From: Devosia sp. Root413D1
GTDB lineage: Bacteria; Pseudomonadota; Alphaproteobacteria; Rhizobiales; Devosiaceae
Direction of reading: 5' to 3'
NCBI RefSeq assembly: GCF_001425235.1
Contig: NZ_LMEA01000013.1
Span: forward strand, 186,001 to 250,000
DNA length: 64,000 nucleotides
The position numbers were made by a program, and so were the translations under genes. Each line of letters starts with the position of its first letter. The first letter of the stretch is position 1. Positions 1 to 64,000 of this stretch are shown here, in pieces. The notes beneath the pieces were generated by a model. The model did not search any database. It saw only the letters and a program-made list of their open reading frames with translations, and was not told where the DNA came from.

Positions 1-183
1 CGTATCGAGCAGCGCTGCCAGAACATGGCGCTCGCCGTCCGCCAGTTCGCCCTCCTGCCCCCCGATGCCCCGCAATCGGTCTATGACGAGATCTGGTCGA
101 GCCTGGTGCTCGACGAGCTGCGCGTTCCCGCCCTCTCCGGCAGCGCCAGCTTTGGCGTGCACGGCGAAGCCGAGCTGTTCTGA
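1..183 (+). CDS. C-terminal end of an unrecognised protein (5' truncated)
   Basis: The first 60 codons of the window are open in frame 1 and end at TGA. The inferred C-terminus ends in GVHGEAELF. Almost every third codon position is G or C, as in the surrounding genes, which supports real coding sequence. No start is visible because the gene enters from the left edge. I do not recognise the family from this fragment. It points toward the leftward kynureninase, from which it is separated by a palindromic repeat. Confidence 0.55.
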   Translation, partial: RIEQRCQNMALAVRQFALLPPDAPQSVYDEIWSSLVLDELRVPALSGSASFGVHGEAELF

Positions 184-372
184 AGCGCTTTCACGCTTGA
201 GTTGGGCTCGCCCTGACCCCATCCACCGGCTGTCATCCCAGCGAAGCTGGGACCCCACGGCGAGGGCTCTGCCCTCGTCCGGCTCACAGCCCGTGCCAGC
301 GGATAGTTGGATCCCAGCTTTCGCTGGGATGACACCGGGGGGTACTTGCTTCACCCCGAGCAATCGAAAGTC
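184..372. repeat. Intergenic region with a family A palindromic repeat
   Basis: Positions 232-333 form an inverted repeat. The left arm begins GTCATCCCAGCGAAGCTGGG and the right arm ends CTTTCGCTGGGATGAC, each with its own small hairpin. The centre carries a GC-rich stretch (CGAGGGCTCTGCCCTCG) that recurs in similar form in the element at 58316-58422. The element sits between two convergent genes, so it may also end transcription. No gene is seen here. Confidence 0.8.
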
Positions 373-1593
373 TCAAACCACCTTGGCGCGCACCTTGTAG
401 CGCGGCCGGTCCCACGCTCCGGTCCGCATCATCTCGCCAAGGATTTCGGCGGCGCGCTTCACCTCGGCGAAGCTCAGGTAGAGCGGCGTCAGCCCGAAGC
501 GCAGGATGTCGGGCTCGCGAAAATCCCCGATCACCCCACGCTCGATCAGCGCCTGCATCACCGCATAGGCCTCGGGATGCCTGAGCGACACCTGGGTGCC
601 GCGGCGCGCCGCATCGCTTGGTGTCGCCAGTTGCAGTTCCGGCGCCAGCCGCCGCACCTCGCTGGTGAACAGCTCGAACAGCGCATCGGCCTTGGTCCGC
701 AACGCCCCGAGGTCGACCCCGTCGAACACGTCGAGCGCCGCATCGAGCGCCGACATCGACAGCACCGGCGGCGTCCCCACCCGCATCGCGCCAATGCCCT
801 CGGCCGGCCGATAGGCCTCGGCAAAGCTGAACGGCGTTGCATGCCCCAGCCAGCCGGTCAGCGGCTGCCGCAACCCCTCGAGGTGGCGCGGCGCGGCATA
901 GACGAAGGCCGGCGCACCCGGCCCGCCATTGAGATATTTGTAGCCGCACCCGACGGCGAAATCGGCATCCGCTCCGCCGAGATCGACCGGAAACGCCCCG
1001 GCCGAATGGCAGAGATCCCAGATCGTCAGCACACCGGCCCGCTGCGCCGCCGCCGTCAGGCCAGCCATGTCGAGCCGCGCCCCGGTCCGGTAGTTCACCT
1101 CGGTCAGCAGCAGCACCGCGACATCCGCGCCGAGTGCCGCCTCGATCTCGCTGGCCTCCACCAGACGCAGCTCATGTCCCTGCCCCAGCAGTTCCGCGAC
1201 ACCCGCCGCGACATAGGCATCGGTCGGGAAGTTGCCGCGCTCCGAGACGATCACCTGGCGTCCCGGCCGCAGCCGCAGCGCCGTCACCAGCACCTTGAAC
1301 AGGTTCACCGAGGTGGAATCGGCCACCATCACCGTCTGCGGCGGCGCGCCGATCAGCCGCGCGATCCGGTCACCCACCCGCCCCGGCAGGTCGATCCAGT
1401 CATGCGTATTCCAGCTGCGGATCAGCCCCTCGCCCCACTGCGTCGCCACCACCTCGGCCATCCGCCCCTTCACCGCACGCGGCAACGCCCCGAGCGAATT
1501 GCCGTCGAGGTAGATGATGCCATCAGGCAGGTCGAACAGGGCTCGCGTACGGGCAAACGGGTCGGCGACGTCGAGGGCGGTGATGTCGGTCAT
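373..1593 (-). CDS. kynU: Kynureninase
   Basis: A 406-residue PLP-dependent fold-type I hydrolase of the kynureninase family, which cleaves L-kynurenine (or 3-hydroxykynurenine) to anthranilate (or its hydroxy form) and alanine. The PLP-lysine motif GYKYLNGGPG places Lys219 as the Schiff-base residue, and DLCHSAGA (about 193-200) supplies the cofactor aspartate and histidine. Length fits the family. The start at 1593 is chosen because the longer open frame runs back through a palindromic repeat and encodes no recognisable sequence. It follows a CUT2-type ABC transporter operon on the same strand, with repeat DNA between. No tryptophan dioxygenase or anthranilate gene lies nearby, so the substrate probably comes from outside the cell. 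Confidence 0.9.
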   Translation of the reverse strand: MTDITALDVADPFARTRALFDLPDGIIYLDGNSLGALPRAVKGRMAEVVATQWGEGLIRSWNTHDWIDLPGRVGDRIARLIGAPPQTVMVADSTSVNLFKVLVTALRLRPGRQVIVSERGNFPTDAYVAAGVAELLGQGHELRLVEASEIEAALGADVAVLLLTEVNYRTGARLDMAGLTAAAQRAGVLTIWDLCHSAGAFPVDLGGADADFAVGCGYKYLNGGPGAPAFVYAAPRHLEGLRQPLTGWLGHATPFSFAEAYRPAEGIGAMRVGTPPVLSMSALDAALDVFDGVDLGALRTKADALFELFTSEVRRLAPELQLATPSDAARRGTQVSLRHPEAYAVMQALIERGVIGDFREPDILRFGLTPLYLSFAEVKRAAEILGEMMRTGAWDRPRYKVRAKVV

Positions 1594-1652
1594 GGCGTGA
1601 TCAATAGCGGGATGTCCGCTTGGCGCAAGCAGCGCCACCAACTCGATCCGCA

Positions 1653-1752
1653 CCTCCCCCTCGACGGGGGAGGTTGGGAGGGGGTGTGGGGAGCCCCGAC
1701 GGCCCTGCGCGCGCTGCACACCCCACCCCAGCCCTCCCCGTCAAGGGGAGGG
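1653..1752. repeat. Family B palindromic repeat
   Basis: An inverted pair of CTCCCC-rich arms: CCTCCCCCTCGACGGGGGAGG on one side and CCCTCCCCGTCAAGGGGAGG on the other, with GGGAGGGGGTGTGGGG and CCCCACCCCAGCCC inside. It lies between the ABC ATPase gene and kynureninase on the same strand, so it may separate or attenuate their transcription. Confidence 0.75.
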
Positions 1753-1781
1753 TGTCCGCCGGTGATCGTGGCAGCATGCGG

Positions 1782-3302
1782 TTACTCCGCCGCCACCGCC
1801 TCGTCTGCATGCCGGTGGATCGCACCCATCACCTTGCGGCTCATCGCTTCGTAGCTGCGATCATTGTCGAAGCCGTCGACCAGGCGGAACTCGTGCATGA
1901 CGAGGATACGGTCGGCCAAAGCCACCATTTCCGGCAGCTCCGACGAGATCAGCAGGATCGCCAGCCCATCATCCGCCAGCTTGCCGATCAGCTCGTGGAT
2001 ATAGGCCTTGGTTTTGATATCGATGCCGACCGTCGGCTCGTCGATGACCAGGAGGTCCACCTTCGCTGCCAGCCATTTGGCCAGCGACACCTTCTGCTGG
2101 TTGCCACCCGACAGGTTCCCCACTGCCTGTTCGAGGCTGGGGGTGCGGATTTCGAGTTGCCGCGCAAACGGCTCGGCGGCCTTGCGCTCCCCGGCCGCCG
2201 TCTGGAAGCCGAGGACCTTCGCCAGCCGGTCCCAGATGGTCATCGCTACGTTGAAGCGGATCGGGTGCAGCAGCACCACGCCCTCATATTTCCGGTCTTC
2301 GCTGAGATAGCCGACGCGGTGCCGCTTCAGTGCCTCTTCGACGGAGCGGATCACCGCCGGCTTGCCGTCGATCGACAGGCTGCCGCCGGTCACCTTGTCT
2401 TTCCCGACCAGCGCCCGCGCCAGCTCGGTCCGCCCGGCGCCCACCAGCCCGTAAAGCCCGAGGATTTCGCCGCGCCGCACCGTGAACGAGATATCGCGGT
2501 GCCCGGCCGCCGTCGCGACGCCCTTGGCCTCGAGCTTGATGGCGCCGGTTGCCGGCTTGGGCGGCCGCACCACGGCGATGCGTTCGGCCCGCCCGATCAT
2601 CGCCTCGATCAGCCGGCCACGGCTCATGTTGGCGATCGGCTCGCCGATCAGCGTCGTCTCGCCATCGCGCAGCACCGTCACCCGATCCGAAATCGCCAGC
2701 ACTTCCTCGAGCTTGTGCGAGACGAAGAGGATCGCGGCGCCCTCCGCCTTCAGCCGCTTGATCAGCGCGAACAGCGCTTCGGCCTCTTCGCCGGTCAGCG
2801 AGGCGGTCGGCTCGTCGAGCAACAAGACCTTCGCCTCGTGACTCAGCGCCTTGGCGATCTCCACCATCTGCATCTGCGCGACGCTCAGGTGTCGCACCTC
2901 GGTCCGCGTGTCGACCACGAGCCCGATCATTTCGAGATACTTCTTCGCCTCGGCATTGGCCCTGGCGTAATCCACCAGCCCGGCGCGCCGCGGCAGGTTC
3001 TCGAGCAGGATATTCTCGGCCACCGAGAAGCGCGGGATCAGGTTGCGCTCCTGGTGCACGGCCGAAATCCCGAGCCGGATCGCGTCGCGCGGGCTATTGA
3101 GCGAAATCTCGGTTCCGTCGAGCAACAGCCGTCCGCCATCCGGCCGATGCACCCCAGTGATGATCTTGATCAGCGTCGATTTTCCGGCGCCGTTCTCGCC
3201 CATCAGCGCATGCACTTCGCCCGGCTTCAGCTCCAGCGACGCATCCTTCAGCGCCCGCACGCCGGGGAACGACTTGCTGGCCTTGTCGACCGTCAGCGCC
3301 AT
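1782..3302 (-). CDS. CUT2-family ABC transporter ATP-binding protein (two ABC domains)
   Basis: A 506-residue tandem ATPase of the RbsA/XylG type that powers a monosaccharide-class importer. The first domain has Walker A GENGAGKST near residue 36, a Q-loop and LLLDEPTASLT. The second has the degenerate phosphate loop GLVGAGRTE and the well-formed signature LSGGNQQK before LLVIDEPTVGID. The start codon overlaps the stop of the upstream permease (ATGA), showing translational coupling. The open frame extends far upstream out of the permease gene, but that part is not this protein. Substrate cannot be read from the ATPase; the neighbouring kynureninase suggests it need not be a sugar. Confidence 0.92.
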   Translation of the reverse strand: MALTVDKASKSFPGVRALKDASLELKPGEVHALMGENGAGKSTLIKIITGVHRPDGGRLLLDGTEISLNSPRDAIRLGISAVHQERNLIPRFSVAENILLENLPRRAGLVDYARANAEAKKYLEMIGLVVDTRTEVRHLSVAQMQMVEIAKALSHEAKVLLLDEPTASLTGEEAEALFALIKRLKAEGAAILFVSHKLEEVLAISDRVTVLRDGETTLIGEPIANMSRGRLIEAMIGRAERIAVVRPPKPATGAIKLEAKGVATAAGHRDISFTVRRGEILGLYGLVGAGRTELARALVGKDKVTGGSLSIDGKPAVIRSVEEALKRHRVGYLSEDRKYEGVVLLHPIRFNVAMTIWDRLAKVLGFQTAAGERKAAEPFARQLEIRTPSLEQAVGNLSGGNQQKVSLAKWLAAKVDLLVIDEPTVGIDIKTKAYIHELIGKLADDGLAILLISSELPEMVALADRILVMHEFRLVDGFDNDRSYEAMSRKVMGAIHRHADEAVAAE

Positions 3303-4246
3303 CAGCTCTCTCCCACCCTGACGGCGCGATAGCGGTTGAACCACACCGCGGCGAGGATCAGCGCCCCGAGCAGGAACTGCACCCAGTACGGGTCGACCTT
3401 CACCAGCACCATGGCATTCTGGATCAGCCCGATCAGCACCACTGCCAAGAGCGTCCCGACGATCGAAATCGCCCCACCGGCCAGGCTCGCTCCGCCAATG
3501 ATCGGCGCGGCGAACGAGATCACCAGCCAGTCCGACCCAATGGTGGGCTGCGCCGAGCCGAGCTGCGCTACTGCGAGGATGCCCGCCACTGCCGCCAGCA
3601 GCCCCGACAGCACATGCGCCGAAATGATCGCCCTGGGCACCGACACGCCGCTCAACTGCGCCGCGGGCGCGTTGCCACCCACCGCCAGCATGTGCCGCCC
3701 GGGCACCGCCCGCGAAAAGAACAGCGCCAGGACAACCGTAACCAGCAGCGGCACGATCAGCAGCAGCGGGAACAGTCCGAGCCGCCCATTGCCGAACGCC
3801 ACGAAATCGGCGGGCAGGTTGTAGAACGGCACCGCCTTGGTGATCCCGAGGTTGATACCGGCGAAGGCCGAAGCCGTCGCCAGCGTCACGATGAAGCCGT
3901 TGATGCCGGTCTTCACCGTCAGCCAGCCATTGACGAAGCCGGCTGCTCCGCCCGCCGCCACCCCGATCATGATCGCCGGCAGTGTCGGCACGCCCAGTGC
4001 ATCCATCAGCCCGCCGGTGACCACCGCCACCAGCCCGCCCAGCGCGCCGACCGACAGGTTCATCTGCCCGACGCCCAGCATCACCATCTGCGAATAGGCG
4101 ACGAGCAGCGACACGCAGATCGAGCGCAGCAGCACGAACAGGTTGAACTCGCTGAGGAACGCCGGCGCGCTCAGCGCCAGCGCGATGCCGCCGGCAATGA
4201 TGCCGACGAGGATACCCGACCATTGCAGGCGGAAGAACGATCTCAT
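3302..4246 (-). CDS. CUT2-family ABC transporter permease
   Basis: A 314-residue hydrophobic protein of the RbsC/XylH type, forming the inner-membrane channel with the permease encoded just upstream. Family signs are the repeated hydrophobic segments, the GQMNLSVGALGG stretch near residue 85 and the family's IIGGASLAGGAIS loop near residue 250. It overlaps the second permease at its start and the ATPase at its end by four bases each. Two different permeases in one operon imply a heterodimeric channel, less usual than the RbsC homodimer. Confidence 0.92.
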   Translation of the reverse strand: MRSFFRLQWSGILVGIIAGGIALALSAPAFLSEFNLFVLLRSICVSLLVAYSQMVMLGVGQMNLSVGALGGLVAVVTGGLMDALGVPTLPAIMIGVAAGGAAGFVNGWLTVKTGINGFIVTLATASAFAGINLGITKAVPFYNLPADFVAFGNGRLGLFPLLLIVPLLVTVVLALFFSRAVPGRHMLAVGGNAPAAQLSGVSVPRAIISAHVLSGLLAAVAGILAVAQLGSAQPTIGSDWLVISFAAPIIGGASLAGGAISIVGTLLAVVLIGLIQNAMVLVKVDPYWVQFLLGALILAAVWFNRYRAVRVGES

Positions 4247-5307
4247 AGCGCTCGCCTCGCCTGTTCGCGCGCCACATAGGCGGCGCGGCCGCGCTCGATC
4301 AGGATCGCCGCGAGGAGGAACGCCCCGAGGAACAGCGGCAGCCAGAAATTGCCGATCTCCAGCACCAGGAGCCCCGAGCGGATAGTCGACACCAGCAGCG
4401 CCCCGAGAATGGTGCCCACCACCGAGACGATGCCGCCCGACAGCGCCGTGCCGCCGATCACCGGTGCGAGGAAGCTCGGCAGCAGCCAGTCATCCCCCGC
4501 CACGGCCGGCATCGCCGCCGCCAGCCGCGAGGTCAGCATCAGCGCCGCCGCTGCGGCGAGCGCCCCGGACAGCGCATGGACGAAGACGATGGTCCGATCG
4601 ACCGGAATGCCGCTCATCTCGGCGGCCCGCGCATTGGCGCCCACCGCGAGGATCTGCCGGCCCAATGTCGAATGCTTGAACAGCAGGTAGAGCCCGAGCC
4701 CGATCGCCAGCGCCACCACGGCGAGGCTGGGGATCGCCGGAATGCTGCCGAACGCCGGCCCGACGGCGCTCTTGCCGAAGGCGCCGAACTCCGGCGGCAA
4801 CCCGTTGAGCGGCACTGCCTTGGTGAGGATCAGCATGCCGCCGGAAAACAGGCTGGCGCTCGCCAGCGTCACCACGAAACTGTTCACCCCGGTCTTGACG
4901 ATGGCAAAGCCGTTGAGCCAGCCGAGGAAGGCGCCGAGCGCCAGCGTACCGGCAATCGCCACCGGGATCGGCAGCCCCAGCACCTGCATCAGGTAGCCCG
5001 AGAACATCACCGCGCAGACCCCGATCGCCCCGACCGAGAGGTTCATCCCGCCGGTCGCCAGCACCACCATCTGGGCGAAACCGACGACGATATCGACGGC
5101 GACCGAACGCAGCAGCGAGTTGAGGTTGAACTTCGACAGGAACCCCGGCGCCAGGTTAGCGAACACCGCCCACAGCACCACGAGGATCAGGAACAACCCG
5201 ACCTGCGCCGAGCCGCGGAGCAGGAACGAACTGATCGTTCGGCGGGGGGCCGGATCCATGGCCGAGGCTGAACTCGGGCGAGGCTCGGCGTCAAGCGCAG
5301 AGGTCAT
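4243..5307 (-). CDS. CUT2-family ABC transporter permease
   Basis: Second channel subunit of the transporter. It is 354 residues from the ATG at 5307; a start seven codons further upstream is possible. A hydrophilic N-terminal tail of about 40 residues is followed by many membrane segments and GGMNLSVGAIG and PVIGGTALSGG, the same two signatures as in its partner. The two permeases are clearly related to each other. Upstream, between this gene and the binding-protein gene, lies a long composite palindrome (5345-5500). Confidence 0.9.
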   Translation of the reverse strand: MTSALDAEPRPSSASAMDPAPRRTISSFLLRGSAQVGLFLILVVLWAVFANLAPGFLSKFNLNSLLRSVAVDIVVGFAQMVVLATGGMNLSVGAIGVCAVMFSGYLMQVLGLPIPVAIAGTLALGAFLGWLNGFAIVKTGVNSFVVTLASASLFSGGMLILTKAVPLNGLPPEFGAFGKSAVGPAFGSIPAIPSLAVVALAIGLGLYLLFKHSTLGRQILAVGANARAAEMSGIPVDRTIVFVHALSGALAAAAALMLTSRLAAAMPAVAGDDWLLPSFLAPVIGGTALSGGIVSVVGTILGALLVSTIRSGLLVLEIGNFWLPLFLGAFLLAAILIERGRAAYVAREQARRAL

Positions 5308-5344
5308 TGCGGGTACTCTATGGGGCACGGTCTCTCAGTCGGTG

Positions 5345-5500
5345 CCTTCTCCCCTTGTGGGAGAAGGTGCCCGAAGGGCGGATGAGGGGTCTCTCTCCGC
5401 GCACTCAATCGCTCGTCGCTTCGCTCCGATCGCGCAACACTCTGTGTTGCGAACCCCTCATCCGGCGCTGCGCGCCACCTTCTCCCACAGGGGGAGAAGG
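5345..5500. repeat. Family C composite palindromic repeat (about 155 bp)
   Basis: Both ends are hairpins (CCTTCTCCCCTTGTGGGAGA on the left, CACCTTCTCCCACAGGGGGA on the right). They are followed inward by GTGCCCGAAGGGCGGATGAG and its partial complement CTCATCCGGCGCTGCGCGCC. The middle holds CGCTCGTCGCTTCGCTCCGATCGCG. A near-identical copy is at 30291-30446 and a shortened one at 20081-20200. It sits inside an operon, between the binding-protein and permease genes. Confidence 0.85.
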
Positions 5501-5526
5501 TAAACCGCACCATCCAGCGTCAGTCA

Positions 5527-6561
5527 TCACGAGCAGCTGAGGAACTTGTCCTTGAAGCTTGCCTGCAGCTCGCCGGTCAGCTTCTTCAGGTCGTCCTTGT
5601 AGCTCTCGATATTGGCGGAGCTGATCAGCAGCGTGCCGGAGTCGATGAACTTGGCCGTCTGCGGCGTGGTGATGAACGGCGCATCCGCCTTCACCGTGCA
5701 GCCTTCGGCCAACAGGTCCACTGCATAGGCGCCGATATAGCCCTGGCCATAGGGGTTCTGCGCCATGGTGCCGGCAACGAAGCCGTCCTTGATGCCATCG
5801 AGCACGATCTTGTCGTCGTCGATGCCGATCAGCTTGATCTTCTTGTCACCGAGGTTTTTGAGCGCAGTGGCTGCCACCACCGAGGAAATGTAACCGGTGG
5901 CGATCATGCCGCCGATCTGGTCCTTCTGCGCGGCGAGCAGCGCGTTGATCTTCTGGTCGCCCTGCTCCTGGTTGTCGGTATCGCCCAGCGTCTGCAGCAG
6001 CGTTACCGCACCATTGGTCTCGGCCACCGCCTTTTCCACCGCCTGGACGCGCAGCGTGGTGTTGGGGTCGACGAGGAGCCCGGCGAGATGCACCACCGCG
6101 CCCTTGCCACCCATCGCCTCGATCAGCGCCTTGGTGCCGAGATAAGCCGAGGCATAAACGTCGGTTGCCATGCAGAACGCCGTATCGGTCGGATCCTGCG
6201 CGCAGCCGCCCAGCGCCACCGCCGGAATGTCATTGGCCTTGAGTTCCGCGACGGTCGAGTTGACGCCCACCGCATCGCCGGGGAAGTAGCCGAAGCCGGC
6301 ATAGCCCTGCGCCGCGAGGCTCTCGAACAGCTCGGTCTGCAGCTCCAGCTTCCATTCGGCCGGCACTTTGTATTCGACCGAAGCGATGCCGAAATCCTTC
6401 TGCGCATCCGCCGCCGCCTGTTCCCAAGGGGCGAAATACGGGTGCGGACCGCCCGGCACCAGGGCAATCTTGTTGTCCGACGCCATGGCGGCGAGCGGCG
6501 ACAGCGCCACGCCCAAGGCCAGACCCACGGCGAGCGCGCCGCGCATACGGGTAACCTGCAT
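5527..6561 (-). CDS. CUT2-type ABC transporter periplasmic substrate-binding protein
   Basis: A 344-residue secreted protein of the RbsB-like sugar-binding class. The N-terminus has basic residues, a hydrophobic core and an AMA-SDN cleavage site near residue 27. The start at 6561 is preceded by GGGAGAAG at good spacing; an upstream in-frame start is unlikely. It is the first gene of the leftward operon binding protein - permease - permease - ATPase - kynureninase. At least three cysteines in the mature part could form disulfides. The ligand is unknown; from context kynurenine or a formyl derivative is possible, but that is inference only. Confidence 0.88.
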   Translation of the reverse strand: MQVTRMRGALAVGLALGVALSPLAAMASDNKIALVPGGPHPYFAPWEQAAADAQKDFGIASVEYKVPAEWKLELQTELFESLAAQGYAGFGYFPGDAVGVNSTVAELKANDIPAVALGGCAQDPTDTAFCMATDVYASAYLGTKALIEAMGGKGAVVHLAGLLVDPNTTLRVQAVEKAVAETNGAVTLLQTLGDTDNQEQGDQKINALLAAQKDQIGGMIATGYISSVVAATALKNLGDKKIKLIGIDDDKIVLDGIKDGFVAGTMAQNPYGQGYIGAYAVDLLAEGCTVKADAPFITTPQTAKFIDSGTLLISSANIESYKDDLKKLTGELQASFKDKFLSCS

Positions 6562-6724
6562 GATCTTCTCCCTTTGTCGGTGGATGCCTCCCGATCCTCC
6601 CCGGGCAGCATACACGCTGGCCAAGGCGTAACACTAACGCATATCGCATGCAATATTCTTTTCATTGACTTTCGTCGCACCTCTGCTGTTATGGCGCCCG
6701 TCTTCGACGTCAGGGAGGGGGTGC
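6562..6724. promoter_or_regulatory. Divergent promoter region, binding-protein operon and hydrolase
   Basis: These 163 bases separate two divergent genes and are noticeably more AT-rich than the flanks around 6630-6670. TTGACT at 6666-6671 with GTTATG 17 bases later is a weak rightward promoter candidate. On the other strand TTGCAT near 6651 could serve the operon. No clear palindrome for a known regulator was found. Confidence 0.4.
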
Positions 6725-7672
6725 GTGGACCATTCTGACGGCGGGCGCCCCAACCGGTCGCGCCTACGACCCGAACTGCGCGAGATGCTCGAAGCCGCCG
6801 AGCACGCCGGCACGCTCAGCAACGACCAACTCGGCGTGGTGAGGGCCCGTGCCGCCTCCGAGCTCAGCCTCGCCGGTCACTGGGATCTGAAGGACGACCT
6901 CGCCCCGCCGCTCAGCTTCACCCTCGGCGATCCCGCCATCCGCTGCCGCCTCTATCGCGGCGGATGCGAGCCGGGCACTATCCTGTTTCTCCACGGCGGC
7001 GGCTGGGTGGTCGGCAGCCTCGACACCCATGACGGCGCCGCCCGCGCCCTCGCCAGGGCTGCCGGCTGCGGCCTGCTCTCGGTCGAATACCGCAAGGCGC
7101 CGGAGCAGCCGTTTCCGGCCGGTCTCGACGACGCCGAGACGGCACTCCGCTGGGTGATCGCCGAGGGTGCCGGGCTCGGCCTCAGCAGCGAACGCATCAT
7201 CCTCGCCGGCGACAGCGCCGGCGCCAATATCGCCGCCGCTTTGGCACTGCGGGCCCGGGACCATGGCATCACGCTGGGTGGCCAGATGCTGATCTACCCG
7301 GCGACCGACCTCGCCCACGAGAGCCCCAGCGTCGCCGAATTTGCGTCAGGCTTCTTTCTCTCCCGCGCCACGCTGCGCTGGTACATCGCCAACTACCTCT
7401 CGGGCGCCGACCCCACCCATCCGGAGGCCTCGCCGCTGCTCGCCCCCGACCTCACCGGCCTCTGCCCCACCCTCCTCGTCACCGCCGACCACGACCCGCT
7501 GCGCAACGAAGGCCGCGCCTACGCCGCCCGCCTCACCGCAGCCGGCAACGTCGTGACGTTCCACGAATGGCCCGGCACCACCCACGGCTTCATGATCATG
7601 GCCGGCATCACCCCAGCCGCGCGGGAGCTGATCGGTGTGATGGGGGAGTGGGCGAGGCAGGTGTGGGGGTGA
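6725..7672 (+). CDS. Alpha/beta hydrolase, hormone-sensitive-lipase (HSL) family
   Basis: A 315-residue esterase/lipase-like hydrolase, probably cytoplasmic. The oxyanion motif HGGGW (90-94), nucleophile GDSAG (Ser164), acid in ADHDP (Asp257) and base in THGF (His287) are all in place. The GTG at 6725 is preferred over an ATG at 6665 because AGGGAGGGG lies just before it and the extra 20 residues look unlike the family. Arylformamidases that open N-formylkynurenine are related alpha/beta hydrolases, and this gene is divergent from a transporter-kynureninase operon. A formamidase role is therefore attractive but unproven. Confidence 0.85.
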   Translation: MDHSDGGRPNRSRLRPELREMLEAAEHAGTLSNDQLGVVRARAASELSLAGHWDLKDDLAPPLSFTLGDPAIRCRLYRGGCEPGTILFLHGGGWVVGSLDTHDGAARALARAAGCGLLSVEYRKAPEQPFPAGLDDAETALRWVIAEGAGLGLSSERIILAGDSAGANIAAALALRARDHGITLGGQMLIYPATDLAHESPSVAEFASGFFLSRATLRWYIANYLSGADPTHPEASPLLAPDLTGLCPTLLVTADHDPLRNEGRAYAARLTAAGNVVTFHEWPGTTHGFMIMAGITPAARELIGVMGEWARQVWG

Positions 7673-7893
7673 CCTATCCAGTGCTCTCTGCCCTCGCCCC
7701 ACCCACCGGCCGTCATCCCGACGAAAGTCGGGACCTACTGCTCGAACAGTTGGATCGGCACGAAACCGACCGGTCCATCACAGCAAGGTTGGCCAGATCG
7801 CGCGGGCGGACAGGCCGGAGCACTGGGTCCCGGCGTTCGCCGGGATGACGGCCGGTGGATTAGGGGCCAATCGCAATGCTCGCCGCCGCATAC
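7673..7893. repeat. Family A palindromic repeat in a gene-free stretch
   Basis: Positions 7712-7849 hold a family A element: GTCATCCCGACGAAAGTCGG on the left and CCGGCGTTCGCCGGGATGAC on the right. The element is longer than most because about 90 bases of unrelated sequence lie between the arms. The rest of the stretch holds nothing recognisable. Confidence 0.75.
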
Positions 7894-7931
7894 GACTTTA
7901 GTATTATGCTTTTCTTAGACTTTGGTCTAAT
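7894..7931 (+). promoter_or_regulatory. Operator-like repeats upstream of the lone CUT1 ATPase
   Basis: Two direct repeats, GACTTTAGTATTAT (7894-7907) and GACTTTGGTCTAAT (7918-7931), agree at 11 of 14 positions and start 24 bases apart. The second overlaps a perfect inverted repeat TTAGAC-TTTG-GTCTAA (7915-7930). The stretch is AT-rich in a GC-rich genome and lies about 90 bases before the ATPase start. This suggests a regulated promoter; the regulator is unknown. Confidence 0.5.
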
Positions 7932-8022
7932 AAACGCCGATCCTGCCTTGACGCTGGATAACCTCCCGCCGAAGGTGCCGCCCACAAGCGGGGCTTCCCC
8001 GCGACAGGGACGAGGAACCTTC

Positions 8023-9063
<1,041 letters not shown>

Positions 9064-9079
9064 GCGCTGCGAATGCACC

Positions 9080-9111
9080 AAGGCCGCCGTGGGAAACTAC
9101 GGCGGCCTTTT
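9080..9111 (+). terminator. Rho-independent terminator after the lone ATPase gene
   Basis: AAGGCCGCCGT (9080-9090), loop GGGAAACT, then ACGGCGGCC and four Ts. The stem of about 11 perfect pairs starts 17 bases after the stop codon. Confidence 0.92.
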
Positions 9112-9131
9112 GCTGTCTGGTGACTGTGGCT

Positions 9132-9296
9132 CCACCCCACCCAGCTACGCTAAGCCGCTGACGCGGCCAGCTGCGCTACCCTCCCCATCAAGGGGAGGGA
9201 GAGGATGAAGCCGAGAGTCTGCAGTCGGCTCTCCCTCCCCCTTGTGGGGAGGGTAGCGCAGCTAGGCGAAGCCGTAGCGAAGCTGGGTGGGGGTGG
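9132..9296. repeat. Family B palindromic repeat, long copy
   Basis: A large inverted repeat. The outer arms are CCACCCCACCCAGCTACG and its near-complement CGTAGCGAAGCTGGGTGGGG; inner arms are CTGCGCTACCCTCCCC and GGGGAGGGTAGCGCAG. Each half also contains a small CTCCCC hairpin. It fills the gap between the convergent ATPase and phnE genes. Confidence 0.8.
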
Positions 9297-9318
9297 GCCC
9301 CACGCACCAGAACCCGAC

Positions 9319-10668
9319 CTAATGCCCCCGCTGCCCGATCAACCGCGAGCGCAGCGCATTCGACAGGTTGTCGAACACAAACACCACCATCAGGATCAGC
9401 AGCACCATATAGGCCACCTTGTCCCAGTCGGAATTGGTGCCCATCGCCTCGAGCAGTTTCAGCCCGATGCCGCCTGCGCCCACCGCGCCGATCACCGTGG
9501 CCGAGCGGGTATTGCTCTCCCAGAAATACAGCGACTGCGAGATGAACACCGGCAGCACCTGCGGCACCACGCCGAAGCGGTTGACCACCGTCGGTGATGC
9601 CCCGACCGACTTGACGCCCTCGCGCTGCCGGTCATCGACGTTTTCCAGCGCCTCGGCATAGACCTTGCCGAGCGCACCGGCATCGGTGAAGAAGATCGCC
9701 GCGATCCCCGGGATCGGCCCGGGGCCGAAGCCGCGGGTGAAGAACAGCGCCCAGATCAGCATGTCGATCGAGCGCAGGAAGTCGAAACCCCGCTTCATCA
9801 CCCAGTTCACCGGCCGCGACCGCGTGATGTTGCGCGCCGCGATGAAGGCCAGCGGAAAAGCGAACAGCGTTGCGAGCAGCGTGCCGACAAACGCCATCAC
9901 CAGCGTCTGCAGCAGCTTCGACAGAATGTCGCCATGCTGCCAGACCCCGTTGTTGAGGAAATCCCTCACCGCCGTATCGAAGTTCGAGCGCGCCGGATCG
10001 ATCCGTTCGGCGCTGAACATCAGCTGGATCACTTCGAGCGGGTTGCGTCCCCAATAGGCCGAGTGCGTATCGAACCAGAAATTGGCCCAGCCGAGGAACC
10101 GGCGCTGCACATAGACCTGGTTGGTGCGGACCTCCGCCTGCCCGGCAAAGCCATAGTCGACGACCACCTTGCTGCCGTCCTGCTGCACGGCCCGTGGCGC
10201 ATCGGCCGGGGCGGTGACGCTGTCGGCGCCGATAGCGATCTCATGCGGGTTGCCGCCGACATAGGCGACCACCAGGTTGGGCGTCACCTCCAGCCGGTCG
10301 CCGGCGCCACCGAAGGTCACCGTCATCGAGCCATCCTCGTGCGGTGTCAGCCAGTCGATCCGGGCATCCCTAGGATACTGCCCGCGGCTCGACCAGGTGG
10401 CGGTGACTTTGCCGTCGGCAACCTTCAGCCGCGGCTGCGCCCGCCACGAATACCAGTCCTGCAGGTAGAGCGCTGCCCGGTCCCATTTGCCGTTCTCGAA
10501 GGCCGGACCGACGTTGAAGAACGCATAGCAGAAGCCGAGATAGAGCACCGTGACGACGAGCCCGATCAGCAGCGCCCAGCGCTGCCACCACGGCTTGTGC
10601 AGCACGGCGGCATGGGTAGCTTTCAGCCGGGCACGGTCGCCCGCGTCCATTGTGAGCCCGTTCGACAT
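9319..10668 (-). CDS. phnE2: Phosphonate ABC transporter permease PhnE (long form)
   Basis: 449 residues. One membrane segment (about 29-51) is followed by about 180 mainly hydrophilic residues (52-235) and then a normal PhnE channel domain with the EAA-like stretch near NVDDRQREGVKSVGASP. Classical PhnE is about 275 residues, so the middle part is an extra domain predicted to lie in the periplasm. The ATG at 10668 overlaps the stop of the first phnE (ATGA). It is the last gene of phnC-D-E1-E2; the two permeases probably form a heterodimer. The channel domain matches its partner, so the assignment is firm; the role of the insert is unknown. Confidence 0.88.
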   Translation of the reverse strand: MSNGLTMDAGDRARLKATHAAVLHKPWWQRWALLIGLVVTVLYLGFCYAFFNVGPAFENGKWDRAALYLQDWYSWRAQPRLKVADGKVTATWSSRGQYPRDARIDWLTPHEDGSMTVTFGGAGDRLEVTPNLVVAYVGGNPHEIAIGADSVTAPADAPRAVQQDGSKVVVDYGFAGQAEVRTNQVYVQRRFLGWANFWFDTHSAYWGRNPLEVIQLMFSAERIDPARSNFDTAVRDFLNNGVWQHGDILSKLLQTLVMAFVGTLLATLFAFPLAFIAARNITRSRPVNWVMKRGFDFLRSIDMLIWALFFTRGFGPGPIPGIAAIFFTDAGALGKVYAEALENVDDRQREGVKSVGASPTVVNRFGVVPQVLPVFISQSLYFWESNTRSATVIGAVGAGGIGLKLLEAMGTNSDWDKVAYMVLLILMVVFVFDNLSNALRSRLIGQRGH

Positions 10669-11645
10669 CACGCTGCTCCCCGTCCGAATTCGAAGGCCTG
10701 GTTGCCGACCAGCCGGCGCCGCAGCCAGCCCGAGAACTGGTCGACGGCGATGATGGTGACCAGCAGCAGGATGATGATGGCGTAGGTCTTGGCGGCTTGG
10801 TTGTTGCCGATCGACAGGCGGAACGCCTCGCCGATGCCGCCGCCGCCCACCGCGCCGATAATGGTCGAGGCGCGCACGTTGATCTCGGTGCGCAGCAATG
10901 TATAGGAGACGAAATTCGGCAGCACCTGCGGCAGCATGCCGAAACGCACCCGCTCGAGCCAGGTGGCGCCGACCGCCCGCAGCCCCTCATCGGGCTTCAT
11001 GTCGGCATTCTCGACCACTTCGAAGAACAGCTTTCCGAGCGCCCCGATGGTATGGAGCGACACCGCGAAGATCGCCGCGATCGGCCCGATCGAGAGGATG
11101 GCGGTGAGCAGGCCCGCAATGACGATCTCGGGGAAGGCGCGGAGAATTTCCATGATCCGCCGCACCACGAAGCGCACAGCGCCGGCGCCGACGAGGTTGG
11201 TGGCGGCAAAAAAGCAGAGGCAAAACGCCAGGCCACCGCCGATGATGGTCGAGACGATCGCGATGTTCACCGTGACCATCAGCTCGTAGATGAAATGCGG
11301 CACATACAGCGTGTCGGTGAAATACATCCGCTGCGAGGTGAAATCATACTTCATCGAGCCGTCGGCATAGGGCGAAGGCTGGTCGAACATCGCCCGGAAA
11401 ATTTCCAGCGGATCGTTCGGTACGAAGCTGCGGAGAAAATCTAACAGGTAGGGCAGCCGCTCGAAGAACTTGCCCGAGTTCGCCGCGTTGGCGAAGTTGA
11501 GCGACAGGGCCAGCACGATGGCAAACACCACCAGTGCGATGATGGAATAGACGCGCCGGGTGCGGATCTGCTGGCGATAGTGACCGTAGACTGTCCGGGT
11601 CGCGTCGCTGATGCCGCCGGCTGGATCGTGCGCGATATGCGCCAT
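10668..11645 (-). CDS. phnE1: Phosphonate ABC transporter permease PhnE
   Basis: 325 residues with about six membrane segments and the binding-protein-dependent transport loop (KPDEGLRAVGATWLERVRFG) that docks with the ATPase. The start at 11645 has AGGAGCAGG upstream; a longer frame exists but starts inside the stem-loop that follows phnD. Together with PhnE2, PhnC and PhnD it imports phosphonates or phosphite-like compounds for the C-P lyase encoded upstream. Its stop overlaps the start of phnE2. Confidence 0.92.
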   Translation of the reverse strand: MAHIAHDPAGGISDATRTVYGHYRQQIRTRRVYSIIALVVFAIVLALSLNFANAANSGKFFERLPYLLDFLRSFVPNDPLEIFRAMFDQPSPYADGSMKYDFTSQRMYFTDTLYVPHFIYELMVTVNIAIVSTIIGGGLAFCLCFFAATNLVGAGAVRFVVRRIMEILRAFPEIVIAGLLTAILSIGPIAAIFAVSLHTIGALGKLFFEVVENADMKPDEGLRAVGATWLERVRFGMLPQVLPNFVSYTLLRTEINVRASTIIGAVGGGGIGEAFRLSIGNNQAAKTYAIIILLLVTIIAVDQFSGWLRRRLVGNQAFEFGRGAA

Positions 11646-11663
11646 GCCCTGCTCCTGATGTCG

Positions 11664-11694
11664 AAACGGCGGCACCTCTGGGGTACCGCCGTTT
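11664..11694 (-). promoter_or_regulatory. Stem-loop between phnD and phnE1
   Basis: AAACGGCGGCACC pairs with GGTACCGCCGTTT (one mismatch, 5-base loop). There is no T-run on the transcribed side, so it looks less like a full terminator than a 3' mRNA-stabilising hairpin that keeps the binding-protein transcript more abundant than the permease part. Confidence 0.7.
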
Positions 11695-11713
11695 CCATTC
11701 ATTGGGTGTTGGA

Positions 11714-12622
11714 TCAGTCGCCGATCACGGACTTACGGGCGGCTACGATGGTGTCGTAGAAGGCCGGCTCGACTTCGACATAGGCGGTGTTTTCGCCGCC
11801 GGTGAAGCCCTGGAAGCAGGCGAGGTCCTTGGCCGGCAGCTCGAGGAAGAACGCCTGGATCTTGGCCTTGAGATCTTCCGGCAGCTTGTTGGAGACCATC
11901 AGCGGGCCGTTCGGGATCTGCGGCGAGCGCCACAGCTCGACGATATCGTCGGTGTCGAGGATGCCCTTCTCGACCATGGTGTGGAGGTTACCGGTGGTGT
12001 AGCCCTCGGCCCATTCGCCGACGCCCGAACCGAAGGTGGTGCCGGCATCCCAGGTGCCGTCGAGCACGCCGAGAACCAGGTTCTCATGGCCGCCGCCGAA
12101 GCCGGTCTCGCCGAAGAACTCGGCCACCGGACCGCCGATATCGGCCGGCAGCGAGACGTTCGGCACGAGGTAGCCCGAGGTCGAATCCGGGTCGGCGAAG
12201 CCGAGCTTCTTGCCCTTGAGGTCGGCGAGCTTGGTGTAGCCCTTGTCCTTGCGGGCAACCAGCAGTGAGTAGTAGCCGGTCGAGCCGTCGGCGCCGGCAG
12301 TGGTCAGGATCGGATCGACTGCGGCCGGGTCCTGCAGCACGATGGCGGCATAGGACGAAGCGCCCATCGAGGCGATGTCGATGGTGCCGCCGAGCAGGCC
12401 CTGGATCACCCCGTTATAGTCGGGCGACGGGAAGATCTGCACTTCCGGCACGCCGGTCGTGACCTTCAGGCCCTCGGCGACGCATTCGGTCTTGCGGATC
12501 TGGTCGGCTTCGTTCTCGGAACCATCGAGACCGATGCGGAGGACCGAGACATCCTGCGCGAACGCAGTGCTGGTCATGGTGAGGGCGATGCTCGCCATCA
12601 GGACGTTACGGATCGCGGACAT
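11714..12622 (-). CDS. phnD: Phosphonate ABC transporter substrate-binding protein PhnD
   Basis: A 302-residue periplasmic binding protein. A typical signal peptide ends at AFAQD near residue 22. The body shows the family features: the pair LLGGTIDIASMGASSY, SLLVARKDKG, then LKGKKLGFADPDSTSGYLVP. The start at 12622 follows AAAGGAG by a good distance. It lies between phnC and phnE1 on the same strand and is followed by a stem-loop. Substrate preference (alkylphosphonates, aminoethylphosphonate or others) cannot be told from the sequence alone. Confidence 0.93.
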   Translation of the reverse strand: MSAIRNVLMASIALTMTSTAFAQDVSVLRIGLDGSENEADQIRKTECVAEGLKVTTGVPEVQIFPSPDYNGVIQGLLGGTIDIASMGASSYAAIVLQDPAAVDPILTTAGADGSTGYYSLLVARKDKGYTKLADLKGKKLGFADPDSTSGYLVPNVSLPADIGGPVAEFFGETGFGGGHENLVLGVLDGTWDAGTTFGSGVGEWAEGYTTGNLHTMVEKGILDTDDIVELWRSPQIPNGPLMVSNKLPEDLKAKIQAFFLELPAKDLACFQGFTGGENTAYVEVEPAFYDTIVAARKSVIGD

Positions 12623-12714
12623 GGAAGTCTCCTTTGGTGACGCGATTGGCTTTCCGCCACCTGTCGCGCCGCGCAAGCAGGCGGCTGACCGGCAGGAGCG
12701 GAAACTCTGAAATC

Positions 12715-13587
12715 TCAGTTAGGCAGGCCGGCCGAAGCGAGCGGGGCCTCGAGGGCGCCCGCCGGCAACTCGGCGTGCTTCTTCTTTTTCCTCTTGGGGA
12801 CGATGGCCTCGAGGCTGGTCGAGGTCATTTCCTCCGAGAAGGCTTCTTCGAGGCCATCGGCGCCATAGAGCTCACGCGCCACCTCGGTGGTCAGTTGCTC
12901 GGGCGTGCCATCGAACACCACGCGGCCGGCCGACATGCCGATGATCCGCTCGCAATAGGCGCGGGCGGTATCGAGGGTGTGGAGGTTGGTGATCACCGTG
13001 ATCCCCTGCTCTTCATTGATCGCCTGCAGCGAGTCCATGACGATCTTGGCGTTGCGCGGATCGAGCGAGGCGATCGGCTCGTCGGCAAGGATCACCTTGG
13101 GCTCCTGCATCAGGGCCCGGGCGATGGCAACGCGCTGCTGCTGGCCGCCGGAAAGCGTCTGCGCCCACTGGCTGGCGGTCTGCGCGATATCGAGCCGCTC
13201 CAGTGCCTTGAGCGCCAGCAACTGCTCTTCCTCGGAGAAGATCTGGAGGAGGCTCATGATGGTGTTGCGGCGGTTGAGCCGGCCGAGCATCACGTTGGTG
13301 ATGACGTCGAGGCGCGGCACCAGGTTGAACTGCTGAAAGATCATGGCACAGTCGCGCTGCCAGTCACGCAGTGACTGCCCGCGCAGCGACGAAACTTCGA
13401 GGCCGCCGAATTCGACGCTGCCTTCGCTGACATCGATCAGCCGGTTGATCATGCGCAGCAGAGTGGATTTGCCGGCGCCGGAACGGCCGATGACGCCGAC
13501 CATCTGACCGGCGGGGATTTCGAGGTTGACGTTGTCGACCGCCACCTTGGCGCCGAAGCGACGTGTAACCTTGGAAATCTTCAGCAT
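12715..13587 (-). CDS. phnC: Phosphonate ABC transporter ATP-binding protein PhnC
   Basis: 290 residues: Walker [10 protein letters not shown] (34-42), signature LSGGQQQR, Walker [13 protein letters not shown], and [17 protein letters not shown], which is characteristic of PhnC. The C-terminal 45 residues are a low-complexity tail with KRKKKKH that is longer than usual. The start at 13587 fits the family; the open frame continues upstream through the promoter region and is not coding there. A PhoB-box-like array lies 60-90 bases before the start, so phnCDE probably has its own phosphate-controlled promoter besides any read-through from phnL. Confidence 0.92.
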
Positions 13588-13646
13588 GCGCACGAACCCC
13601 GTCCAATCGACGGGGCCAACTCGTAAGGCGGCTACACGAAGCGTGC

Positions 13647-13675
13647 GTGAAGGTTGGGTGACGTCTTGATGACAG
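13647..13675 (-). promoter_or_regulatory. Pho box array upstream of phnC
   Basis: On the minus strand three heptamers follow one another every 11 bases: CTGTCAT (13669-13675), ACGTCAC (13658-13664) and CCTTCAC (13647-13653). The first matches the PhoB half-site CTGTCAT exactly; the others keep the TCA core. The spacing matches known Pho boxes. It sits about 60 bases before the phnC start and points the right way. Confidence 0.7.
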
Positions 13676-13735
13676 TGGAAAAGCGCCTGTCGCAGGGGGC
13701 TAACCCCCTCTCTGATCACGCCTTTCCATCACCGG

Positions 13736-13820
13736 GTCATTCCCGCGAAAGCGGGAACCTCGGTTTGTGGAGCGTCCCGTCGCGTACCAGAACAGAGATT
13801 CCCGCTTTCGCGGGAATGAC
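13736..13820. repeat. Family A palindromic repeat
   Basis: GTCATTCCCGCGAAAGCGGG on the left and CCCGCTTTCGCGGGAATGAC on the right are exact complements, each with its own hairpin. It lies between the acetyltransferase gene and the Pho box of phnC. Confidence 0.88.
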
Positions 13821-13842
13821 CGGTGTGTGGGGTACGAGCAGT

Positions 13843-14451
13843 TTACTCGTACTTTTCGAGGAAGGCTTCGATCTCGAGCGCACGGAAATCCGGCAGTGCC
13901 TGATGCAGCTTGTCGTGGCTCCAGTCCCACCAGCCGAGTGCCAGCAGCCGATCGGCGATCGGGCCAGGGAAGCGCTGGCGGATCGGCTTGGCGGGCACGC
14001 CCACCGCAATGGCGAAGTCGGCGACGTCCTTGGTCACCACCGCATTGGAGCCGATGATCGCCCCATGCCCGACTTTGACCCCCGGCATGATCACCGCGCC
14101 GTGGCCGATCCAGGTGTCGTGGCCGATCTCGATGCCGTTGTCGGCTCGCCATTCGAAGAACGCCGCATCATCGGCCTCGCCCTCGAAATACCAGCTCGAG
14201 CGGTAGGTGAAGTGATGCAGCGAGGCGCGCTGCATCGGATGCTTGCTGGCATAGATGCGCACATTGGCCGCGATATTGGCGAACTTGCCGATCTCGGCAT
14301 AGGCGATCTGCGTGCCCTCGACGCAGTAGGAGTAATCCCCCAGCGTCGAGCGGTTGACGTGGCAGTGCGCCCCGACCTCGGTGTACTTGCCGAGGACGGA
14401 CTCCCTGACCCGGGCGGTCGGATCGATGACAGGCGCCTCGGAGAGTTTCAT
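13843..14451 (-). CDS. Phosphonate-cluster hexapeptide-repeat acetyltransferase (DapH/CAT-like)
   Basis: 202 residues of left-handed beta-helix type. The hexapeptide-like repeats run through VIDPTARVRESVLGKY and again IGHDTWIGHGAVIMPGVKVG (about 109-130), as in xenobiotic acetyltransferases. This family is regularly encoded beside phnL/phnC in alphaproteobacteria and is thought to acetylate an aminoalkylphosphonate or a C-P lyase intermediate, like PhnO in enterobacteria, though by an unrelated fold. The start overlaps the phnL stop by four bases. The acceptor is not proven. Confidence 0.88.
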   Translation of the reverse strand: MKLSEAPVIDPTARVRESVLGKYTEVGAHCHVNRSTLGDYSYCVEGTQIAYAEIGKFANIAANVRIYASKHPMQRASLHHFTYRSSWYFEGEADDAAFFEWRADNGIEIGHDTWIGHGAVIMPGVKVGHGAIIGSNAVVTKDVADFAIAVGVPAKPIRQRFPGPIADRLLALGWWDWSHDKLHQALPDFRALEIEAFLEKYE

Positions 14452-15152
14452 GCGGCTTTCCTTGCGGCGAACAGGGTGACGTCGACGATGCGGTCGGCAA
14501 CCTGAGCACGGACCTCTTCGTCATGGAAAATGCCGAGCAGCGCCACACCGGCTCGCTTCTTTTCGGCAATCATCTCCACCACCACGGCGCGGTTGGTGGC
14601 ATCGAGCGAGGCCGTCGGCTCGTCCAGCAGCAGCACGGGATGCGGGGTGATGAAGCCACGGGCGATGTTCACCCGCTGCTGTTCGCCACCCGAGAAGGTC
14701 GCCGGCGGCAACGACCACAGCCGCTCGGGCAGGTTGAGCCGCGCCAGCAGCTCACGCGCCCTCGCCGTGGCCTCATCCCGGGAGACGCCACGGCTCACCA
14801 GTGGTTCCGCCACCACATCGACCGTGGTCACCCGCGGCACGGTGCGGAGGAACTGGCTGACATAGCCGATGGTGTCGCGGCGGAGATCAAGCACGGTGCG
14901 TGGGCTGGCCGTCGCGAGATCGACAGGCTGGCCGTGATGCAGCAGCGAGATCGACCCGGCATCGACGCCATAATTGCCATAGACCATCTTGAGCAGGCTC
15001 GATTTGCCAGCCCCCGAGGGACCGCCAAGCACCACGCACTCGCCGGCATTGACGGTGAACCCGACACCGGAGACCACCGGCAGCACGATGCCGTCGCGCA
15101 GGTGCATGGTGAAGGACTTTGCGACGTCTGAGACTGAAAGCAGGGCGGTCAT
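14448..15152 (-). CDS. phnL: C-P lyase system protein PhnL
   Basis: A 234-residue ABC-type ATPase without permease partner: Walker A GGPSGAGKSS (about 38-47), signature FSGGEQQR, Walker B VLLLDEPTASLD. PhnL takes part with PhnGHI(J) in making the ribosyl triphosphonate intermediate. The VSQFLRTVPRVTTVDVVAEP stretch is typical of PhnL. A family B repeat separates it from phnK, while the next gene overlaps it by four bases. Confidence 0.93.
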   Translation of the reverse strand: MTALLSVSDVAKSFTMHLRDGIVLPVVSGVGFTVNAGECVVLGGPSGAGKSSLLKMVYGNYGVDAGSISLLHHGQPVDLATASPRTVLDLRRDTIGYVSQFLRTVPRVTTVDVVAEPLVSRGVSRDEATARARELLARLNLPERLWSLPPATFSGGEQQRVNIARGFITPHPVLLLDEPTASLDATNRAVVVEMIAEKKRAGVALLGIFHDEEVRAQVADRIVDVTLFAARKAA

Positions 15153-15175
15153 TTGTTAGACTCCGGTGCGTGGGG

Positions 15176-15297
15176 CCACCCCCACCCTTGATCCCTCCCC
15201 ACAAGGGGGAGGGAGACGACTGCACTATCAACGCCCCCGATGAAGCGGCCCCTGCGCCTCCCTCCCCCTTGTGGGGAGGGAATGAGGGTGGGGGTGG
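15176..15297. repeat. Family B palindromic repeat between phnK and phnL
   Basis: The left arm CCACCCCCACCCTTGATCCC is completed by CTCCCCACAAGGGGGAGGG, and the right arm mirrors it (CCCTCCCCCTTGTGGGGAGG, then GAGGGTGGGGGTGG). It occupies almost the whole 166-base gap inside an otherwise tightly packed operon, so it was probably inserted there after the operon formed. Confidence 0.85.
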
Positions 15298-15318
15298 CCG
15301 CGCGCTCCGGCGTCACCA

Positions 15319-16110
15319 TCACACCTGCAAAATCGAACTGACGAGCACCTGCGTATACGGCTCGCGCGGGTCGTCCAGCACCCGGTCGGTGAGGCCCTGC
15401 TCGATCACGTGGCCGTCCTTCATCACCATCATGCGGTGCGACAACAGCCGCGCCACCGCCAGGTCATGCGTGACGATGATGGCCGAGAGCCCCAGATCGG
15501 CGACGAGGCCGCGGATCAGGTCGAGCAGGCGCGCCTGCACCGAGACGTCGAGCCCGCCGGTCGGCTCGTCCATGAAGACCAGACGCGGATGGGTAACGAG
15601 GTTGCGGGCGATCTGCAGCCGCTGCCGCATGCCGCCGGAAAAGGCGCGCGGTTCGTCATCGACCCGGTCCTCGGCGATCTCGGCGCGACCGAGCCATTCG
15701 ATGGCCGTCGAGCGGATCCGGCCATAGTGCCGGTCCCCAACCGCCATCATCCGCTCGCCGACATTGGCGCCAGCCGACACGGTCATCCGCAGCCCATCCG
15801 CCGGGTTCTGGTGCACGAAACCCCAGTCGGTGCGCATCAGGAAGCGCCGCTCGGCCTCGCTGAGGTCGTAGAGATTGCGCCACACCTCGTCACGCATCCG
15901 GTACTCGGCAAGGCCGGAGGTCGGCTCCAGCCGGGTCGAGAGACAGTTGAGCAGCGTCGTCTTGCCCGAGCCGGATTCCCCGACAATGGCCAGCACTTCG
16001 CCCGGCCACAGCTCGAACGACACATCGGCGCAGCCCATCCGGCTGCCGTAGAACTTGCTGAGCCGGTCGACCCGAAGCAGCGGCTCGCTGGCTGAGACTC
16101 TGGTGTTCAT
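15319..16110 (-). CDS. phnK: C-P lyase system protein PhnK
   Basis: A 263-residue ABC-type ATPase similar to oligopeptide ATPases: Walker A GESGSGKTT near residue 42, signature FSGGMRQR, Walker B LVFMDEPTGGLD. PhnK docks onto the PhnGHIJ core complex. The start at 16110 overlaps the phnJ stop (ATGA); an open extension upstream overlaps phnJ and is not used. The features TDWGFVHQNP and RDEVWRN are typical of the family. Confidence 0.93.
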   Translation of the reverse strand: MNTRVSASEPLLRVDRLSKFYGSRMGCADVSFELWPGEVLAIVGESGSGKTTLLNCLSTRLEPTSGLAEYRMRDEVWRNLYDLSEAERRFLMRTDWGFVHQNPADGLRMTVSAGANVGERMMAVGDRHYGRIRSTAIEWLGRAEIAEDRVDDEPRAFSGGMRQRLQIARNLVTHPRLVFMDEPTGGLDVSVQARLLDLIRGLVADLGLSAIIVTHDLAVARLLSHRMMVMKDGHVIEQGLTDRVLDDPREPYTQVLVSSILQV

Positions 16111-16985
16111 TCTGCTGCCTCCAGGGCGTGGCCGGCGAGCTTGCCGCGGTGGCCGTGCTCGCGGCGATCCTCGCAATTGTCGGTGTCGGAGCAGACGAAC
16201 ATGTGCCCGCCCTTGTCATCTAGGATGACCTCGTCGAGATAGACCCCGGTGGCGCCGCACAGCGCGCACGGCTCCTCGAAATGCTGGATCTCGAACGGAT
16301 GATCCTCGAAATCGAGGCTCACCACTTCGGTATAGGGCGGTACTGCGTAGATGCGCTTCTCGCGCCCGGCGCCGAACAGCTGCAGCGCTTCCGACATGTG
16401 CATTTTGGGGTTGTCGAACTTCGGCGTCGGCGAAGGGTCCATCACGTAGCGGCCCTCGACCTTCACCGGATAGGCGTAGGTCGTGGCGATGCGGCCATGC
16501 TTGGCGATATCCTCATAGAGCTTCACATGCATCAGCCCGTATTCCTCGAGCGCATGCATCTTCCGCGTTTCGGTCTCGCGCGGCTCGAGGAAGCGCAATG
16601 GCTCGGGGATCGGCACCTGGTAGACCAGCACCTGCCCCTCGGTGAGCTTGGCTTCCGGGATACGGTGGCGGGTCTGGATGATCGTCGCCTCTTCGGTATG
16701 GGTGGTCACCTCCACCTGAGCGACCTTGGCGAAGAAGGCGCGGATCGACACCGCATTGGTGGTGTCGTCGGCACCCTGGTCGATGACCTTCAGCACGTCA
16801 TTGGGCCCAATGATCGAGGCGGTAACCTGCACCCCGCCAGTGCCCCAGCCATACGGCATCGGCATCTCGCGGCTGGCGAACGGCACCTGGTAACCCGGCA
16901 CCGCGATGGCTTTGAGAATAGCCCGGCGGATCATCCGCTTGGTCTGCTCGTCGAGATAGGCGAAGTTGTATTTGGCGATATTCAT
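16107..16985 (-). CDS. phnJ: Alpha-D-ribose 1-methylphosphonate 5-phosphate C-P lyase PhnJ
   Basis: The radical-SAM enzyme that breaks the carbon-phosphorus bond, 292 residues. Four cysteines at 240, 243, 265 and 271 reproduce the CX2CX21CX5C arrangement of the E. coli enzyme (iron-sulfur ligands plus the catalytic thiyl cysteine). Gly residues in PYGWGTGGVQ (45-53) match the conserved glycyl-radical region. It overlaps phnI and phnK by four bases each. All visible key residues are kept, so this should be active. Confidence 0.96.
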   Translation of the reverse strand: MNIAKYNFAYLDEQTKRMIRRAILKAIAVPGYQVPFASREMPMPYGWGTGGVQVTASIIGPNDVLKVIDQGADDTTNAVSIRAFFAKVAQVEVTTHTEEATIIQTRHRIPEAKLTEGQVLVYQVPIPEPLRFLEPRETETRKMHALEEYGLMHVKLYEDIAKHGRIATTYAYPVKVEGRYVMDPSPTPKFDNPKMHMSEALQLFGAGREKRIYAVPPYTEVVSLDFEDHPFEIQHFEEPCALCGATGVYLDEVILDDKGGHMFVCSDTDNCEDRREHGHRGKLAGHALEAAE

Positions 16986-18199
16986 TCTGCCGCCTCCGCG
17001 GGTGACGTGTCTTCGATGCTTCCGGGCACCTCCCCCCTTGCGGGGGAGGCTGGGAGGGGGGGAGCCACACGCTCGGAGCCTGGGGCTCCCCCCTCCCCAA
17101 CCCTCGCCGCGAGGGGGAGGGTGCCGGCCGGTGCGTGAACATCGTGCTCGGCGCGCATCTCGCGCAGCAGCCCGAGCTCGCCCTGAAAATCAACATAGTG
17201 CGGCAGCTTCAGGTGCTCGACGAAACCGGTCGATTGCACGTTGTCGGAGTGCGAGATGACGAATTCCTCGTCCTGTGCCGGATGGTTCACGTCCTCGCCG
17301 AGCTCGGCGGCGCGCAGCGAGCGATCGACCAGCGACATCGCCATGGCTTTGCGTTCGGCCTGACCGAACACCAGCCCGTAACCGCGGGTGAACTGCGGCG
17401 GCACCTTGGCATTGCCCCTGAACTTGTTGACCATCTGGCACTCGGTGACCCGGATACGCCCGAGGTTCACCGCGAAGCCGAGCTCCGGAATATCGAGCTC
17501 CACCTCGACCTCGCCGATGCGGATCTCGCCGACGAACGGATGCGAGCGGCCATAGCCGCGCTGCGTCGAGTAGCCGAGCGCCAAGAGGAACCCTTCGTCA
17601 CCGCGGGCCAGCGCCTGCAGGCGCCGATCACGGTTCAGCGGGAACTCCAGCGGTTCGCGGGTGAGATCGCCGATCTCCTCCTGCACTTCGGACACGTCGG
17701 GCTCGATCAGCCCCTGGTGATCGAGCAGGTCAGTGACCCGCGGCGCCGGCTCGTCTGCGCTGGCGCGCGCCATGGCTTCATCGACCGCAGCGCCCTCGGC
17801 AATGCTGGGGTCGAGCAGGCGGTGCGTATAGTCGAAGGTCGGTCCGAGTAGTTGGCCACCCGGCAGATCCTTGAACGTCGCCGAAACGCGGCGCTCGATC
17901 TTCATCGCCGCAGTGTCGATCGGCTTCGAATAGCCGAAACGCGGCAGCGTGGTGCGATAGGCGCGCACCAGGAAGATCGCCTCGATCAGGTCGCCGCGCG
18001 ACTGAATGATGGCCAGCGCCGCCAGCTCGCGGTCATAGAGCGAACCCTCGCCCATGGCGCGATCGACCGCGAGGCCGAGCTGTTCGATGATCTGGTCGAG
18101 GCGCAGCGCCGGCACCGAGCGATCGCCGCGACGGCGATCGGCGAGCAGCCGGTGAGCATTGGCAATGGCGGCCTCACCGCCTTTGACGGCAACATACAT
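16982..18199 (-). CDS. phnI: C-P lyase core protein PhnI, with repeat-derived insertion near C-terminus
   Basis: PhnI acts with PhnG, PhnH and PhnL to attach methylphosphonate to the ribose of ATP and can release adenine from ATP on its own. 405 residues, against about 354 in E. coli. The excess is explained by 33 codons (positions 17026-17124, about residues 360-392) that are a family B palindromic repeat read in frame. Translation through it gives GTLPLAARVGEGG and APPLPASPARGEVP. The tail GSIEDTSPAEAAE after it looks like the original C-terminus. The start at 18199 is the natural one, three bases past the phnH stop. The core of the protein is intact. Confidence 0.93.
   Translation of the reverse strand: MYVAVKGGEAAIANAHRLLADRRRGDRSVPALRLDQIIEQLGLAVDRAMGEGSLYDRELAALAIIQSRGDLIEAIFLVRAYRTTLPRFGYSKPIDTAAMKIERRVSATFKDLPGGQLLGPTFDYTHRLLDPSIAEGAAVDEAMARASADEPAPRVTDLLDHQGLIEPDVSEVQEEIGDLTREPLEFPLNRDRRLQALARGDEGFLLALGYSTQRGYGRSHPFVGEIRIGEVEVELDIPELGFAVNLGRIRVTECQMVNKFRGNAKVPPQFTRGYGLVFGQAERKAMAMSLVDRSLRAAELGEDVNHPAQDEEFVISHSDNVQSTGFVEHLKLPHYVDFQGELGLLREMRAEHDVHAPAGTLPLAARVGEGGAPGSERVAPPLPASPARGEVPGSIEDTSPAEAAE
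17026..17124. repeat. Family B palindromic repeat inside phnI
   Basis: The arms GCACCTCCCCCCTTGCGGGG and CGCGAGGGGGAGGGTGC, with inner GGGAGGGGGGGAGCC and GGCTCCCCCCTCCCC, make the same structure as the intergenic family B copies. It is exactly 99 bases long, so the reading frame of phnI is preserved. Confidence 0.85.
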
Positions 18200-18202
18200 G
18201 GC

Positions 18203-18793
18203 TCAAGCCTCCGAAATACGGGTGGTGCGCGGCAGGCCGACCACCGTGCCAGAACGAACCAGCAGCAAATCGACGCCGCGGGGGAAGCGGGTGCGGTTCT
18301 CCGCCCACTGCTCGATGAAATCGCCGCCGGGCAGCGGCAGCTCGGTGCTGAACTGGTCCTTGATCCCCGGCCCTTTGAGGGTCACGGCTCGGGTCCCGGC
18401 GCCGACAGCGAGGACGACCGTGGTCGAGCGATCCGGGTACTCGTCAGTCCCCTGCCCAAAGCGATCGAGCGCCGGCAGCAGTGCCACATCGCTCACCAGT
18501 GCGAACGCCGCCGCGCCGATATCCGAGGTCAGCGGCGCGCCGCAGTGGAAGGCCAGCCAGGCCACTACCGCCTCGTTGGCGGCGAGCACCGGGTCGAGCC
18601 ACACCAGCGTATCGTGGTCGCAGAGCGTCAGCGCCACGGCGCCGAGCTCCGGCGCCAACGGCGCCGGCGGCAGCGCATCGGATGCGATCGACTGCACCGA
18701 GCCCGGACGGGCCAGCGCCTCCATCACGGCGCGGAACACGCTCTGCGCCCCCAGCACCAGGTCGGCGAAGCCACCTTCGATTGTCGTATCCAT
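18203..18793 (-). CDS. phnH: C-P lyase core protein PhnH
   Basis: 196 residues. A PhnGHIJ subunit needed for phosphonate breakdown, with no catalytic motif of its own. It begins with MDTTIEGGFADLVLGAQSVF, a typical PhnH N-terminus that contains the conserved FR..M..LARPG segment (VFRAVMEALARPG). The ATG at 18793 overlaps the phnG stop; a TTG one codon upstream is also in frame. Length agrees with the family (E. coli 194). Confidence 0.94.
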   Translation of the reverse strand: MDTTIEGGFADLVLGAQSVFRAVMEALARPGSVQSIASDALPPAPLAPELGAVALTLCDHDTLVWLDPVLAANEAVVAWLAFHCGAPLTSDIGAAAFALVSDVALLPALDRFGQGTDEYPDRSTTVVLAVGAGTRAVTLKGPGIKDQFSTELPLPGGDFIEQWAENRTRFPRGVDLLLVRSGTVVGLPRTTRISEA

Positions 18794-19242
18794 CAATCGT
18801 CTCCCCGGACCATGGTGAAGAAGTCGACCTTGGTGGCCGCCGTCTCGTCGCGGAGTTTTGCATCCGCGGCGGCCTGCTCTTCACGCAGCGGCCGCAGCAC
18901 CAGCGTCTCTACCGCTTCGGCGTCGCGCTGCAGCAGCGCATCGAACAGCGCCGACTGCACTGCCTTGTCGCCGTCGCGACCGAGGCAATAGGCGTGCCCG
19001 ACCTCGCCGGTTTCGAGCCAAACCGTGGCGCGGGTGACCGTCGCTTCGCCGAGGTTAAAGGCGTTACCGCCACCGCCGGCGCGGCCGCGCACCATCACCA
19101 GCCCGGTCTCCGGGCCACGCACTCTGTGGTAGGCCGGCTTGTCGGACCAGGCGGCCCAGAGTTCGCCGAGCCGCTTCGGCGTGGCGTGGCTCAACACCGC
19201 CATCGCCTCCTGCCGGGGGTTATTTGCAGGCGCCTGTTGCAT
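18793..19242 (-). CDS. phnG: C-P lyase core protein PhnG
   Basis: 149 residues, first gene of the leftward phn operon. PhnG, with PhnH/I/L, forms the ribosyl-phosphonate intermediate. The features ETGLVMVRGRAGGGGNAFNLGEA and AYCLGRD are characteristic. The start at 19242 has GGAG nine bases before it. The PhnF-type palindrome lies immediately upstream of that ribosome-binding site, so bound repressor would block transcription start or early elongation. Confidence 0.95.
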   Translation of the reverse strand: MQQAPANNPRQEAMAVLSHATPKRLGELWAAWSDKPAYHRVRGPETGLVMVRGRAGGGGNAFNLGEATVTRATVWLETGEVGHAYCLGRDGDKAVQSALFDALLQRDAEAVETLVLRPLREEQAAADAKLRDETAATKVDFFTMVRGDD

Positions 19243-19256
19243 TGGCTCTTACTCCA

Positions 19257-19280
19257 ACTTGTATAGTAAAATAGACAAGT
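19257..19280. promoter_or_regulatory. PhnF-type operator between phnG and phnF
   Basis: Arms ACTTGTATA (19257-19265) and TAGACAAGT (19272-19280) are complementary at 8 of 9 positions, with a six-base AT-rich centre. The CTTGT...ACAAG form is the kind of site bound by HutC/PhnF-class GntR regulators. It lies in the 81-base divergent gap and could control both directions. Confidence 0.8.
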
Positions 19281-19323
19281 GATGTCGTTTCGCCCCGCTA
19301 TAGGCCGACCGTGTGAAGATGCA

Positions 19324-20061
19324 ATGACAATCTTGAGCCGTACCGAAATCGCCCCGGCCGGAGGCGTCGCCCTGTGGCGCCAGATCGCCGACGCCATCCG
19401 CCTCGACATTATCGGCGGCAAACTCGAAAGCGGCGACAAGCTGGCCGGCGAGCTGAGTCTGGCCGAGCGTTTCGGCGTCAACCGCCACACCGTCCGCCGT
19501 GCCCTCGCCGTGCTGGAAGAGGAAGGCGTGCTCCGCGCCGAGCACGGCCGCGGCACCTTCGTCGCCGAAGCGCGCCGCCTCAGCTACCCGATCGGCCGCC
19601 GCACCCGCTTCTCCGAAGGCCTCGCCGGGCAGGTGCGCCAGCGCAGCAGCCAGTTGCTGTCATCGAAGATCGAGCGGGCCACGGCGCGCCTCGCCGAGGC
19701 GTTGGCGGTGAAAGTCGGAACGCGATTGATCCGGCAGGAGACGGTCTCCTTCGCCGACGGCCGCCCGCTGGCCCGCGCCAGCGGCTGGTTCCCCGAGGCC
19801 CGCTTTGCCGGGTTCGATACCGCCTATGTCGAAACCGGCTCGGTCACCGCCGCGCTGAGGCGCTATGGCATCGAGGACTATTCGCGCGGTTCGACCCGCA
19901 TCTCGGCGCGGCACGCCACCACGGAGGAAGCACAAGCGCTGAAGCTCGCCCCGGGCGCGGTGGTGCTGGTGTCGGACGCCGTAGACCTCGACGCCGAGGG
20001 CGTCCCGATCCACGCCATGCTGACGCGCTTTCCGGCGGATCGGATGGAGCTGGTGGTTTAG
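19324..20061 (+). CDS. phnF: Phosphonate utilisation regulator PhnF (GntR/HutC family)
   Basis: 245 residues. An N-terminal winged helix-turn-helix (LAERFGVNRHTVRRALAVLE, about 45-64) is followed by a UTRA ligand-binding domain, as in HutC and PhnF. ATG at 19324 is preferred; the longer start at 19279 would overlap the operator. It is divergent from phnG with a palindromic operator between, so it very probably represses the C-P lyase operon until a phosphonate-derived effector appears. Confidence 0.92.
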   Translation: MTILSRTEIAPAGGVALWRQIADAIRLDIIGGKLESGDKLAGELSLAERFGVNRHTVRRALAVLEEEGVLRAEHGRGTFVAEARRLSYPIGRRTRFSEGLAGQVRQRSSQLLSSKIERATARLAEALAVKVGTRLIRQETVSFADGRPLARASGWFPEARFAGFDTAYVETGSVTAALRRYGIEDYSRGSTRISARHATTEEAQALKLAPGAVVLVSDAVDLDAEGVPIHAMLTRFPADRMELVV

Positions 20062-20080
20062 GGGTCTGGTGTTCGGTGCC

Positions 20081-20200
20081 CCACCCTCATCCGGGCTTCG
20101 CCCACCTTCTCCCATCAAGGGAGAAGACCCGACTGAGATGCCAGTGGAGGACCCTTCTCCCCTTGTGGGAGAAGGTGCCCGAAGGGCGGATGAGGGGTGG
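20081..20200. repeat. Family C palindromic repeat, shortened copy
   Basis: Ends CCACCCTCATCCGGGCTTCG and GGCGGATGAGGGGTGG are complementary and match the outer parts of the copies at 5345-5500 and 30291-30446. The usual centre is replaced by a different short stretch. It separates convergent phnF and the Gfo/Idh/MocA gene. Confidence 0.8.
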
Positions 20201-20210
20201 GCCCCACGCA

Positions 20211-21503
20211 CTACCGCGCGAGCGATATCCCCGCCTCCGCCAGCATCCGATCCACATCCACCGTCTGCCCTGACGCGATCGAAGCGTTGGCCGCGATGCC
20301 GGTGAGGATCGACCACGCCCCCTCCTTGTGCGTCGAGGCCCGGGCATAGCGATCCGGCTCCATGCTCTCAGGCTCGAACAGGTAGCCCAGCATCACCGGG
20401 TCGGCGCCGCCATGGTCGCCGTGGCCGGCCCACACGTCCACGGCCTCGGGCAACCCGCCGGCGAGATGCAGCGTGGTCGTCATCGCATCTTCCTGCGCCT
20501 TGTCGCGGACCCCGCCGAACACCCCGTGCACCTCGACATGCCGGTGCGTCAGCTCACCCTTGGTGCCGTGGAACTTGATCTCGAGGCCCTCCCACGGGCT
20601 GTAGGCGCACAGCGTGTAGTTGAGAAACACGTCGTTGGCGTATTTCACCTGCACCTGCATGGTGTCTTCGATGGTGATGTCATCGGCGAACACGCACTTG
20701 TCGCGCAGGTACCCGTCATCATCCTCGGCATCGAGGTAGAGCTCGCGCAGCGCCGGATCGCGGGCAAGATCCAGCCGGTACTCGCACCGGTCGAACACCG
20801 GGCAGTCATGGCAGCGCTCGCCATGCGCGCCGAGCCCCAGTTCCTCGGCCATCTCCGGCGTATAGAACACCCGCTTGCCATTGGCGCTGACGGTCTTGGG
20901 GGTCGAGGCCACCCACCAGTTCATCAGGTCGAAATGGTGGGTGGATTTGTGCACCAGGAGGCCACCGGATTTCTCCTTGTAGCGGTGCCAGCGGCGGAAA
21001 TAATCGGCGCCGTGCACCCGGTCGAGATACCAGCGGAAGTCCACCGCGGTGATGTCGCCGATGACGCCACTCATCAACAGGTCTTTCAGCTGCGTGCGGG
21101 CCGGCGTGTAGCGATAGTTGAAGGTGACAGTGAGCCGCTTGCCGCTCTGCTGCTGCGCCTCGAGCACGGCGCGCAGCTTAGCCAAATCCACCGTCATCGG
21201 CTTTTCGGTCATCACGTTGCGCCCGGCCTTCAGCGCCGCGACGATATATTCGTGATGCAGGTAATCCGGCGTGGTGACGATCACCGTATCGGGCTGCTGC
21301 TCGGCGATCATCCGCCCGAAGTCAGCCGCCTCGTAAGTAGCGATGCCGTTGCCCTTTTTGGGGATCTTGCCGGCCGAAAGCGCCAGCCGGGTCTCGTTCA
21401 CGTCGCACAGGGCGACCAGGTCGTTGCCTTCCGCATGCGTCTGGGTGATCGCCTTGCGGAACATGGCGTGGCGCCCGCCGACGCCGACTATCGCGTACTT
21501 CAC
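20211..21503 (-). CDS. Gfo/Idh/MocA-family NAD(P)-dependent oxidoreductase
   Basis: 430 residues: an N-terminal Rossmann fold (AIVGVGGRHAMF, 4-15), the family EKP motif (NVMTEKPMTVD, about 95-105) and a longer C-terminal half than usual. It carries a cysteine cluster, CHDCPVFDRC, near residue 230, which resembles a small metal-binding site. The start is GTG, with GAGGA eight bases upstream. Members of this subgroup act on sugars or inositols. It follows the rhamnose operon on the same strand, but a 319-base gap with a repeat intervenes, so co-transcription is uncertain. Confidence 0.82.
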   Translation of the reverse strand: MKYAIVGVGGRHAMFRKAITQTHAEGNDLVALCDVNETRLALSAGKIPKKGNGIATYEAADFGRMIAEQQPDTVIVTTPDYLHHEYIVAALKAGRNVMTEKPMTVDLAKLRAVLEAQQQSGKRLTVTFNYRYTPARTQLKDLLMSGVIGDITAVDFRWYLDRVHGADYFRRWHRYKEKSGGLLVHKSTHHFDLMNWWVASTPKTVSANGKRVFYTPEMAEELGLGAHGERCHDCPVFDRCEYRLDLARDPALRELYLDAEDDDGYLRDKCVFADDITIEDTMQVQVKYANDVFLNYTLCAYSPWEGLEIKFHGTKGELTHRHVEVHGVFGGVRDKAQEDAMTTTLHLAGGLPEAVDVWAGHGDHGGADPVMLGYLFEPESMEPDRYARASTHKEGAWSILTGIAANASIASGQTVDVDRMLAEAGISLAR

Positions 21504-21822
21504 TGGGGGTGTCCTCGTCGGGTGTTATGCCACCCGGGGTCCTCCAGCGGGTCGCCCCGAAATAATTCACCGTCTGGTTACTTAGTCAAGTCTTGGCTCC
21601 CCTCCCCCCGCGGCGCTACCGCGTCCGCTAGGAGGGGAGGGGCTGGGGGTGGGGGTGGTGAGGCGGGCACTGTGCTGACTGCGCCACCCCCTCCCTCAAT
21701 CCCTCCCCTCAAGGGGGAGGGAGGCGGAGTCTGCAAGGTCGAGGCATCCTTCGCGTCCAGACATGGAAGAGCCGGACCGCTGTGGCGATCCGGCCCCCCG
21801 ATGGAACAGGTTGAAGCGGCGA
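21504..21822. repeat. Gap with a family B palindromic repeat
   Basis: Positions 21597-21723 hold the repeat, with GCTCCCCTCCCCCC and GGGGAGGGGCTGGGGGTGGG on the left and CCACCCCCTCCCTC and CAAGGGGGAGGG on the right. An AT-richer stretch at 21560-21590 (upstream of the Gfo/Idh/MocA gene) could hold its promoter. No gene is seen. Confidence 0.7.
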
Positions 21823-22569
21823 TCAGTAGGTGGCGCGGCCACCGCTCAGGTCGAACACCGAAGCCGTGGTAAAGCTGTTTTCCTTCGACACCAGCCAGGC
21901 CACCATGTTCGCGGCTTCCTCGACCTCGAGGAAGCGGCCGCGCGGGATGCGGCTCAGCATGTAGTCGATGAATTCGGGCTTCAGCTCGTCGAGAATGCGG
22001 GTCTTGGCCGTCGCCGGGGTGATGACGTTGATGGCGATGTCGTACTTCGCCACTTCCTTGCCCACCGCCTTGGTCATGCCGATGACACCGGCCTTGGCCG
22101 CGGCATAGGCCGAGGCGTTCGGGTTGCCTTCCTTGCCGGCGATCGAAGCGATGTTGACGATGCGGCCGAAATTGCGGGCCTTCATGCCCGGCAGCACGGC
22201 GCGGTTGACGTAGAACGCACCGTTCAAGTCGATGTCGATCACCCGGCGCCATTCGTCGAGCTCGTATTCATCGAGCGGGGCGTTCTTGCCGGCGATGCCG
22301 GCGGAGTGGACGAGGATATCGAGCTTGCCGAGCTTGCCTTCGACTTCCGCTACCGCGGCGGCGACGGCGTCGTAATTGGTGATGTTGACCGCAACGGTCG
22401 AAGCGGCGGCGCCGAGCTCGGCCCTGGCGGTCGCGAGGAGGTCGGCATTCATGTCCCACAGGCTGACCTTGGCGCCGGAGGCAACCAGGCGCTTGGCAAT
22501 GGCGAAGCCGATGCCCTGCGCACCGCCGGTGATGACGGCCACCTGGCCGTTGAGATCAATCTGGTTCAT
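21823..22569 (-). CDS. Short-chain dehydrogenase, putative 2-keto-3-deoxy-L-rhamnonate dehydrogenase
   Basis: A 248-residue classical SDR: TGGAQGIG (14-21) binds the cofactor, with catalytic Ser142, Tyr155 and Lys159 in the SIAG...SAYAAAK region. In the non-phosphorylative rhamnose route an SDR oxidises 2-keto-3-deoxy-L-rhamnonate at C4, and this is the last gene of such an operon. Position is the main evidence; related SDRs also oxidise L-fuconate-pathway intermediates. It lies 17 bases after the rhamnonate dehydratase gene. Confidence 0.85.
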   Translation of the reverse strand: MNQIDLNGQVAVITGGAQGIGFAIAKRLVASGAKVSLWDMNADLLATARAELGAAASTVAVNITNYDAVAAAVAEVEGKLGKLDILVHSAGIAGKNAPLDEYELDEWRRVIDIDLNGAFYVNRAVLPGMKARNFGRIVNIASIAGKEGNPNASAYAAAKAGVIGMTKAVGKEVAKYDIAINVITPATAKTRILDELKPEFIDYMLSRIPRGRFLEVEEAANMVAWLVSKENSFTTASVFDLSGGRATY

Positions 22570-22586
22570 GAAACTCTCTTATTAGG

Positions 22587-23765
22587 TCAGGCGAACGGCT
22601 TTAGCAGACCGCGATCAGCTATTTCCATACCGAAGCCCGGCGCGCTACTGACCTTTAGTCGACCGTTCTGCGGCAGGTCTTCGCCGCTGAACAGCTTGCC
22701 GAAAATCGGGCGGATCGAGCGCCCGTCAGGACTGGCCGCCACATACTCGCACAGCGACTGCGCCGGCTGGCTGGCGATGAACTGGTACGAGTACGGCCCC
22801 GACCCGTGCGGGATCACCGGGATATCGTAAGCCGCCGCCTGTGCCGCGATCTGCAGCAGCGCCGTCAGCCCACCCACCCACATCACGTCGGGCTGCAGCA
22901 CGTCGATGGTGCGCTCCTCGATCAGCCGGCGGAAACCGTAGCGGGTATATTCGTGCTCGCCGGTGGTCCACTTGAGGGTCGGGTGCGCCTGCTTCAGCAG
23001 CCGGAACCCCTCGATATCGTCGGGGTGCAGCACCTCTTCCCACCAGTAGATGTCGAGGTGCTTGGTCTTCTCGGCGAGCCGGATCGCGTAAGGCACCGTC
23101 AGCGCCATGTAGCAATCGACCATCAGCGGGAAATCCGGCCCCACCAGCTCGCGCTGCGCGGTGAGGAATTCGATGTTCTTCAATAGCCCGTCTTCGCCAT
23201 CGAAATGGCTGTGGGGCAGCGGCACCTTGGCGCCCCAGAAGCCCAGTTCCTTCACGGCGTCCGGCGCCGGGCCGGTGCAGTAAAAGCTGATCTCGTCATG
23301 GCACTTGCCGCCGATCAGGTTGTAGACCGGCTCGCCGCGGAGCTTACCGACCAGGTCCCACAGCGCCAGGTCGACCACCGAGATCGTGGCGATCGGCATC
23401 CCCTTGCGGCCATAGGGCATCGAGGCCCGGAACATCTGGTCCCAGATTTTCGAGGTATTGCGCGCATCCTCCCCGACAAGGAAGCGGCTGAAGTGGTTGG
23501 CCACCAGCCAGGCCGCCGGCGGGCCGCCGAAGCCGGTGGCGACACCGGTGACGCCGGCCTCGCTCTCGATCTCGACGACGATCGAGCCCATCACCCCGAT
23601 GCCCCAGGATTGGCGCGACGCCTTGTACTCAGCGTAACCCGACATCGGGTTGGCGATCAGCGTGTCGATCAGCCAGTGGCCGCGCCCCTGCTGGAAATAG
23701 TCGCCGCCGTCCCCTTCACTCGTAACGAGCGAAACGCGCACGGCCTTGATGGTGAAGTCGGACAT
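22587..23765 (-). CDS. rhmD: L-rhamnonate dehydratase
   Basis: 392 residues of the enolase superfamily. It removes water from L-rhamnonate to give 2-keto-3-deoxy-L-rhamnonate. Metal ligands are visible at Asp217 (LMVDCYM), Glu243 or 244 (WWEEVL) and Glu270 (TTGEHE), and the general-acid/base His320 in IPHGSGPY. The N-terminus GGDYFQQGRGHW and TLIANPMS strongly resemble RhmD. ATG 23765 is preferred over a TTG seven codons upstream. It sits between the mutarotase and an SDR, in the right pathway. Confidence 0.92.
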   Translation of the reverse strand: MSDFTIKAVRVSLVTSEGDGGDYFQQGRGHWLIDTLIANPMSGYAEYKASRQSWGIGVMGSIVVEIESEAGVTGVATGFGGPPAAWLVANHFSRFLVGEDARNTSKIWDQMFRASMPYGRKGMPIATISVVDLALWDLVGKLRGEPVYNLIGGKCHDEISFYCTGPAPDAVKELGFWGAKVPLPHSHFDGEDGLLKNIEFLTAQRELVGPDFPLMVDCYMALTVPYAIRLAEKTKHLDIYWWEEVLHPDDIEGFRLLKQAHPTLKWTTGEHEYTRYGFRRLIEERTIDVLQPDVMWVGGLTALLQIAAQAAAYDIPVIPHGSGPYSYQFIASQPAQSLCEYVAASPDGRSIRPIFGKLFSGEDLPQNGRLKVSSAPGFGMEIADRGLLKPFA

Positions 23766-23816
23766 GGAAAGCGGCCGTTTCGGCAAGAGATCAGGGCAAG
23801 AGATCAGGAAGCGAAA

Positions 23817-24134
23817 TCAGGCGAGGTGGAAGACCTGTCGGAGCTCAACGACTTCAGGCGTGCCGTCGTCATTATAGTCCATGATGTCGTCCATGAACTT
23901 CCACCAGCGCTTGTTGATCTCGGTCTTGGGGAGATCGGCCATGGTGTGGTCGGCAGTGCGCACCAGTGTCGCGAACAGCTCGTCGGTCTCCGGATCGTGC
24001 CAGATCGAATAGTCGGAAACGCCGGCGTCGCGCAGCGCCTGGCTGAGCTCGGGCCAGATCTCGTCGTGGCGTTTCTTGTATTCGGCAATCTTGCCGGGGT
24101 GCACCTTCATGCGAAAGGCGATGCGCTCGGACAT
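23817..24134 (-). CDS. rhaM: L-rhamnose mutarotase
   Basis: 105 residues. It interconverts alpha- and beta-anomers of L-rhamnose in the cytoplasm. The signature HDEIWPEL contains His23, equivalent to the catalytic His22 of E. coli RhaM, and NKRWWKFMDDIMDY matches the family C-terminal part. A good ribosome-binding site (AGGAG) precedes the ATG. It lies between the dehydrogenase and the dehydratase genes of the same operon. Confidence 0.94.
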   Translation of the reverse strand: MSERIAFRMKVHPGKIAEYKKRHDEIWPELSQALRDAGVSDYSIWHDPETDELFATLVRTADHTMADLPKTEINKRWWKFMDDIMDYNDDGTPEVVELRQVFHLA

Positions 24135-24143
24135 CGGTTTCTC

Positions 24144-24926
24144 CTATTGCAGGTTGACGTAGAGCCCGCCATCGACCAGCAGCGCCGCGCCGGTGACATA
24201 GGAGGCCATGTCGGAAGCAAGGAATGCGACCACCTTGGCCACATCCTCGGGCTCGCCGAAGCGGCCCAGCGGGATGCGGTTGTTGAGGTATTCGCGCTTC
24301 TTGGGGTCGGACCAGTCGTCCTTGTTGATGTCGGTGGCGATGGCGCCCGGCATCACCGAGTTGCAGCGGATGCCATAGGGCCCGAGCGCGATGGCCACCG
24401 ACTGCATCAGCGAATGCACCCCCGCCTTGGTCGGGGTGTAATGCGTCTGCATGGCGCCGCCGACCAGCGCCGAGATCGACGAGGTGGCGACGATCGCGCC
24501 ACCCGTGCCCTGGTCCTTCATCCGGTTCGCCGCCGCCTGCACCGCGTAGAACGCCCCGTTGAGGTTGACCCCAACCACCTGCTGCAGCAGCGCCGGCGGC
24601 ATGTCGAGGAAGGCGTGGAACGGGCAAATCCCGGCGTTGGACGCAAGAATATCGACACCGCCGAACGCCTCAACCGCCGCCTGCACCAAATCGGTGCTGA
24701 CCTGCGGGTCGGCGATATCGCCTTCCACCGCGATGGCCCGGCGCCCCAGCGCCTCGATCTCGGCGACCGTCTCGTCATGCGCGGTGTCGCGGGCAAAGCC
24801 GTGGTCGGCACCGGCGAAATAGTTGATCACCACATCGGCGCCCTGCCGGGCGAGCTCCACCGAAATGCCGCGGCCGATGCCGCGCGATCCGCCGGTGACG
24901 ATGGCGCGCTTGCCTTCAAGCAACAT
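24144..24926 (-). CDS. L-rhamnose 1-dehydrogenase (SDR family)
   Basis: 260 residues. It oxidises L-rhamnose to the lactone, the first step of the non-phosphorylative route. TGGSRGIG (11-18) binds NAD(P), and Ser150, Tyr163 and Lys167 are catalytic. The stretches NAGICPFHAFLDMP, SALVGGAMQTHYTPTKAG and the end VDGGLYVNLQ match my recollection of the characterised Azotobacter enzyme almost residue for residue. It follows the FadR-type regulator by two bases. Confidence 0.93.
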   Translation of the reverse strand: MLLEGKRAIVTGGSRGIGRGISVELARQGADVVINYFAGADHGFARDTAHDETVAEIEALGRRAIAVEGDIADPQVSTDLVQAAVEAFGGVDILASNAGICPFHAFLDMPPALLQQVVGVNLNGAFYAVQAAANRMKDQGTGGAIVATSSISALVGGAMQTHYTPTKAGVHSLMQSVAIALGPYGIRCNSVMPGAIATDINKDDWSDPKKREYLNNRIPLGRFGEPEDVAKVVAFLASDMASYVTGAALLVDGGLYVNLQ

Positions 24927-24928
24927 GG

Positions 24929-25654
24929 CTAAACCTCACCCTTCGCCTGCATCACTTCGAGCGTCGAGCGGTGCACGCTCAGCAGGTGCGCCTGCATCGC
25001 CGCTTCCGCTGCTGCCGCATCGCGTGCCTCGAGCGCGGCGACGATCACCCGATGCTCGGCCAGCGAGCGCTCCAGCACATTGGGGGTTTCCGCCGCGATC
25101 CGCCGGTACTCCATGCCGAGCACGTAGAGCGAGTGCGAGATGGTGACGAGGAAGGTGTTGCCGGTCGCCGCGGCGATGGTCTCGTGGAACTCGGTATCGG
25201 CGAGCCGGAAGCCGAGGGAATCGTTGGTGAGGTGCACCTGCGCCTCGACCAGCTTGTGGAGCTTGGCCAGTTGCGCATCGGTGATCAGCCCGGTGGCCAT
25301 CCGGGCGATCGAGCCGTCGATCATCCGCCGGCTCTCGTACAGCGAGCCAAGATTCTGGCTGTCCAGCGTGATGAGGAACTGCAGCGGGCCGAGCAGGTCC
25401 GAGGCCTCGAGCCCGGTGACATAGATGCCGCCGCCCTGCCGCATTTTCAGGACGCCGAGTATCTGCAGCCCGCGCAGCGCTTCGCGCAGGCTCGGTCGGC
25501 TGACCTGCATATAGGTAGCGAGTTCCCGTTCCGGCGGCAGCTGGTCGCCCGGCTTCAGCGCCTTGGTCCGCACCATCTCGAGCAGGCGCTTGGCCACCTG
25601 CTCGGCGACGGAGCTGCTGCGTTCGATAGGCGCATAGGACTCAACCGCGATCAT
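24929..25654 (-). CDS. FadR-subfamily GntR transcriptional regulator of the rhamnose operon
   Basis: 241 residues: a GntR winged helix-turn-helix (PPERELATYMQVSRPSLREAL, about 40-60) and an FCD ligand domain with conserved His residues (TEFHETIAAATG). It is encoded between transporter and enzyme genes and overlaps the permease stop (ATGA); a GTG one codon upstream is also possible. Likely targets are the TTGGTC-type palindromes upstream of the binding-protein gene. The effector would be L-rhamnose, L-rhamnonate or the keto-deoxy acid. Confidence 0.9.
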   Translation of the reverse strand: MIAVESYAPIERSSSVAEQVAKRLLEMVRTKALKPGDQLPPERELATYMQVSRPSLREALRGLQILGVLKMRQGGGIYVTGLEASDLLGPLQFLITLDSQNLGSLYESRRMIDGSIARMATGLITDAQLAKLHKLVEAQVHLTNDSLGFRLADTEFHETIAAATGNTFLVTISHSLYVLGMEYRRIAAETPNVLERSLAEHRVIVAALEARDAAAAEAAMQAHLLSVHRSTLEVMQAKGEV

Positions 25655-26652
25655 CACTCACCCAGGGCGCGATTGCGCAACTGATCCAGACTCACCGCGA
25701 GCATCAGGACGACGCCGCGCGTCACATCCTGCCAGAAGCTCGATACGTTGAGCAGGGTCAAGCCATTGTTGAGCGTGCCCAGGATCAGCACCGCCAGGAG
25801 CGTCCCCCACACCGAGCCGCGCCCGCCATTGAGGCTGGTGCCACCCAGGATGATGGCGGCGATGACGGTGAGCAGCTGCGAGCCGGCGGCGTTCGGCCCG
25901 GCCGCCCCCAGCATGGCGCCGAGGATGGTGCCGGCCACGGCGCCGGCCAGCGCCGAGATGACGTAGAGCACGATCACCGTGCGCTCGACCGGAATGCCGA
26001 TCAGCCGCGATGCCTCGGCATTGCCGCCCGCCGCATAGATGAAGCGGCCGAACTTGGTCTTGGTCATCACCAGCCAGAGCGCGAAGAAAGTGACCACCAT
26101 GATGATCAGCGGGATCGGGATCGAGAACAGCCGCTCGTTGCCGATCCAGTTGAAGCCAGGGATCATCAGCGGCCTGGTGAGGCCGCCGGTCAGCACCAGC
26201 GCAATGCCCGAAACGATGCTCATCATCCCGAGTGTCGTGATCAGCGGGTTGAGCTTCAGCCGCGTGGTGAACAGCCCGTTGGCGACGCCGATCGCCGCGG
26301 CGAGCGCCAGCGCCAGCCCGACCGCCACCCAGACCGGCACCCCGAGCCCGACCAGCAGCGAGATCATCACCCCGGTCAGCCCGGCGATCGCCGCCACCGA
26401 CAGGTCGAGCCCGCCGGCAATGATCAGCGGCGTCCCCGCCGCGGCCATCAGCCCGATATAGGCGACGTTGAGCCCGATCTGCAGCATGTTGCGGGTGTTG
26501 AAGAAGAACGGCGACAGGATCGAGAACACCGCGATCAGGATCAGGTAGAACACCAGGAGCATGGCGACGCCCGACCAGGGCTTGGCGAGCAATTCCATGA
26601 ACCGGCGCTTTAGTGACGGGGCGGCGGCAGCGGTCTCGGTGGTGGTAGCCAT
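25654..26652 (-). CDS. CUT2-family ABC permease, rhamnose operon
   Basis: 332 residues with around nine hydrophobic segments and the paired family marks GGLDLSVAAIAG and ILGGTSLNGGRGS. It forms the channel, here as a single permease and so probably a homodimer. It begins nine bases after the ATPase stop and overlaps the regulator start. By context the substrate is L-rhamnose or an oligosaccharide product that contains it. Confidence 0.9.
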   Translation of the reverse strand: MATTTETAAAAPSLKRRFMELLAKPWSGVAMLLVFYLILIAVFSILSPFFFNTRNMLQIGLNVAYIGLMAAAGTPLIIAGGLDLSVAAIAGLTGVMISLLVGLGVPVWVAVGLALALAAAIGVANGLFTTRLKLNPLITTLGMMSIVSGIALVLTGGLTRPLMIPGFNWIGNERLFSIPIPLIIMVVTFFALWLVMTKTKFGRFIYAAGGNAEASRLIGIPVERTVIVLYVISALAGAVAGTILGAMLGAAGPNAAGSQLLTVIAAIILGGTSLNGGRGSVWGTLLAVLILGTLNNGLTLLNVSSFWQDVTRGVVLMLAVSLDQLRNRALGE

Positions 26653-26661
26653 GGCGATCCT

Positions 26662-28176
26662 TCAGGCAGTTTGGGTTTCGGCCGTGGCGGCCATCAGCGC
26701 AGCGGGAGTGACCCCGCGCGGGAATTGTTCGACGACGCGCCCGCGGTCGAGCACCAGCGAGCGATCGGAAATGCCGGCGACTTCTTCGACATCGGACGAG
26801 AGGATGATCACCGCATAGCCCTTGGCGGTGAGCTCGCGCAGCTTGCCGTAGATCTCGCGACGCGCCCCGATATCGACGCCGCGCGTCGGCTCCTCGAGGA
26901 TCAGCAGCTTCACCCCCTCGACCAGCCAGCGGGCGAGACACACTTTCTGCTGGTTGCCGCCCGACAAGGTCCTGAGCTTTTGCTCCGGCCCGCGGGTGCG
27001 GATACCGAGGTCGCGGATCCAGTTCTGCGCGTGCCCGGTCTCGGCTTCGGTGGAAACGAACAGCCCGCGGGTGAAGCGGCTCTGGAACGGCAGCGCGATG
27101 TTCTCGCGCACCGTCAGGTCGGCGATGATGCCTTCCTTCTTCCGCTCGGCGGCGACGAAGCCGATACCGGCCTCCTTGCCGTGCTGCGGCGTCGACGGCC
27201 GGTAGGGTCGCCCATCGAGCGTCACCTGGCCGCTGCGTTCGCTGTGCACCGCGCCATAAAGCGCCCGGCCCAGCACTTCGACGCCGGAGCCGACCAGCCC
27301 GAAGATGCCGAGGATCTCGCCCGAGCGCACCGCAAAACTGACATCGGCAATCTTGCCGCGAACGCCAAAACCTTCGACCTTCAGCACGTCGGTGCCGGGT
27401 GGCGGGGGAGGTTCGGTCGGATAGAGATCGCCGGCGGTGGCGCCGAGCATGGCGGCCAGCACTTCGGCTTTGTTGGTAGTGGCGGTGACGAAGTCGCCGG
27501 CATTGCGGCCGTCGCGCAGCACCACGATGCGATCGGAAATCTCGAACACCTCGCTCATGTAGTGCGAGATATAAACCACCGAGACGCGCTGCTCTTTCAG
27601 CCGGCGGATGATGGCGAACAGGAGTTCGGCTTCCTGCTCGGTGAGCGCGGCAGTCGGTTCGTCCATGATCAGGATCCGCGCCTGCCCGGCAATGGCGCGG
27701 GCAATCTCGACGATGCGCTGCTCGGCCACCGACAGGCGCTTGACGTCCTGGTGTGTATCGAGCGCCTCGAAGCCCAGTTGGGCGAGGAGCTCGGTGGCGC
27801 GGATATGGATGGTCTTGTAGTCGACCTGTTTGAAGCCGAAGCCCGGCTTCATCGGCAGATCGCCGAGGAGGATATTCTCGCCGACGCTGAGGTCGGGCAT
27901 GACCGAGATTTCCTGCGGCAGCAGCTTTACCCCGGCCGCGATCGCGTCAGCGGGCTTGCCGAACACCACCGCCTGCCCGTCGACTTCGACGGTCCCAGCA
28001 TCGCGGCTGTAGAGCCCGGTGAGAATCTTCACCAGTGTCGACTTGCCGGCGCCGTTCGAGCCGAGCAGCGCCACGACCTCTCCGGCTTCGAGCGTCAGCT
28101 CGACATTGCTGAGCACCGGGACGCCGCCAAAGGACTTGTCGATGCCGCGCATCGAAAGCCGTGCTGTGCTGGACAT
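26662..28176 (-). CDS. CUT2-family ABC ATPase (two domains), rhamnose operon
   Basis: 504 residues. First domain: Walker A GSNGAGKST (about 36-44) and LIMDEPTAALTEQE. Second domain: degenerate GLVGSGVEV, then LSGGNQQK and LLILEEPTRGVD, where Glu follows Leu in the Walker B. It powers the importer with the permease and binding protein in the same operon. A perfect 13-bp stem-loop separates it from the binding-protein gene. Confidence 0.92.
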   Translation of the reverse strand: MSSTARLSMRGIDKSFGGVPVLSNVELTLEAGEVVALLGSNGAGKSTLVKILTGLYSRDAGTVEVDGQAVVFGKPADAIAAGVKLLPQEISVMPDLSVGENILLGDLPMKPGFGFKQVDYKTIHIRATELLAQLGFEALDTHQDVKRLSVAEQRIVEIARAIAGQARILIMDEPTAALTEQEAELLFAIIRRLKEQRVSVVYISHYMSEVFEISDRIVVLRDGRNAGDFVTATTNKAEVLAAMLGATAGDLYPTEPPPPPGTDVLKVEGFGVRGKIADVSFAVRSGEILGIFGLVGSGVEVLGRALYGAVHSERSGQVTLDGRPYRPSTPQHGKEAGIGFVAAERKKEGIIADLTVRENIALPFQSRFTRGLFVSTEAETGHAQNWIRDLGIRTRGPEQKLRTLSGGNQQKVCLARWLVEGVKLLILEEPTRGVDIGARREIYGKLRELTAKGYAVIILSSDVEEVAGISDRSLVLDRGRVVEQFPRGVTPAALMAATAETQTA

Positions 28177-28198
28177 ACGATAACCTGTCGGAAAAAGA

Positions 28199-28228
28199 TT
28201 GGGACGGTGGCTGATGCCACCGTCCCAA
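28199..28228 (-). promoter_or_regulatory. Stem-loop between binding-protein and ATPase genes
   Basis: TTGGGACGGTGGC pairs perfectly with GCCACCGTCCCAA around a TGAT loop. On the transcribed strand it lies just after the binding-protein stop and is not followed by a long T-run. It is the kind of hairpin that protects the upstream mRNA or reduces read-through. Confidence 0.82.
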
Positions 28229-28235
28229 GTCAGGG

Positions 28236-29423
28236 TCAGTTGGTCGGGATCAGGTTGAGCGAGTCCTGCAGCTCGGGGAGCTTGCGGATCTCCTCGAGGT
28301 GGGCCTTGTAGGCGTCCTCGGGCAGCTCGAAGGTGATCGCATCCGGCGTCGCCGAGCAGGCGAAGTCCTTGTAGAACTCGCAGACATTGCCGTCGGTGAC
28401 CATGTAGTGGGTCATCAGCACGGTGTCCGGAACCTCCTTGCCGGCCAGCTCCATCAGGGCCAGCGGCACGAGGAAGTTGCCGTAGCGCTCGGGGAAATAG
28501 CCCACCGAAGCGACGAAGGCCGGCTCGTCGATCAGCGTCTGGATTTCGTCGGCGCCCATGCCGACGACGATCAGGTCAGCCTCGCGGCCCGCCTGCTTGA
28601 CGGCGCGCAGCATGCCGGTCGCCGCCTGGTCGTTGATCGCCGTCACCATGATCGGCACGCCCTCGGGAATCCGCCCGATAACGTTGTTCATCTGGGTGAA
28701 GCTCTCTTCCAGCGTATTCTTGGTGTCGATCTTGATCACCTGCGCATCGGCGAACTCGCCGACGGCACCCTTGAAGCCGGCCACCTGGCCGTTGGTGCGC
28801 ATCGCCGGCACGGCGCCCGACTGCGGCAACTCGCCGACCACCAGGTAGCCGGTCTTCACCTTGTCGGCGCCGAACTTCTGGATCGCCGCCTGGCCGAGAT
28901 AGGCGCCGCCCATGAAGCCCGACTTCGGGTTGTTGGCGCCGAAGAAGGTGGCGCCCGGCATCGGGATGTCGATGGCGATGACCTTGGTGTTGGCCTCGTT
29001 CATCTTCTGCATGATGGTGGCGCCGAAATTCGCATCGGTCTGGAATTCGATGACGAAGTCGACATTGCGCTGCAGGAAGCTCTCGGCATTGGCCAGCGCC
29101 GTGGCGCCATCGAGCCGGTTGTCGACGATCTGCAGGTCGATGCCCGCAGCCTCGGCATTGGCGACGATGCCCTGCTCCACCTTGAGGCAGAACGAGATAT
29201 CGCGCTGCAGGTTGGCAAAGCCGATGGTCAGCTTCTGACCGTTGCGCGGCGCATTGGCGGCGATCGCGTCGACCACCATCGCAGCGAGCTGCTCGGCGCT
29301 CACCATGTTGCCGTCAAAACTGGTCGGATCGAAGCCGTGGAAATCCTCGGCGAAGGCGGCGCCCGACATAAGGGCCGCCGTCAGCCCGGCGATCGCAGCC
29401 AGGCGCAGACTCTTCAGTCGCAT
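28236..29423 (-). CDS. CUT2-type periplasmic binding protein, rhamnose operon
   Basis: 395 residues. Signal peptide MRLKSLRLAAIAGLTAALMS ending near AFAED (about residue 25). The mature part is of the sugar-binding type 1 fold, with IDIPMPGATFFGANN and ITAINDQAATG near the hinge. It is the first gene of the operon and the only one with a signal peptide. The ligand is inferred to be L-rhamnose. Confidence 0.88.
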   Translation of the reverse strand: MRLKSLRLAAIAGLTAALMSGAAFAEDFHGFDPTSFDGNMVSAEQLAAMVVDAIAANAPRNGQKLTIGFANLQRDISFCLKVEQGIVANAEAAGIDLQIVDNRLDGATALANAESFLQRNVDFVIEFQTDANFGATIMQKMNEANTKVIAIDIPMPGATFFGANNPKSGFMGGAYLGQAAIQKFGADKVKTGYLVVGELPQSGAVPAMRTNGQVAGFKGAVGEFADAQVIKIDTKNTLEESFTQMNNVIGRIPEGVPIMVTAINDQAATGMLRAVKQAGREADLIVVGMGADEIQTLIDEPAFVASVGYFPERYGNFLVPLALMELAGKEVPDTVLMTHYMVTDGNVCEFYKDFACSATPDAITFELPEDAYKAHLEEIRKLPELQDSLNLIPTN

Positions 29424-29446
29424 GTTCTCTCTCCCTTGTATTGGAC

Positions 29447-29463
29447 AATTGGTCAGTCCAATT
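29447..29463. promoter_or_regulatory. FadR-type operator candidate 1
   Basis: The six-base arms AATTGG and CCAATT are perfect around a TCAGT centre, giving the core TTGGTCAGTCCAA. It lies 24 bases before the start of the binding-protein gene on the minus strand, over the expected promoter. Confidence 0.68.
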
Positions 29464-29514
29464 ATCCAAGCTCATATCGCGTCCATTTTCCGGGCGCAAG
29501 CCAGTTCTGGCTAT

Positions 29515-29527
29515 TTGGTCAGACCAA
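29515..29527. promoter_or_regulatory. FadR-type operator candidate 2
   Basis: TTGGTC-A-GACCAA is a perfect 13-base palindrome of the kind bound by FadR-subfamily GntR proteins. It lies 92 bases before the rhamnose operon and 58 bases before the divergent SGNH hydrolase gene, so it may serve both. Confidence 0.75.
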
Positions 29528-29585
29528 TTATGCGTTGACCACTCCTCGCGCTTGACCGTACGGCTAGCGAAAACGGGAGGTCCGA

Positions 29586-30260
29586 ATGGCAGATCAGGCG
29601 TCCGCACCGTTGTCGGTGCTGGCTTATGGCGATTCCAATACCTGGGGCGCCGTGCCCCAGCCTTATCGCGGCGCCGGCGGCCGCTTCGGCGTCACTCAGC
29701 GCTGGCCGCGCATCATGCAGGCGGCGCTCGGCGCCGGCGTCAACGTCTTCGAGGAGGGGCTCAACGGCCGCACCACCTGCGTCGACGATCCGATCGAGGG
29801 CGAGATCCGCAACGGTGAGCGCTACCTGCCGGTGTCGCTGATCACCCACATGCCGCTCGACCTGGTGATCATCATGCTGGGCACCAACGACCTGAAGGCG
29901 CGGCTGTCGATGACTGCGGGCGATATCGCCGATGGCGCCGGCAAGCTCGCCGACCTGGTGCGCCGCTCCACTGCCGGTCCCGAGGGTCTCGCCCCCGAAG
30001 TGCTGCTGGTGTCGCCCGCCCCGCTGGCGAGGCTCACCTGGCTCACCGAAATGTTCGAAGCCGGCAGCGCCAAATCGCAGAAATTCGCCGCCGAATACGC
30101 CCGCGTCGCCAAGGCCTATGGCGTGCACTTTTTCGACGCCGGCAGCGTCATCAGCTCGAGCGACGACGACGGCATTCACCTCGACGCCGGAGCGCACCAG
30201 ACGCTCGGTTTGGCGCTGGCGGGGGAAGTGCGGCGGATTTTGGAGATCGGTGCCGCCTGA
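29586..30260 (+). CDS. SGNH/GDSL-family hydrolase (arylesterase-like)
   Basis: 224 residues. Block I GDSNTWG (Ser nucleophile, about 15-21), block II Gly in LNGRTTC, block III GTND (about 98-101) and the block V Asp/His pair in DGIHLDAGAHQ are all visible. Such enzymes remove acyl groups from sugars or aryl esters. There is no signal peptide, so the protein is cytoplasmic. GGGAGG precedes the ATG. It is divergent from the rhamnose transporter operon and shares its operator region; deacylation of an imported rhamnosyl compound is a possible role. Confidence 0.88.
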   Translation: MADQASAPLSVLAYGDSNTWGAVPQPYRGAGGRFGVTQRWPRIMQAALGAGVNVFEEGLNGRTTCVDDPIEGEIRNGERYLPVSLITHMPLDLVIIMLGTNDLKARLSMTAGDIADGAGKLADLVRRSTAGPEGLAPEVLLVSPAPLARLTWLTEMFEAGSAKSQKFAAEYARVAKAYGVHFFDAGSVISSSDDDGIHLDAGAHQTLGLALAGEVRRILEIGAA

Positions 30261-30290
30261 ACGGAATTGCTCCGCTGGTGCGGTGGAACG

Positions 30291-30446
30291 CCTTCTCCCC
30301 TTGTGGGAGAAGGTGCCCGAAGGGCGGATGAGGGGTTCTCTCCGCCCACTCAGTCGCTCGTCGCTACGCTCCGATCGCGCATCGCCTGGCGATGCGGGAC
30401 CCCTCATCCGGCGCTGCGCGCCACCTTCTCCCACAAGGGGAGAAGG
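30291..30446. repeat. Family C composite palindromic repeat
   Basis: Same structure and nearly the same sequence as 5345-5500: terminal CCTTCTCCCCTTGTGGGAGA and CTTCTCCCACAAGGGGAGAA, inner GAAGGGCGGATGAGGGGT, and the middle CGCTCGTCGCTACGCTCCGA. It separates two convergent genes. Confidence 0.85.
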
Positions 30447-30489
30447 CAAGCCGGTGGCTAGGCCACTCTCGGAGCCGAGAGCCCGGTGG

Positions 30490-31617
30490 CTACCCAAGGC
30501 TCAACGCCTTCACCACCGCCTCATCCACCTCGATCCCAAGCCCCGGACGCGTCGGTGCGTAGGCAAATCCACCCTGCTGGCGGATCGGTTCGTCGACCAG
30601 GTCCGTCTGCACCACGACCGGGATCGGCTTGAACTCGAACAGCCGCGCATTGGGCGAGCAGAGCGACAGGTGGAGGCTCGCCGCACTGAGGATCGCCGTG
30701 CTCCAGGCATGAGCATTGATGGTGATGCCGGCCGCGCCGCACAGCGCGTCGATCTTCGAGAACCCGGTGACCCCCTCGGCGCGCGACGGGTCGACCCCGA
30801 GCACATCGACTGTGCCGGTCTCGATCAGCCGCTGGTAGCCGGTGACGGTGAACTCGCGCTCGCCGGTACCAATCGGCATGTTGGGCAGCGCCGCCTTCAA
30901 CGCCCGGTAGTCGTCGATGCGGGTCGGATAGAACGGCTCCTCGATCCAGCCGATATCGTACTCGGCCATCCGCCGCGTCGTCGCGATGCCGGTATCGCGG
31001 TCCCATTTCACCCCGTTGCCGACATCGACGATGATCTCGAAGTCGGGCCCGAGCGCCTCCCGCAATTCGCGCACGAAGGCGACGTCGTTGTCCGGGTCCT
31101 GCCCGATATTGGAGAGGCCGCGCTTGCCGAAGCCGAGCTTGGCGCCGCGATAACCCTCGGCCTGGTAGCCGACGATCTCCTCGACGCACAGCGCCCGTGT
31201 CGCCTTGTTGACGTGGCTGGAGGAATAGGCCGGCAGGCTCTCATGCGCTTTGCCGCCCAGCAGCTCATAGAGCGGCTTGCCCTCACGCTTGCCCTCGATA
31301 TCCCACAGCGCCATGTCGAGCGCCGAATAGGCGAAGCAGGCAATGCCGCCTTCGCCGTACCACCAGGCATGCGCCCGCATCTTCTCCCAGGCTGTCGTGA
31401 TGCTGATCTCGCCGGCAGCAGCGAGCAGCGGCCCGAAGCCGGTATCGATCAAGGTCTTGGTCGCCCAGCAGGCCTCCGGCCACATGGCGATGCCCTCGCC
31501 CCAGCCGACCACGCCATCCACCGTCTCGACCTTGACCAGCACCGTCTGGCGCAGGTTGCCGTGGTCGTTGGTGTCGGCATAGCGGATCACGTGGCTGGTA
31601 ATCTGGCCCACGCGCAT
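30490..31617 (-). CDS. Enolase-superfamily sugar-acid dehydratase (mandelate racemase subgroup)
   Basis: 375 residues. Catalytic Lys160 (AKLGFGK), metal ligands Asp198 (IVDVGN), Glu226 (WIEEP) and Glu253 (GTGERE), and His303 (NAHAW) define the mandelate racemase subgroup. Most members dehydrate or racemise sugar acids. The exact substrate is not apparent. A GGGAG precedes the start. It is divergent from a FadR-led operon, with a perfect palindromic operator between, so it probably belongs to the same pathway. Confidence 0.87.
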   Translation of the reverse strand: MRVGQITSHVIRYADTNDHGNLRQTVLVKVETVDGVVGWGEGIAMWPEACWATKTLIDTGFGPLLAAAGEISITTAWEKMRAHAWWYGEGGIACFAYSALDMALWDIEGKREGKPLYELLGGKAHESLPAYSSSHVNKATRALCVEEIVGYQAEGYRGAKLGFGKRGLSNIGQDPDNDVAFVRELREALGPDFEIIVDVGNGVKWDRDTGIATTRRMAEYDIGWIEEPFYPTRIDDYRALKAALPNMPIGTGEREFTVTGYQRLIETGTVDVLGVDPSRAEGVTGFSKIDALCGAAGITINAHAWSTAILSAASLHLSLCSPNARLFEFKPIPVVVQTDLVDEPIRQQGGFAYAPTRPGLGIEVDEAVVKALSLG

Positions 31618-31693
31618 TGCGGCATCTCCCTCGACGGCCTGTTGCCCAGCCCTGCTTGGCGTTGACTAGCACCGAGGGCGCTGCTAGGTCAAG

Positions 31694-31710
31694 AAGTGGT
31701 CAGACCACTT
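31694..31710. promoter_or_regulatory. FadR-type operator between enolase-family gene and FadR regulator
   Basis: AAGTGGTC-A-GACCACTT is a perfect 17-base palindrome with the same TGGTCAGACCA core as at 29515-29527. It lies 50 bases before the regulator start and about 77 before the divergent dehydratase start. This suggests coordinate, autoregulated control. Confidence 0.85.
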
Positions 31711-31760
31711 GGCCACTTGTGACAAGACGGCGAGCCAAGCCGCACCGGGGAGCGTAGACA

Positions 31761-32486
31761 GTGCCGATCAGTGATCTCAGCGGCGAAGTGCCGTTGCGCC
31801 GTTCCGGCCTGACCGAGATGCTGGTGGCGCGCCTGCTCGGCCTCGTCACGACCGGCAACCTGAAGCCCGGCGACCAGTTGCCACCCGAGCGCAAGCTGGC
31901 CGAAACCTTCGAGGTCTCCCGCCCCACGTTGCGCGAAGCTTTACGCGCCCTCGCCGTGCTCGGGGTGATCGAGGTGCGCCATGGCGGCGGCGTCTTCGTC
32001 TCGCAGCTCGAAGCCTCGGACCTCCTCGCGCCGCTGACCTTCTTCCTGACGCTGCGCGCTGCCGAGGTCGAAAAGCTGTACGAAGCGCGAAAACTGATCG
32101 AGGGCGAGATCGCGGCGCTCGCCGCCAGCCGCGGCGACGCGGCAGCCTTCGACGAACTCGACGCGCTGATCGCCGCGCAGGAAGAAGCCAAGCTCGAGCC
32201 GGCGCGCTATCGCGACGTCGATACCGCCTTCCATCGCCGGCTCGGCGAACTCGCCGGCAACGAGTTCCTGTCGCGCGCCGCCCAGAGCCTCAACGTGCTC
32301 GGCCAGGAATTCAGGAAGACGGCGTCGGAAACGCCCAACGTCATTTCGACCTCGATTGCCGACCATCGCATCATTGTCGAAGCGATCCGGCGGCGCGATG
32401 CTGCGGCGGCACGACAGGCGATGGTCACCCACATGGACCATGTGCTGCAATCCACCGAGGCTACGATGAAGGCGAAAGACGAATGA
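31761..32486 (+). CDS. FadR-subfamily GntR transcriptional regulator
   Basis: 241 residues, starting at GTG with GGGGAG nine bases upstream. The winged helix-turn-helix has PPERKLAETFEVSRPTLREA (about 39-58), and the C-terminal FCD domain has the DTAFHRRLGELAGN metal/ligand motif. It is the first gene of a six-gene operon and overlaps the next gene by four bases. It is closely similar in layout to the regulator at 24929-25654, and the candidate operators share a core, so cross-talk between the two pathways is possible. Confidence 0.9.
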   Translation: MPISDLSGEVPLRRSGLTEMLVARLLGLVTTGNLKPGDQLPPERKLAETFEVSRPTLREALRALAVLGVIEVRHGGGVFVSQLEASDLLAPLTFFLTLRAAEVEKLYEARKLIEGEIAALAASRGDAAAFDELDALIAAQEEAKLEPARYRDVDTAFHRRLGELAGNEFLSRAAQSLNVLGQEFRKTASETPNVISTSIADHRIIVEAIRRRDAAAARQAMVTHMDHVLQSTEATMKAKDE

Positions 32487-33265
32487 CCGAAAGACGCTGG
32501 GGCCTCGACAAGGTCACCGAAGCCGACATCCTCGCCGGTGGCTTTTCCACCCCGTGGGACGCGCCGTTCATCCCGCCCTTCCCCTTCACCTTCCGTAATG
32601 CCGAAGTGCTGACGGTGTTCTGGCGCACCGACCCCAAGGCGATGCAGTTCCTCGCCCCGCCGCCGGTCGAAGCTACCGGCGACGTGGTCTGCGTCCACAT
32701 CTACAAGATGAACGACACCAGCTGGATCGGGCCCTATCACGAGGCCAACGTGATGTTCGGCGCCAAGCTTCCCAACGGCCGCTCCGGCGCTTACTCGCCC
32801 TACCTGTTCCTTGCCTCGGATGGCGGCGTGGCGCATGGCCGCGAGGTGCATGGCCAACCCAAGAAACTCGCCAACCCGTTCCTCGAGTTCCGTGGCGACC
32901 TGATGGTCGGCGGGGTCGAGCGCAACGGCATCGACGTCATCACCGTCACCACCCCCTACAAGCAGCAGCCGGTCGACCCGGCGCTGATGAAGGCGCATTT
33001 CGATTACGGCACCAACCTCAATCTGAAGGCCATCAACCACATCGACGGCACTCCGGCGATCCGCCAGATCACCTCGCGCAAACTCACCGACGTGAAGGTA
33101 CACGAATGCTGGCGTGGGCCCGCGACGGTGGAGCTGCGGCCCAACGCCCAGGCGCCGGTGTTCCGCCTGCCGGTGGTCGAACCGCTCGAGGCCTTCTACT
33201 GGCGCGCCGATTTCACTCTCGTCACCGGCGAGATCATCCACGACTATCTGGGCAAGAGCGCATAA
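32483..33265 (+). CDS. Acetoacetate decarboxylase-family protein
   Basis: 260 residues. GREVHGQPKKLANP (119-132) contains the adjacent lysines Lys127-Lys128 that in true acetoacetate decarboxylase form the Schiff base. Members of this family also act as cyclases, dehydratases and aldolases on keto acids. Its place between a sugar-acid regulator and sugar oxidoreductases makes plain acetone formation unlikely. Start and stop overlap or abut the neighbours. Confidence 0.86.
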   Translation: MTERRWGLDKVTEADILAGGFSTPWDAPFIPPFPFTFRNAEVLTVFWRTDPKAMQFLAPPPVEATGDVVCVHIYKMNDTSWIGPYHEANVMFGAKLPNGRSGAYSPYLFLASDGGVAHGREVHGQPKKLANPFLEFRGDLMVGGVERNGIDVITVTTPYKQQPVDPALMKAHFDYGTNLNLKAINHIDGTPAIRQITSRKLTDVKVHECWRGPATVELRPNAQAPVFRLPVVEPLEAFYWRADFTLVTGEIIHDYLGKSA

Positions 33266-33288
33266 GCGCCGATCCCTGGGAGGACAGT

Positions 33289-34338
33289 TTGAGCGACAAG
33301 GTCAATATCGGCGTCATCGGCGCCGGCTGGTGGGCGACCCTCAGCCACATCCCCGCTTTGCGCGCCAACCCCAATGTCGAAATCGTCGCGGTGAACCGCC
33401 CCGATGCCGATGGCATGGAAAAGGTCGTCGCGAGCTTTCCCGGGGTGAAGCCGTATTTCGATGCGGCGGAAATGCTGGCCACGGAAACCTTGCACGGCGT
33501 GGTCGTCGCCTCGCCGCACATCCTCCACGCCGAGCATGCGCAGCTGGCGCTGTCGCGCGGCCTGCCGACGCTGATCGAAAAGCCGATGGCGACCAGCGCT
33601 ACCGATGCCCGCGCCCTGCTGGCCACCGCCAACGCCAACCACACCCAGATCATCCTGCCCTATGGCTGGAACTTCCGGCCCATCGTCGAGACCGCCCATC
33701 AACTGGTGAAGGATGGCTGGGTCGGCGAAGTCCGCCACGTGGTGGCGCAGATGGCCTCGGCGCTGGCCGACCTGTTCGGCGGCGAGCCGATGGTCGAGAC
33801 CAAGGACCACCTGTTCCGCCCGCCGGTCTCCACCTGGGCCGACCCGAAGAAATCCGGTGGTTATGGCTGGGGCCAGCTGACTCACGGGCTCGGCGCGCTG
33901 TTCCGCATCATCGATCTCGACCCGGCCAAGGTGTTCGCGAAGACCGGCCTCTCCCCTGCCGGCGTCGATTTCTACGACGCCGCCGTGGTCGAATTCGCCA
34001 ATGGCGCCACCATGGCGCTGTCGGGCTCGGCCACCGTGCCCAAGTCGCGTGGCTACCAGATCGACATCCGCATCTTCGGCACCGAGGGCATGATGCTGTT
34101 CGATATCGAACGCGCCCGGGTCGAGGTGATCCGTCACGACGGCAAGACCCACATCGCCGATCTCGGCCCCGATGCCGGCGCCTATGAGCAGGTGGCGCCG
34201 ATTACCCTCCTGGTCGACCTGGCGCGCGGCGAAAAGCTGCCGAACCCTGCCGATGGCGTGGTCGGCATGCGCTCGAGCGTGCTGCTCGATGCCATGTACC
34301 GCTCGGCGAGATCGGGGCGCTTGGAGGACGTGCTGTGA
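33289..34338 (+). CDS. Gfo/Idh/MocA-family oxidoreductase
   Basis: 349 residues from a TTG start. This start is chosen because GGGAGGA stands five bases before it and the translation opens directly with the Rossmann motif VIGAGWW. Upstream frame extension would overlap the preceding gene out of frame. EKPMAT (about 97-102) is the conserved family lysine motif. The usual C-terminal His-Asp pair is not complete: LTHGLGAL has the His but no Asp. Sugar or sugar-acid dehydrogenase is the likely role. Confidence 0.85.
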   Translation: MSDKVNIGVIGAGWWATLSHIPALRANPNVEIVAVNRPDADGMEKVVASFPGVKPYFDAAEMLATETLHGVVVASPHILHAEHAQLALSRGLPTLIEKPMATSATDARALLATANANHTQIILPYGWNFRPIVETAHQLVKDGWVGEVRHVVAQMASALADLFGGEPMVETKDHLFRPPVSTWADPKKSGGYGWGQLTHGLGALFRIIDLDPAKVFAKTGLSPAGVDFYDAAVVEFANGATMALSGSATVPKSRGYQIDIRIFGTEGMMLFDIERARVEVIRHDGKTHIADLGPDAGAYEQVAPITLLVDLARGEKLPNPADGVVGMRSSVLLDAMYRSARSGRLEDVL

Positions 34339-35153
34339 AGCTCAGCGTCACCAGCTGGTCCTTCCCCGAACTGACGCTCGACGAGGTCGGCGGACTGGCC
34401 AACCTGCTCGGCATCGAAGGGCTGGATGTCGGCTATTTCTACCGCTCCGCCCTCGATCGCGCGCGGCTGCTGGCAGCGCCGGAGGCCTATGCCGACGAGG
34501 TGCGGAAACGCCTGCCGCTACCCGTCGCCAACCTCTACCACCTGTTCGGCAACTCCGTCGTCGACCGCAACCTCGCCGACCCCGCCAACCGCGCCAAGAA
34601 CACCGCCGATTTCACCGCCGTGCTGAAGTTCTGCGTCGGCATCGGTTCGCCAACAGTGTTCATCCTCCCCGGCGTGATCAACGGCGCGCAGAGCCGCGCC
34701 CAGGCGCTCACCGAAACCGTCGAGTCGCTGAAGCCGCTGCTCGATCTCGCGGCGAATACCGGCGTCACCGTCTGCGTCGAACCGCACGTCCATTCCTACC
34801 TCGAGAGCCCCGCCATCACCGCCGAGCTCTGCGAGCGCGCCCCCGGGGTGAAGCTGGCGCTCGACTACGCGCATTTCGCCGTTTCCGGCTACCGCCAGGA
34901 TGAGATCGACGTTCTGGCCCGCTGGGCCGGCCATGTGCATCTGCGGCAGGCGCGACCCGGCGCCCTGCAGACCAAGCTCGACCAGGGGACGCTCAACTTC
35001 CCAGCGCTCTTCGCCACGCTGCGCGATGCCGGCTACGACGGATGGCTAGCTGCCGAAGTCGTCCACCAGGGCTATTTCGATACGCTGCACGACGACGTGC
35101 TGACCGAGACCGTGAAACTGCGCGACCTGTTCCGCGCCTGGAGTGCCCCGTGA
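34335..35153 (+). CDS. Xylose-isomerase-like TIM-barrel sugar isomerase/epimerase
   Basis: 272 residues. Metal and substrate positions expected of the AP-endonuclease-2/TIM-barrel family are seen in VCVEPHVHSY, LALDYAHFAVSG, HVHLRQA and LAAEVV. It starts with GTG overlapping the previous stop. The family includes hydroxypyruvate isomerase, inosose isomerase/dehydratase and tagatose epimerases; the sequence does not decide which. Confidence 0.83.
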   Translation: MKLSVTSWSFPELTLDEVGGLANLLGIEGLDVGYFYRSALDRARLLAAPEAYADEVRKRLPLPVANLYHLFGNSVVDRNLADPANRAKNTADFTAVLKFCVGIGSPTVFILPGVINGAQSRAQALTETVESLKPLLDLAANTGVTVCVEPHVHSYLESPAITAELCERAPGVKLALDYAHFAVSGYRQDEIDVLARWAGHVHLRQARPGALQTKLDQGTLNFPALFATLRDAGYDGWLAAEVVHQGYFDTLHDDVLTETVKLRDLFRAWSAP

Positions 35154-35962
35154 GTTCTGCAGCTATCATCGTCACCGGCGGAGGCGGCGGCATCGGCCGC
35201 GCCATTGCCGGGCGCCTCCATGCCGACGGCCACCAGGTGGTGATCGCCGACCGTGACCGCGCCGTCGCCGAGAGCGCTGCCGCCGCCATCGGCTGCGCGT
35301 TCGAGCTGATCGACATCGGCGACGAGGCCTCGGTGATCTCAGGCGTCAAAGCCGTCGCGGCGCGCCATGGCGGGCTGTTCGGCGTCGTCAACAATGCCGG
35401 CATCCACATGCAGGCGCTGGTAGTCGAAACCGCCGTCGAGGATTGGGACCGGATTTTTTCGGTGAACACCCGCGGCACCTTCCTGATGTCGCGCGAAGCG
35501 GCGCGCATCATGGCGGCGCAGCAGAGCGGCCAGATCGTCAACATCATCACCAAGCTCGGCTTCGGCAACCCGTTCTCGTCGGCCTACCTCGCCTCCAAGA
35601 ACGCCATCTGGGGCCTGACCCAGTGCCTTGCGATCGAGATGGCATCGAGCGGCGTGCGGGTGAATGCCATCGCCCCGGGCCATGTGGGCCCCGGCACCGG
35701 CATGGAGAAGGCCTTCCGCGCCAAGGCCGAAAAGCTCGGCAAGAGCTGGGACGATTTCGAAGCCGATGTGGTGGCGACCATCCCGCTGCAACGCTGGTGC
35801 ACCCCAGAGGATGTAGCCGGCGGTGTCAGCTGGCTGATGGGCCCCGACACCAGCTTCGTCACCGGCGAACTGATCAACATCACCGGCGGCTTCCAGGCCT
35901 ATGCCTCGACGCCCAGTGCGGACTCCGTCCGCGCCGCAGCTCAGCGAGGCCCGACGAAATGA
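35150..35962 (+). CDS. Short-chain dehydrogenase with atypical active-site serine position
   Basis: 270 residues from a GTG overlapping the previous stop. GGGGIG is the cofactor loop, NNAG is present and the YLASK motif supplies Tyr and Lys. At 13 residues before that Tyr, where classical SDRs carry Ser, there is Ile, with Thr next to it (NIITKLGFG). Thr may take over, or the enzyme may have lost oxidoreductase activity. It ends with the GELINITGG region usual for SDRs, followed by an unusual 20-residue tail. Confidence 0.85.
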   Translation: MSSAAIIVTGGGGGIGRAIAGRLHADGHQVVIADRDRAVAESAAAAIGCAFELIDIGDEASVISGVKAVAARHGGLFGVVNNAGIHMQALVVETAVEDWDRIFSVNTRGTFLMSREAARIMAAQQSGQIVNIITKLGFGNPFSSAYLASKNAIWGLTQCLAIEMASSGVRVNAIAPGHVGPGTGMEKAFRAKAEKLGKSWDDFEADVVATIPLQRWCTPEDVAGGVSWLMGPDTSFVTGELINITGGFQAYASTPSADSVRAAAQRGPTK

Positions 35963-36708
35963 GCGGATCACTGCAAGGCAAAGTCGCGCTGGTCACCGGC
36001 GCACGGGCCGGCCTCGGCGCCGCCATTGTGCTGGCGCTGGCCGAGCTCGGCGCCACGGTCATCGCCTCCGGCCGCAAACCCGGCGACTGCGCCGAGGTCG
36101 TTGCCGCGGTTACCGCTAAGGGCGGCAAGGCCAGCGAGTTCGTCCTCGATGTCGGCGATCTCGCCGGGATTCCGGAGCGCGCCGCCGCGGCGCTGGCGCT
36201 CCATGGCCGCGTCGACATCCTCGTCAACAATGCCGCGACCATCGAGCCGATGGCCAGGCTCAGCGCGCTCGACCCGCTGGCCTTCGACCGGTCGCTGACC
36301 GTCAATGTCAGCGGCCCCGCCGCGCTGGTCGCGGCACTCTGGCCGGCGCTCGAGGGCGGCCGTGTCGTCAATGTGGTGAGCGGCGCCGCCAACCACGCCA
36401 TGTCGGGCTGGTCAGCCTATTGCGCCGGCAAGGCCGCACTCATGATGCTGACCCGTTCGATCGAACTCGAAGGCGCCGAGATCGGCCTCCGCGGCTTCGC
36501 CTTCGCGCCCGGCCTCGTCGATACCGACATGCAGGCGGCCATCCGTGCCGCCAAGATCAACCAGATCTCCGATGTGCCGCGCGAAAACCTGCAACCGCCC
36601 GAGCGCCCCGCCCGGGTCATCGCCTGGCTGGCCAGCGGCGCCGCCGACGACCTCGCCGGGCAGTATGTCGATATTCGGCAAGAAGGGTTGATGGAGCGGG
36701 TTCGATAG
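35959..36708 (+). CDS. Short-chain dehydrogenase
   Basis: 249 residues. TGARAGLG (about 14-21), NNAA, Ser/Tyr/Lys in VVSGAANHAMSGWSAYCAGK and the DTDMQ loop show a classical SDR. It overlaps the previous gene (ATGA) and is the last gene of the operon. It ends six bases before the stop of the convergent permease gene. The substrate is unknown, presumably a sugar acid or polyol. Confidence 0.86.
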   Translation: MSGSLQGKVALVTGARAGLGAAIVLALAELGATVIASGRKPGDCAEVVAAVTAKGGKASEFVLDVGDLAGIPERAAAALALHGRVDILVNNAATIEPMARLSALDPLAFDRSLTVNVSGPAALVAALWPALEGGRVVNVVSGAANHAMSGWSAYCAGKAALMMLTRSIELEGAEIGLRGFAFAPGLVDTDMQAAIRAAKINQISDVPRENLQPPERPARVIAWLASGAADDLAGQYVDIRQEGLMERVR

Positions 36709-36714
36709 GTGCAG

Positions 36715-37713
36715 TCACTCCCCCGGCTTTGGCGAAAATTCCTCGCTGCTGCGCGCCGCCTCGGCGATGCGCCGCCGCGCCCGGAACACGCCCCATTGCT
36801 GGTCGACCAGGACGCCGATGAGGATCACCCCGCCCATCACCGCGAAGTTGAGCGAGGAGGGAATGCCGAGGAGGTTCACGAGGTTCTGCAATTCCTGCAA
36901 GAGGATGGTGCCGAGGATCACCCCGACGATCGACCCCTCGCCGCCGCGCAGCGAGAAGCCGCCGAGCACCGCGGCGGCGATGGCGTAGAGCTCATAGAAA
37001 TTGCCCTGCGATGAGGGCTGCACGGAGCGGGTGTACATGGCGAAAAAGATCGCCGCCAAAGCCGTCAGCCCGGCGCAGATCACATAGGCCGAGGTGACCA
37101 CCACATCGGTGCGGATACCCGAGAAGCGCGCCGCCTCCTCGTTCTTGCCGATGGCGAAGAGATAGCGGCCGAACACCGAACGGTGCAGCGTGAACCAGGC
37201 GATCACCGCCACCACCGCCAGCACATAGACCGAGACCGGGATACCGCCGATGCGGGCGACGAAGAAATCGAGGCCCGGATATTCGCTGCCGAACGGGAAG
37301 CCGGCCGTGGCGTCGGCGGTATAGCCGCGCGCCACGCCGCGATAGATCAACAGGCCGCAGAGTGTCACCACGAAGGGCTGCATCTTCAGCTTGGTGATCA
37401 AGAGGCCATGCGCCAGCCCCAGGGCAAGCCCGAGCACCATGACGATGGCGAAGGCAATCGGCCACGGCACGCCCTTGGCGCCGACCAGGTCGACGAACAG
37501 CACGCCGAGCAGCGCGATCATCGAGCCGGCCGACAGCTCGATGCCGCCGGTGATGATGACAAACCCCTGGCCGATGGCGAACAGCCCGAACAGGCCGATC
37601 AGGTTGGCGGTATTGGCAAGGTTCTGCGGGCCGAGAAAGGCGGGGTTGCGCAGATACACCACGAAGCCGACGACGACGATGAGGGCGAGCAGGCCCAGAT
37701 CCTTCTTGTTCAT
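36715..37713 (-). CDS. CUT2-family ABC permease
   Basis: 332 residues of about nine membrane spans. GGIELSAGSMIALLG near residue 57 and VLGGFSLRGGEGS near residue 250 are the CUT2 family marks. It is the third gene of a leftward binding protein - ATPase - permease operon that converges on the FadR-led enzyme operon. Ten bases separate it from the ATPase stop. Confidence 0.9.
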   Translation of the reverse strand: MNKKDLGLLALIVVVGFVVYLRNPAFLGPQNLANTANLIGLFGLFAIGQGFVIITGGIELSAGSMIALLGVLFVDLVGAKGVPWPIAFAIVMVLGLALGLAHGLLITKLKMQPFVVTLCGLLIYRGVARGYTADATAGFPFGSEYPGLDFFVARIGGIPVSVYVLAVVAVIAWFTLHRSVFGRYLFAIGKNEEAARFSGIRTDVVVTSAYVICAGLTALAAIFFAMYTRSVQPSSQGNFYELYAIAAAVLGGFSLRGGEGSIVGVILGTILLQELQNLVNLLGIPSSLNFAVMGGVILIGVLVDQQWGVFRARRRIAEAARSSEEFSPKPGE

Positions 37714-37723
37714 CCGTTTCCCC

Positions 37724-39265
37724 TCACCCGGCCTTCGCCAACGGCTTGCCCACCGCCAGCCGCAGCACGTTTTCTTCGCTGAACTCGGCGCGCCCGAGCA
37801 GCCCTGAAATCCGGCCCTCGTGCATCACCGCGATGCGGTCCGACACGCCGATCACTTCTTCCATGTCCGACGAGATCATCAGCACGGCGACACCCGCATC
37901 GGCGAGCCCGCGCATCAGCCGATAGATTTCCGCCTTGGCCCCGACATCGATGCCGCGCGTCGGCTCGTCGAAGATCAGCACCTTGGGCCGCATGGCCAGC
38001 CACTTGGCCAGCACCACCTTCTGCTGGTTGCCGCCCGACAGGCTCCCGGTCCGGGTCATGACCGTCGGCGCCTTGATGCCGAGCTCAGAACGGCTGCGCT
38101 CCGCCTGCACCCGCTCCAAAGCCGGCGACACCAGCCCGCTGCGGGCATAGGCGTCGAGATCGGGCAGGCTGATATTCTCCGAGATCGGCAGGTCGAGCAG
38201 GATACCCTCGCCCTTCCTATCCTCCGGCACGAGGAAAATGCCGCGCGCCACGGCGTCCGAGGCGTTACGCAGCGTCACCGGCTCGCCATTGAGCGTCACT
38301 GTGCCCGCATAGAGCGGGTCGACCCCGAACAGCACCCGCGCCAGCTCGGTGCGGCCGGAGCCGACCAGCCCCGCCAGCCCCAGGATTTCGCCCGCATGCA
38401 GTTCGAGCCCGACGTCACGGGTCGGGTAAGCCGCAGTGCGGATGCCGCGCGCCGCCAGCACCACCTCGCCTTTGTCGAGCTTGGGCGCCGCATAGGCCAC
38501 CTTGAGGTCGCGGCCGATCATCAGCTTGACCATGCGGTCGTGGTCGATCTCGGCCTTCTTCAGTTCGCCCACCAGCACCCCGTCGCGCAGTACCAGCACG
38601 CGGTCTGAGGCCCGCTCGATTTCGTGCAGCCGGTGCGAAATGAAGATCACCGCAATGCCCTCGGCCTTGAGGCCGGCGATCACCTCGAGCAGTTTGTCGG
38701 TTTCGGCCAAAGGCAGCGACGAGGTCGGCTCGTCGAGAATGACGAGGCGCGCATTCACCGACAGCGCCTTGGCGATTTCCACCATCTGCTGCTGCGCCAG
38801 CGACAGTTTCGCTACCGGCGTGTTGGGCGCGAAATTGGCGCCGAGCCGCTTCAGGTAGGGCAGCACATCGGCGCGCATCTGCTTTTCGTCGACGAGGTTC
38901 AGCACCCCGCCCCGCCGTGGCTCGCGCCCGATATAGACATTGGCCGCGACGTCCAGATTGTCGAACAGGTTGAGTTCCTGGTGGACGAAGGCGATGCCCG
39001 CCTTCATCGAACCGCCGACGCTGAGCCCGGCATAGGGCGCGCCGTCGATCTCGATGGTGCCGCTGTCGGGCACCGTGACCCCACCCAGGATCTTCATCAG
39101 CGTCGATTTGCCGGCGCCGTTCTCACCGACGAGGCCGATCACCTCGCCTGGCCCGACCAGCATGTCGAAGCCGGCGAGCGCCACCACGCCCGGATAGGTT
39201 TTGCGAACGGCTGAGAGCTTCAGGAAGGCCCGCGCGGGCGCTTCTTGATCGCGGCTATCGAGCAT
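37724..39265 (-). CDS. CUT2-family ABC ATPase (two domains)
   Basis: 513 residues. First domain: GENGAGKST and VILDEPTSSLP. Second domain: GLVGSGRTE, LSGGNQQK and VLIFDEPTRGID. The ATG at 39265 follows GGGAGGTGG and is preferred over an upstream start in the intergenic stem-loop region. It works with the binding protein and the permease of the same operon. Confidence 0.91.
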   Translation of the reverse strand: MLDSRDQEAPARAFLKLSAVRKTYPGVVALAGFDMLVGPGEVIGLVGENGAGKSTLMKILGGVTVPDSGTIEIDGAPYAGLSVGGSMKAGIAFVHQELNLFDNLDVAANVYIGREPRRGGVLNLVDEKQMRADVLPYLKRLGANFAPNTPVAKLSLAQQQMVEIAKALSVNARLVILDEPTSSLPLAETDKLLEVIAGLKAEGIAVIFISHRLHEIERASDRVLVLRDGVLVGELKKAEIDHDRMVKLMIGRDLKVAYAAPKLDKGEVVLAARGIRTAAYPTRDVGLELHAGEILGLAGLVGSGRTELARVLFGVDPLYAGTVTLNGEPVTLRNASDAVARGIFLVPEDRKGEGILLDLPISENISLPDLDAYARSGLVSPALERVQAERSRSELGIKAPTVMTRTGSLSGGNQQKVVLAKWLAMRPKVLIFDEPTRGIDVGAKAEIYRLMRGLADAGVAVLMISSDMEEVIGVSDRIAVMHEGRISGLLGRAEFSEENVLRLAVGKPLAKAG

Positions 39266-39361
39266 ACCACCTCCCCGCGCGTTCCCCCAAGAAAACCTGG
39301 AACCGTAGAACGCTAGCACCAGAAGACGCGGACGACAGCCCCCTGCCGCCCGCGCCCGCGG

Positions 39362-39380
39362 AGACGGCCTTTGGCCGCCT
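39362..39380 (-). promoter_or_regulatory. Small stem-loop between binding-protein and ATPase genes
   Basis: AGGCGGCC and GGCCGTCT on the minus strand pair (one G-U) around an AAA loop, within a GC-rich 129-base gap. It is weaker than the other post-binding-protein hairpins in this window. Confidence 0.4.
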
Positions 39381-39394
39381 GCCGCCAGTCAATG

Positions 39395-40348
39395 TCAGCC
39401 GCCGCTGATCTTGGCCTTGAGGTCGGCCGAGAAGGCGTCGACATTGTCCTTGTTGATCACGGCCGTCGGCACGATGATCAGTTTGTCCTCGGGGATGCCC
39501 GACTTGTCGCCTTCGAGATAGGCGGCCATCAGCTTCATTCCCTGATAGCCCCACTCGAACGGCTGCTGCACGATGGTGGCGGCAAACGAGCCTTCCTTCA
39601 CCGCGCCCAGCGTCACCGGATCTTCGTCGAACGCCACCACGGTGATCTGGCCGAGCTTGCCGGCCGCCTGCAGCGCCTCATAGATCTTGGGCGGGTTGTA
39701 CGAATAGAACCCGACCATGCAGGTGATCTCGGGGTTGGCCACCAGCACATCGTCGACATTGGTGCGGGCCTTGGTGAAGTCCACATCGTCGCCGCGCACG
39801 TCGACCAGCTCGATGCCCTTGCCTTCGATGGCCTGGCGGAAGCCGGCGATGCGCTCGACCGCGTTATCGGCGCCGAGGAAGCCGACAAAGCCCATGCACT
39901 TGCCGCCATTGGGCAGCGCCTTGACCATCTCCTCGCCCGCCTGCACGCCAGCCAGCGTGTTGGACGAGCCGAGATAGGCGAGACGGTTCGACGCCGGAGC
40001 GTCGGAATCGGTGGTGAACAGCGGCACTTGCGCCGCGATGCGGTTGAACGCGTCGATCGAGTTCTTCGGGTCGGCCGACGAGATCATGATCGCATCGGTG
40101 CCGGCGGCGACGAGGTCGTCCATCAGCGCATTCTGCAGCGCGGCGGTACCCTGCGCCGGATAGCGGAACTGCAGTTCATAGTTGGGCAGCTCGGCCTGCG
40201 CCTTCTTCACCCCGGCTTCCGCCAGCTTCCAGAAGTCGGACGAGGCATTCACCACGAAGGCAAGCTGCTTTTTCTCCTGCGCGACGGCGCCGCCGACTAG
40301 CAGGACACCAGCGGTCACGAGCACCGCGATACTGACTAGGCTCTTCAT
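39395..40348 (-). CDS. CUT2-type periplasmic binding protein
   Basis: 317 residues. The signal peptide ends at AVAQE near residue 24. The family features FVVNASSDFWKLAEAG and AIMISSADPKNSID belong to the ribose-binding-like fold. Two ATGs stand side by side; the second (40348) is better spaced from GGGAGGA. The longer open frame upstream runs through a repeat element and is not used. The ligand is unknown; from the convergent enzyme operon a sugar acid or polyol is likely. Confidence 0.88.
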   Translation of the reverse strand: MKSLVSIAVLVTAGVLLVGGAVAQEKKQLAFVVNASSDFWKLAEAGVKKAQAELPNYELQFRYPAQGTAALQNALMDDLVAAGTDAIMISSADPKNSIDAFNRIAAQVPLFTTDSDAPASNRLAYLGSSNTLAGVQAGEEMVKALPNGGKCMGFVGFLGADNAVERIAGFRQAIEGKGIELVDVRGDDVDFTKARTNVDDVLVANPEITCMVGFYSYNPPKIYEALQAAGKLGQITVVAFDEDPVTLGAVKEGSFAATIVQQPFEWGYQGMKLMAAYLEGDKSGIPEDKLIIVPTAVINKDNVDAFSADLKAKISGG

Positions 40349-40426
40349 CATTCCTCCCTGGCCGCCATCGGGCGGCGCTGTTGGTTTCGTCCCGTACCCC
40401 ATCCTCCGGTCCCCAGAGTCTTTTGA

Positions 40427-40479
40427 CTTCGTCGCGCTTTCGAACCGGAAAGTCTCACAACTTTTCCTGAAAGCGCTCC
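40427..40479. repeat. Family D repeat, copy 1
   Basis: On the minus strand this reads GGAGCGCTTTCAGGAAAAGT, then TGTGAGACTTTCCGG and TTCGAAAGCGCGACGAAG. It differs from the copy at 61084-61136 at only a few bases. Outer GCTTTC/GAAAGC segments can pair. Confidence 0.8.
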
Positions 40480-40549
40480 AGGGTCGCGTCTGCTTCCGTC
40501 GAAGCTGAGGTACGTATCTCAACCCGGCACCAAGAGAGAACGGTGCCAT

Positions 40550-40573
40550 CCCGCCGGCGCGTCCGCCGGCGGG
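40550..40573. promoter_or_regulatory. GC-rich hairpin downstream of the fructose-type permease gene
   Basis: CCCGCCGGCG pairs with CGCCGGCGGG around a CGTC loop, 14 bases beyond the permease stop. No T-run follows on the minus strand, so it is a possible but not canonical terminator. Confidence 0.5.
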
Positions 40574-40587
40574 AATTCGTCGTCGGG

Positions 40588-41604
40588 TTACTCCCCGGTG
40601 TCCTTGTTGCGCAGCAGGTTCGACGCCACGGCCAGGATGATGAACGAGCCGACGAACGTGCCCTGCCAGAACGTGCTGATGCCGAGCAGCGTCAGGCTGT
40701 TGCGAATGATCTCGATGAGCGCCGCGCCGACCACGGCGCCCAGCGCCGTACCGGTGCCGCCGGCGAGGCTGGCCCCGCCGATGACGGTCGCGGCGATCAC
40801 CGTGAGTTCGAGCCCGGTGCCGAACCCGGTGGTGACCGAGCCGAGCCAGCCGGTCTGCAGGAACCCGGTAAGGCCGGCGCAGAACGCCACGAACATATAG
40901 ACCGAGATCTTCACTGCCTTGACCGGAACACCGGTGAGGACTGCCGCCTTCTCATTGCCGCCAATGGCGTAGAGGTGCCTGCCCCAGCGGGTCCAGCGCA
41001 GCGCGAAGCCGGTGATCAGCGCCAAGAGCACCATGACGATCAGCGGATTGGGGATCGGCAGGCCCCCGACAACCACGGAGCCGCCGCCGATACTGAACAG
41101 GATCGCCTGGTCCGGACCGAACTCGTAGATCAGCGCATTGTTCGACATCACCATGCCGATCGAGCGGGCGATCGACATCATGCCGAGTGTCACGACGAAG
41201 GCCGGCATGCCGACAATGGCGATCAATACGCCGTTGATCAGGCCGACCAGCAGCGACGCGGCGATCGAGGCCGGAATGGCCAACGTGATCGGCAGGCCCG
41301 CGTGCATGATGATGGTGGTGGTCATTGCCGAGATCAGCACCGTGGCGCCGACCGACAGGTCGATGCCACCGGTGATAATCACTGCCGTCATCCCCAGCCC
41401 GACAATGCCGACAAAGGCAAAGTTGCGGGTGACGTTGAACAGGTTCTGCGGCGTCGCGAAGGTCTTGGTCAAGAGCATCATCGCGATGATGGCGATGATC
41501 ACGGCCAAGAGGATCCAGAAGATCTGCCGGCTGATCAGCCACGCCAGGAAGCCGCGATGCGTCTGCTGGTCGATGGCATCCTTGAGTGAGGTGTCGGTGG
41601 TCAT
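40588..41604 (-). CDS. CUT2-family ABC permease (FrcC-like)
   Basis: 338 residues with about ten hydrophobic segments. GGIDLSVGATVL and VIGGASLAGGTG are the usual CUT2 marks. It follows the single-domain ATPase gene by 13 bases on the same strand. The binding-protein gene of the system is divergent. The arrangement and the single-domain ATPase resemble FrcBCA, the fructose importer of rhizobia, though substrate remains inferred. Confidence 0.88.
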   Translation of the reverse strand: MTTDTSLKDAIDQQTHRGFLAWLISRQIFWILLAVIIAIIAMMLLTKTFATPQNLFNVTRNFAFVGIVGLGMTAVIITGGIDLSVGATVLISAMTTTIIMHAGLPITLAIPASIAASLLVGLINGVLIAIVGMPAFVVTLGMMSIARSIGMVMSNNALIYEFGPDQAILFSIGGGSVVVGGLPIPNPLIVMVLLALITGFALRWTRWGRHLYAIGGNEKAAVLTGVPVKAVKISVYMFVAFCAGLTGFLQTGWLGSVTTGFGTGLELTVIAATVIGGASLAGGTGTALGAVVGAALIEIIRNSLTLLGISTFWQGTFVGSFIILAVASNLLRNKDTGE

Positions 41605-41617
41605 TTCGGCAAGCTCC

Positions 41618-42415
41618 TCAAGCGCTCTGCAGCGCGCCGGTGATCAATCCGGTCACTTCCTCGGGGGAGGAATCGGCAACCCGCTTGTCGGCAACCTTGC
41701 GGCCGCGCCGCAGCACCACCAGCCGGTCGCATACGGCGAACACGTCGGGGATACGGTGGCTGATCAGCACCACCGCGATGCCCTGCTCCTTGAGCCGGCG
41801 GATCAGATTCAGCACCTCAGCCACCTGCCGCACGCTGATCGCCGCGGTCGGCTCGTCCATCAGGACGATTTTGGGGTTGGACAGCCGGGTGCGGGCGATG
41901 GCGACCGCCTGGCGCTGCCCGCCCGACATGCGTCGCACCAGGTCGCGCGGCCGCGTTTCCGATTTCAGTTCGGCGAACAGCTCGCCCGCCTTCTTGTACA
42001 TCGCGCCATAGTCGAGGATTTCCGGCACGAACAGCCGCCAGCCGCGCCGCCGCTTGCTGAACGGCAGCTCGGCTTCCTGTGGCGTGCGGGCGATAGTGGT
42101 GAGCTCGCGCCCGAGAAAGATATTGGCCGCCGCCGTGAGGTTATCGGCCAGCGCCAGGTCCTGGTAGACGATCTCGATCCCCTTGGAGCGCGCGTCCTTC
42201 GGCCCGTGCAGCTGCACCACCTGCCCGTCGAGACTGATGCTGCCTTCGGATGGGTGGAAATTGCCGGCAATGATCTTGACCAGCGTCGTCTTGCCGGCGC
42301 CGTTATCGCCCACCAGCCCGACCACTTCGCCGGCGTTCAGCGTCAGTGAAATATCGGTCAGCGCGGTGATAGCACCATAGTGCTTGGCGATGTTCGCCAG
42401 CTCGAGAACCGCCAT
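41618..42415 (-). CDS. CUT2-family ABC ATPase, single domain (FrcA-like)
   Basis: 265 residues, one ABC domain only, unlike the 500-residue tandem ATPases elsewhere in this window. Walker A GDNGAGKTT (about 36-44), signature MSGGQRQA and Walker B IVLMDEPTAAIS are intact. An insert with FSKRRRGW near residues 115-130 stands out in the helical part. ATG 42415 follows GGGAGGGG. It works with the adjacent permease and the divergent binding protein. Confidence 0.88.
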   Translation of the reverse strand: MAVLELANIAKHYGAITALTDISLTLNAGEVVGLVGDNGAGKTTLVKIIAGNFHPSEGSISLDGQVVQLHGPKDARSKGIEIVYQDLALADNLTAAANIFLGRELTTIARTPQEAELPFSKRRRGWRLFVPEILDYGAMYKKAGELFAELKSETRPRDLVRRMSGGQRQAVAIARTRLSNPKIVLMDEPTAAISVRQVAEVLNLIRRLKEQGIAVVLISHRIPDVFAVCDRLVVLRRGRKVADKRVADSSPEEVTGLITGALQSA

Positions 42416-42850
42416 CGTTGCCCCTCCCAAGGCTGGAAGGCTCCGCCCTCCGCTAGATGTCGCGGGCAAATCTATGCGGGATGCCGCGCCAAGCGTCAAT
42501 CGACTTTGAGCATCCACTCCGCTCCCGCAAAAAACGTCAGTGAGGTTGCTGTTTAACCAGTCTTTCCAACGTCTTTATCCACGTATCTGACAACTTGAAG
42601 CGCTTGAATGTGCACGTGCATCAGCCCGATTGACTATTGCCACAAGCCGCCTCAGTATCCGCTTCGACATGCGAAGCACAGCGGCCAGCAACGGCCCATG
42701 AGAAGGCTCGCGCGAGCATTGAGGAGCTCATCGAGACGGCAGACGTATCAGCGGGCGGCCAGGGACCTCTCGCCGTTGAGGTACGTTAGTCGGGCTCGAC
42801 CGAGGGCCTGCGCCAAGCAGGCCAAGACTGAACCCGAGGGAGGAAGACTT
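42416..42850. promoter_or_regulatory. Divergent promoter region with LacI-type operator candidate
   Basis: A gap of 435 bases between the divergent ATPase and binding-protein genes, with an AT-rich part around 42520-42610. TTGAAGCGCTTGAA at 42595-42608 is centred on the perfect AAGCGCTT and resembles LacI-family operators. TGCACGTGCA at 42611-42620 is a perfect 10-base palindrome. No LacI gene lies in the window. No other gene is seen in this stretch; an open frame through 42608-42850 is not coding. Confidence 0.55.
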
Positions 42851-43840
42851 ATGCGTAAGACTACATTTGTGCTTGCCGGCGCGGCCATTGCCGTCGCGCT
42901 CGCGGGCAGCGCCATGGCGCAGGACAAGAAAATCCTGGCCGTCGTCGTCAAAGGCCTCGACAATCCGTTCTTCACGGTGATGGGCCAGGGCTGTGCCGAC
43001 TGGAATACGGCACACGCCGACAGCGAATATACCTGCCTTTACACCGGCCCGGCGCTGAGCTCGGATGAAGCCGGCGAAGTGCAGATCGTGCAGGATCTGA
43101 TCAGCAAGGGCGTCGCCGGCATCGCCATCTCGCCGTCCAATGCCCCGGCCATGGCCAACATGCTGAAGGCCGCCGCGCCGACCATGCCGATCATCACCGT
43201 CGACGCCGACCTCCTCCCGGAGGACAAGGCGCTGCGCAAGACCTATTTCGGCACCAACAACTACGACATGGGTGTCGGCATGGCGACCGAGCTGAAGAAG
43301 CTCAAGCCGGAAGGCGGCACCGTCTGCCTGCAGCTCGGTAACGTCGCTGCGGCCAACATCAACGAGCGCGCCGCGGGCTTCCGCGACACCATTGCCGGCG
43401 CCAAGGGCACCGAAAAGCTCAACAACACCAACGGCTGGACTGAGGCCGATGGCTGCCCGACCTATACCAATGACGACATCCCCACTGCCAACCAGCAGAT
43501 GGCCGACGTCTTCACCGCGCAGCCCGATCTCGATGCCTTCGTTCTCGTCGGCGGCTGGGCCCAGTTCGGCCCGCAGGCCTATGCCCAGAACACCGACCAG
43601 GTCATGGAGCGGCTGAAGTCCAAGGATCTGGTGATCATCGCCGGCGACACGCTGCCGCCGCAGACCCAGGCGTTCCGTGAGGGCCGCAGCCACTTCCAGA
43701 TCGGCCAGCGGCCGTACCAGATGGGCAACGAGGCGCCCGATATCCTGATCAGCCTGATCAAGGGCGAAACCGTCGAGGATCCGAAGTTCACCGGCCTCGA
43801 CCTCTGCACCCTCGAGGACCCGGGTATCTGCGCCAAGTAA
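42851..43840 (+). CDS. CUT2-type periplasmic binding protein (FrcB-like)
   Basis: 329 residues. The signal peptide MRKTTFVLAGAAIAVALAGS ends at SAMAQD near residue 24. The mature part has VVVKGLDNPFF, AISPSNAPAM and the IITVDADL strand typical of ribose/fructose-binding proteins; several cysteines could form disulfides. The start at 42851 follows GAGGGAGGA. The gene is monocistronic, with a strong terminator behind it. This split lets the binding protein be made in excess over the membrane parts. Confidence 0.89.
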   Translation: MRKTTFVLAGAAIAVALAGSAMAQDKKILAVVVKGLDNPFFTVMGQGCADWNTAHADSEYTCLYTGPALSSDEAGEVQIVQDLISKGVAGIAISPSNAPAMANMLKAAAPTMPIITVDADLLPEDKALRKTYFGTNNYDMGVGMATELKKLKPEGGTVCLQLGNVAAANINERAAGFRDTIAGAKGTEKLNNTNGWTEADGCPTYTNDDIPTANQQMADVFTAQPDLDAFVLVGGWAQFGPQAYAQNTDQVMERLKSKDLVIIAGDTLPPQTQAFREGRSHFQIGQRPYQMGNEAPDILISLIKGETVEDPKFTGLDLCTLEDPGICAK

Positions 43841-43870
43841 GGCCGGAGCCGATCAGTCGGCGGACCAATC

Positions 43871-43896
43871 GGGGCGCGCTTCGGCGCGCCCCTTTT
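43871..43896 (+). terminator. Rho-independent terminator of the FrcB-like gene
   Basis: GGGGCGCGC, loop TTCG, GCGCGCCCC and then TTTT. Nine perfect GC pairs with a stable tetraloop, 30 bases after the stop. Confidence 0.95.
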
Positions 43897-43936
43897 CGTT
43901 TTCTGAAGTGGGATTCCCGGACATCCGGTGAGGGCT

Positions 43937-44047
43937 GACCCCACCCCTGTCCCCTCCCCTAAAAATGGGGAGGGAGACCAAAACACCAATGCCAGAGGAG
44001 GCGTCTCCCTCCCCCTCCTTCAGGGGGAGGGGACAGGGGTGGGGGTC
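43937..44047. repeat. Family B palindromic repeat
   Basis: Outer arms GACCCCACCCCTGTCCCCTC and GAGGGGACAGGGGTGGGGGT are nearly perfect complements; inner hairpins are CTCCCCTAAAAATGGGGAG and CTCCCCCTCCTTCAGGGGGA. It separates convergent genes. Confidence 0.85.
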
Positions 44048-44063
44048 AGCTGGCACCGCAGCT

Positions 44064-45180
44064 TCAACTCACCCCCAGCGTCCCCATCAACTCGCTAGCC
44101 GCCACCGCACCCGCCCGATTGGCGCCGATGGTCGAGGCCGAGGGGCCGTAACCGACGAGGTGGATACGCGGGGCCTTCACCACCTCTGTTGCCAGCCGAC
44201 CGCCCATCAGGATGCCGCCCGAGGCTTCGCGTAGCAGCAGCGGCGCCAGATGGTCGAGCGAGGAGCGGAAGCCGGTGCACCAGAGGATCACGTCGGCCCG
44301 TTGCGTTGTACCGTCCTCCCAGCGCACCCCGGTCTCGGTGATCTCTGAGAACATCTCCAGCCGCTTCAGTACGCCGCGCGCCTCCATCGCCTCGATCAGC
44401 GGCGAGCGCGGCAGGCCGGTGACGGAAACCACCGAGTTGGGCGGCAGGCCCTGGCGGACGCGGTCCTCGACCAGCTTCACCGCGGCCCGCCCTGCTTCCT
44501 GGTCGAACGGCCCGTCGCGGAACTGCAGCGGCCGCCGCGTCACCCAGGTGGTGCTGGTCACCTGCGAAATCTCATTGAGCAGCTGGATCGCCGAAATGCC
44601 GCCGCCGACGATCACCACATGCTGGCCGGCGAACTCCGCCGCCGTGCGGTAGTCGCGCGTGTGGAGCTGCCGCCCCCTGAACCGCTCGCGCCCGGGATAC
44701 TCGGGAATGTACGGCGTTTCCCAGGTGCCGGTGGCGTTGATGATGCCGCGGGCCGAAAACGTCTCGCGATCGGTCTCGACCCGGAAGCGCTCGCCGCGCT
44801 GGCACACCACCTTCACCTTGACCGGCCGATAGACATTGAGCCCGAAGCGCTCCTCATAGGCTGCGAAGTAGCGTGGCACGGCGACCGCCGCTTCGACCGC
44901 GTCGTTGCTGGTATCGACCGCCTCGGAGAACGCCATGCCCGGCAGGTCGTGCACCCGTGACCGTGCTGAGCGTCAGCGACGGCCAGCGGAACTGCCAGGC
45001 GCCGCCTGCACTCGGCGATTGGTCGAGCACGACGAAGCCGCGCCCCGCCGCGAGCCCGCGCTGCCTGAGGTGATAGGCCGAGGACAGCCCCGCCTGCCCG
45101 GCGCCGATGACCACGATCTCGGTCTTGATCGCGACGCCCAGCGGCGGCGCGCTTTGCGGGGCGAGGGTTTCGGCATCCAT
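44064..45180 (-). pseudogene. FAD/NAD(P)-binding flavin oxidoreductase, frameshifted
   Basis: Two reading frames make up one protein. The N-terminal part (from ATG 45180) has the FAD motif VVIGAGQAGLSSAY and SAGGAWQFRWPSLTLSTV. The C-terminal part (in the frame ending at 44064) resumes with VHDLPGMAFSEAVDT and holds the second dinucleotide motif VVIVGGGISAIQ and the family's WCTGFRSS. The switch is around 44955-44970. The whole span is one base longer than a multiple of three, so either one base was gained or two were lost. It is related to small flavin-dependent monooxygenases such as CzcO-type proteins. It may be a real mutation or a sequencing error. Confidence 0.82.
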
Positions 45181-45486
45181 CGGGAATATCCTGTTGTCGC
45201 CCCAGAGGTAGGGCGAGCGTAGCGGGTACGCAACGGCAGGCGAACGCTCTCACAGGAACGATTTGTGCGCTTGGCTACCCCTCCACCCCAGCCCTCTCCC
45301 CAGAGGGGCGAGGGGGCGTGGTGGCACGGCCGGTGCAAAGTGCGTCCCCTCGCCCCTTTGGGGAGAGGGTTAGGGTGAGGGGCGCCAAGCACACTGAGCG
45401 ACCGGCAACGAAAGGACCATTGGCAGATCGGCGCTCGTATGCGATGCCCGCTACCGGCGCGTCCGCGTCAGCCCCTCCGAGCTTTC
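45181..45486. repeat. Gap with a large palindromic repeat (family B-like)
   Basis: Positions 45267-45390 hold arms GCGCTTGGCTACCCCTCCAC and GTGAGGGGCGCCAAGC, plus CCCTCTCCCCAGAGGGG and CCCCTTTGGGGAGAGGG. The outer arms extend beyond those of normal B copies. No gene is seen in the rest of the stretch. Confidence 0.78.
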
Positions 45487-46371
45487 ATGCGCCCCCTCGA
45501 CCTCCTGCTTTATGCTGCCGTCTGCCTGATCTGGGCCTTGAACCTGATCGTCAGCCGGGTGCTGTTCTCCGAATTCGGCGTCGCTCCGATCTTCTACGCG
45601 GCGGCGCGCTTCCTCATCGTCGCGGCGATCCTCTCGCCGCTGCTCAGGCCACTGCCGCGGCCGCTGCTGCCGATCCTCGGCATCGGCTTCCTGATGGGCG
45701 CCTGCCATTTCGGCCTGATGTTCCTCGGCCTCTCGCACGCCACCTCGTCGAGCGTCTCGATCGTGCTGCAGACGGCGATCCCGATCACCGCCCTGCTCTC
45801 GGTGCTGCTGCTCGGCGAGCGGGTCGGCCTCGCCCGCGGCGCCGGCATTGCGTTGGCGCTGGGCGGGGTGATCCTCGTGATGTGGGATGGCGAGGGCGCC
45901 AGCGTCAGCCTGGGGCTGGCATTCGCCTTCGTCTCGGCCATCGCCATCTCGCTCGGCCAGGTGCTGCTGAAGCGCTATGGCGCCATAAAACCCCTGACCA
46001 TGCAGGCCTGGATCGCCTTCGTCTCTGCCCCGCCGATGCTTGCCTATTCACTGCTCGCCGAAACCACCCCGGTGACATCAAGCCTCGGCGCCGGCTGGCC
46101 GTTCTTCGCCGCTCTCGCCTTCTCGGTTGTCGCGGTGACGCTGCTGGCGACCACCCTCTATCTCGGCATCCTGCAGCGCTACCCGGCCTCGGTCGTCGCG
46201 CCGCTTGGCCTGATGATGCCGCTGATGACCGTACTGATGGGCATCCTGCTGCTCGGCGAAGGTTTTGACCTCCGCATGGCCGTGGGCGGCATCATTGCGC
46301 TGGTCGGCCTCGTGCTGGTGCTGCGCCAGCAGGCCCCGCGCGACGCCGAGCAACCGCGCGAGATGACTTAA
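45487..46371 (+). CDS. EamA/DMT-family transporter
   Basis: 294 residues with ten predicted membrane helices in two halves, as in drug/metabolite (EamA) exporters: the first EamA repeat ends near VILVMWDGEG and the second near LVLVLRQQAP. The LGERVGLARGAGIALALGG and LLGEGFDLRMAVGG stretches are the typical repeat ends. The ATG at 45487 opens directly with a membrane segment. The substrate is unknown. It ends overlapping the stop of the convergent lyase gene. Confidence 0.87.
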   Translation: MRPLDLLLYAAVCLIWALNLIVSRVLFSEFGVAPIFYAAARFLIVAAILSPLLRPLPRPLLPILGIGFLMGACHFGLMFLGLSHATSSSVSIVLQTAIPITALLSVLLLGERVGLARGAGIALALGGVILVMWDGEGASVSLGLAFAFVSAIAISLGQVLLKRYGAIKPLTMQAWIAFVSAPPMLAYSLLAETTPVTSSLGAGWPFFAALAFSVVAVTLLATTLYLGILQRYPASVVAPLGLMMPLMTVLMGILLLGEGFDLRMAVGGIIALVGLVLVLRQQAPRDAEQPREMT

Positions 46372-47273
46372 AGCGCCGGCAGCGCCGCGACCCGCTCACT
46401 CAGTTCGCCGAGCTTGTCTGCCGCGAATGGCATGAGCGGCGGTCGCACCCGGCTCCAGCCGTCGTCGCCATCACGCTCCGCCAGCACGGCTTTGATGGTC
46501 GGGATCTGCCCATAGCTGTTGAGCATGGCCCGCGCCGCCTCGATCCGCCCCTGCGCCGCATCGACCTCACTCGCGCGAGCCGGGTCGGCATGATGGTCAT
46601 AGATGGTGCGCAACGCTCGGGCCGCGAGGTTCGACGTCGCCGTGATACAGCCGGCGCCGCCGATCTTGAGGAACGGCAACAGCAGCGGATCGGCCCCGAC
46701 CATCACCGCAAAGCCGGGATTGTCCTCCACCAGGCCCTGCATGTTGCCGTAATCGCCCGAGGAGTCCTTGAGCCCGACGATCCCGGGGAACGCCGCGATG
46801 AGCCGCGTCACCAGCGGCCGGCTGAGCGGCACCGCCGAGGTCTGCGGGATGTGGTAGAGGATGAGCTTGAGCCGCGGATCGGCCACCGCCTCGATAATCC
46901 CAGCATAGGCAGCAAAGATCCCATCGTCGCTCACCCCCTTGTAGTAGAACGGCGGCAGCATCACCACGCGGCTGATGCCGAGGCTCAGGGCGTGGCGGGT
47001 GAGCTCCACCGTATCGGGGATGGCAGCGACGCCGACGCCCGGCGCCAACTGCTCCGGCGTGATCCCGGCGGCCAATGCGCCCTCGAGGATGGTCTTCCGC
47101 TCAGCGACCGAGAACGAGTTGGCTTCGCCTGTGGTGCCGAGCAGCGCGATGCCGTGGCAGCCATCGGCAATGAGGTTGTGGCAGTGCGCGCCGAGCCGCT
47201 GCAGGTCGGGGCTGAGATCGGCATTGAGCGGCGTCACCGTGGCGCAGTAGACGCCCGAAATCCCGAAACCCAT
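46368..47273 (-). CDS. DapA-family aldolase/lyase
   Basis: 301 residues, a class I aldolase barrel. GTTGE (46-50), Tyr140 and Schiff-base Lys169 in GLKDSSGD are conserved. True DapA makes dihydrodipicolinate; this family also contains 2-keto-3-deoxy acid and N-acetylneuraminate aldolases. No lysine-pathway gene lies nearby, so a sugar-acid substrate is more likely. It lies at the end of the ugp-led operon, 92 bases after the isomerase gene. Confidence 0.86.
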   Translation of the reverse strand: MGFGISGVYCATVTPLNADLSPDLQRLGAHCHNLIADGCHGIALLGTTGEANSFSVAERKTILEGALAAGITPEQLAPGVGVAAIPDTVELTRHALSLGISRVVMLPPFYYKGVSDDGIFAAYAGIIEAVADPRLKLILYHIPQTSAVPLSRPLVTRLIAAFPGIVGLKDSSGDYGNMQGLVEDNPGFAVMVGADPLLLPFLKIGGAGCITATSNLAARALRTIYDHHADPARASEVDAAQGRIEAARAMLNSYGQIPTIKAVLAERDGDDGWSRVRPPLMPFAADKLGELSERVAALPAL

Positions 47274-47365
47274 CGCGCAGCTCCCTCTCGTTCCGGCCAT
47301 GGTGCACGAACGAGCGGGAGCGAAGCAAGTTGCCGGCGCCCCAGGTGGACGCCGGCAGCTTGAGA

Positions 47366-48277
47366 TTACTCGGCCGCGATCGCCTCAGCCTCGCCGAGCC
47401 CGCTCAGCGCCTTGGCCCGTGCCAGGCTTTCGGGCTGTTCGCGACGGTAGCGGCGGCCGATTTCCATCATTGCGACGGTGTCGGGCAGGAAGCTGAGTTC
47501 GGCGAAGATCTCGTCCCAGGCGATATCGCCCCAGCCGAGCGGCATATGCAGGTCGCCGATGCCCATCGCGGTGTTTTCCGCCGGATGGAACGGCTTGTAG
47601 AAGCCCTGCGGCCGGCCGAACGAGTCATGCAGGTGCAGGTGCCCCGCCACCGGCGCCATGGCGCGGATTTCGGCGCGGAAGTCGAGGCCCTTGAAGGTCG
47701 ATTCGATATAGGCGTGGCTGAAGTCGATCAGCGCCACGACGTTGGAATGGTTCACCGCCTTGACCGTCTCGGCGACTTCGGTCGGGGTCTGGCGATACTG
47801 GCCGAGCTCGGTGGTGAAGATGTTCTCGAGCGCGATGCGCACGCCATGCGGACGGGCGAAATCGGCAAGCTCGGTGAGGGCTTCGCGCTCCCGCAGGTCA
47901 GCGCCCGCCCAGTCGGCAATCGCCTCGGCGCGCAGGTTCCCGCTGTGGTGGACCAGGATACCGGCACCGATCGAGTTCGACACCTCGACCAGCGCCTTGG
48001 CGGCGTCGATCTGGTAGCGCTGCGTTACCGGGTCCATGAAGTTGGACGAGACCAGGCCGTGCACGGTGTAGCGGAAATCGAACTGGCGGGTCAGCGCCAG
48101 CAGCGCCTCGTGACGCTCCTTGATGATCCGGCCGCCGGCAACGAGGTCGAGGCTGGTGATACCGATCTCGACGGTATCGACGCCCATCTCGCTGAGCGCG
48201 CGCATATCGGCTTCGAGGGTGGCGAACTCGCCATTGTCCGAGCCGACATTGAAGCCGGTCGCAATGATGTTGCTCAT
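47366..48277 (-). CDS. Xylose-isomerase-like TIM-barrel protein in the ugp operon
   Basis: 303 residues of the sugar phosphate isomerase/epimerase (AP endonuclease 2-like) fold. Metal-site residues are expected in ALENIF, VALIDFSHAY and GHLHLHDSFG, which are present in that order. AGGAGAC precedes the ATG at 48277. It begins 38 bases after the ugpC stop on the same strand. In other bacteria the gene beside ugp is often the phosphodiesterase ugpQ; here this protein takes that place. Confidence 0.85.
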   Translation of the reverse strand: MSNIIATGFNVGSDNGEFATLEADMRALSEMGVDTVEIGITSLDLVAGGRIIKERHEALLALTRQFDFRYTVHGLVSSNFMDPVTQRYQIDAAKALVEVSNSIGAGILVHHSGNLRAEAIADWAGADLREREALTELADFARPHGVRIALENIFTTELGQYRQTPTEVAETVKAVNHSNVVALIDFSHAYIESTFKGLDFRAEIRAMAPVAGHLHLHDSFGRPQGFYKPFHPAENTAMGIGDLHMPLGWGDIAWDEIFAELSFLPDTVAMMEIGRRYRREQPESLARAKALSGLGEAEAIAAE

Positions 48278-48315
48278 GAAAATGTCTCCTGGGTGGAAAG
48301 GCAAAGCGGTCGGCC

Positions 48316-49392
48316 TCAATGCGAGATGCGGCGCCCGTCTTCGAGCGAGAACAGGTGCAGCGCACTGTCGGCGAGGCTGAGATGCACCGGCGTGCCGGAT
48401 TTGAGCTCGGCACTGTCATTGTCGAGCGCCACGATGCGGCTGCCATTGGCGTCGGCATGGATCAGCCGCGAAGCGCCCAGTTCCTCGACATAGTCGACCA
48501 CCGCCGGGATCGCGCCATGCGCATCGGCGCCGGTGCGGCGTACGCCCTCGGGACGGACGCCCAGCACCACCTTGCGGCCGGGCTGACGCACGCCGTTGAG
48601 CTGGCTGACATTCATCCGGCCGCCGGCGCCATGGACGAAGTGCCCCTCGGCGTCGAACTCGCCTTCGAACAGGTTCATCGCCGGCGAACCGATGAAGTCG
48701 GCGACGAACCGGCTGGCCGGATTGTTGTAGACTTCGGTCGGCCTGCCGATCTGCTCGACCCGGCCGGCATTCATGATGATCAGCTTGTCGGCCAGCGTCA
48801 TCGCCTCGATCTGGTCGTGGGTGACGAACACCGAGGTGACGCCGAGATCGCGATGCAGGCGCCGCACTTCCGAGCGCATGGCGACGCGGAGCTTGGCATC
48901 GAGGTTGGAGAACGGCTCGTCGAACAGAAACACCTTGGGTTCGCGCACCATGGCGCGTGCCATGGCGACGCGCTGCCGCTGGCCGCCGGACAGTTCGCCC
49001 GGCCGGCGATCGAGGAATGGCTCCAGCGACACCGACTGCGCCACCTTCATCACCCGCTCGTCACGCTCGGCCTTGGGGACCTTGGCCACCTTCAGCGCAT
49101 AGCCGATGTTCCGGCGCACCGTCATATGCGGGTAGAGCGCATAGTTCTGGAACACCATGGCGCAGCCGCGCTCGCGCGGTTCGAGCTTGTTGACCACGGT
49201 GCCGCCGATGGCGATCTCTCCCTCGGAGATCTCTTCCAGCCCGGCGATCATCCTGAGCAGCGTGGACTTGCCGCAGCCCGAAGGCCCGAGAATGACGACG
49301 AACTCGCCCGCTTCGATATTGACGTCCACCCCGTGGATCACGGGGGTCTTGGCGTAGTTCTTCTTCACGCCCTTGATGGTGATCTGAGCCAT
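48316..49392 (-). CDS. ugpC: sn-Glycerol-3-phosphate ABC importer ATPase UgpC
   Basis: 358 residues: Walker A GPSGCGKS (about 36-43), signature LSGGQRQR, Walker [14 protein letters not shown]-loop VTHDQ, then a TOBE domain near the C-terminus. It is homologous to the lone ATPase at 8023-9063 but sits in a complete ugpBAEC operon. The start at 49392 lies 12 bases after the ugpE stop. Confidence 0.92.
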
Positions 49393-49404
49393 GGGTCTAT
49401 CCAA

Positions 49405-50322
49405 TCATTTGTCGCGGGAAATCAGGCCACGCACGAACCAGCGCTGCATGAAGGCAACGACCAGCAGCGGCGGCAGCATGATGATGAGGGCGCCCGCCAT
49501 GGTGACGTTCCAGTCGGGGGTGCCGTTCTGCGCCGGGATCAGGGCCTTGAGCTGCATCACCACGGTGCCGAAATTGGCCCGGTCGGTGGTGATCAGCAGC
49601 GGCCACAGGTACTGGTTCCAGCTGGAGACGAACATGATGGTGGCGAGCGCCAGCATGTTGGTGCGGCTCAAAGGCAGCAGCACATCGAAGAAGAACTCGA
49701 GCGGGTGGGCCCCATCCATCTTGCTGGCTTCCACCAACTCGTCCGGGATGGTCATGAAGAACTGCCGGTAGAGGAACGTGCCGGTCGCCGTGGCGACCAG
49801 CGGCAGGATCAGGCCGGTATAGGAGTTGAGCAGGTTCCAGTTGAGCGCGATCTGCACCCCGCTCACCGCCTGCACCAGCCCGGTAATCCCCAGCGTATCG
49901 AGGATGACCTGGAACGGCAGCAACGCGTTGGCGGCAATCGAGTAGGTCGGCACGATGCGCACTTCGAGCGGCAGCATCAGGGTGATGAAGATCAGCCAGA
50001 AGCAGATCATCCGCGCCTTGAAGCTGAAGAACACGATGGCGAAGGCCGACAGCGAAGCCAGCGTGATCTTGCCGACCGTCACCCCGATGGCGACGATGAA
50101 GCTGTTGAGCATTTTCGGAGCGAGGTCGGCCCGGTCCCAGGCCTCGCTGAGGTTGACCCACAGCTGGTCGCTCGGCAGCAGGCTGATCGGCACGCGGCTG
50201 ACTTCCTGCAGCGATTGCGAGGCGGCGACGATGACGATCCAGAACGGGATCACCACGAGGATGAGCCCGATGATCATCACCGCGTAGGTGAGGGCGTCGA
50301 AGAAGGGGGAGCGTTCGATCAT
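49405..50322 (-). CDS. ugpE: sn-Glycerol-3-phosphate ABC importer permease UgpE
   Basis: 305 residues with six membrane spans. The EAA loop is in PDELVEASKMDGAHPLEFFF and SWNQYLWPLLITTD matches UgpE closely. It works with UgpA as a heterodimeric channel. It starts 11 bases after the ugpA stop. Confidence 0.93.
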   Translation of the reverse strand: MIERSPFFDALTYAVMIIGLILVVIPFWIVIVAASQSLQEVSRVPISLLPSDQLWVNLSEAWDRADLAPKMLNSFIVAIGVTVGKITLASLSAFAIVFFSFKARMICFWLIFITLMLPLEVRIVPTYSIAANALLPFQVILDTLGITGLVQAVSGVQIALNWNLLNSYTGLILPLVATATGTFLYRQFFMTIPDELVEASKMDGAHPLEFFFDVLLPLSRTNMLALATIMFVSSWNQYLWPLLITTDRANFGTVVMQLKALIPAQNGTPDWNVTMAGALIIMLPPLLVVAFMQRWFVRGLISRDK

Positions 50323-50332
50323 GGACCGGCCC

Positions 50333-51217
50333 TCAGTTGTAGTGGACGCGGCGTTCGACCCATTTGAACTGGACGAACGTGAGGCCGATGACGAGCAGCA
50401 TCAGGATGATCGACTGGGCGGCGGCGCCTGAGTAGTCGAGGCCTTTGAAGCCATCGACATAGATCTTGTAGACCATCACCTCGGTCTGCCCGATCGGACC
50501 GCCTTCGGTCATGGTGTCGATCAGCCCGAAACTGTCGGTGAAGCTCGAGATGATGTTCATGATGAGCAGGAAGAAGGCCGTCGGCGCGATCAGCGGCAAC
50601 TGCAGGTCGAGCATGCGGCGGAACGGCCGCGCCCCATCCATGGCGCCGGCTTCGTTGATCGAGCGCGGGATCATCTGCAGGGCGGCGAGGAAGAACACGA
50701 AATTGTAGCCGATGCCGAGCCAGGCATGGCAGACGATCACCATGGCCAGCGCATGGATGCCGTTGGTCGCCGGATCCCAGATGCCGGGCCAGATGTCGTT
50801 GATCGCGCCGACGAGGCCGGCTTCCGGCGAGAAGATGAAGCGGAAGGCCACGCCCGCCGCCGGCGCCGCGATGGCGTAGGGCCAGATGAACACCGACTGG
50901 AACAGCTTGGTGCCCTTCAGCGCCCGGTCGACGAAGCTCGCCAGCGTCAGCGCCACCAGCATCGACAGCCCGGTCGCCGCCAGCGCGTAGAACGCCGAGC
51001 GCAGCACCGTGCCCCAGTAGCGATCGTCACGGAAAATGTAGAGGAAGTTGTCGAGGCCGGCCCACAGATTGCCGCCGCCCCAGGGCTGTTCCAGCGTGAA
51101 GGCCCAGTAGAGCGCCTGCGATGTCGGCCAGTAGAAGAACACCAGCACCAGCAGCAGCTGTGGGCCGATCAGCAGCCAGGGCAGCACCTTGTTGCGGTAC
51201 ACCGCGCGTCGTTCCAT
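50333..51217 (-). CDS. ugpA: sn-Glycerol-3-phosphate ABC importer permease UgpA
   Basis: 294 residues. LPWLLIGPQLLLVLVFFYWP (early), the EAA region IPRSINEAGAMDGARPFRR and the end VQFKWVERRVHYN all match UgpA. Two ATGs, at 51226 and 51217, are possible; the second is better spaced from AGGA. A stem-loop separates it from ugpB. Confidence 0.93.
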   Translation of the reverse strand: MERRAVYRNKVLPWLLIGPQLLLVLVFFYWPTSQALYWAFTLEQPWGGGNLWAGLDNFLYIFRDDRYWGTVLRSAFYALAATGLSMLVALTLASFVDRALKGTKLFQSVFIWPYAIAAPAAGVAFRFIFSPEAGLVGAINDIWPGIWDPATNGIHALAMVIVCHAWLGIGYNFVFFLAALQMIPRSINEAGAMDGARPFRRMLDLQLPLIAPTAFFLLIMNIISSFTDSFGLIDTMTEGGPIGQTEVMVYKIYVDGFKGLDYSGAAAQSIILMLLVIGLTFVQFKWVERRVHYN

Positions 51218-51246
51218 CGAAGGCATATCCTAGTTGAAAAACCGAA

Positions 51247-51271
51247 CGCCCGGGCGGATGCCGCCCGGGCG
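51247..51271 (-). promoter_or_regulatory. Stem-loop between ugpB and ugpA
   Basis: CGCCCGGGCGG pairs perfectly with CCGCCCGGGCG around a three-base loop, 17 bases after the ugpB stop. No T-run follows, consistent with an mRNA-stabilising or partly terminating hairpin. Confidence 0.82.
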
Positions 51272-51288
51272 CAACTCAGGTCGTCAGA

Positions 51289-52626
51289 TCAGGGGAGCTG
51301 CTGACCCTTGTAGGTCTGCTCGAACTTGCGCAGGATTTCGTTCGAACGGGCAGCGGCATCATCGAGTGCCTTCTGCGGCGCGACGCCGTCGAAGATCACC
51401 GACTGCATGGCCTTGGAAACTTCCTGGCGCACGGCGCCGAAATTGCCGAGGCGGATGCCGCGGGTGTATTCGCCCGGCGGGGTGGCAGTCAGCGACTGGA
51501 TGGCGAGTTCGCGCCCCTTGTACGGGGGAGCATCGTAGAAGCCGTCCGCCATCATGGCTTCAAAGCCCGAATTGGTGACGGGGATATAGCCGGTGATGGT
51601 CGACCAGTGCTGGGCCTCGATCGGCTGGGCGATGAAGTTGTAGAACGCCGCGGCGCCCTTGTATTCTTCTTCGGACTTGCCCTTGAGGGTCCAGAGCGCG
51701 GCACCACCGACGAGCGAGTTGTGGCGCTCGGTGCCTTCCCAGATCGGCAGCACGGTCACGTCCCAATGCACGCCTTCCTTGGCCTGCTTGGAGAACGAGC
51801 CGTGGTCGGCGATCGAGGACGACGACATCTGGCACTCGCCAGCAGTGAAGGCTTCGTTGGCGGTCTGGCCGGCGGCCTTCGACTTGTGGACCATCAGGCC
51901 GGCATCGACCATCTTCTTGTACCAGGTGAGCTGGTCGACGAACTTGCCCTTGTTGAACTCGACGACGGCGTCGAGACCACCATAGCCGTTGCCGTTCGAG
52001 GCGATCGGCTGGTTGTGGACAGCCGAGAACTGCTCGAACCACTGCCAGGTGCCGGTCGGGTCGAACGCGATTGGGCACTCGTAGCCGGCGGCCTTCAGGT
52101 CGGTGGCGATCTTTTCGACCTGTTCCCAGGTCTGCGGCGCGCCTTCGAAACCGACGGCCTTCAGCGCATCGGTGTTGTAGTAGAACATCGCCGTCGAGGA
52201 GTTGAACGGCATCGCGAGCAGCTCGCCCTTCGAGGTCGAGAAATACGACGAAATGCCGGAGAAATAGTTCGACCAGTCGATCGTGTAGCCGTTCTTTTCC
52301 ATCAGCTCGCGCACCGGCACGAAGGCGCCGGAGAGCATCAGGTCGACAACGCCGCCGTCCGAGATCTGGGTGACGGTCGGCTGCTTGTTGGCGCGGAACG
52401 CGGCGATCGTGTTCTGCAGGTTGTTCTCGTAGTTCTCCTGGCTCACGCAGACGATCTCGTAGTCAGCCTGCGAGGCGTTGAAGCGCGAGCACATTTCCTG
52501 CACGCGTTCGCTGAGGTCGCCCGACAGGCCGTACCAGAACTCGAACTTGGTCGCAGCGGCGGCGGGCGAAGCCGCGGTCAGGGCGGTCGCGGCCAGAGCT
52601 GCGCTGAGCAGCCAGGTGGTTTTCAT
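51289..52626 (-). CDS. ugpB: sn-Glycerol-3-phosphate-binding periplasmic protein UgpB
   Basis: 445 residues. Signal peptide ending near AAAATK (about residue 26). Ligand-binding features of UgpB are present: MPFNSSTAMFYYNTDAL, GYGGLDAVVEFN, VGGAALWTLKGK and HWSTITGYIPVT. It is the first gene of ugpBAEC and has a Pho-box-like array 80-118 bases upstream. It takes up glycerol-3-phosphate and glycerophosphodiesters as phosphate source when phosphate is scarce. Confidence 0.94.
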   Translation of the reverse strand: MKTTWLLSAALAATALTAASPAAAATKFEFWYGLSGDLSERVQEMCSRFNASQADYEIVCVSQENYENNLQNTIAAFRANKQPTVTQISDGGVVDLMLSGAFVPVRELMEKNGYTIDWSNYFSGISSYFSTSKGELLAMPFNSSTAMFYYNTDALKAVGFEGAPQTWEQVEKIATDLKAAGYECPIAFDPTGTWQWFEQFSAVHNQPIASNGNGYGGLDAVVEFNKGKFVDQLTWYKKMVDAGLMVHKSKAAGQTANEAFTAGECQMSSSSIADHGSFSKQAKEGVHWDVTVLPIWEGTERHNSLVGGAALWTLKGKSEEEYKGAAAFYNFIAQPIEAQHWSTITGYIPVTNSGFEAMMADGFYDAPPYKGRELAIQSLTATPPGEYTRGIRLGNFGAVRQEVSKAMQSVIFDGVAPQKALDDAAARSNEILRKFEQTYKGQQLP

Positions 52627-52704
52627 CGTCAATGTCTCCGAAGAAGAGGAATGGCGGTCGATTTCTCGAGCGGCGCACTCCTAGTCGGAGACCTTGACGG
52701 TTGG

Positions 52705-52744
52705 ATTTCAGCCCGATGAACGAGCCGTGACACCTCGGTGACGA
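52705..52744 (-). promoter_or_regulatory. Pho box array upstream of ugpB
   Basis: On the minus strand four heptamers, each 11 bases apart: TCGTCAC (52738-52744), GTGTCAC (52727-52733), CGTTCAT (52716-52722) and CTGAAAT (52705-52711). The last three share 5 of 7 positions with the PhoB half-site CTGTCAT and the first 4. It lies 80-118 bases before the ugpB start, where PhoB activation is expected. Confidence 0.68.
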
Positions 52745-52875
52745 TCTGATGTCACGGGCGCTAAGTCATTGAGGGCGCAGGGGGCGTCGCTACCGATCGG
52801 GCGGATAAAGCTGGCGGCCGTGCGGCGGAGAGCTGTGCATAACCACGCCGGTGCTCTCCAGTGATCAGCCCGCAC

Positions 52876-52974
52876 CGGCGTCATTCCCGCGCAGGCGGGA
52901 ACCTAGTGGGATGCTGCAGCACCCGCTGACGCCGGAGATCCCACTGGGTTCCCGCCTTCGCGGGAATGACGCCG
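52876..52974. repeat. Family A palindromic repeat (in a 380-base gap)
   Basis: CGGCGTCATTCCCGCGCAGG and CCTTCGCGGGAATGACGCCG pair almost perfectly, with inner CTAGTGGGAT and ATCCCACTGGG also complementary. The rest of the gap 52627-53006 holds the Pho box array of ugpB and nothing else recognisable. Confidence 0.85.
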
Positions 52975-53006
52975 CGGTGGTTAGCGTAGGATCGAGCTGC
53001 GCTCGC

Positions 53007-53396
53007 TCAAAGCGGGCAGCGCCGCGGCAGGCCACCGGCGATAATCGTGTCGCTGACCGGATCGTAGCTCGAGAACGCTGCCTGGCAGGCTTCCATATGC
53101 TCGGTCCATGAGCCCGAGCGATACCCCAGCGAGGTCACCAGCCACAGGTTGTTGGGCCTGAGCCGCGAGCGCGGATGGATGGCGAGCTCCGCATTGATCG
53201 CCGCGGCGGCCGGATCGAAGTTCGGGAAGTTCGGATTGCCGGGGTTGCCGTAGATATAGTCGTCGCCATCGGGGAGCGGCGTCGGCAGATAGGTCGGCGT
53301 GCCACCGCGCACGATGATCTCGAGCGGCTGGGCCAGCGCCGGACCGGCGAGGAGCATTGTCACAGTCGCGGCAACTACGGGGAGCAGGCGTTTCAT
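53007..53396 (-). CDS. Small secreted BA14K-like protein
   Basis: 129 residues. A signal peptide ends at ALAQP near residue 23. The C-terminal part HMEACQAAFSSYDPVSDT carries the Cys-and-SYDPxSDT pattern of BA14K-type proteins, common in Hyphomicrobiales, whose role is unclear (lectin-like or cell-surface). A Gly/Pro/Asn-rich middle (YGNPGNPNFPNFDP) is unusual. Two cysteines in the mature part could form a disulfide. GGAGG precedes the start. Confidence 0.72.
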   Translation of the reverse strand: MKRLLPVVAATVTMLLAGPALAQPLEIIVRGGTPTYLPTPLPDGDDYIYGNPGNPNFPNFDPAAAAINAELAIHPRSRLRPNNLWLVTSLGYRSGSWTEHMEACQAAFSSYDPVSDTIIAGGLPRRCPL

Positions 53397-53492
53397 TCCA
53401 ACCTCCATGTCGTCCGACAACAACGTCGATGCGACCGTTTAAGTACCGGGCGCCAGTTAACAATCTCGCGACTGGCACGAGTCTGCAATAGC

Positions 53493-55274
53493 TCAATACA
53501 ATGGGGTTCTGTACTCTTTGGTATCAAGCCCTTCCATCCGGGCTTTGATCTGCAGGGCGACGAATTTCGAAAAGAAGCGGCTGAGCGCCAGGTTGCCCCC
53601 CTGGAACCACAGGTTCTGCTGGGCCACCGGCTTGTACATGTTCCGCAATTCGCCGTGCCACGGGCCCGGATCGTTGCGTGTGCCGGAGCCCAGCCCCCAG
53701 CAAGTGCCGATCTCGTCCGCCACCTCGCGCGACACGATTTTCGCCACCACCTCGTGCATCGACTGAAAGCCGGTCGATTGGATGATGAGGTCGGCGGCGA
53801 TCTCGCTGCCATCGGCAAAGCGAATGCCGGTGGGGGTGAGCGTTTCGATCTCCACCCCGGCCTTGATGCCGATCTCGCCGTCGATGATCAGCTGTGAGGC
53901 GCCGACATCGACGTAGTAACCCGAGCCCGTGCGATAGGCCTTCATCATCAGCCCGGTTTCATCGGGGCCGAAATCCAGCAGAAACCCGGTGGCGCGAAGC
54001 TGGTCGTAGAACGCTGCGTCACGGACCCGGATCTTGTCGTAGAGCGCCCGCTGCTTTTCCGGCTGCAGTGCAAACGGCGTCGCGGCGCCGAGGAGGTCGG
54101 CGGTATCGACATCGATCCCGGCCGCCACCGCCGCCTCGGAATAGGTGTCGAAGGCGAGCTCCATCAGCGTTTCGGAGCGCACCACCGTGGTCGGCGAGCG
54201 CTGCACCATGGTGACCGCGGCGCCAGCTTCCCAGAGGTCGACCGAAACGTCGTGCCCGGAACTGGCGGCGCCGATCACCACGGCTTTCTTACCCCGGTAC
54301 TTCGCCCCGTCAGAGTACTGGCTGGAGTGAATGATCTCGCCCTTGAAGCCGGTCGCCCCCGGCAGCGGGATGAACTTCGGCGGCCCATAGGCGCCGGTAG
54401 CGAACACCAGTTGCATCGGCCTCAGGGTGATCGGCTTGCCGTTGCGCTTGAGTTCGACCGTCCAGCGTTTTTCTTGATCGTCGAACTTTGCCGAGATGCA
54501 CTCGGTGCCGCCCCAGTAGTTGAGCTCCATCACCTTGACGTACATCTCGAGCCAGTCGCCCATCTTGTCCTTGGGGGTAAAGACGGGCCAGTGCGCCGGG
54601 AACGGAATATAGGGCAGGTGGTCGTACCAGACCGGGTCGTGCAGGACGAGCGAGCGATAGCGGTTGCGCCAGGAGTCGCCGGCCTTGAGGTTCTTCTCGA
54701 CGATAACGGTAGGAACGCCCAGCTGCTTCAGCCGGGCCCCGAGCATGATGCCGCCCTGCCCGCCGCCGATGATCAGGCAATAGGGGTCGGCGCCGGCGCC
54801 GAACGCGGCGTCCTCGCGCGCTCGCGCTTCCGACCAGGTTTCACGATTGCGGTCGGCGCCGTGCCGGACGCCCATGGCGCGGCTGAAGCCGATCGCCTCC
54901 TCATGCCCGTCGAGCGCTTGCAATGTGGTGAGGATGGTGCGGCACTTGCCGTCTTCGAGGGTGAAGATGCCCCGGCCTTGTCCGGTACCCGTCCTGAAGG
55001 TGAACCAGGCCTGCAGCGCTTCGGATGAACCACCCGTGGCGCTGGTGACCTGCCAGTTCGACGGCTTGGTCGATCCCAGCGTCGCTTGCAGCATCGCGGC
55101 GATGGCGGGTTTGCCCTCCATGGTTTTGATGTTCCAGGTGAACGCCACGATGTCGCGCCAGTAGCAATCCTCGGCGAACAGCTCGAGCGTCGCGGCGCTG
55201 TCGCCCTTGGTCAGCGTGTCGCCGAACATGGCAAGCCAGGCGGCCGCCGCTGCCGCGGGTGCAGTATCGTGCAT
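53493..55274 (-). CDS. Flavin-containing monooxygenase with N-terminal NTF2/SnoaL-like domain
   Basis: 593 residues. The first 130 resemble an NTF2/SnoaL fold (FAEDCYWRDIVAFTWNIKT). They are followed by an FAD site LIIGGGQGGIMLG near 165-177 and an NADPH site VVIGAASSGHDV near 334-345. The WYDHLPYIPFPAHWP segment is typical of this class. Such enzymes oxidise N-, S- or keto groups; the substrate here is not shown. It lies 59 bases after the RpiR gene on the same strand and may be controlled with it. Confidence 0.88.
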   Translation of the reverse strand: MHDTAPAAAAAAWLAMFGDTLTKGDSAATLELFAEDCYWRDIVAFTWNIKTMEGKPAIAAMLQATLGSTKPSNWQVTSATGGSSEALQAWFTFRTGTGQGRGIFTLEDGKCRTILTTLQALDGHEEAIGFSRAMGVRHGADRNRETWSEARAREDAAFGAGADPYCLIIGGGQGGIMLGARLKQLGVPTVIVEKNLKAGDSWRNRYRSLVLHDPVWYDHLPYIPFPAHWPVFTPKDKMGDWLEMYVKVMELNYWGGTECISAKFDDQEKRWTVELKRNGKPITLRPMQLVFATGAYGPPKFIPLPGATGFKGEIIHSSQYSDGAKYRGKKAVVIGAASSGHDVSVDLWEAGAAVTMVQRSPTTVVRSETLMELAFDTYSEAAVAAGIDVDTADLLGAATPFALQPEKQRALYDKIRVRDAAFYDQLRATGFLLDFGPDETGLMMKAYRTGSGYYVDVGASQLIIDGEIGIKAGVEIETLTPTGIRFADGSEIAADLIIQSTGFQSMHEVVAKIVSREVADEIGTCWGLGSGTRNDPGPWHGELRNMYKPVAQQNLWFQGGNLALSRFFSKFVALQIKARMEGLDTKEYRTPLY

Positions 55275-55333
55275 TCAGTATGACCCCAACTATGGGCGGC
55301 GGGAGAACCGCCGCAAGAAACGCAACAGAAGAC

Positions 55334-56257
55334 TCAGTCGCCCAGTGGCTCCAGCACGCGGCCCTTGCGGTGGTTCAGCACGGTGTACTTGATCCGGCGC
55401 AGCGTCTCGCGCGCATCGGGATCGAGCCGGGTGCCGACCGCGCTCGAAACGAGGTCGATAATGGCGAGGAAAGCGTAGCGCGAAGCGGTGGGCTTCAGCG
55501 GGTCGGGGAATTCCGGGATGTCGACGGTGAGCGCCACGTCGGCGGTGGCGGCAAGGTCGGTGTCGGGCGCGGTGATGCAGAGCGCCTTGGCCCGATAGTG
55601 CTTGGCCAGTTGCACCGCTTCCACCACTTCGCGCGTGCGGCCGGTGCCGGAAATGGCGATTACCAGATCATTCGGCTTCAGCGTCGAGGCCGTCATCTTC
55701 ATCACGTAGGGGTCGGAATGCGCGCTGACCACCACGCCATAGCGGAACAGCCGGTTCTGCGTTTCGAGCGCCAGCGAGGTCGAACTGCCCCCCAGCCCGA
55801 ACACCAGCACCTGGTGGGCGCTCGCCACCAGTTCGGCGGCGGCGATGACATCGAGCGGATCGATCTGCCGTTCGACGAGGTTGAGCGCGTTGCGCGCCTC
55901 ACCGAACACTTCGGTCCAGAGCGGCGAGGCATTGGAACTGACCTCGCCCGCCGGCGGCGCCGGAGCCAGGTAGAGCCGCCCCACCACCACGCTCTGCGCC
56001 AGCTTCAGCTTGAAATCGCGCACCCCATCGCAGCCGATGGCGCGACAGAAGCGGGTGACTGTCGGCTCGCTGACTTCGGCGCGCCTGGCGATCTCGGCGT
56101 TCGATGCGTCGACCGAGAAGGTGACGTCGGCCAGCACCACGTCGGCCACCCGGCGCTCGGCCGGCCTGAGCTCGCTGTAGGAATCCTTGATCTGCGACAG
56201 GATGTCGGGGATCGGCTTGGCGTAGGCTTCGCTGTCGTCGCGCCTGGGCTTGCGCAT
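55334..56257 (-). CDS. RpiR/MurR-family transcriptional regulator
   Basis: 307 residues: an N-terminal helix-turn-helix (NAEIARRAEVSEPTVTRFCRAIG, about 52-74) and a sugar-isomerase (SIS) domain with VLVFGLGGSSTSL and AISGTGRTREVV. Such proteins respond to phosphosugars or related metabolites. The ATG at 56257 follows GGAAGG. It is divergent from the NitT/TauT transporter operon, and a repeated GTAGGAWASTTACA motif lies between. Confidence 0.92.
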   Translation of the reverse strand: MRKPRRDDSEAYAKPIPDILSQIKDSYSELRPAERRVADVVLADVTFSVDASNAEIARRAEVSEPTVTRFCRAIGCDGVRDFKLKLAQSVVVGRLYLAPAPPAGEVSSNASPLWTEVFGEARNALNLVERQIDPLDVIAAAELVASAHQVLVFGLGGSSTSLALETQNRLFRYGVVVSAHSDPYVMKMTASTLKPNDLVIAISGTGRTREVVEAVQLAKHYRAKALCITAPDTDLAATADVALTVDIPEFPDPLKPTASRYAFLAIIDLVSSAVGTRLDPDARETLRRIKYTVLNHRKGRVLEPLGD

Positions 56258-56372
56258 ATCCGGCCTTCCGGCTGTTGGGTCTGACGCGACTTCTATCATT
56301 TCTGACCAGCCAATGCCCTATCCCGGAAACGCCTCGCCTGCGGTGTCCCGCCGCCCATTTCTTCGGCACAAT

Positions 56373-56386
56373 GTAGGAAACTTACA
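56373..56386. promoter_or_regulatory. RpiR operator candidate 1
   Basis: GTAGGAAACTTACA. It matches 56471-56484 at 12 of 14 positions; GTA and TAC at the ends make a partial palindrome. It lies in the 311-base divergent gap, whose remaining sequence shows no gene. Confidence 0.55.
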
Positions 56387-56470
56387 CACGATGCAAGCCT
56401 CAAGAAGCCCGGAAATGCGGCAGTTACCTGCGAGCTATGAAACTAATCTGACAGCCGCTTGACTCGGAAA

Positions 56471-56484
56471 GTAGGATAGTTACA
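56471..56484. promoter_or_regulatory. RpiR operator candidate 2
   Basis: GTAGGATAGTTACA, the second copy, 98 bases from the first and 85 before the ATPase start. TTGACT at 56460-56465 just upstream may be a -35 box, so a bound regulator would overlap the promoter of the transporter operon. Confidence 0.55.
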
Positions 56485-56568
56485 GACTGGCTTCGGACGG
56501 GGATGAGGGCGCGACAGGGAGCGCCCGGAAGCCGTTCCATAGTCTGGTACGGGGCAGCGCGAGGGGCG

Positions 56569-57387
56569 ATGACAGCTCAGGAGTTGAAGCAACCGAAACT
56601 ACGGGTGAAAGCGGCCACCAAGGTCTACAACACCCGCTCGGGCGACCTTTTGGCGATCGATCGCTGTTCGCTCGACGTGATGGAGGGCGAGATCGTCGCG
56701 ATCGTCGGCCCCTCCGGTTGCGGCAAGACCACGCTGTTATGGTCGATGTCGGGGCTGCACGGCCTCACCTCCGGCGAAGTGCTGCTCGACGGCAAGCCGG
56801 TCACCGGCCCCAATCCCGAGATCGGCATGGTGTTCCAGGAGGCCAACCTCCTGCCCTGGCGCAATCTCGACGCCAACATCAACTTCCCCTTCGAGATCAA
56901 GGGCACCAAGCCCGATCGCGTCTGGATCGACGAGCTGTTGAACCGCGTCGGCCTTGAAGGCTTTGGCGGGCGCTTCCCGCGTGAACTGTCGGGCGGCATG
57001 CAGCAGCGCGCCGCCTTGGTTCGCGCCCTGAGCTACAAGCCCTCGGTACTGCTGATGGACGAGCCGTTCGGCGCGCTCGACGCCTTCACCCGCGAGGAGA
57101 TGAACCGGCTGGTCGAGGAAATCTGGCTCGATACCAGGACCACCATTGTCCTCATCACCCACTCGATCGATGAAGCCATCTTCCTGTCCGACCGCGTGGT
57201 GGTGATGAGCCCGCGCCCCGGCCGGGTCGCCAATATCCACGAGGTGCCGTTCGCGCGGCCCCGCTCGCTCGAGATCATGTCGACCAAGGAGGTTTTCGAC
57301 CTCACCAACGCCATCAAGGCGGAAATCGTCGGCACGCAGCAGAGCCGCTACCCCAGTGCGTCCGCCCAGCCGGCCCAGATGGCGTGA
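56569..57387 (+). CDS. NitT/TauT-family ABC ATPase
   Basis: 272 residues: Walker A GPSGCGKTT (about 49-57), Q-loop MVFQEANLLPW, signature LSGGMQQR, Walker B VLLMDEPFGALD and H-loop LITHSIDEA. This subclass drives import of nitrate, sulfonates, taurine, thiamine precursors or aromatic acids. GAGGGG precedes the ATG at 56569; the frame before it is not coding. It is the first gene of a rightward operon with a permease and a Tat-exported binding protein. Confidence 0.92.
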   Translation: MTAQELKQPKLRVKAATKVYNTRSGDLLAIDRCSLDVMEGEIVAIVGPSGCGKTTLLWSMSGLHGLTSGEVLLDGKPVTGPNPEIGMVFQEANLLPWRNLDANINFPFEIKGTKPDRVWIDELLNRVGLEGFGGRFPRELSGGMQQRAALVRALSYKPSVLLMDEPFGALDAFTREEMNRLVEEIWLDTRTTIVLITHSIDEAIFLSDRVVVMSPRPGRVANIHEVPFARPRSLEIMSTKEVFDLTNAIKAEIVGTQQSRYPSASAQPAQMA

Positions 57388-57397
57388 GAGACATCAG

Positions 57398-58243
57398 ATG
57401 AGCGAAACCGACGCCATTCCCGAATTCAAGAAATCCGCCGGCGGCGCCAGCGAGGTCGGCATCACCAATATGTCCGCCCTCACCTCCGGCCCCGGCATCA
57501 AGTCGATGGGCGAGGTGCTGGCGATCGTGCTGGTCGCCGTGTTCATCATCGGTGGCACCGAGGTGCTGCTGAACATCTTCGCCGTACCGCAATACGTGCT
57601 GCCCAAGCCGAGCGAGATCGCTGTCGCGCTCGTGACCGACTTCCCGTTCATCCTGCCGCATCTGGGGCACACGCTGGTCGAGCTGTTCGTCGGCTTCGGC
57701 ATCGGCGCCGTGGTCGGGCTGATCCTCGCGGCGGTGATCACCCAGTTCCCCTTCGCCGAAAAGATCATCACGCCCTACATCCTGTTGCTGGTGACAACGC
57801 CGATGCTGGCGCTGGTGCCGCTGCTGATCCTGCGCTTCGGTTTTGGCTACGAGCCGCGCATTATCGCGGTGGCGCTTGCTTCGGGTCCGATGGTGATGAT
57901 CAACGCCGCCACCGGCTTCCGCCGGGTCGATCGCGGCAAGATCGCGCTGGCCCGTTCCTATGGCGCCTCGACCCTGCAGATTTTCTGGAAGGTGCGCGCC
58001 CCGATGGCGCTGCCGATGATCTTTGTCGGCCTGATGGTCGGCTCGATCTTCGGGCTCCTGACCGCGGTCGGCGCCGAAATGGTCGGCGGCGGCTTCGGAC
58101 TCGGCAACCGGCTCACCTCCTACTCATCCATGATCCAGATGCCGCAATTCTTCGCGGTGGTCTTGATCCTCTCCATCCTGGGCATCCTGATCTACGTGCT
58201 CTTTTTCCTCCTCGGGAAGAAGTACGCGAGCTGGGAGGCCTGA
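57398..58243 (+). CDS. NitT/TauT-family ABC permease
   Basis: 281 residues. After about 45 hydrophilic residues come six membrane spans. The docking loop is RGKIALARSYGASTLQIFWK. It starts ten bases after the ATPase stop. The family's GLLTAVGAEMVGGGFGLG region is conserved. It pairs with itself or with no other permease in the operon. Confidence 0.91.
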   Translation: MSETDAIPEFKKSAGGASEVGITNMSALTSGPGIKSMGEVLAIVLVAVFIIGGTEVLLNIFAVPQYVLPKPSEIAVALVTDFPFILPHLGHTLVELFVGFGIGAVVGLILAAVITQFPFAEKIITPYILLLVTTPMLALVPLLILRFGFGYEPRIIAVALASGPMVMINAATGFRRVDRGKIALARSYGASTLQIFWKVRAPMALPMIFVGLMVGSIFGLLTAVGAEMVGGGFGLGNRLTSYSSMIQMPQFFAVVLILSILGILIYVLFFLLGKKYASWEA

Positions 58244-58599
58244 CGAACGATCCGCTGCTGGAGGGAACGGCAGCGGAGCAAGGGGCTGAACGACAGCCCA
58301 GCAGCCCGCTCGGTTGTCATCCCTCGCGAAGGCAGGGACCCAACCCCCGGCGAGGCTACTACTGCCTCGTCCGGCACACTGGCCCGGGCTGATGAATGGG
58401 TCCCAGCTTTCGCTGGGATGACATCGAGTTTGGGGAGCAAGCGGCGTGTCGAACCGCCGCTTTACCCCCAGTAGGTGGGACGATCAGGGCCGAGGGAGGC
58501 CCGGAGCGCCACATCGAGTTTGGGAGTGAGGACGGTGAACAGAACAGCTGCCCCGCTCCAAGGGACTAAGGGACGATCCATCAACAGGGGTATGATTGA
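58244..58599. repeat. Gap with a family A repeat and a short direct repeat
   Basis: Family A element at 58316-58422 (GTCATCCCTCGCGAAGGCAGGG ... CCAGCTTTCGCTGGGATGAC, cited as arms only), with CGAGGCTACTACTGCCTCG in the centre as in 232-333. Just after it ACATCGAGTTTGGGG (from 58421) is repeated as ACATCGAGTTTGGGA (from 58511). No gene is seen. The gap splits the permease from the binding-protein gene. Confidence 0.7.
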
Positions 58600-59766
58600 A
58601 TGACCAAGTTCTCCTCAGGCGGCATGAGCCGCCGCACCTTCCTGCAGGTTTCCGCTGCCGGCGTGGTGACTGCTTCGGCGCTCGGCGGTATCGGCCGCGC
58701 CAGCGCCGCGCCCTATCCGAAGTTCACCTGGATCTCGCCGCGCGGCACCCTCGAAGTGCTCGACGATTATCCGTACTGGATCGGCAAGAAGATGGGCTAT
58801 TTCGATGGCCTCGAGGTGGCGACCGATATGCAGCCCGGCCCGTCCGACGGCACCGCTACGGTGAAGTTCGTCGATGTCGGCCAGGCCGATATGGGCTTCC
58901 CCTCGCCCGGCGTGTTCTCGTTCGCGCTCGAAAACGGCATGAAGCTGAAGTCCGCCTTCCATATGGGCGCGCTCGATACCTTCAGCCTCGCCTTCCGCAA
59001 GGGCGAGGGCTCCAATGACCTGAAAAAGCTCGAAGGCAAAACCATCCTGCTCGGCTCGGCCGCCTGGCAGCCGATCGTCGACCCAATGCTCGCCGTGCAC
59101 GGCGTCGACATCTCCAAGGTGAAGTATGTCGAAGCCGGCTGGCCGACCTGGGGCACCGCCCTCGCCAGCGGCCAGGGCGATGCGGCCCTCAGCTGGGAAG
59201 GCCTGCGCGCCGAGTGGATCGGTTCCAAGCTCGACTTCGAATACTGGCTGGGCGTGCAGCACTCGCCGCTCTTCGCCAACACCTTCGTGGTCCGCGCCGC
59301 CGACCTCGATGATCCAGACAAGAAGGCCTTCCTCGACAAATACCTGCGGGGCTGGGCCATGGGGCTCGAGTTCGCCTATCACAATCCGCTTGCCGCAGTC
59401 GAAGCGGTGTTCGAGCAGTTCCCGACGCTCGCCACCAATATCGGCCCCGAACTGGGCGCCACCTCGATCCTGCAGCAGATCGCCGTCTTCCGCGGCGACA
59501 TGTCGAAGCGCAAGGGTTGGGGCGACCACGACATCGCGGCCTGGCAGACCTTCTTCGACAAGATCTACGAGCTGAAGCAGATCACCAAGCCGGTGAAGGC
59601 CGAGGACGTGGTGACCAACGACGTCATCGGGCCTGCCAACGACTTCGACCACGACAAGGTCAAGGCCGATGCCGCCGCCTACGTGCTGTCGGACGCCTTC
59701 AAGGCGATCAACATCGAGGACGTCAAGGCGCACCTCTACGACCAGGCCATTCCGGCCGATCGCTGA
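58600..59766 (+). CDS. NitT/TauT-family ABC substrate-binding protein, Tat-exported
   Basis: 388 residues. The N-terminus carries a textbook Tat signal: SRRTFLQ (10-16), a hydrophobic stretch and an ASAAP cleavage site near 37. The mature part is of the NMT1/SsuA-like fold, with YWIGKKMGYFDGLEV, GQADMGFPSPGV and FRKGEGSNDL. Tat export suggests folding or cofactor loading in the cytoplasm before secretion. The repeat between it and the permease may still allow co-transcription. The ligand is unknown. Confidence 0.9.
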   Translation: MTKFSSGGMSRRTFLQVSAAGVVTASALGGIGRASAAPYPKFTWISPRGTLEVLDDYPYWIGKKMGYFDGLEVATDMQPGPSDGTATVKFVDVGQADMGFPSPGVFSFALENGMKLKSAFHMGALDTFSLAFRKGEGSNDLKKLEGKTILLGSAAWQPIVDPMLAVHGVDISKVKYVEAGWPTWGTALASGQGDAALSWEGLRAEWIGSKLDFEYWLGVQHSPLFANTFVVRAADLDDPDKKAFLDKYLRGWAMGLEFAYHNPLAAVEAVFEQFPTLATNIGPELGATSILQQIAVFRGDMSKRKGWGDHDIAAWQTFFDKIYELKQITKPVKAEDVVTNDVIGPANDFDHDKVKADAAAYVLSDAFKAINIEDVKAHLYDQAIPADR

Positions 59767-59829
59767 GCCAACGTGTGGGCGGCATCCAGGCGGTGCCGCC
59801 CGCACCCTTCAAAGCGCCCCACCACCGGC

Positions 59830-59907
59830 GTCATCCCCGCGAAGGCGGGGATCCATCTCGCCGCTCGCACGGGGGGTGAAATGGGTCCCGGCTTTCGCCG
59901 GGATGAC
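59830..59907. repeat. Family A palindromic repeat
   Basis: GTCATCCCCGCGAAGGCGGG and CCGGCTTTCGCCGGGATGAC with GGATCCATCTC and AAATGGGTCC inside. It lies between the binding protein and the oxidoreductase gene. Confidence 0.85.
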
Positions 59908-59992
59908 ATCGGTGGGTTGGGCAAGCCTGCGAACGGCAACACGATTTCATGGCCATACGGCCGAACAAGCATAAGCGGATGGGGAGGGCCGG

Positions 59993-61072
59993 ATGGCCAA
60001 TGTGGTAAAAGTTCTGGTCGTCGGGCTCGGCAATATGGGCGCCTCGCATGCGAGCGCCTATCACCGCAATCCCGGCTTCGAGATCGTCGGGCTGATGAGC
60101 CGTTCGATCAGATCGAAGCCCGTTCCGGACGAGCTCAAGGGTTATCCGCTGTTCGAGGATTATGACGAGGCGCTGCGGGTGGCCAAGCCCGATGCGGTGT
60201 CGATCAACTCATGGCCCAACAGCCATGCCGAGTACGCCATCAAGGCGATCAATGCCGGCGCCCATGTATTCATGGAGAAGCCGCTCGCCACCAACATCGC
60301 CGACGCCGAAGCGGTGGTGAAGCTGGCGCGTGAGAAGAACAAAAAGCTAGTGCTGGGCTATATCCTGCGCGTCCACCCCAGCTGGATGAAATTCACCGAG
60401 CTGGCGCAGACGCTGGGCAAGCCGCTGGTCATGCGGCTCAACCTCAACCAGCAGTCGGGCGGCCCGACCTATGACTGGCACAAGAACCTGATCGACTCGC
60501 TGATCCCGATCGTCGACTGCGGCGTCCACTATGTCGACGTGATGTGCCAGATGACCAAGGCCAAGCCGGTGCGCGTGCACGGCATCGGCGCCAAACTCTG
60601 GGCCGAAGCCGACAAGCAGAATTATGGGCACCTGCATGTCGAGTTCGATGACGGCTCGGTCGGCTGGTACGAGGCCGGCTGGGGCCCGATGATGAGCGAG
60701 GTCGCCTATTTCGTGAAGGACGTGGTCGGCCCCAAAGGTGCCGTCTCGATCGTCCCCAACCCCAAGGCGCATAAGGACGGCGTGTCGGATTCCTCCGATA
60801 TCGACCAGCACACCAAGACCGACGCCATCCAGTATCACCACGCCGAGGTGAACCCCGGCGACAAGAGCTTCGTCCGCAAAGACGAGATCTTCACCATGAC
60901 CGACGAGCCCAACCACCAGGAGCTCTGCGACCGCGAGCAGGCGTTCTTTTTGAAGGCCATCCAGGAGGATCTCGACCTCACCGAGTCGATGGATGCGGCG
61001 GTGAACAGCCTGAGGATCGTGCTTGCCGCCGAGCAGTCGATCAACGAAAAGCGCGTCGTCGAGCTGGCCTGA
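59993..61072 (+). CDS. Gfo/Idh/MocA-family oxidoreductase
   Basis: 359 residues: VVGLGNMG (9-16) binds NAD(P); EKPLAT (about 94-99) and DCGVHYVDVM (catalytic His/Asp region, about 179-188) are conserved. Sugar, inositol or amino-sugar dehydrogenase is likely. ATG 59993 has GGGGAGGG upstream. It follows the NitT/TauT binding-protein gene on the same strand after 226 bases and precedes an amidohydrolase. Confidence 0.88.
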   Translation: MANVVKVLVVGLGNMGASHASAYHRNPGFEIVGLMSRSIRSKPVPDELKGYPLFEDYDEALRVAKPDAVSINSWPNSHAEYAIKAINAGAHVFMEKPLATNIADAEAVVKLAREKNKKLVLGYILRVHPSWMKFTELAQTLGKPLVMRLNLNQQSGGPTYDWHKNLIDSLIPIVDCGVHYVDVMCQMTKAKPVRVHGIGAKLWAEADKQNYGHLHVEFDDGSVGWYEAGWGPMMSEVAYFVKDVVGPKGAVSIVPNPKAHKDGVSDSSDIDQHTKTDAIQYHHAEVNPGDKSFVRKDEIFTMTDEPNHQELCDREQAFFLKAIQEDLDLTESMDAAVNSLRIVLAAEQSINEKRVVELA

Positions 61073-61083
61073 ACCATCCCAGC

Positions 61084-61136
61084 GGAGCGTTTTCAGGAAA
61101 AGTTGCAGACTTTTCCGGTTCGAAAGCGCGACCAAG
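61084..61136. repeat. Family D repeat, copy 2
   Basis: GGAGCGTTTTCAGGAAAAGT, CAGACTTTTCCGGTTCG, AAAGCGCGACCAAG: nearly the same as the element at 40427-40479 in opposite orientation. It occupies the gap between the oxidoreductase and amidohydrolase genes. Confidence 0.82.
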
Positions 61137-61211
61137 GAAGAACCGGGCACAACGAAGCCGGCGGGCCGCTGCCCGCCGCTGTCGCCCCATACCCCCAAGC
61201 GGAGACCATCG

Positions 61212-62423
61212 ATGACTTCACCGGCAGCCGGACAGGGCTTCGATATCGTGCTGAAGGGCGGCCGCGTCCTCGATGAGCGCAACGGCGTCGACGGGGTGCT
61301 CGATGTTGCGATCAAGGCCGGCAGGATCGCCGCGGTCGGCAAGGACCTCGCCACGGCTGGAGCCAGGGTCGAGGATGTCAGCGGCGCCATCGTCGCGCCG
61401 GGGCTGATCGACATCCACACCCATGTCTACCACAAGGCGACCTCGCTCAGCGTCGACCCCGGCTTCATCGCCCGCCGTTCCGCCTGCACCACGCTGGTCG
61501 ACGCGGGCAGCGCCGGCGCCGGCAATTATGACGGTTTCCGCGACTACGTGATGATCCACTCGCCCTATCGGATCTTCGCCTTCCTCAACATCTCGTTCCC
61601 CGGCATTTTCGGTTTCGACAAGGGCGTGTCGATCGGCGAGGCGACGCTGCGCTCGATGCTTCCGGTCGATAAATGCGTCCAGAAAGTCGAGGCCAACCGC
61701 GACCGCATCATCGGCGTGAAGGTCCGCATCGGCGGCCCGGTCACTGGCGAGTTGGGACTCGGCGCGCTGGAAATGGCGCTCGAGGCCGCCAACGCGCTGA
61801 ACCTGCCGTTAATGACCCATATCGGCACGGCCCCGCCGAGCTATGCCGACGTGGTCGATATGCTGCGGCCGGGCGACATTCTCACCCATTGCTACCGCCC
61901 CGACCCCAACTCGGCCATCGGCCCCGATGGCAAGGTGATCGATGCGGTACTCCAGGCCCGTAAGCGCGGCGTGCTGTTCGACATCGCCCACGGTATGGGC
62001 GCCTTCGGCTATGACAGCGCCGAAGCGGCGCTCAACGACGGCTTCAAGCCGGACCTGATCTCGTCGGACGTGCACGTCATCGCCGTCGAGGGGCCGGGCT
62101 ACGACCTGCTCCACACCATGAGCAAGCTGCTCAATTGCGGCCTGTCTTTGCCCGAAGTGATCGGCATGTCGGCCAACCGCCCGGCGCTCGCCATCCAGAA
62201 GCCCGAACTCGGCCACCTCGGCGTCGGCGCCGTCGCCGATATCACGGTGCTGAAGCAGTATGACAGCAACTACGTGTTCCAGGACGTGGTCGGCAAACGC
62301 CGCCAGGGGTCGAGCCTGCTGCAGCCGGTGTCGGTGTACCTGGGCGGCAAGCCGATGGAAGTCAGCCGCCGGCCATTCGAGGAGAGTTTTCTCATTGGCG
62401 GTCATCATGGGCATGAGCATTAG
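61212..62423 (+). CDS. Amidohydrolase-superfamily metallohydrolase (deacetylase/dihydroorotase-like)
   Basis: 403 residues. Metal-site residues are visible: His69 and His71 (DIHTHVYH), Lys170 as carbamylated lysine candidate (GVKVRI), His203, His226 and Asp286 (SSDVH). It resembles the amidohydrolase/deacetylase group that includes D-aminoacylase-like and dihydroorotase-like enzymes. No PhnM features were found. It belongs with the oxidoreductase just upstream and the NitT/TauT transporter. The His-rich end GGHHGHEH is unusual. Confidence 0.86.
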   Translation: MTSPAAGQGFDIVLKGGRVLDERNGVDGVLDVAIKAGRIAAVGKDLATAGARVEDVSGAIVAPGLIDIHTHVYHKATSLSVDPGFIARRSACTTLVDAGSAGAGNYDGFRDYVMIHSPYRIFAFLNISFPGIFGFDKGVSIGEATLRSMLPVDKCVQKVEANRDRIIGVKVRIGGPVTGELGLGALEMALEAANALNLPLMTHIGTAPPSYADVVDMLRPGDILTHCYRPDPNSAIGPDGKVIDAVLQARKRGVLFDIAHGMGAFGYDSAEAALNDGFKPDLISSDVHVIAVEGPGYDLLHTMSKLLNCGLSLPEVIGMSANRPALAIQKPELGHLGVGAVADITVLKQYDSNYVFQDVVGKRRQGSSLLQPVSVYLGGKPMEVSRRPFEESFLIGGHHGHEH

Positions 62424-62441
62424 CGGAGTCCGCTGAGGCCG

Positions 62442-62601
62442 GCAGTCGGCGCACCCTCTCCCGCTTGCGGGGGTGGGAGGGGGGTGCCCCACGCACTGAT
62501 CGTAAGCGGACGGGGCAACGCCGAAGTATGCGGCACCCCCTCCCACCAGCCTTTCGGCTGGTCCCCCCTCCCCCGTAAACGGGAGAGGGCGCGCCGACTG
62601 C
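62442..62601. repeat. Large composite palindromic repeat (family B-like)
   Basis: Outer arms GCAGTCGGCGCACCCTCTCC and GGGAGAGGGCGCGCCGACTGC (given as outer parts), inner GGAGGGGGGTGCC and GGCACCCCCTCC, plus AGCCTTTCGGCT as a separate hairpin. It lies between convergent genes. Confidence 0.8.
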
Positions 62602-62614
62602 GAAGGGTGGTGTC

Positions 62615-63616
62615 TCACCCGATCCTGATCACATTCCCCGTCCGCGCCGACTCCTCGGCCGCCAGCGTCGCCTGCAATGCCGCCGCGGCATCTTCCGGCA
62701 CGCCGATCTTCGGCGTCGTGCCGCTCAACGCACAGCCGGTGAAATAGTTGAACTCCTCGCGCAGCGCGCCGCCGCGGACCCCGTCGAACATCGGCCAATA
62801 GGTGATGTCGGGCGAGTGCAGCTTGTTGGCATCGACGATGCCGAGCGGCGGGAAGGTGTCCTGGACGTGGATGATGCCTTCGGTGCCGATGATCGACATG
62901 CGCTCGTCGATATCGAACGGAGTCTGCGTCGGCATGCACCACACCGTTTCGAGCGTCGCGGTGGCGCCGCCGGCAAAGCGGAACATGGTCTGGCCGATAT
63001 CGGGGTGCTTCAACCCGCGCACGTCGACGGTCTGCGCATAGGCCGAAACGATCCTGTCGCCGGTCAGCCACAGCATGATGTCGGTGTCGTGGATCGCGTC
63101 GCCGACGATCGGGCCGATCTTGTTGAGGATGGTCGGGGTCCAGGCGGCCGGAATGTTCCGGCGCGACGACAGCGCCACCACCTTGCCGATGCGGCCCTCG
63201 GCGATCGCCTGCTTGGCCATGCGGTAGCGCGGATTGAAGCGCACGATATGGCCGATGAACAGGATGCCCTTGGCCCCCTTCGAGGCGGCGATGATCTTGT
63301 TGGCATCCTCGACGGTCGAAGCGATCGGCTTTTCGAGGAACACATGCTTGCCGGCCTTGAGCGCCGCGATCGCCGGCTCGGTGTGCTGGTCCCACATGGT
63401 GCAGATCGACACGGCGTCGATCTCCGGATCGGCGAGCATGTCGTGATAGTCGCGATAGAGCTTCTTGACCCCGAACTTCTCGCCCAGAGCCGTGAGCCGA
63501 TCCTCGGTGCGGGTGCAGAGCGCCGCCAGGTCAAGGTTGGGCACGCCCATGATGGTTTCGGCGTGGATTTCTCCAAACCAGCCGAGCCCGATAATGCCGA
63601 TACGCAGCTTGTCCAA
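62615..63616 (-). CDS. Gfo/Idh/MocA-family oxidoreductase (inositol 2-dehydrogenase-like)
   Basis: 333 residues from a TTG start with GAGGGGG six bases before it. IIGLGWFGE (8-16) binds NAD(P), EKPIAS (about 95-100) and GDAIHDTDIMLW (about 170-181) carry the conserved Lys and His/Asp. Close in general plan to bacterial myo-inositol 2-dehydrogenase, but substrate is not proven. It follows a truncated SDR gene on the same strand by 37 bases, suggesting an operon that continues beyond the right edge. Confidence 0.88.
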   Translation of the reverse strand: MDKLRIGIIGLGWFGEIHAETIMGVPNLDLAALCTRTEDRLTALGEKFGVKKLYRDYHDMLADPEIDAVSICTMWDQHTEPAIAALKAGKHVFLEKPIASTVEDANKIIAASKGAKGILFIGHIVRFNPRYRMAKQAIAEGRIGKVVALSSRRNIPAAWTPTILNKIGPIVGDAIHDTDIMLWLTGDRIVSAYAQTVDVRGLKHPDIGQTMFRFAGGATATLETVWCMPTQTPFDIDERMSIIGTEGIIHVQDTFPPLGIVDANKLHSPDITYWPMFDGVRGGALREEFNYFTGCALSGTTPKIGVPEDAAAALQATLAAEESARTGNVIRIG

Positions 63617-63653
63617 AACGACCCCCTCAAATGACGAAGGCTAAATGCCTTGC

Positions 63654-64000
63654 TCAGAAATCCTCGAGCGTCAGCTCGCGCGCCATCACGATGTTGCCCG
63701 AGGTCAGCCCGCAATCAACCGGGATCGCCGCGCCGGTGACAGCGCTTGCCGCATCCGAGGCGAGAAAGGCGATCACCCGGGCCACCTCGTAGGGCTCGAC
63801 GATGCGGCCGAGCGGGTACCAGCGCTCCAGTGTCTTCAAGACGTTCGGATCCTTGGCCTTGCGCTCGTCCCAGACCGGAGTGCGCACCGTGCCGGGCAAC
63901 ACGATATTGGCGCGGATGCCGTAGCGGCCATATTCCTGCGCCAGCGAGCGGGTGAGCGAGATCATCGCCGCCTTCGCGGCGCTGTAGGCCGGGTCGCCCA
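63654..64000 (-). CDS. Short-chain dehydrogenase (5' end outside the window)
   Basis: The visible C-terminal 114 residues begin GDPAYSAAKAAMISLTRSLA, showing the catalytic YxxxK. They end with LASDAASAVTGAAIPVDCGL, the usual SDR tail, although Cys-Gly replaces the common Gly-Gly. The gene runs off the right end on the minus strand. Together with the downstream Gfo/Idh/MocA gene it looks like part of another polyol or sugar catabolic operon. Confidence 0.9.
   Translation of the reverse strand, partial: GDPAYSAAKAAMISLTRSLAQEYGRYGIRANIVLPGTVRTPVWDERKAKDPNVLKTLERWYPLGRIVEPYEVARVIAFLASDAASAVTGAAIPVDCGLTSGNIVMARELTLEDF

Follow-up and report, generated by a model that had tools for sequence, protein, structure and literature searches.

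In-frame insertion of a palindromic repeat in phnI of Devosia and DUF559 nuclease genes as candidate partners of such repeats

Palindromic repeats inside bacterial genes have been described before. REPs lie within genes in several species, and the end tags GTAG and CGTC define two REP superfamilies; the CGTC REPs of Alphaproteobacteria are mostly head-to-head dimers, some of them intragenic, and are said in the same source to have no dedicated transposase (PMC3733652, excerpt). In Rickettsia, the RPEs are palindromes that lie in frame in unrelated genes and are translated (PMC10969869, excerpt). The protein domain DUF559, which enters the present case through its position between palindromes, has been described as Vsr-like (PMC12907096, excerpt) and placed in the EDxHD homing endonuclease family (PMC9403480, excerpt).

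The window, by which we mean the whole stretch of 64,000 nucleotides that was analysed, holds phnI at 16982–18199 on the minus strand, with 405 codons for amino acids, and downstream of it phnJ (16107–16985, minus strand). The two genes overlap in an ATGA that joins the phnI stop to the phnJ start (16982–16985, minus strand). Close to the 3′ end of phnI, at 17026–17124, lies the 99-bp inverted element that the original prediction had reported as a palindrome in frame within the gene, and its sequence, coordinates and frame are all as claimed. It consists of two inverted hairpin units, one of the form CACC-stem-loop-stem-NN-GGGAGGGGG and the other a variant of the same. The halves are unequal: unit 1 (17027–17062, plus strand; CACC-hairpin-GGGAGGGGGG) fits the strict class A pattern, and the inverted unit 2 (17088–17124, minus strand; CCCCCCTCCCC-hairpin-GGGTGC) is a class A variant. 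Between them, the inner flanks and loop of the dimer (17063–17087) correspond to the position that a DUF559 gene takes in class A DUF559 loci. A second dimer of the same arrangement lies at 1650–1754, not in a confirmed gene. The element had also been said to recur elsewhere, and the 99 bp indeed match at least 67 places in the same genome (hereafter the own genome) at E ≤ 1e-3. At its 3′ end, phnI has taken up in frame one copy of a CTCCC-type REP dimer (class A) that is present many times in the genome. The foreign segment probably extends beyond the reported 99-bp border, as 13 bp on the plus strand (CGGCCGGTGCGTG, 17125–17137) match the flank of other copies and would belong to the insertion.

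The insert lies beyond the conserved part of the protein. The Pfam PhnI match spans residues 1–351 of the 405, and residues 1–352 align with the 354-aa PhnI in structures 7z15 and 4xb6, which we take to be the E. coli C-P lyase core complex. A search at E 1e-3 assigned the 405-aa protein to no NCBIfam family, and Rfam gave no match at gathering scores across the 64-kb window. Stops are absent from all six frames of the 99 bp; 25 other copies (90–150 bp) had a mean of 4.2 of 6 frames open, versus 3.3 elsewhere in the same loci. With no stop in any frame of the element, a net gain divisible by three and a position in the tail beyond the core, the insertion gives PhnI a Pro/Gly/Ala-rich tail and leaves its overlap with phnJ in place. 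Some details of the original prediction needed adjustment. Its figure of 33 codons is right for the 99 bp, whereas the net gain over the nearest insert-less relatives is 39 codons (405 versus 366 aa). The frame, the ATGA and the last residues (..EAAE) are intact, as it had stated for the frame and the original C terminus, but the preceding ~12 residues differ from those of insert-less relatives.

A search of 61 genomes found PhnI in 28 of them, and PhnI of the close type in 13 of the 19 genomes of the genus. The insert is present in 3 of these 13: the own genome (G000), G015 and G013, the last a MAG that is 82% complete and in which the contig breaks inside the phnI element. The other ten have a short PhnI tail without the insert, five of them at 366 aa and ending in ..AYPEAAE. 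Alignment with close relatives, in which the original prediction had expected the segment to be missing, shows just that, with tails shorter by 39 codons; this holds for G003, G011 and G014, whose PhnI cores are 97–99% identical to the own PhnI. Distant PhnI proteins, 43–44% identical, occur in G032, G024 and G003, in the latter two alongside the close type, and the PhnI match of G008 falls into two pieces near the N terminus, by frameshift or assembly error.

The own phnI core is nearest to that of the insert-less G003 (94.4% of nucleotides). The three carriers do not form a clade in the phnI core tree, and a tree forcing them together is rejected (AU p 7e-6). Since these non-monophyletic carriers nevertheless have nearly the same bases after the element, we infer that one phnI allele was probably passed between species by recombination. 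The insert region of the own genome and that of G015 differ at 12 of 120 nucleotides, with 0 indels and 0 stops, and 9 of the 10 changed codons in the insert are nonsynonymous. For the 36 insert codons dN is 0.14 and dS 0.07, for the PhnI tail (residues 355–405) 0.11 and 0.13, and for the strongly conserved PhnI core 0.020 and 0.43. By these rates the insert residues look nearly unconstrained, which suggests a peptide that is tolerated rather than conserved. No clean empty site was found. Of the two marks of a MITE, a target-site duplication was established for neither phnI nor CobN, and terminal inverted repeats may be present as the inverted ends (ACTGA..AGACGG) noted by eye in a subset of class A copies. 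In four other genomes (G003, G001, G050 and G030) other palindromes lie between phnI and phnJ, which marks this junction as a repeated target.

The own genome contains 114 occurrences of the unit core GGGGGAGGNNGGGAGGGGG and none of the reversed pattern. A scan of this genome with the 99 bp gave 202 candidates, 40 of which were scored; a count of unit matches came to 135, and 40 copies besides that in phnI were fetched. The usual order of the class A dimer (minus then plus) is opposite to that in phnI (plus then minus). The element often lies just past gene ends, a stop standing 10–31 bp before the repeat in 25 of 74 frames that score strongly under a simple codon model, in which antisense shadows score too. 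It is a short hairpin of high copy number, mostly intergenic and near gene ends, as a REP is. Neither GTAG nor CGTC tags were seen by eye at either end of the phnI copy; some class A copies have CGTC within the AGACGG/CCGTCT sequences on their flanks. Among the 40 other copies fetched, only that in cobN was confirmed as coding: of 13 frames that cross or enter copies, the cobN frame alone matched Pfam. We took the other 12 (L119, L114 and ten more) as antisense shadows and left them out of the count; codon score served to judge the remaining copies.

Further repeats populate the window. Units of CGTC-type appearance (TCATTCCCGCG..CGGGAA and similar), several of them inverted dimers, lie separate from class A at 233–332, 7713–7848, 13737–13819, 52881–52969, 58401–58421 and 59831–59906; we assign them to this type by motif. 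A third type of repeat, GAGAAGGTG..GGATGAGGG, occurs as inverted pairs at 5361–5484, 20084–20196 and 30307–30430 and presumably resembles the RIME of rhizobia; this type forms both arms of one DUF559 in G015. Class D palindromes are found at 15179–15294, 21687–21708 and 44024–44045, and class D is the arm type of 10 of the 63 DUF559 genes tested below.

The phnI insertion is not isolated, as in-frame segments of a similar sort recur in CobN of the genus. CobN (G000:C9:491200-493998 in the own genome) has two permissive sites with in-frame segments that differ by species and are mostly palindromes of several classes. Site 1 carries extra segments in 11 of 16 readable genomes, counting a segment in G010 that is not a recognised CTCCC palindrome and one in G012 that looks like a remnant. 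Site 2 (WTGP..RTVGD) carries them in 11 of 15 readable genomes and is short in 4, by a pattern that requires an open frame and that broken copies therefore escape; by eye, these segments belong to classes A, B or D or are short hairpins. The CobN match of G008 has a stop near site 2, so not every gene is intact. In the phnI and CobN cases, as in RPEs, the insertion is in frame and the host protein is retained. CobN of G005 (L129:735-4616) goes further and holds at site 1, between two palindromes, a complete DUF559 domain in frame, within an open frame of 1294 aa in this one draft genome. Ten chosen loci were inspected for in-frame DUF559 fusions, and on reading them only this case looked real.

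Because of this DUF559 domain within CobN, we searched the genus for PF04480 (DUF559), which gave 76 rows in 17 of 19 genomes. Two partial rows (G012:C397 and G005:C146) were dropped and 74 kept; of these, 63 were tested and 11 at contig ends excluded, 6 of the 11 having a palindrome of class A, B or D on one or both sides. With 150-bp flanks, inverted repeats reached a score of at least 25, a cut chosen after the results were seen, at 49 of 63 DUF559 genes versus 0 of 1,078 control windows, which came from the same loci as the genes, some loci serving two genes. With 350-bp flanks, scores of at least 40 were reached at 32 of 63 genes versus 0 of 741 controls, and scores of at least 30 at 45 versus 13. 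The arms are hairpin repeats that mostly begin within ~75 bp of the domain.

Outside the genus, an earlier run had given scores of at least 30 at 12 of 30 genes versus 17 of 270 controls; fresh stretches were used thereafter because those controls could overlap element flanks. In other Alphaproteobacteria (20 loci, one per genome, in an order that favours strong DUF559 matches, with G188 and G105, near contig ends, omitted), 150-bp flanks scored at least 25 at 12 of 20 genes versus 1 of 393 controls. The signal was weaker with 350-bp flanks (12 of 20 versus 45 of 353 at this cut, the best control equalling the best gene; p 2e-4 by rank test). With 150-bp flanks, scores below 25 were seen at 14 of the 63 DUF559 genes of the genus and at 8 of the 20 from elsewhere.

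Arm class could be labelled for 52 of the 63 genes, and their tree requires 7 label changes where the minimum is 6. Treating the unlabelled genes as an eighth group gives 14 changes versus a shuffled mean of 39.7, with 0 of 200 shuffles as low; the tree has 107 columns and many weak forks, and near-copies help the labels to cluster. The classes were drawn by eye from the arms before the tree was made, and three patterns were merged into class C. The grouping of all class A genes as one has support of 58/24. The association of DUF559 with palindromes is specific, and arm type tracks DUF559 clade.

Class A repeats form both DUF559 arms in G014, G011 and G005, and at G014:C1:496664 and G011:C1:1316920 they stand plus then minus, as in phnI. 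The DUF559 of the own genome (G000:C11:778495) has class A on one arm by pattern and, by eye, a diverged unit on the right arm, the two again standing plus then minus. Class A units are more numerous in genomes with a class A DUF559 (p 0.0034, 5 versus 14 genomes, G003 being counted on the strength of one flank only); for class B, the relation of copy number to DUF559 presence gave p 0.055. G015 and G013 have 48 and 66 class A units yet no recognised class A DUF559, one of the two DUF559 matches in G013 lying at a contig end.

DUF559 is a Vsr/EDxHD-type nuclease by homology and conserved columns. A search with its profile hit PDB 3hrl at E 3e-33 and, at E 1e-4, 3r3p, a protein of mobile introns that we take to be I-Bth0305I; E, D, H and D columns, presumably the catalytic motif of EDxHD nucleases, are invariant in 20 aligned sequences. 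The dN/dS ratio of 0.05–0.17 across 8 selected pairs, in some of which dS exceeded 1, indicates purifying selection. A DUF559 gene adjoins pccB in G000, G003, G014, G002, G018 and G005 and is absent there in G015 and G011. At the pccB–pccA junction (L304, L305 and L309), no exact empty site was found and other inserts were present; this comparison by script covered 18 of 20 loci, 7 of them without a recognised pccB end, and overlooked the DUF559 of G002. RAYT was rejected as the mobiliser, as a search for PF01797 that gave matches in 5 of 14 control genomes gave none in the own genome.

We favour, at a probability of about 0.6, the reading that a class A copy entered phnI in frame and was kept by selection, with a cognate DUF559 driving the spread of the palindromes. 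Class A dimers would be short relatives of loci with the order REP, DUF559, inverted REP. The cognate nuclease would cut DNA at or near the palindromes, and repair after the cut would copy them and so spread them. Where a site was permissive, selection would have retained copies that were in frame, and recombination may later have carried the phnI allele from one species to another. A role of DUF559 in moving the palindromes is our inference. We see about even odds for the broader proposal that DUF559 and its cognate CTCCC palindromes are an undescribed kind of mobile element, widespread in Alphaproteobacteria, in which the nuclease has a RAYT-like role, many subtypes occur per genome and short copies add peptides to PhnI and CobN.

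The main competitor treats DUF559 genes as independent homing-type invaders and the palindromes as class-specific landing sites that something else has spread. DUF559 does sit between two inverted REPs, and the dimer of the phnI type looks like an unoccupied version of that site; the protein is related to one of mobile introns and is called an EDxHD homing endonuclease (PMC9403480, excerpt), and class-specific pairing with palindromes would follow from target specificity. However, class A copy number follows the presence of a class A DUF559, and a search of the own genome for PF01797 (RAYT/IS200 type) produced no other mobiliser. The data fit both accounts, and we hold this one to be the less likely of the two. 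Spread by a lost or different transposase, with DUF559 association a by-product (for example, of terminators around a selfish gene), would leave unexplained both the tracking of DUF559 clade by arm class across species and the tight flanks in other families of Alphaproteobacteria. We find it improbable, even though REPs elsewhere go with RAYT and one REP superfamily is without a known enzyme (PMC3733652, excerpt).

Other explanations concern the phnI segment itself. Its sense RNA folds into a single long hairpin (−88.7 kcal/mol, z −6.2; none of 200 shuffled sequences folded as well), and so stable a structure before the phnJ start could have been kept for tuning phnI–phnJ expression, as the palindromes at the same junction in the four other genomes might also suggest. 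Yet 10 of the 13 genus genomes with close PhnI do without the segment and its residues drift, and we give this explanation little credence. An ancestral PhnI extension lost in relatives, the outcome that had been named as contrary to the original prediction, is rejected and in our view very nearly excluded. One point in its favour is that the carriers do not group together in the phnI core tree, which then requires three changes. Against it, the segment is a multicopy repeat, and short tails without it are found in outgroups and in 10 of 13 genus genomes, among them G003, the nearest in phnI sequence; the insert-less tails resemble one another and those of outgroups.

On the favoured reading, with DUF559 as the driver, the nuclease gene between palindromes, whose clade goes with the arm type, is a concrete and testable candidate for the spreader of CTCCC palindromes; if this is true, a Vsr/EDxHD nuclease would take the role of RAYT for palindromes in Alphaproteobacteria. 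The in-frame insertions illustrate a way in which such repeats can supply new protein segments while the genes stay intact, and in CobN two sites whose filling varies from species to species form a natural series. The pairing of DUF559 with palindromes looks new: no such link was found in titles and abstract openings among the open-licence PMC papers that searches for DUF559 and its other names gave.

The phnI insertion itself is of a known type, an intragenic REP that is RPE-like. Like RPEs, the element is inserted in frame into genes and translated, and the original prediction was apt in likening the two as working alike; REPs within genes have also been described in several other species (PMC3733652, excerpt). 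The Devosia element differs in being a G+C-rich CTCCC hairpin dimer linked to DUF559. With the CGTC REPs it shares the bacterial class, the dimeric form and some intragenic copies; the stems differ, and no CGTC type was seen among 50 DUF559 arm pairs inspected. The EDxHD homing endonucleases, represented by I-Bth0305I (PDB 3r3p), are matched by the DUF559 profile at the E of 1e-4 given above, whereas DUF559 genes lie between palindromes, with several classes per genome. A further parallel is the REP/BIME/REPIN system with RAYT, or 'REPtron', in which short hairpins form inverted dimers, mostly downstream of genes and sometimes within them, and in which the cognate enzyme gene is flanked by its repeats (PMC3733652, excerpt); in Devosia, however, the repeats enclose a nuclease of Vsr/EDxHD type and not a tyrosine transposase.
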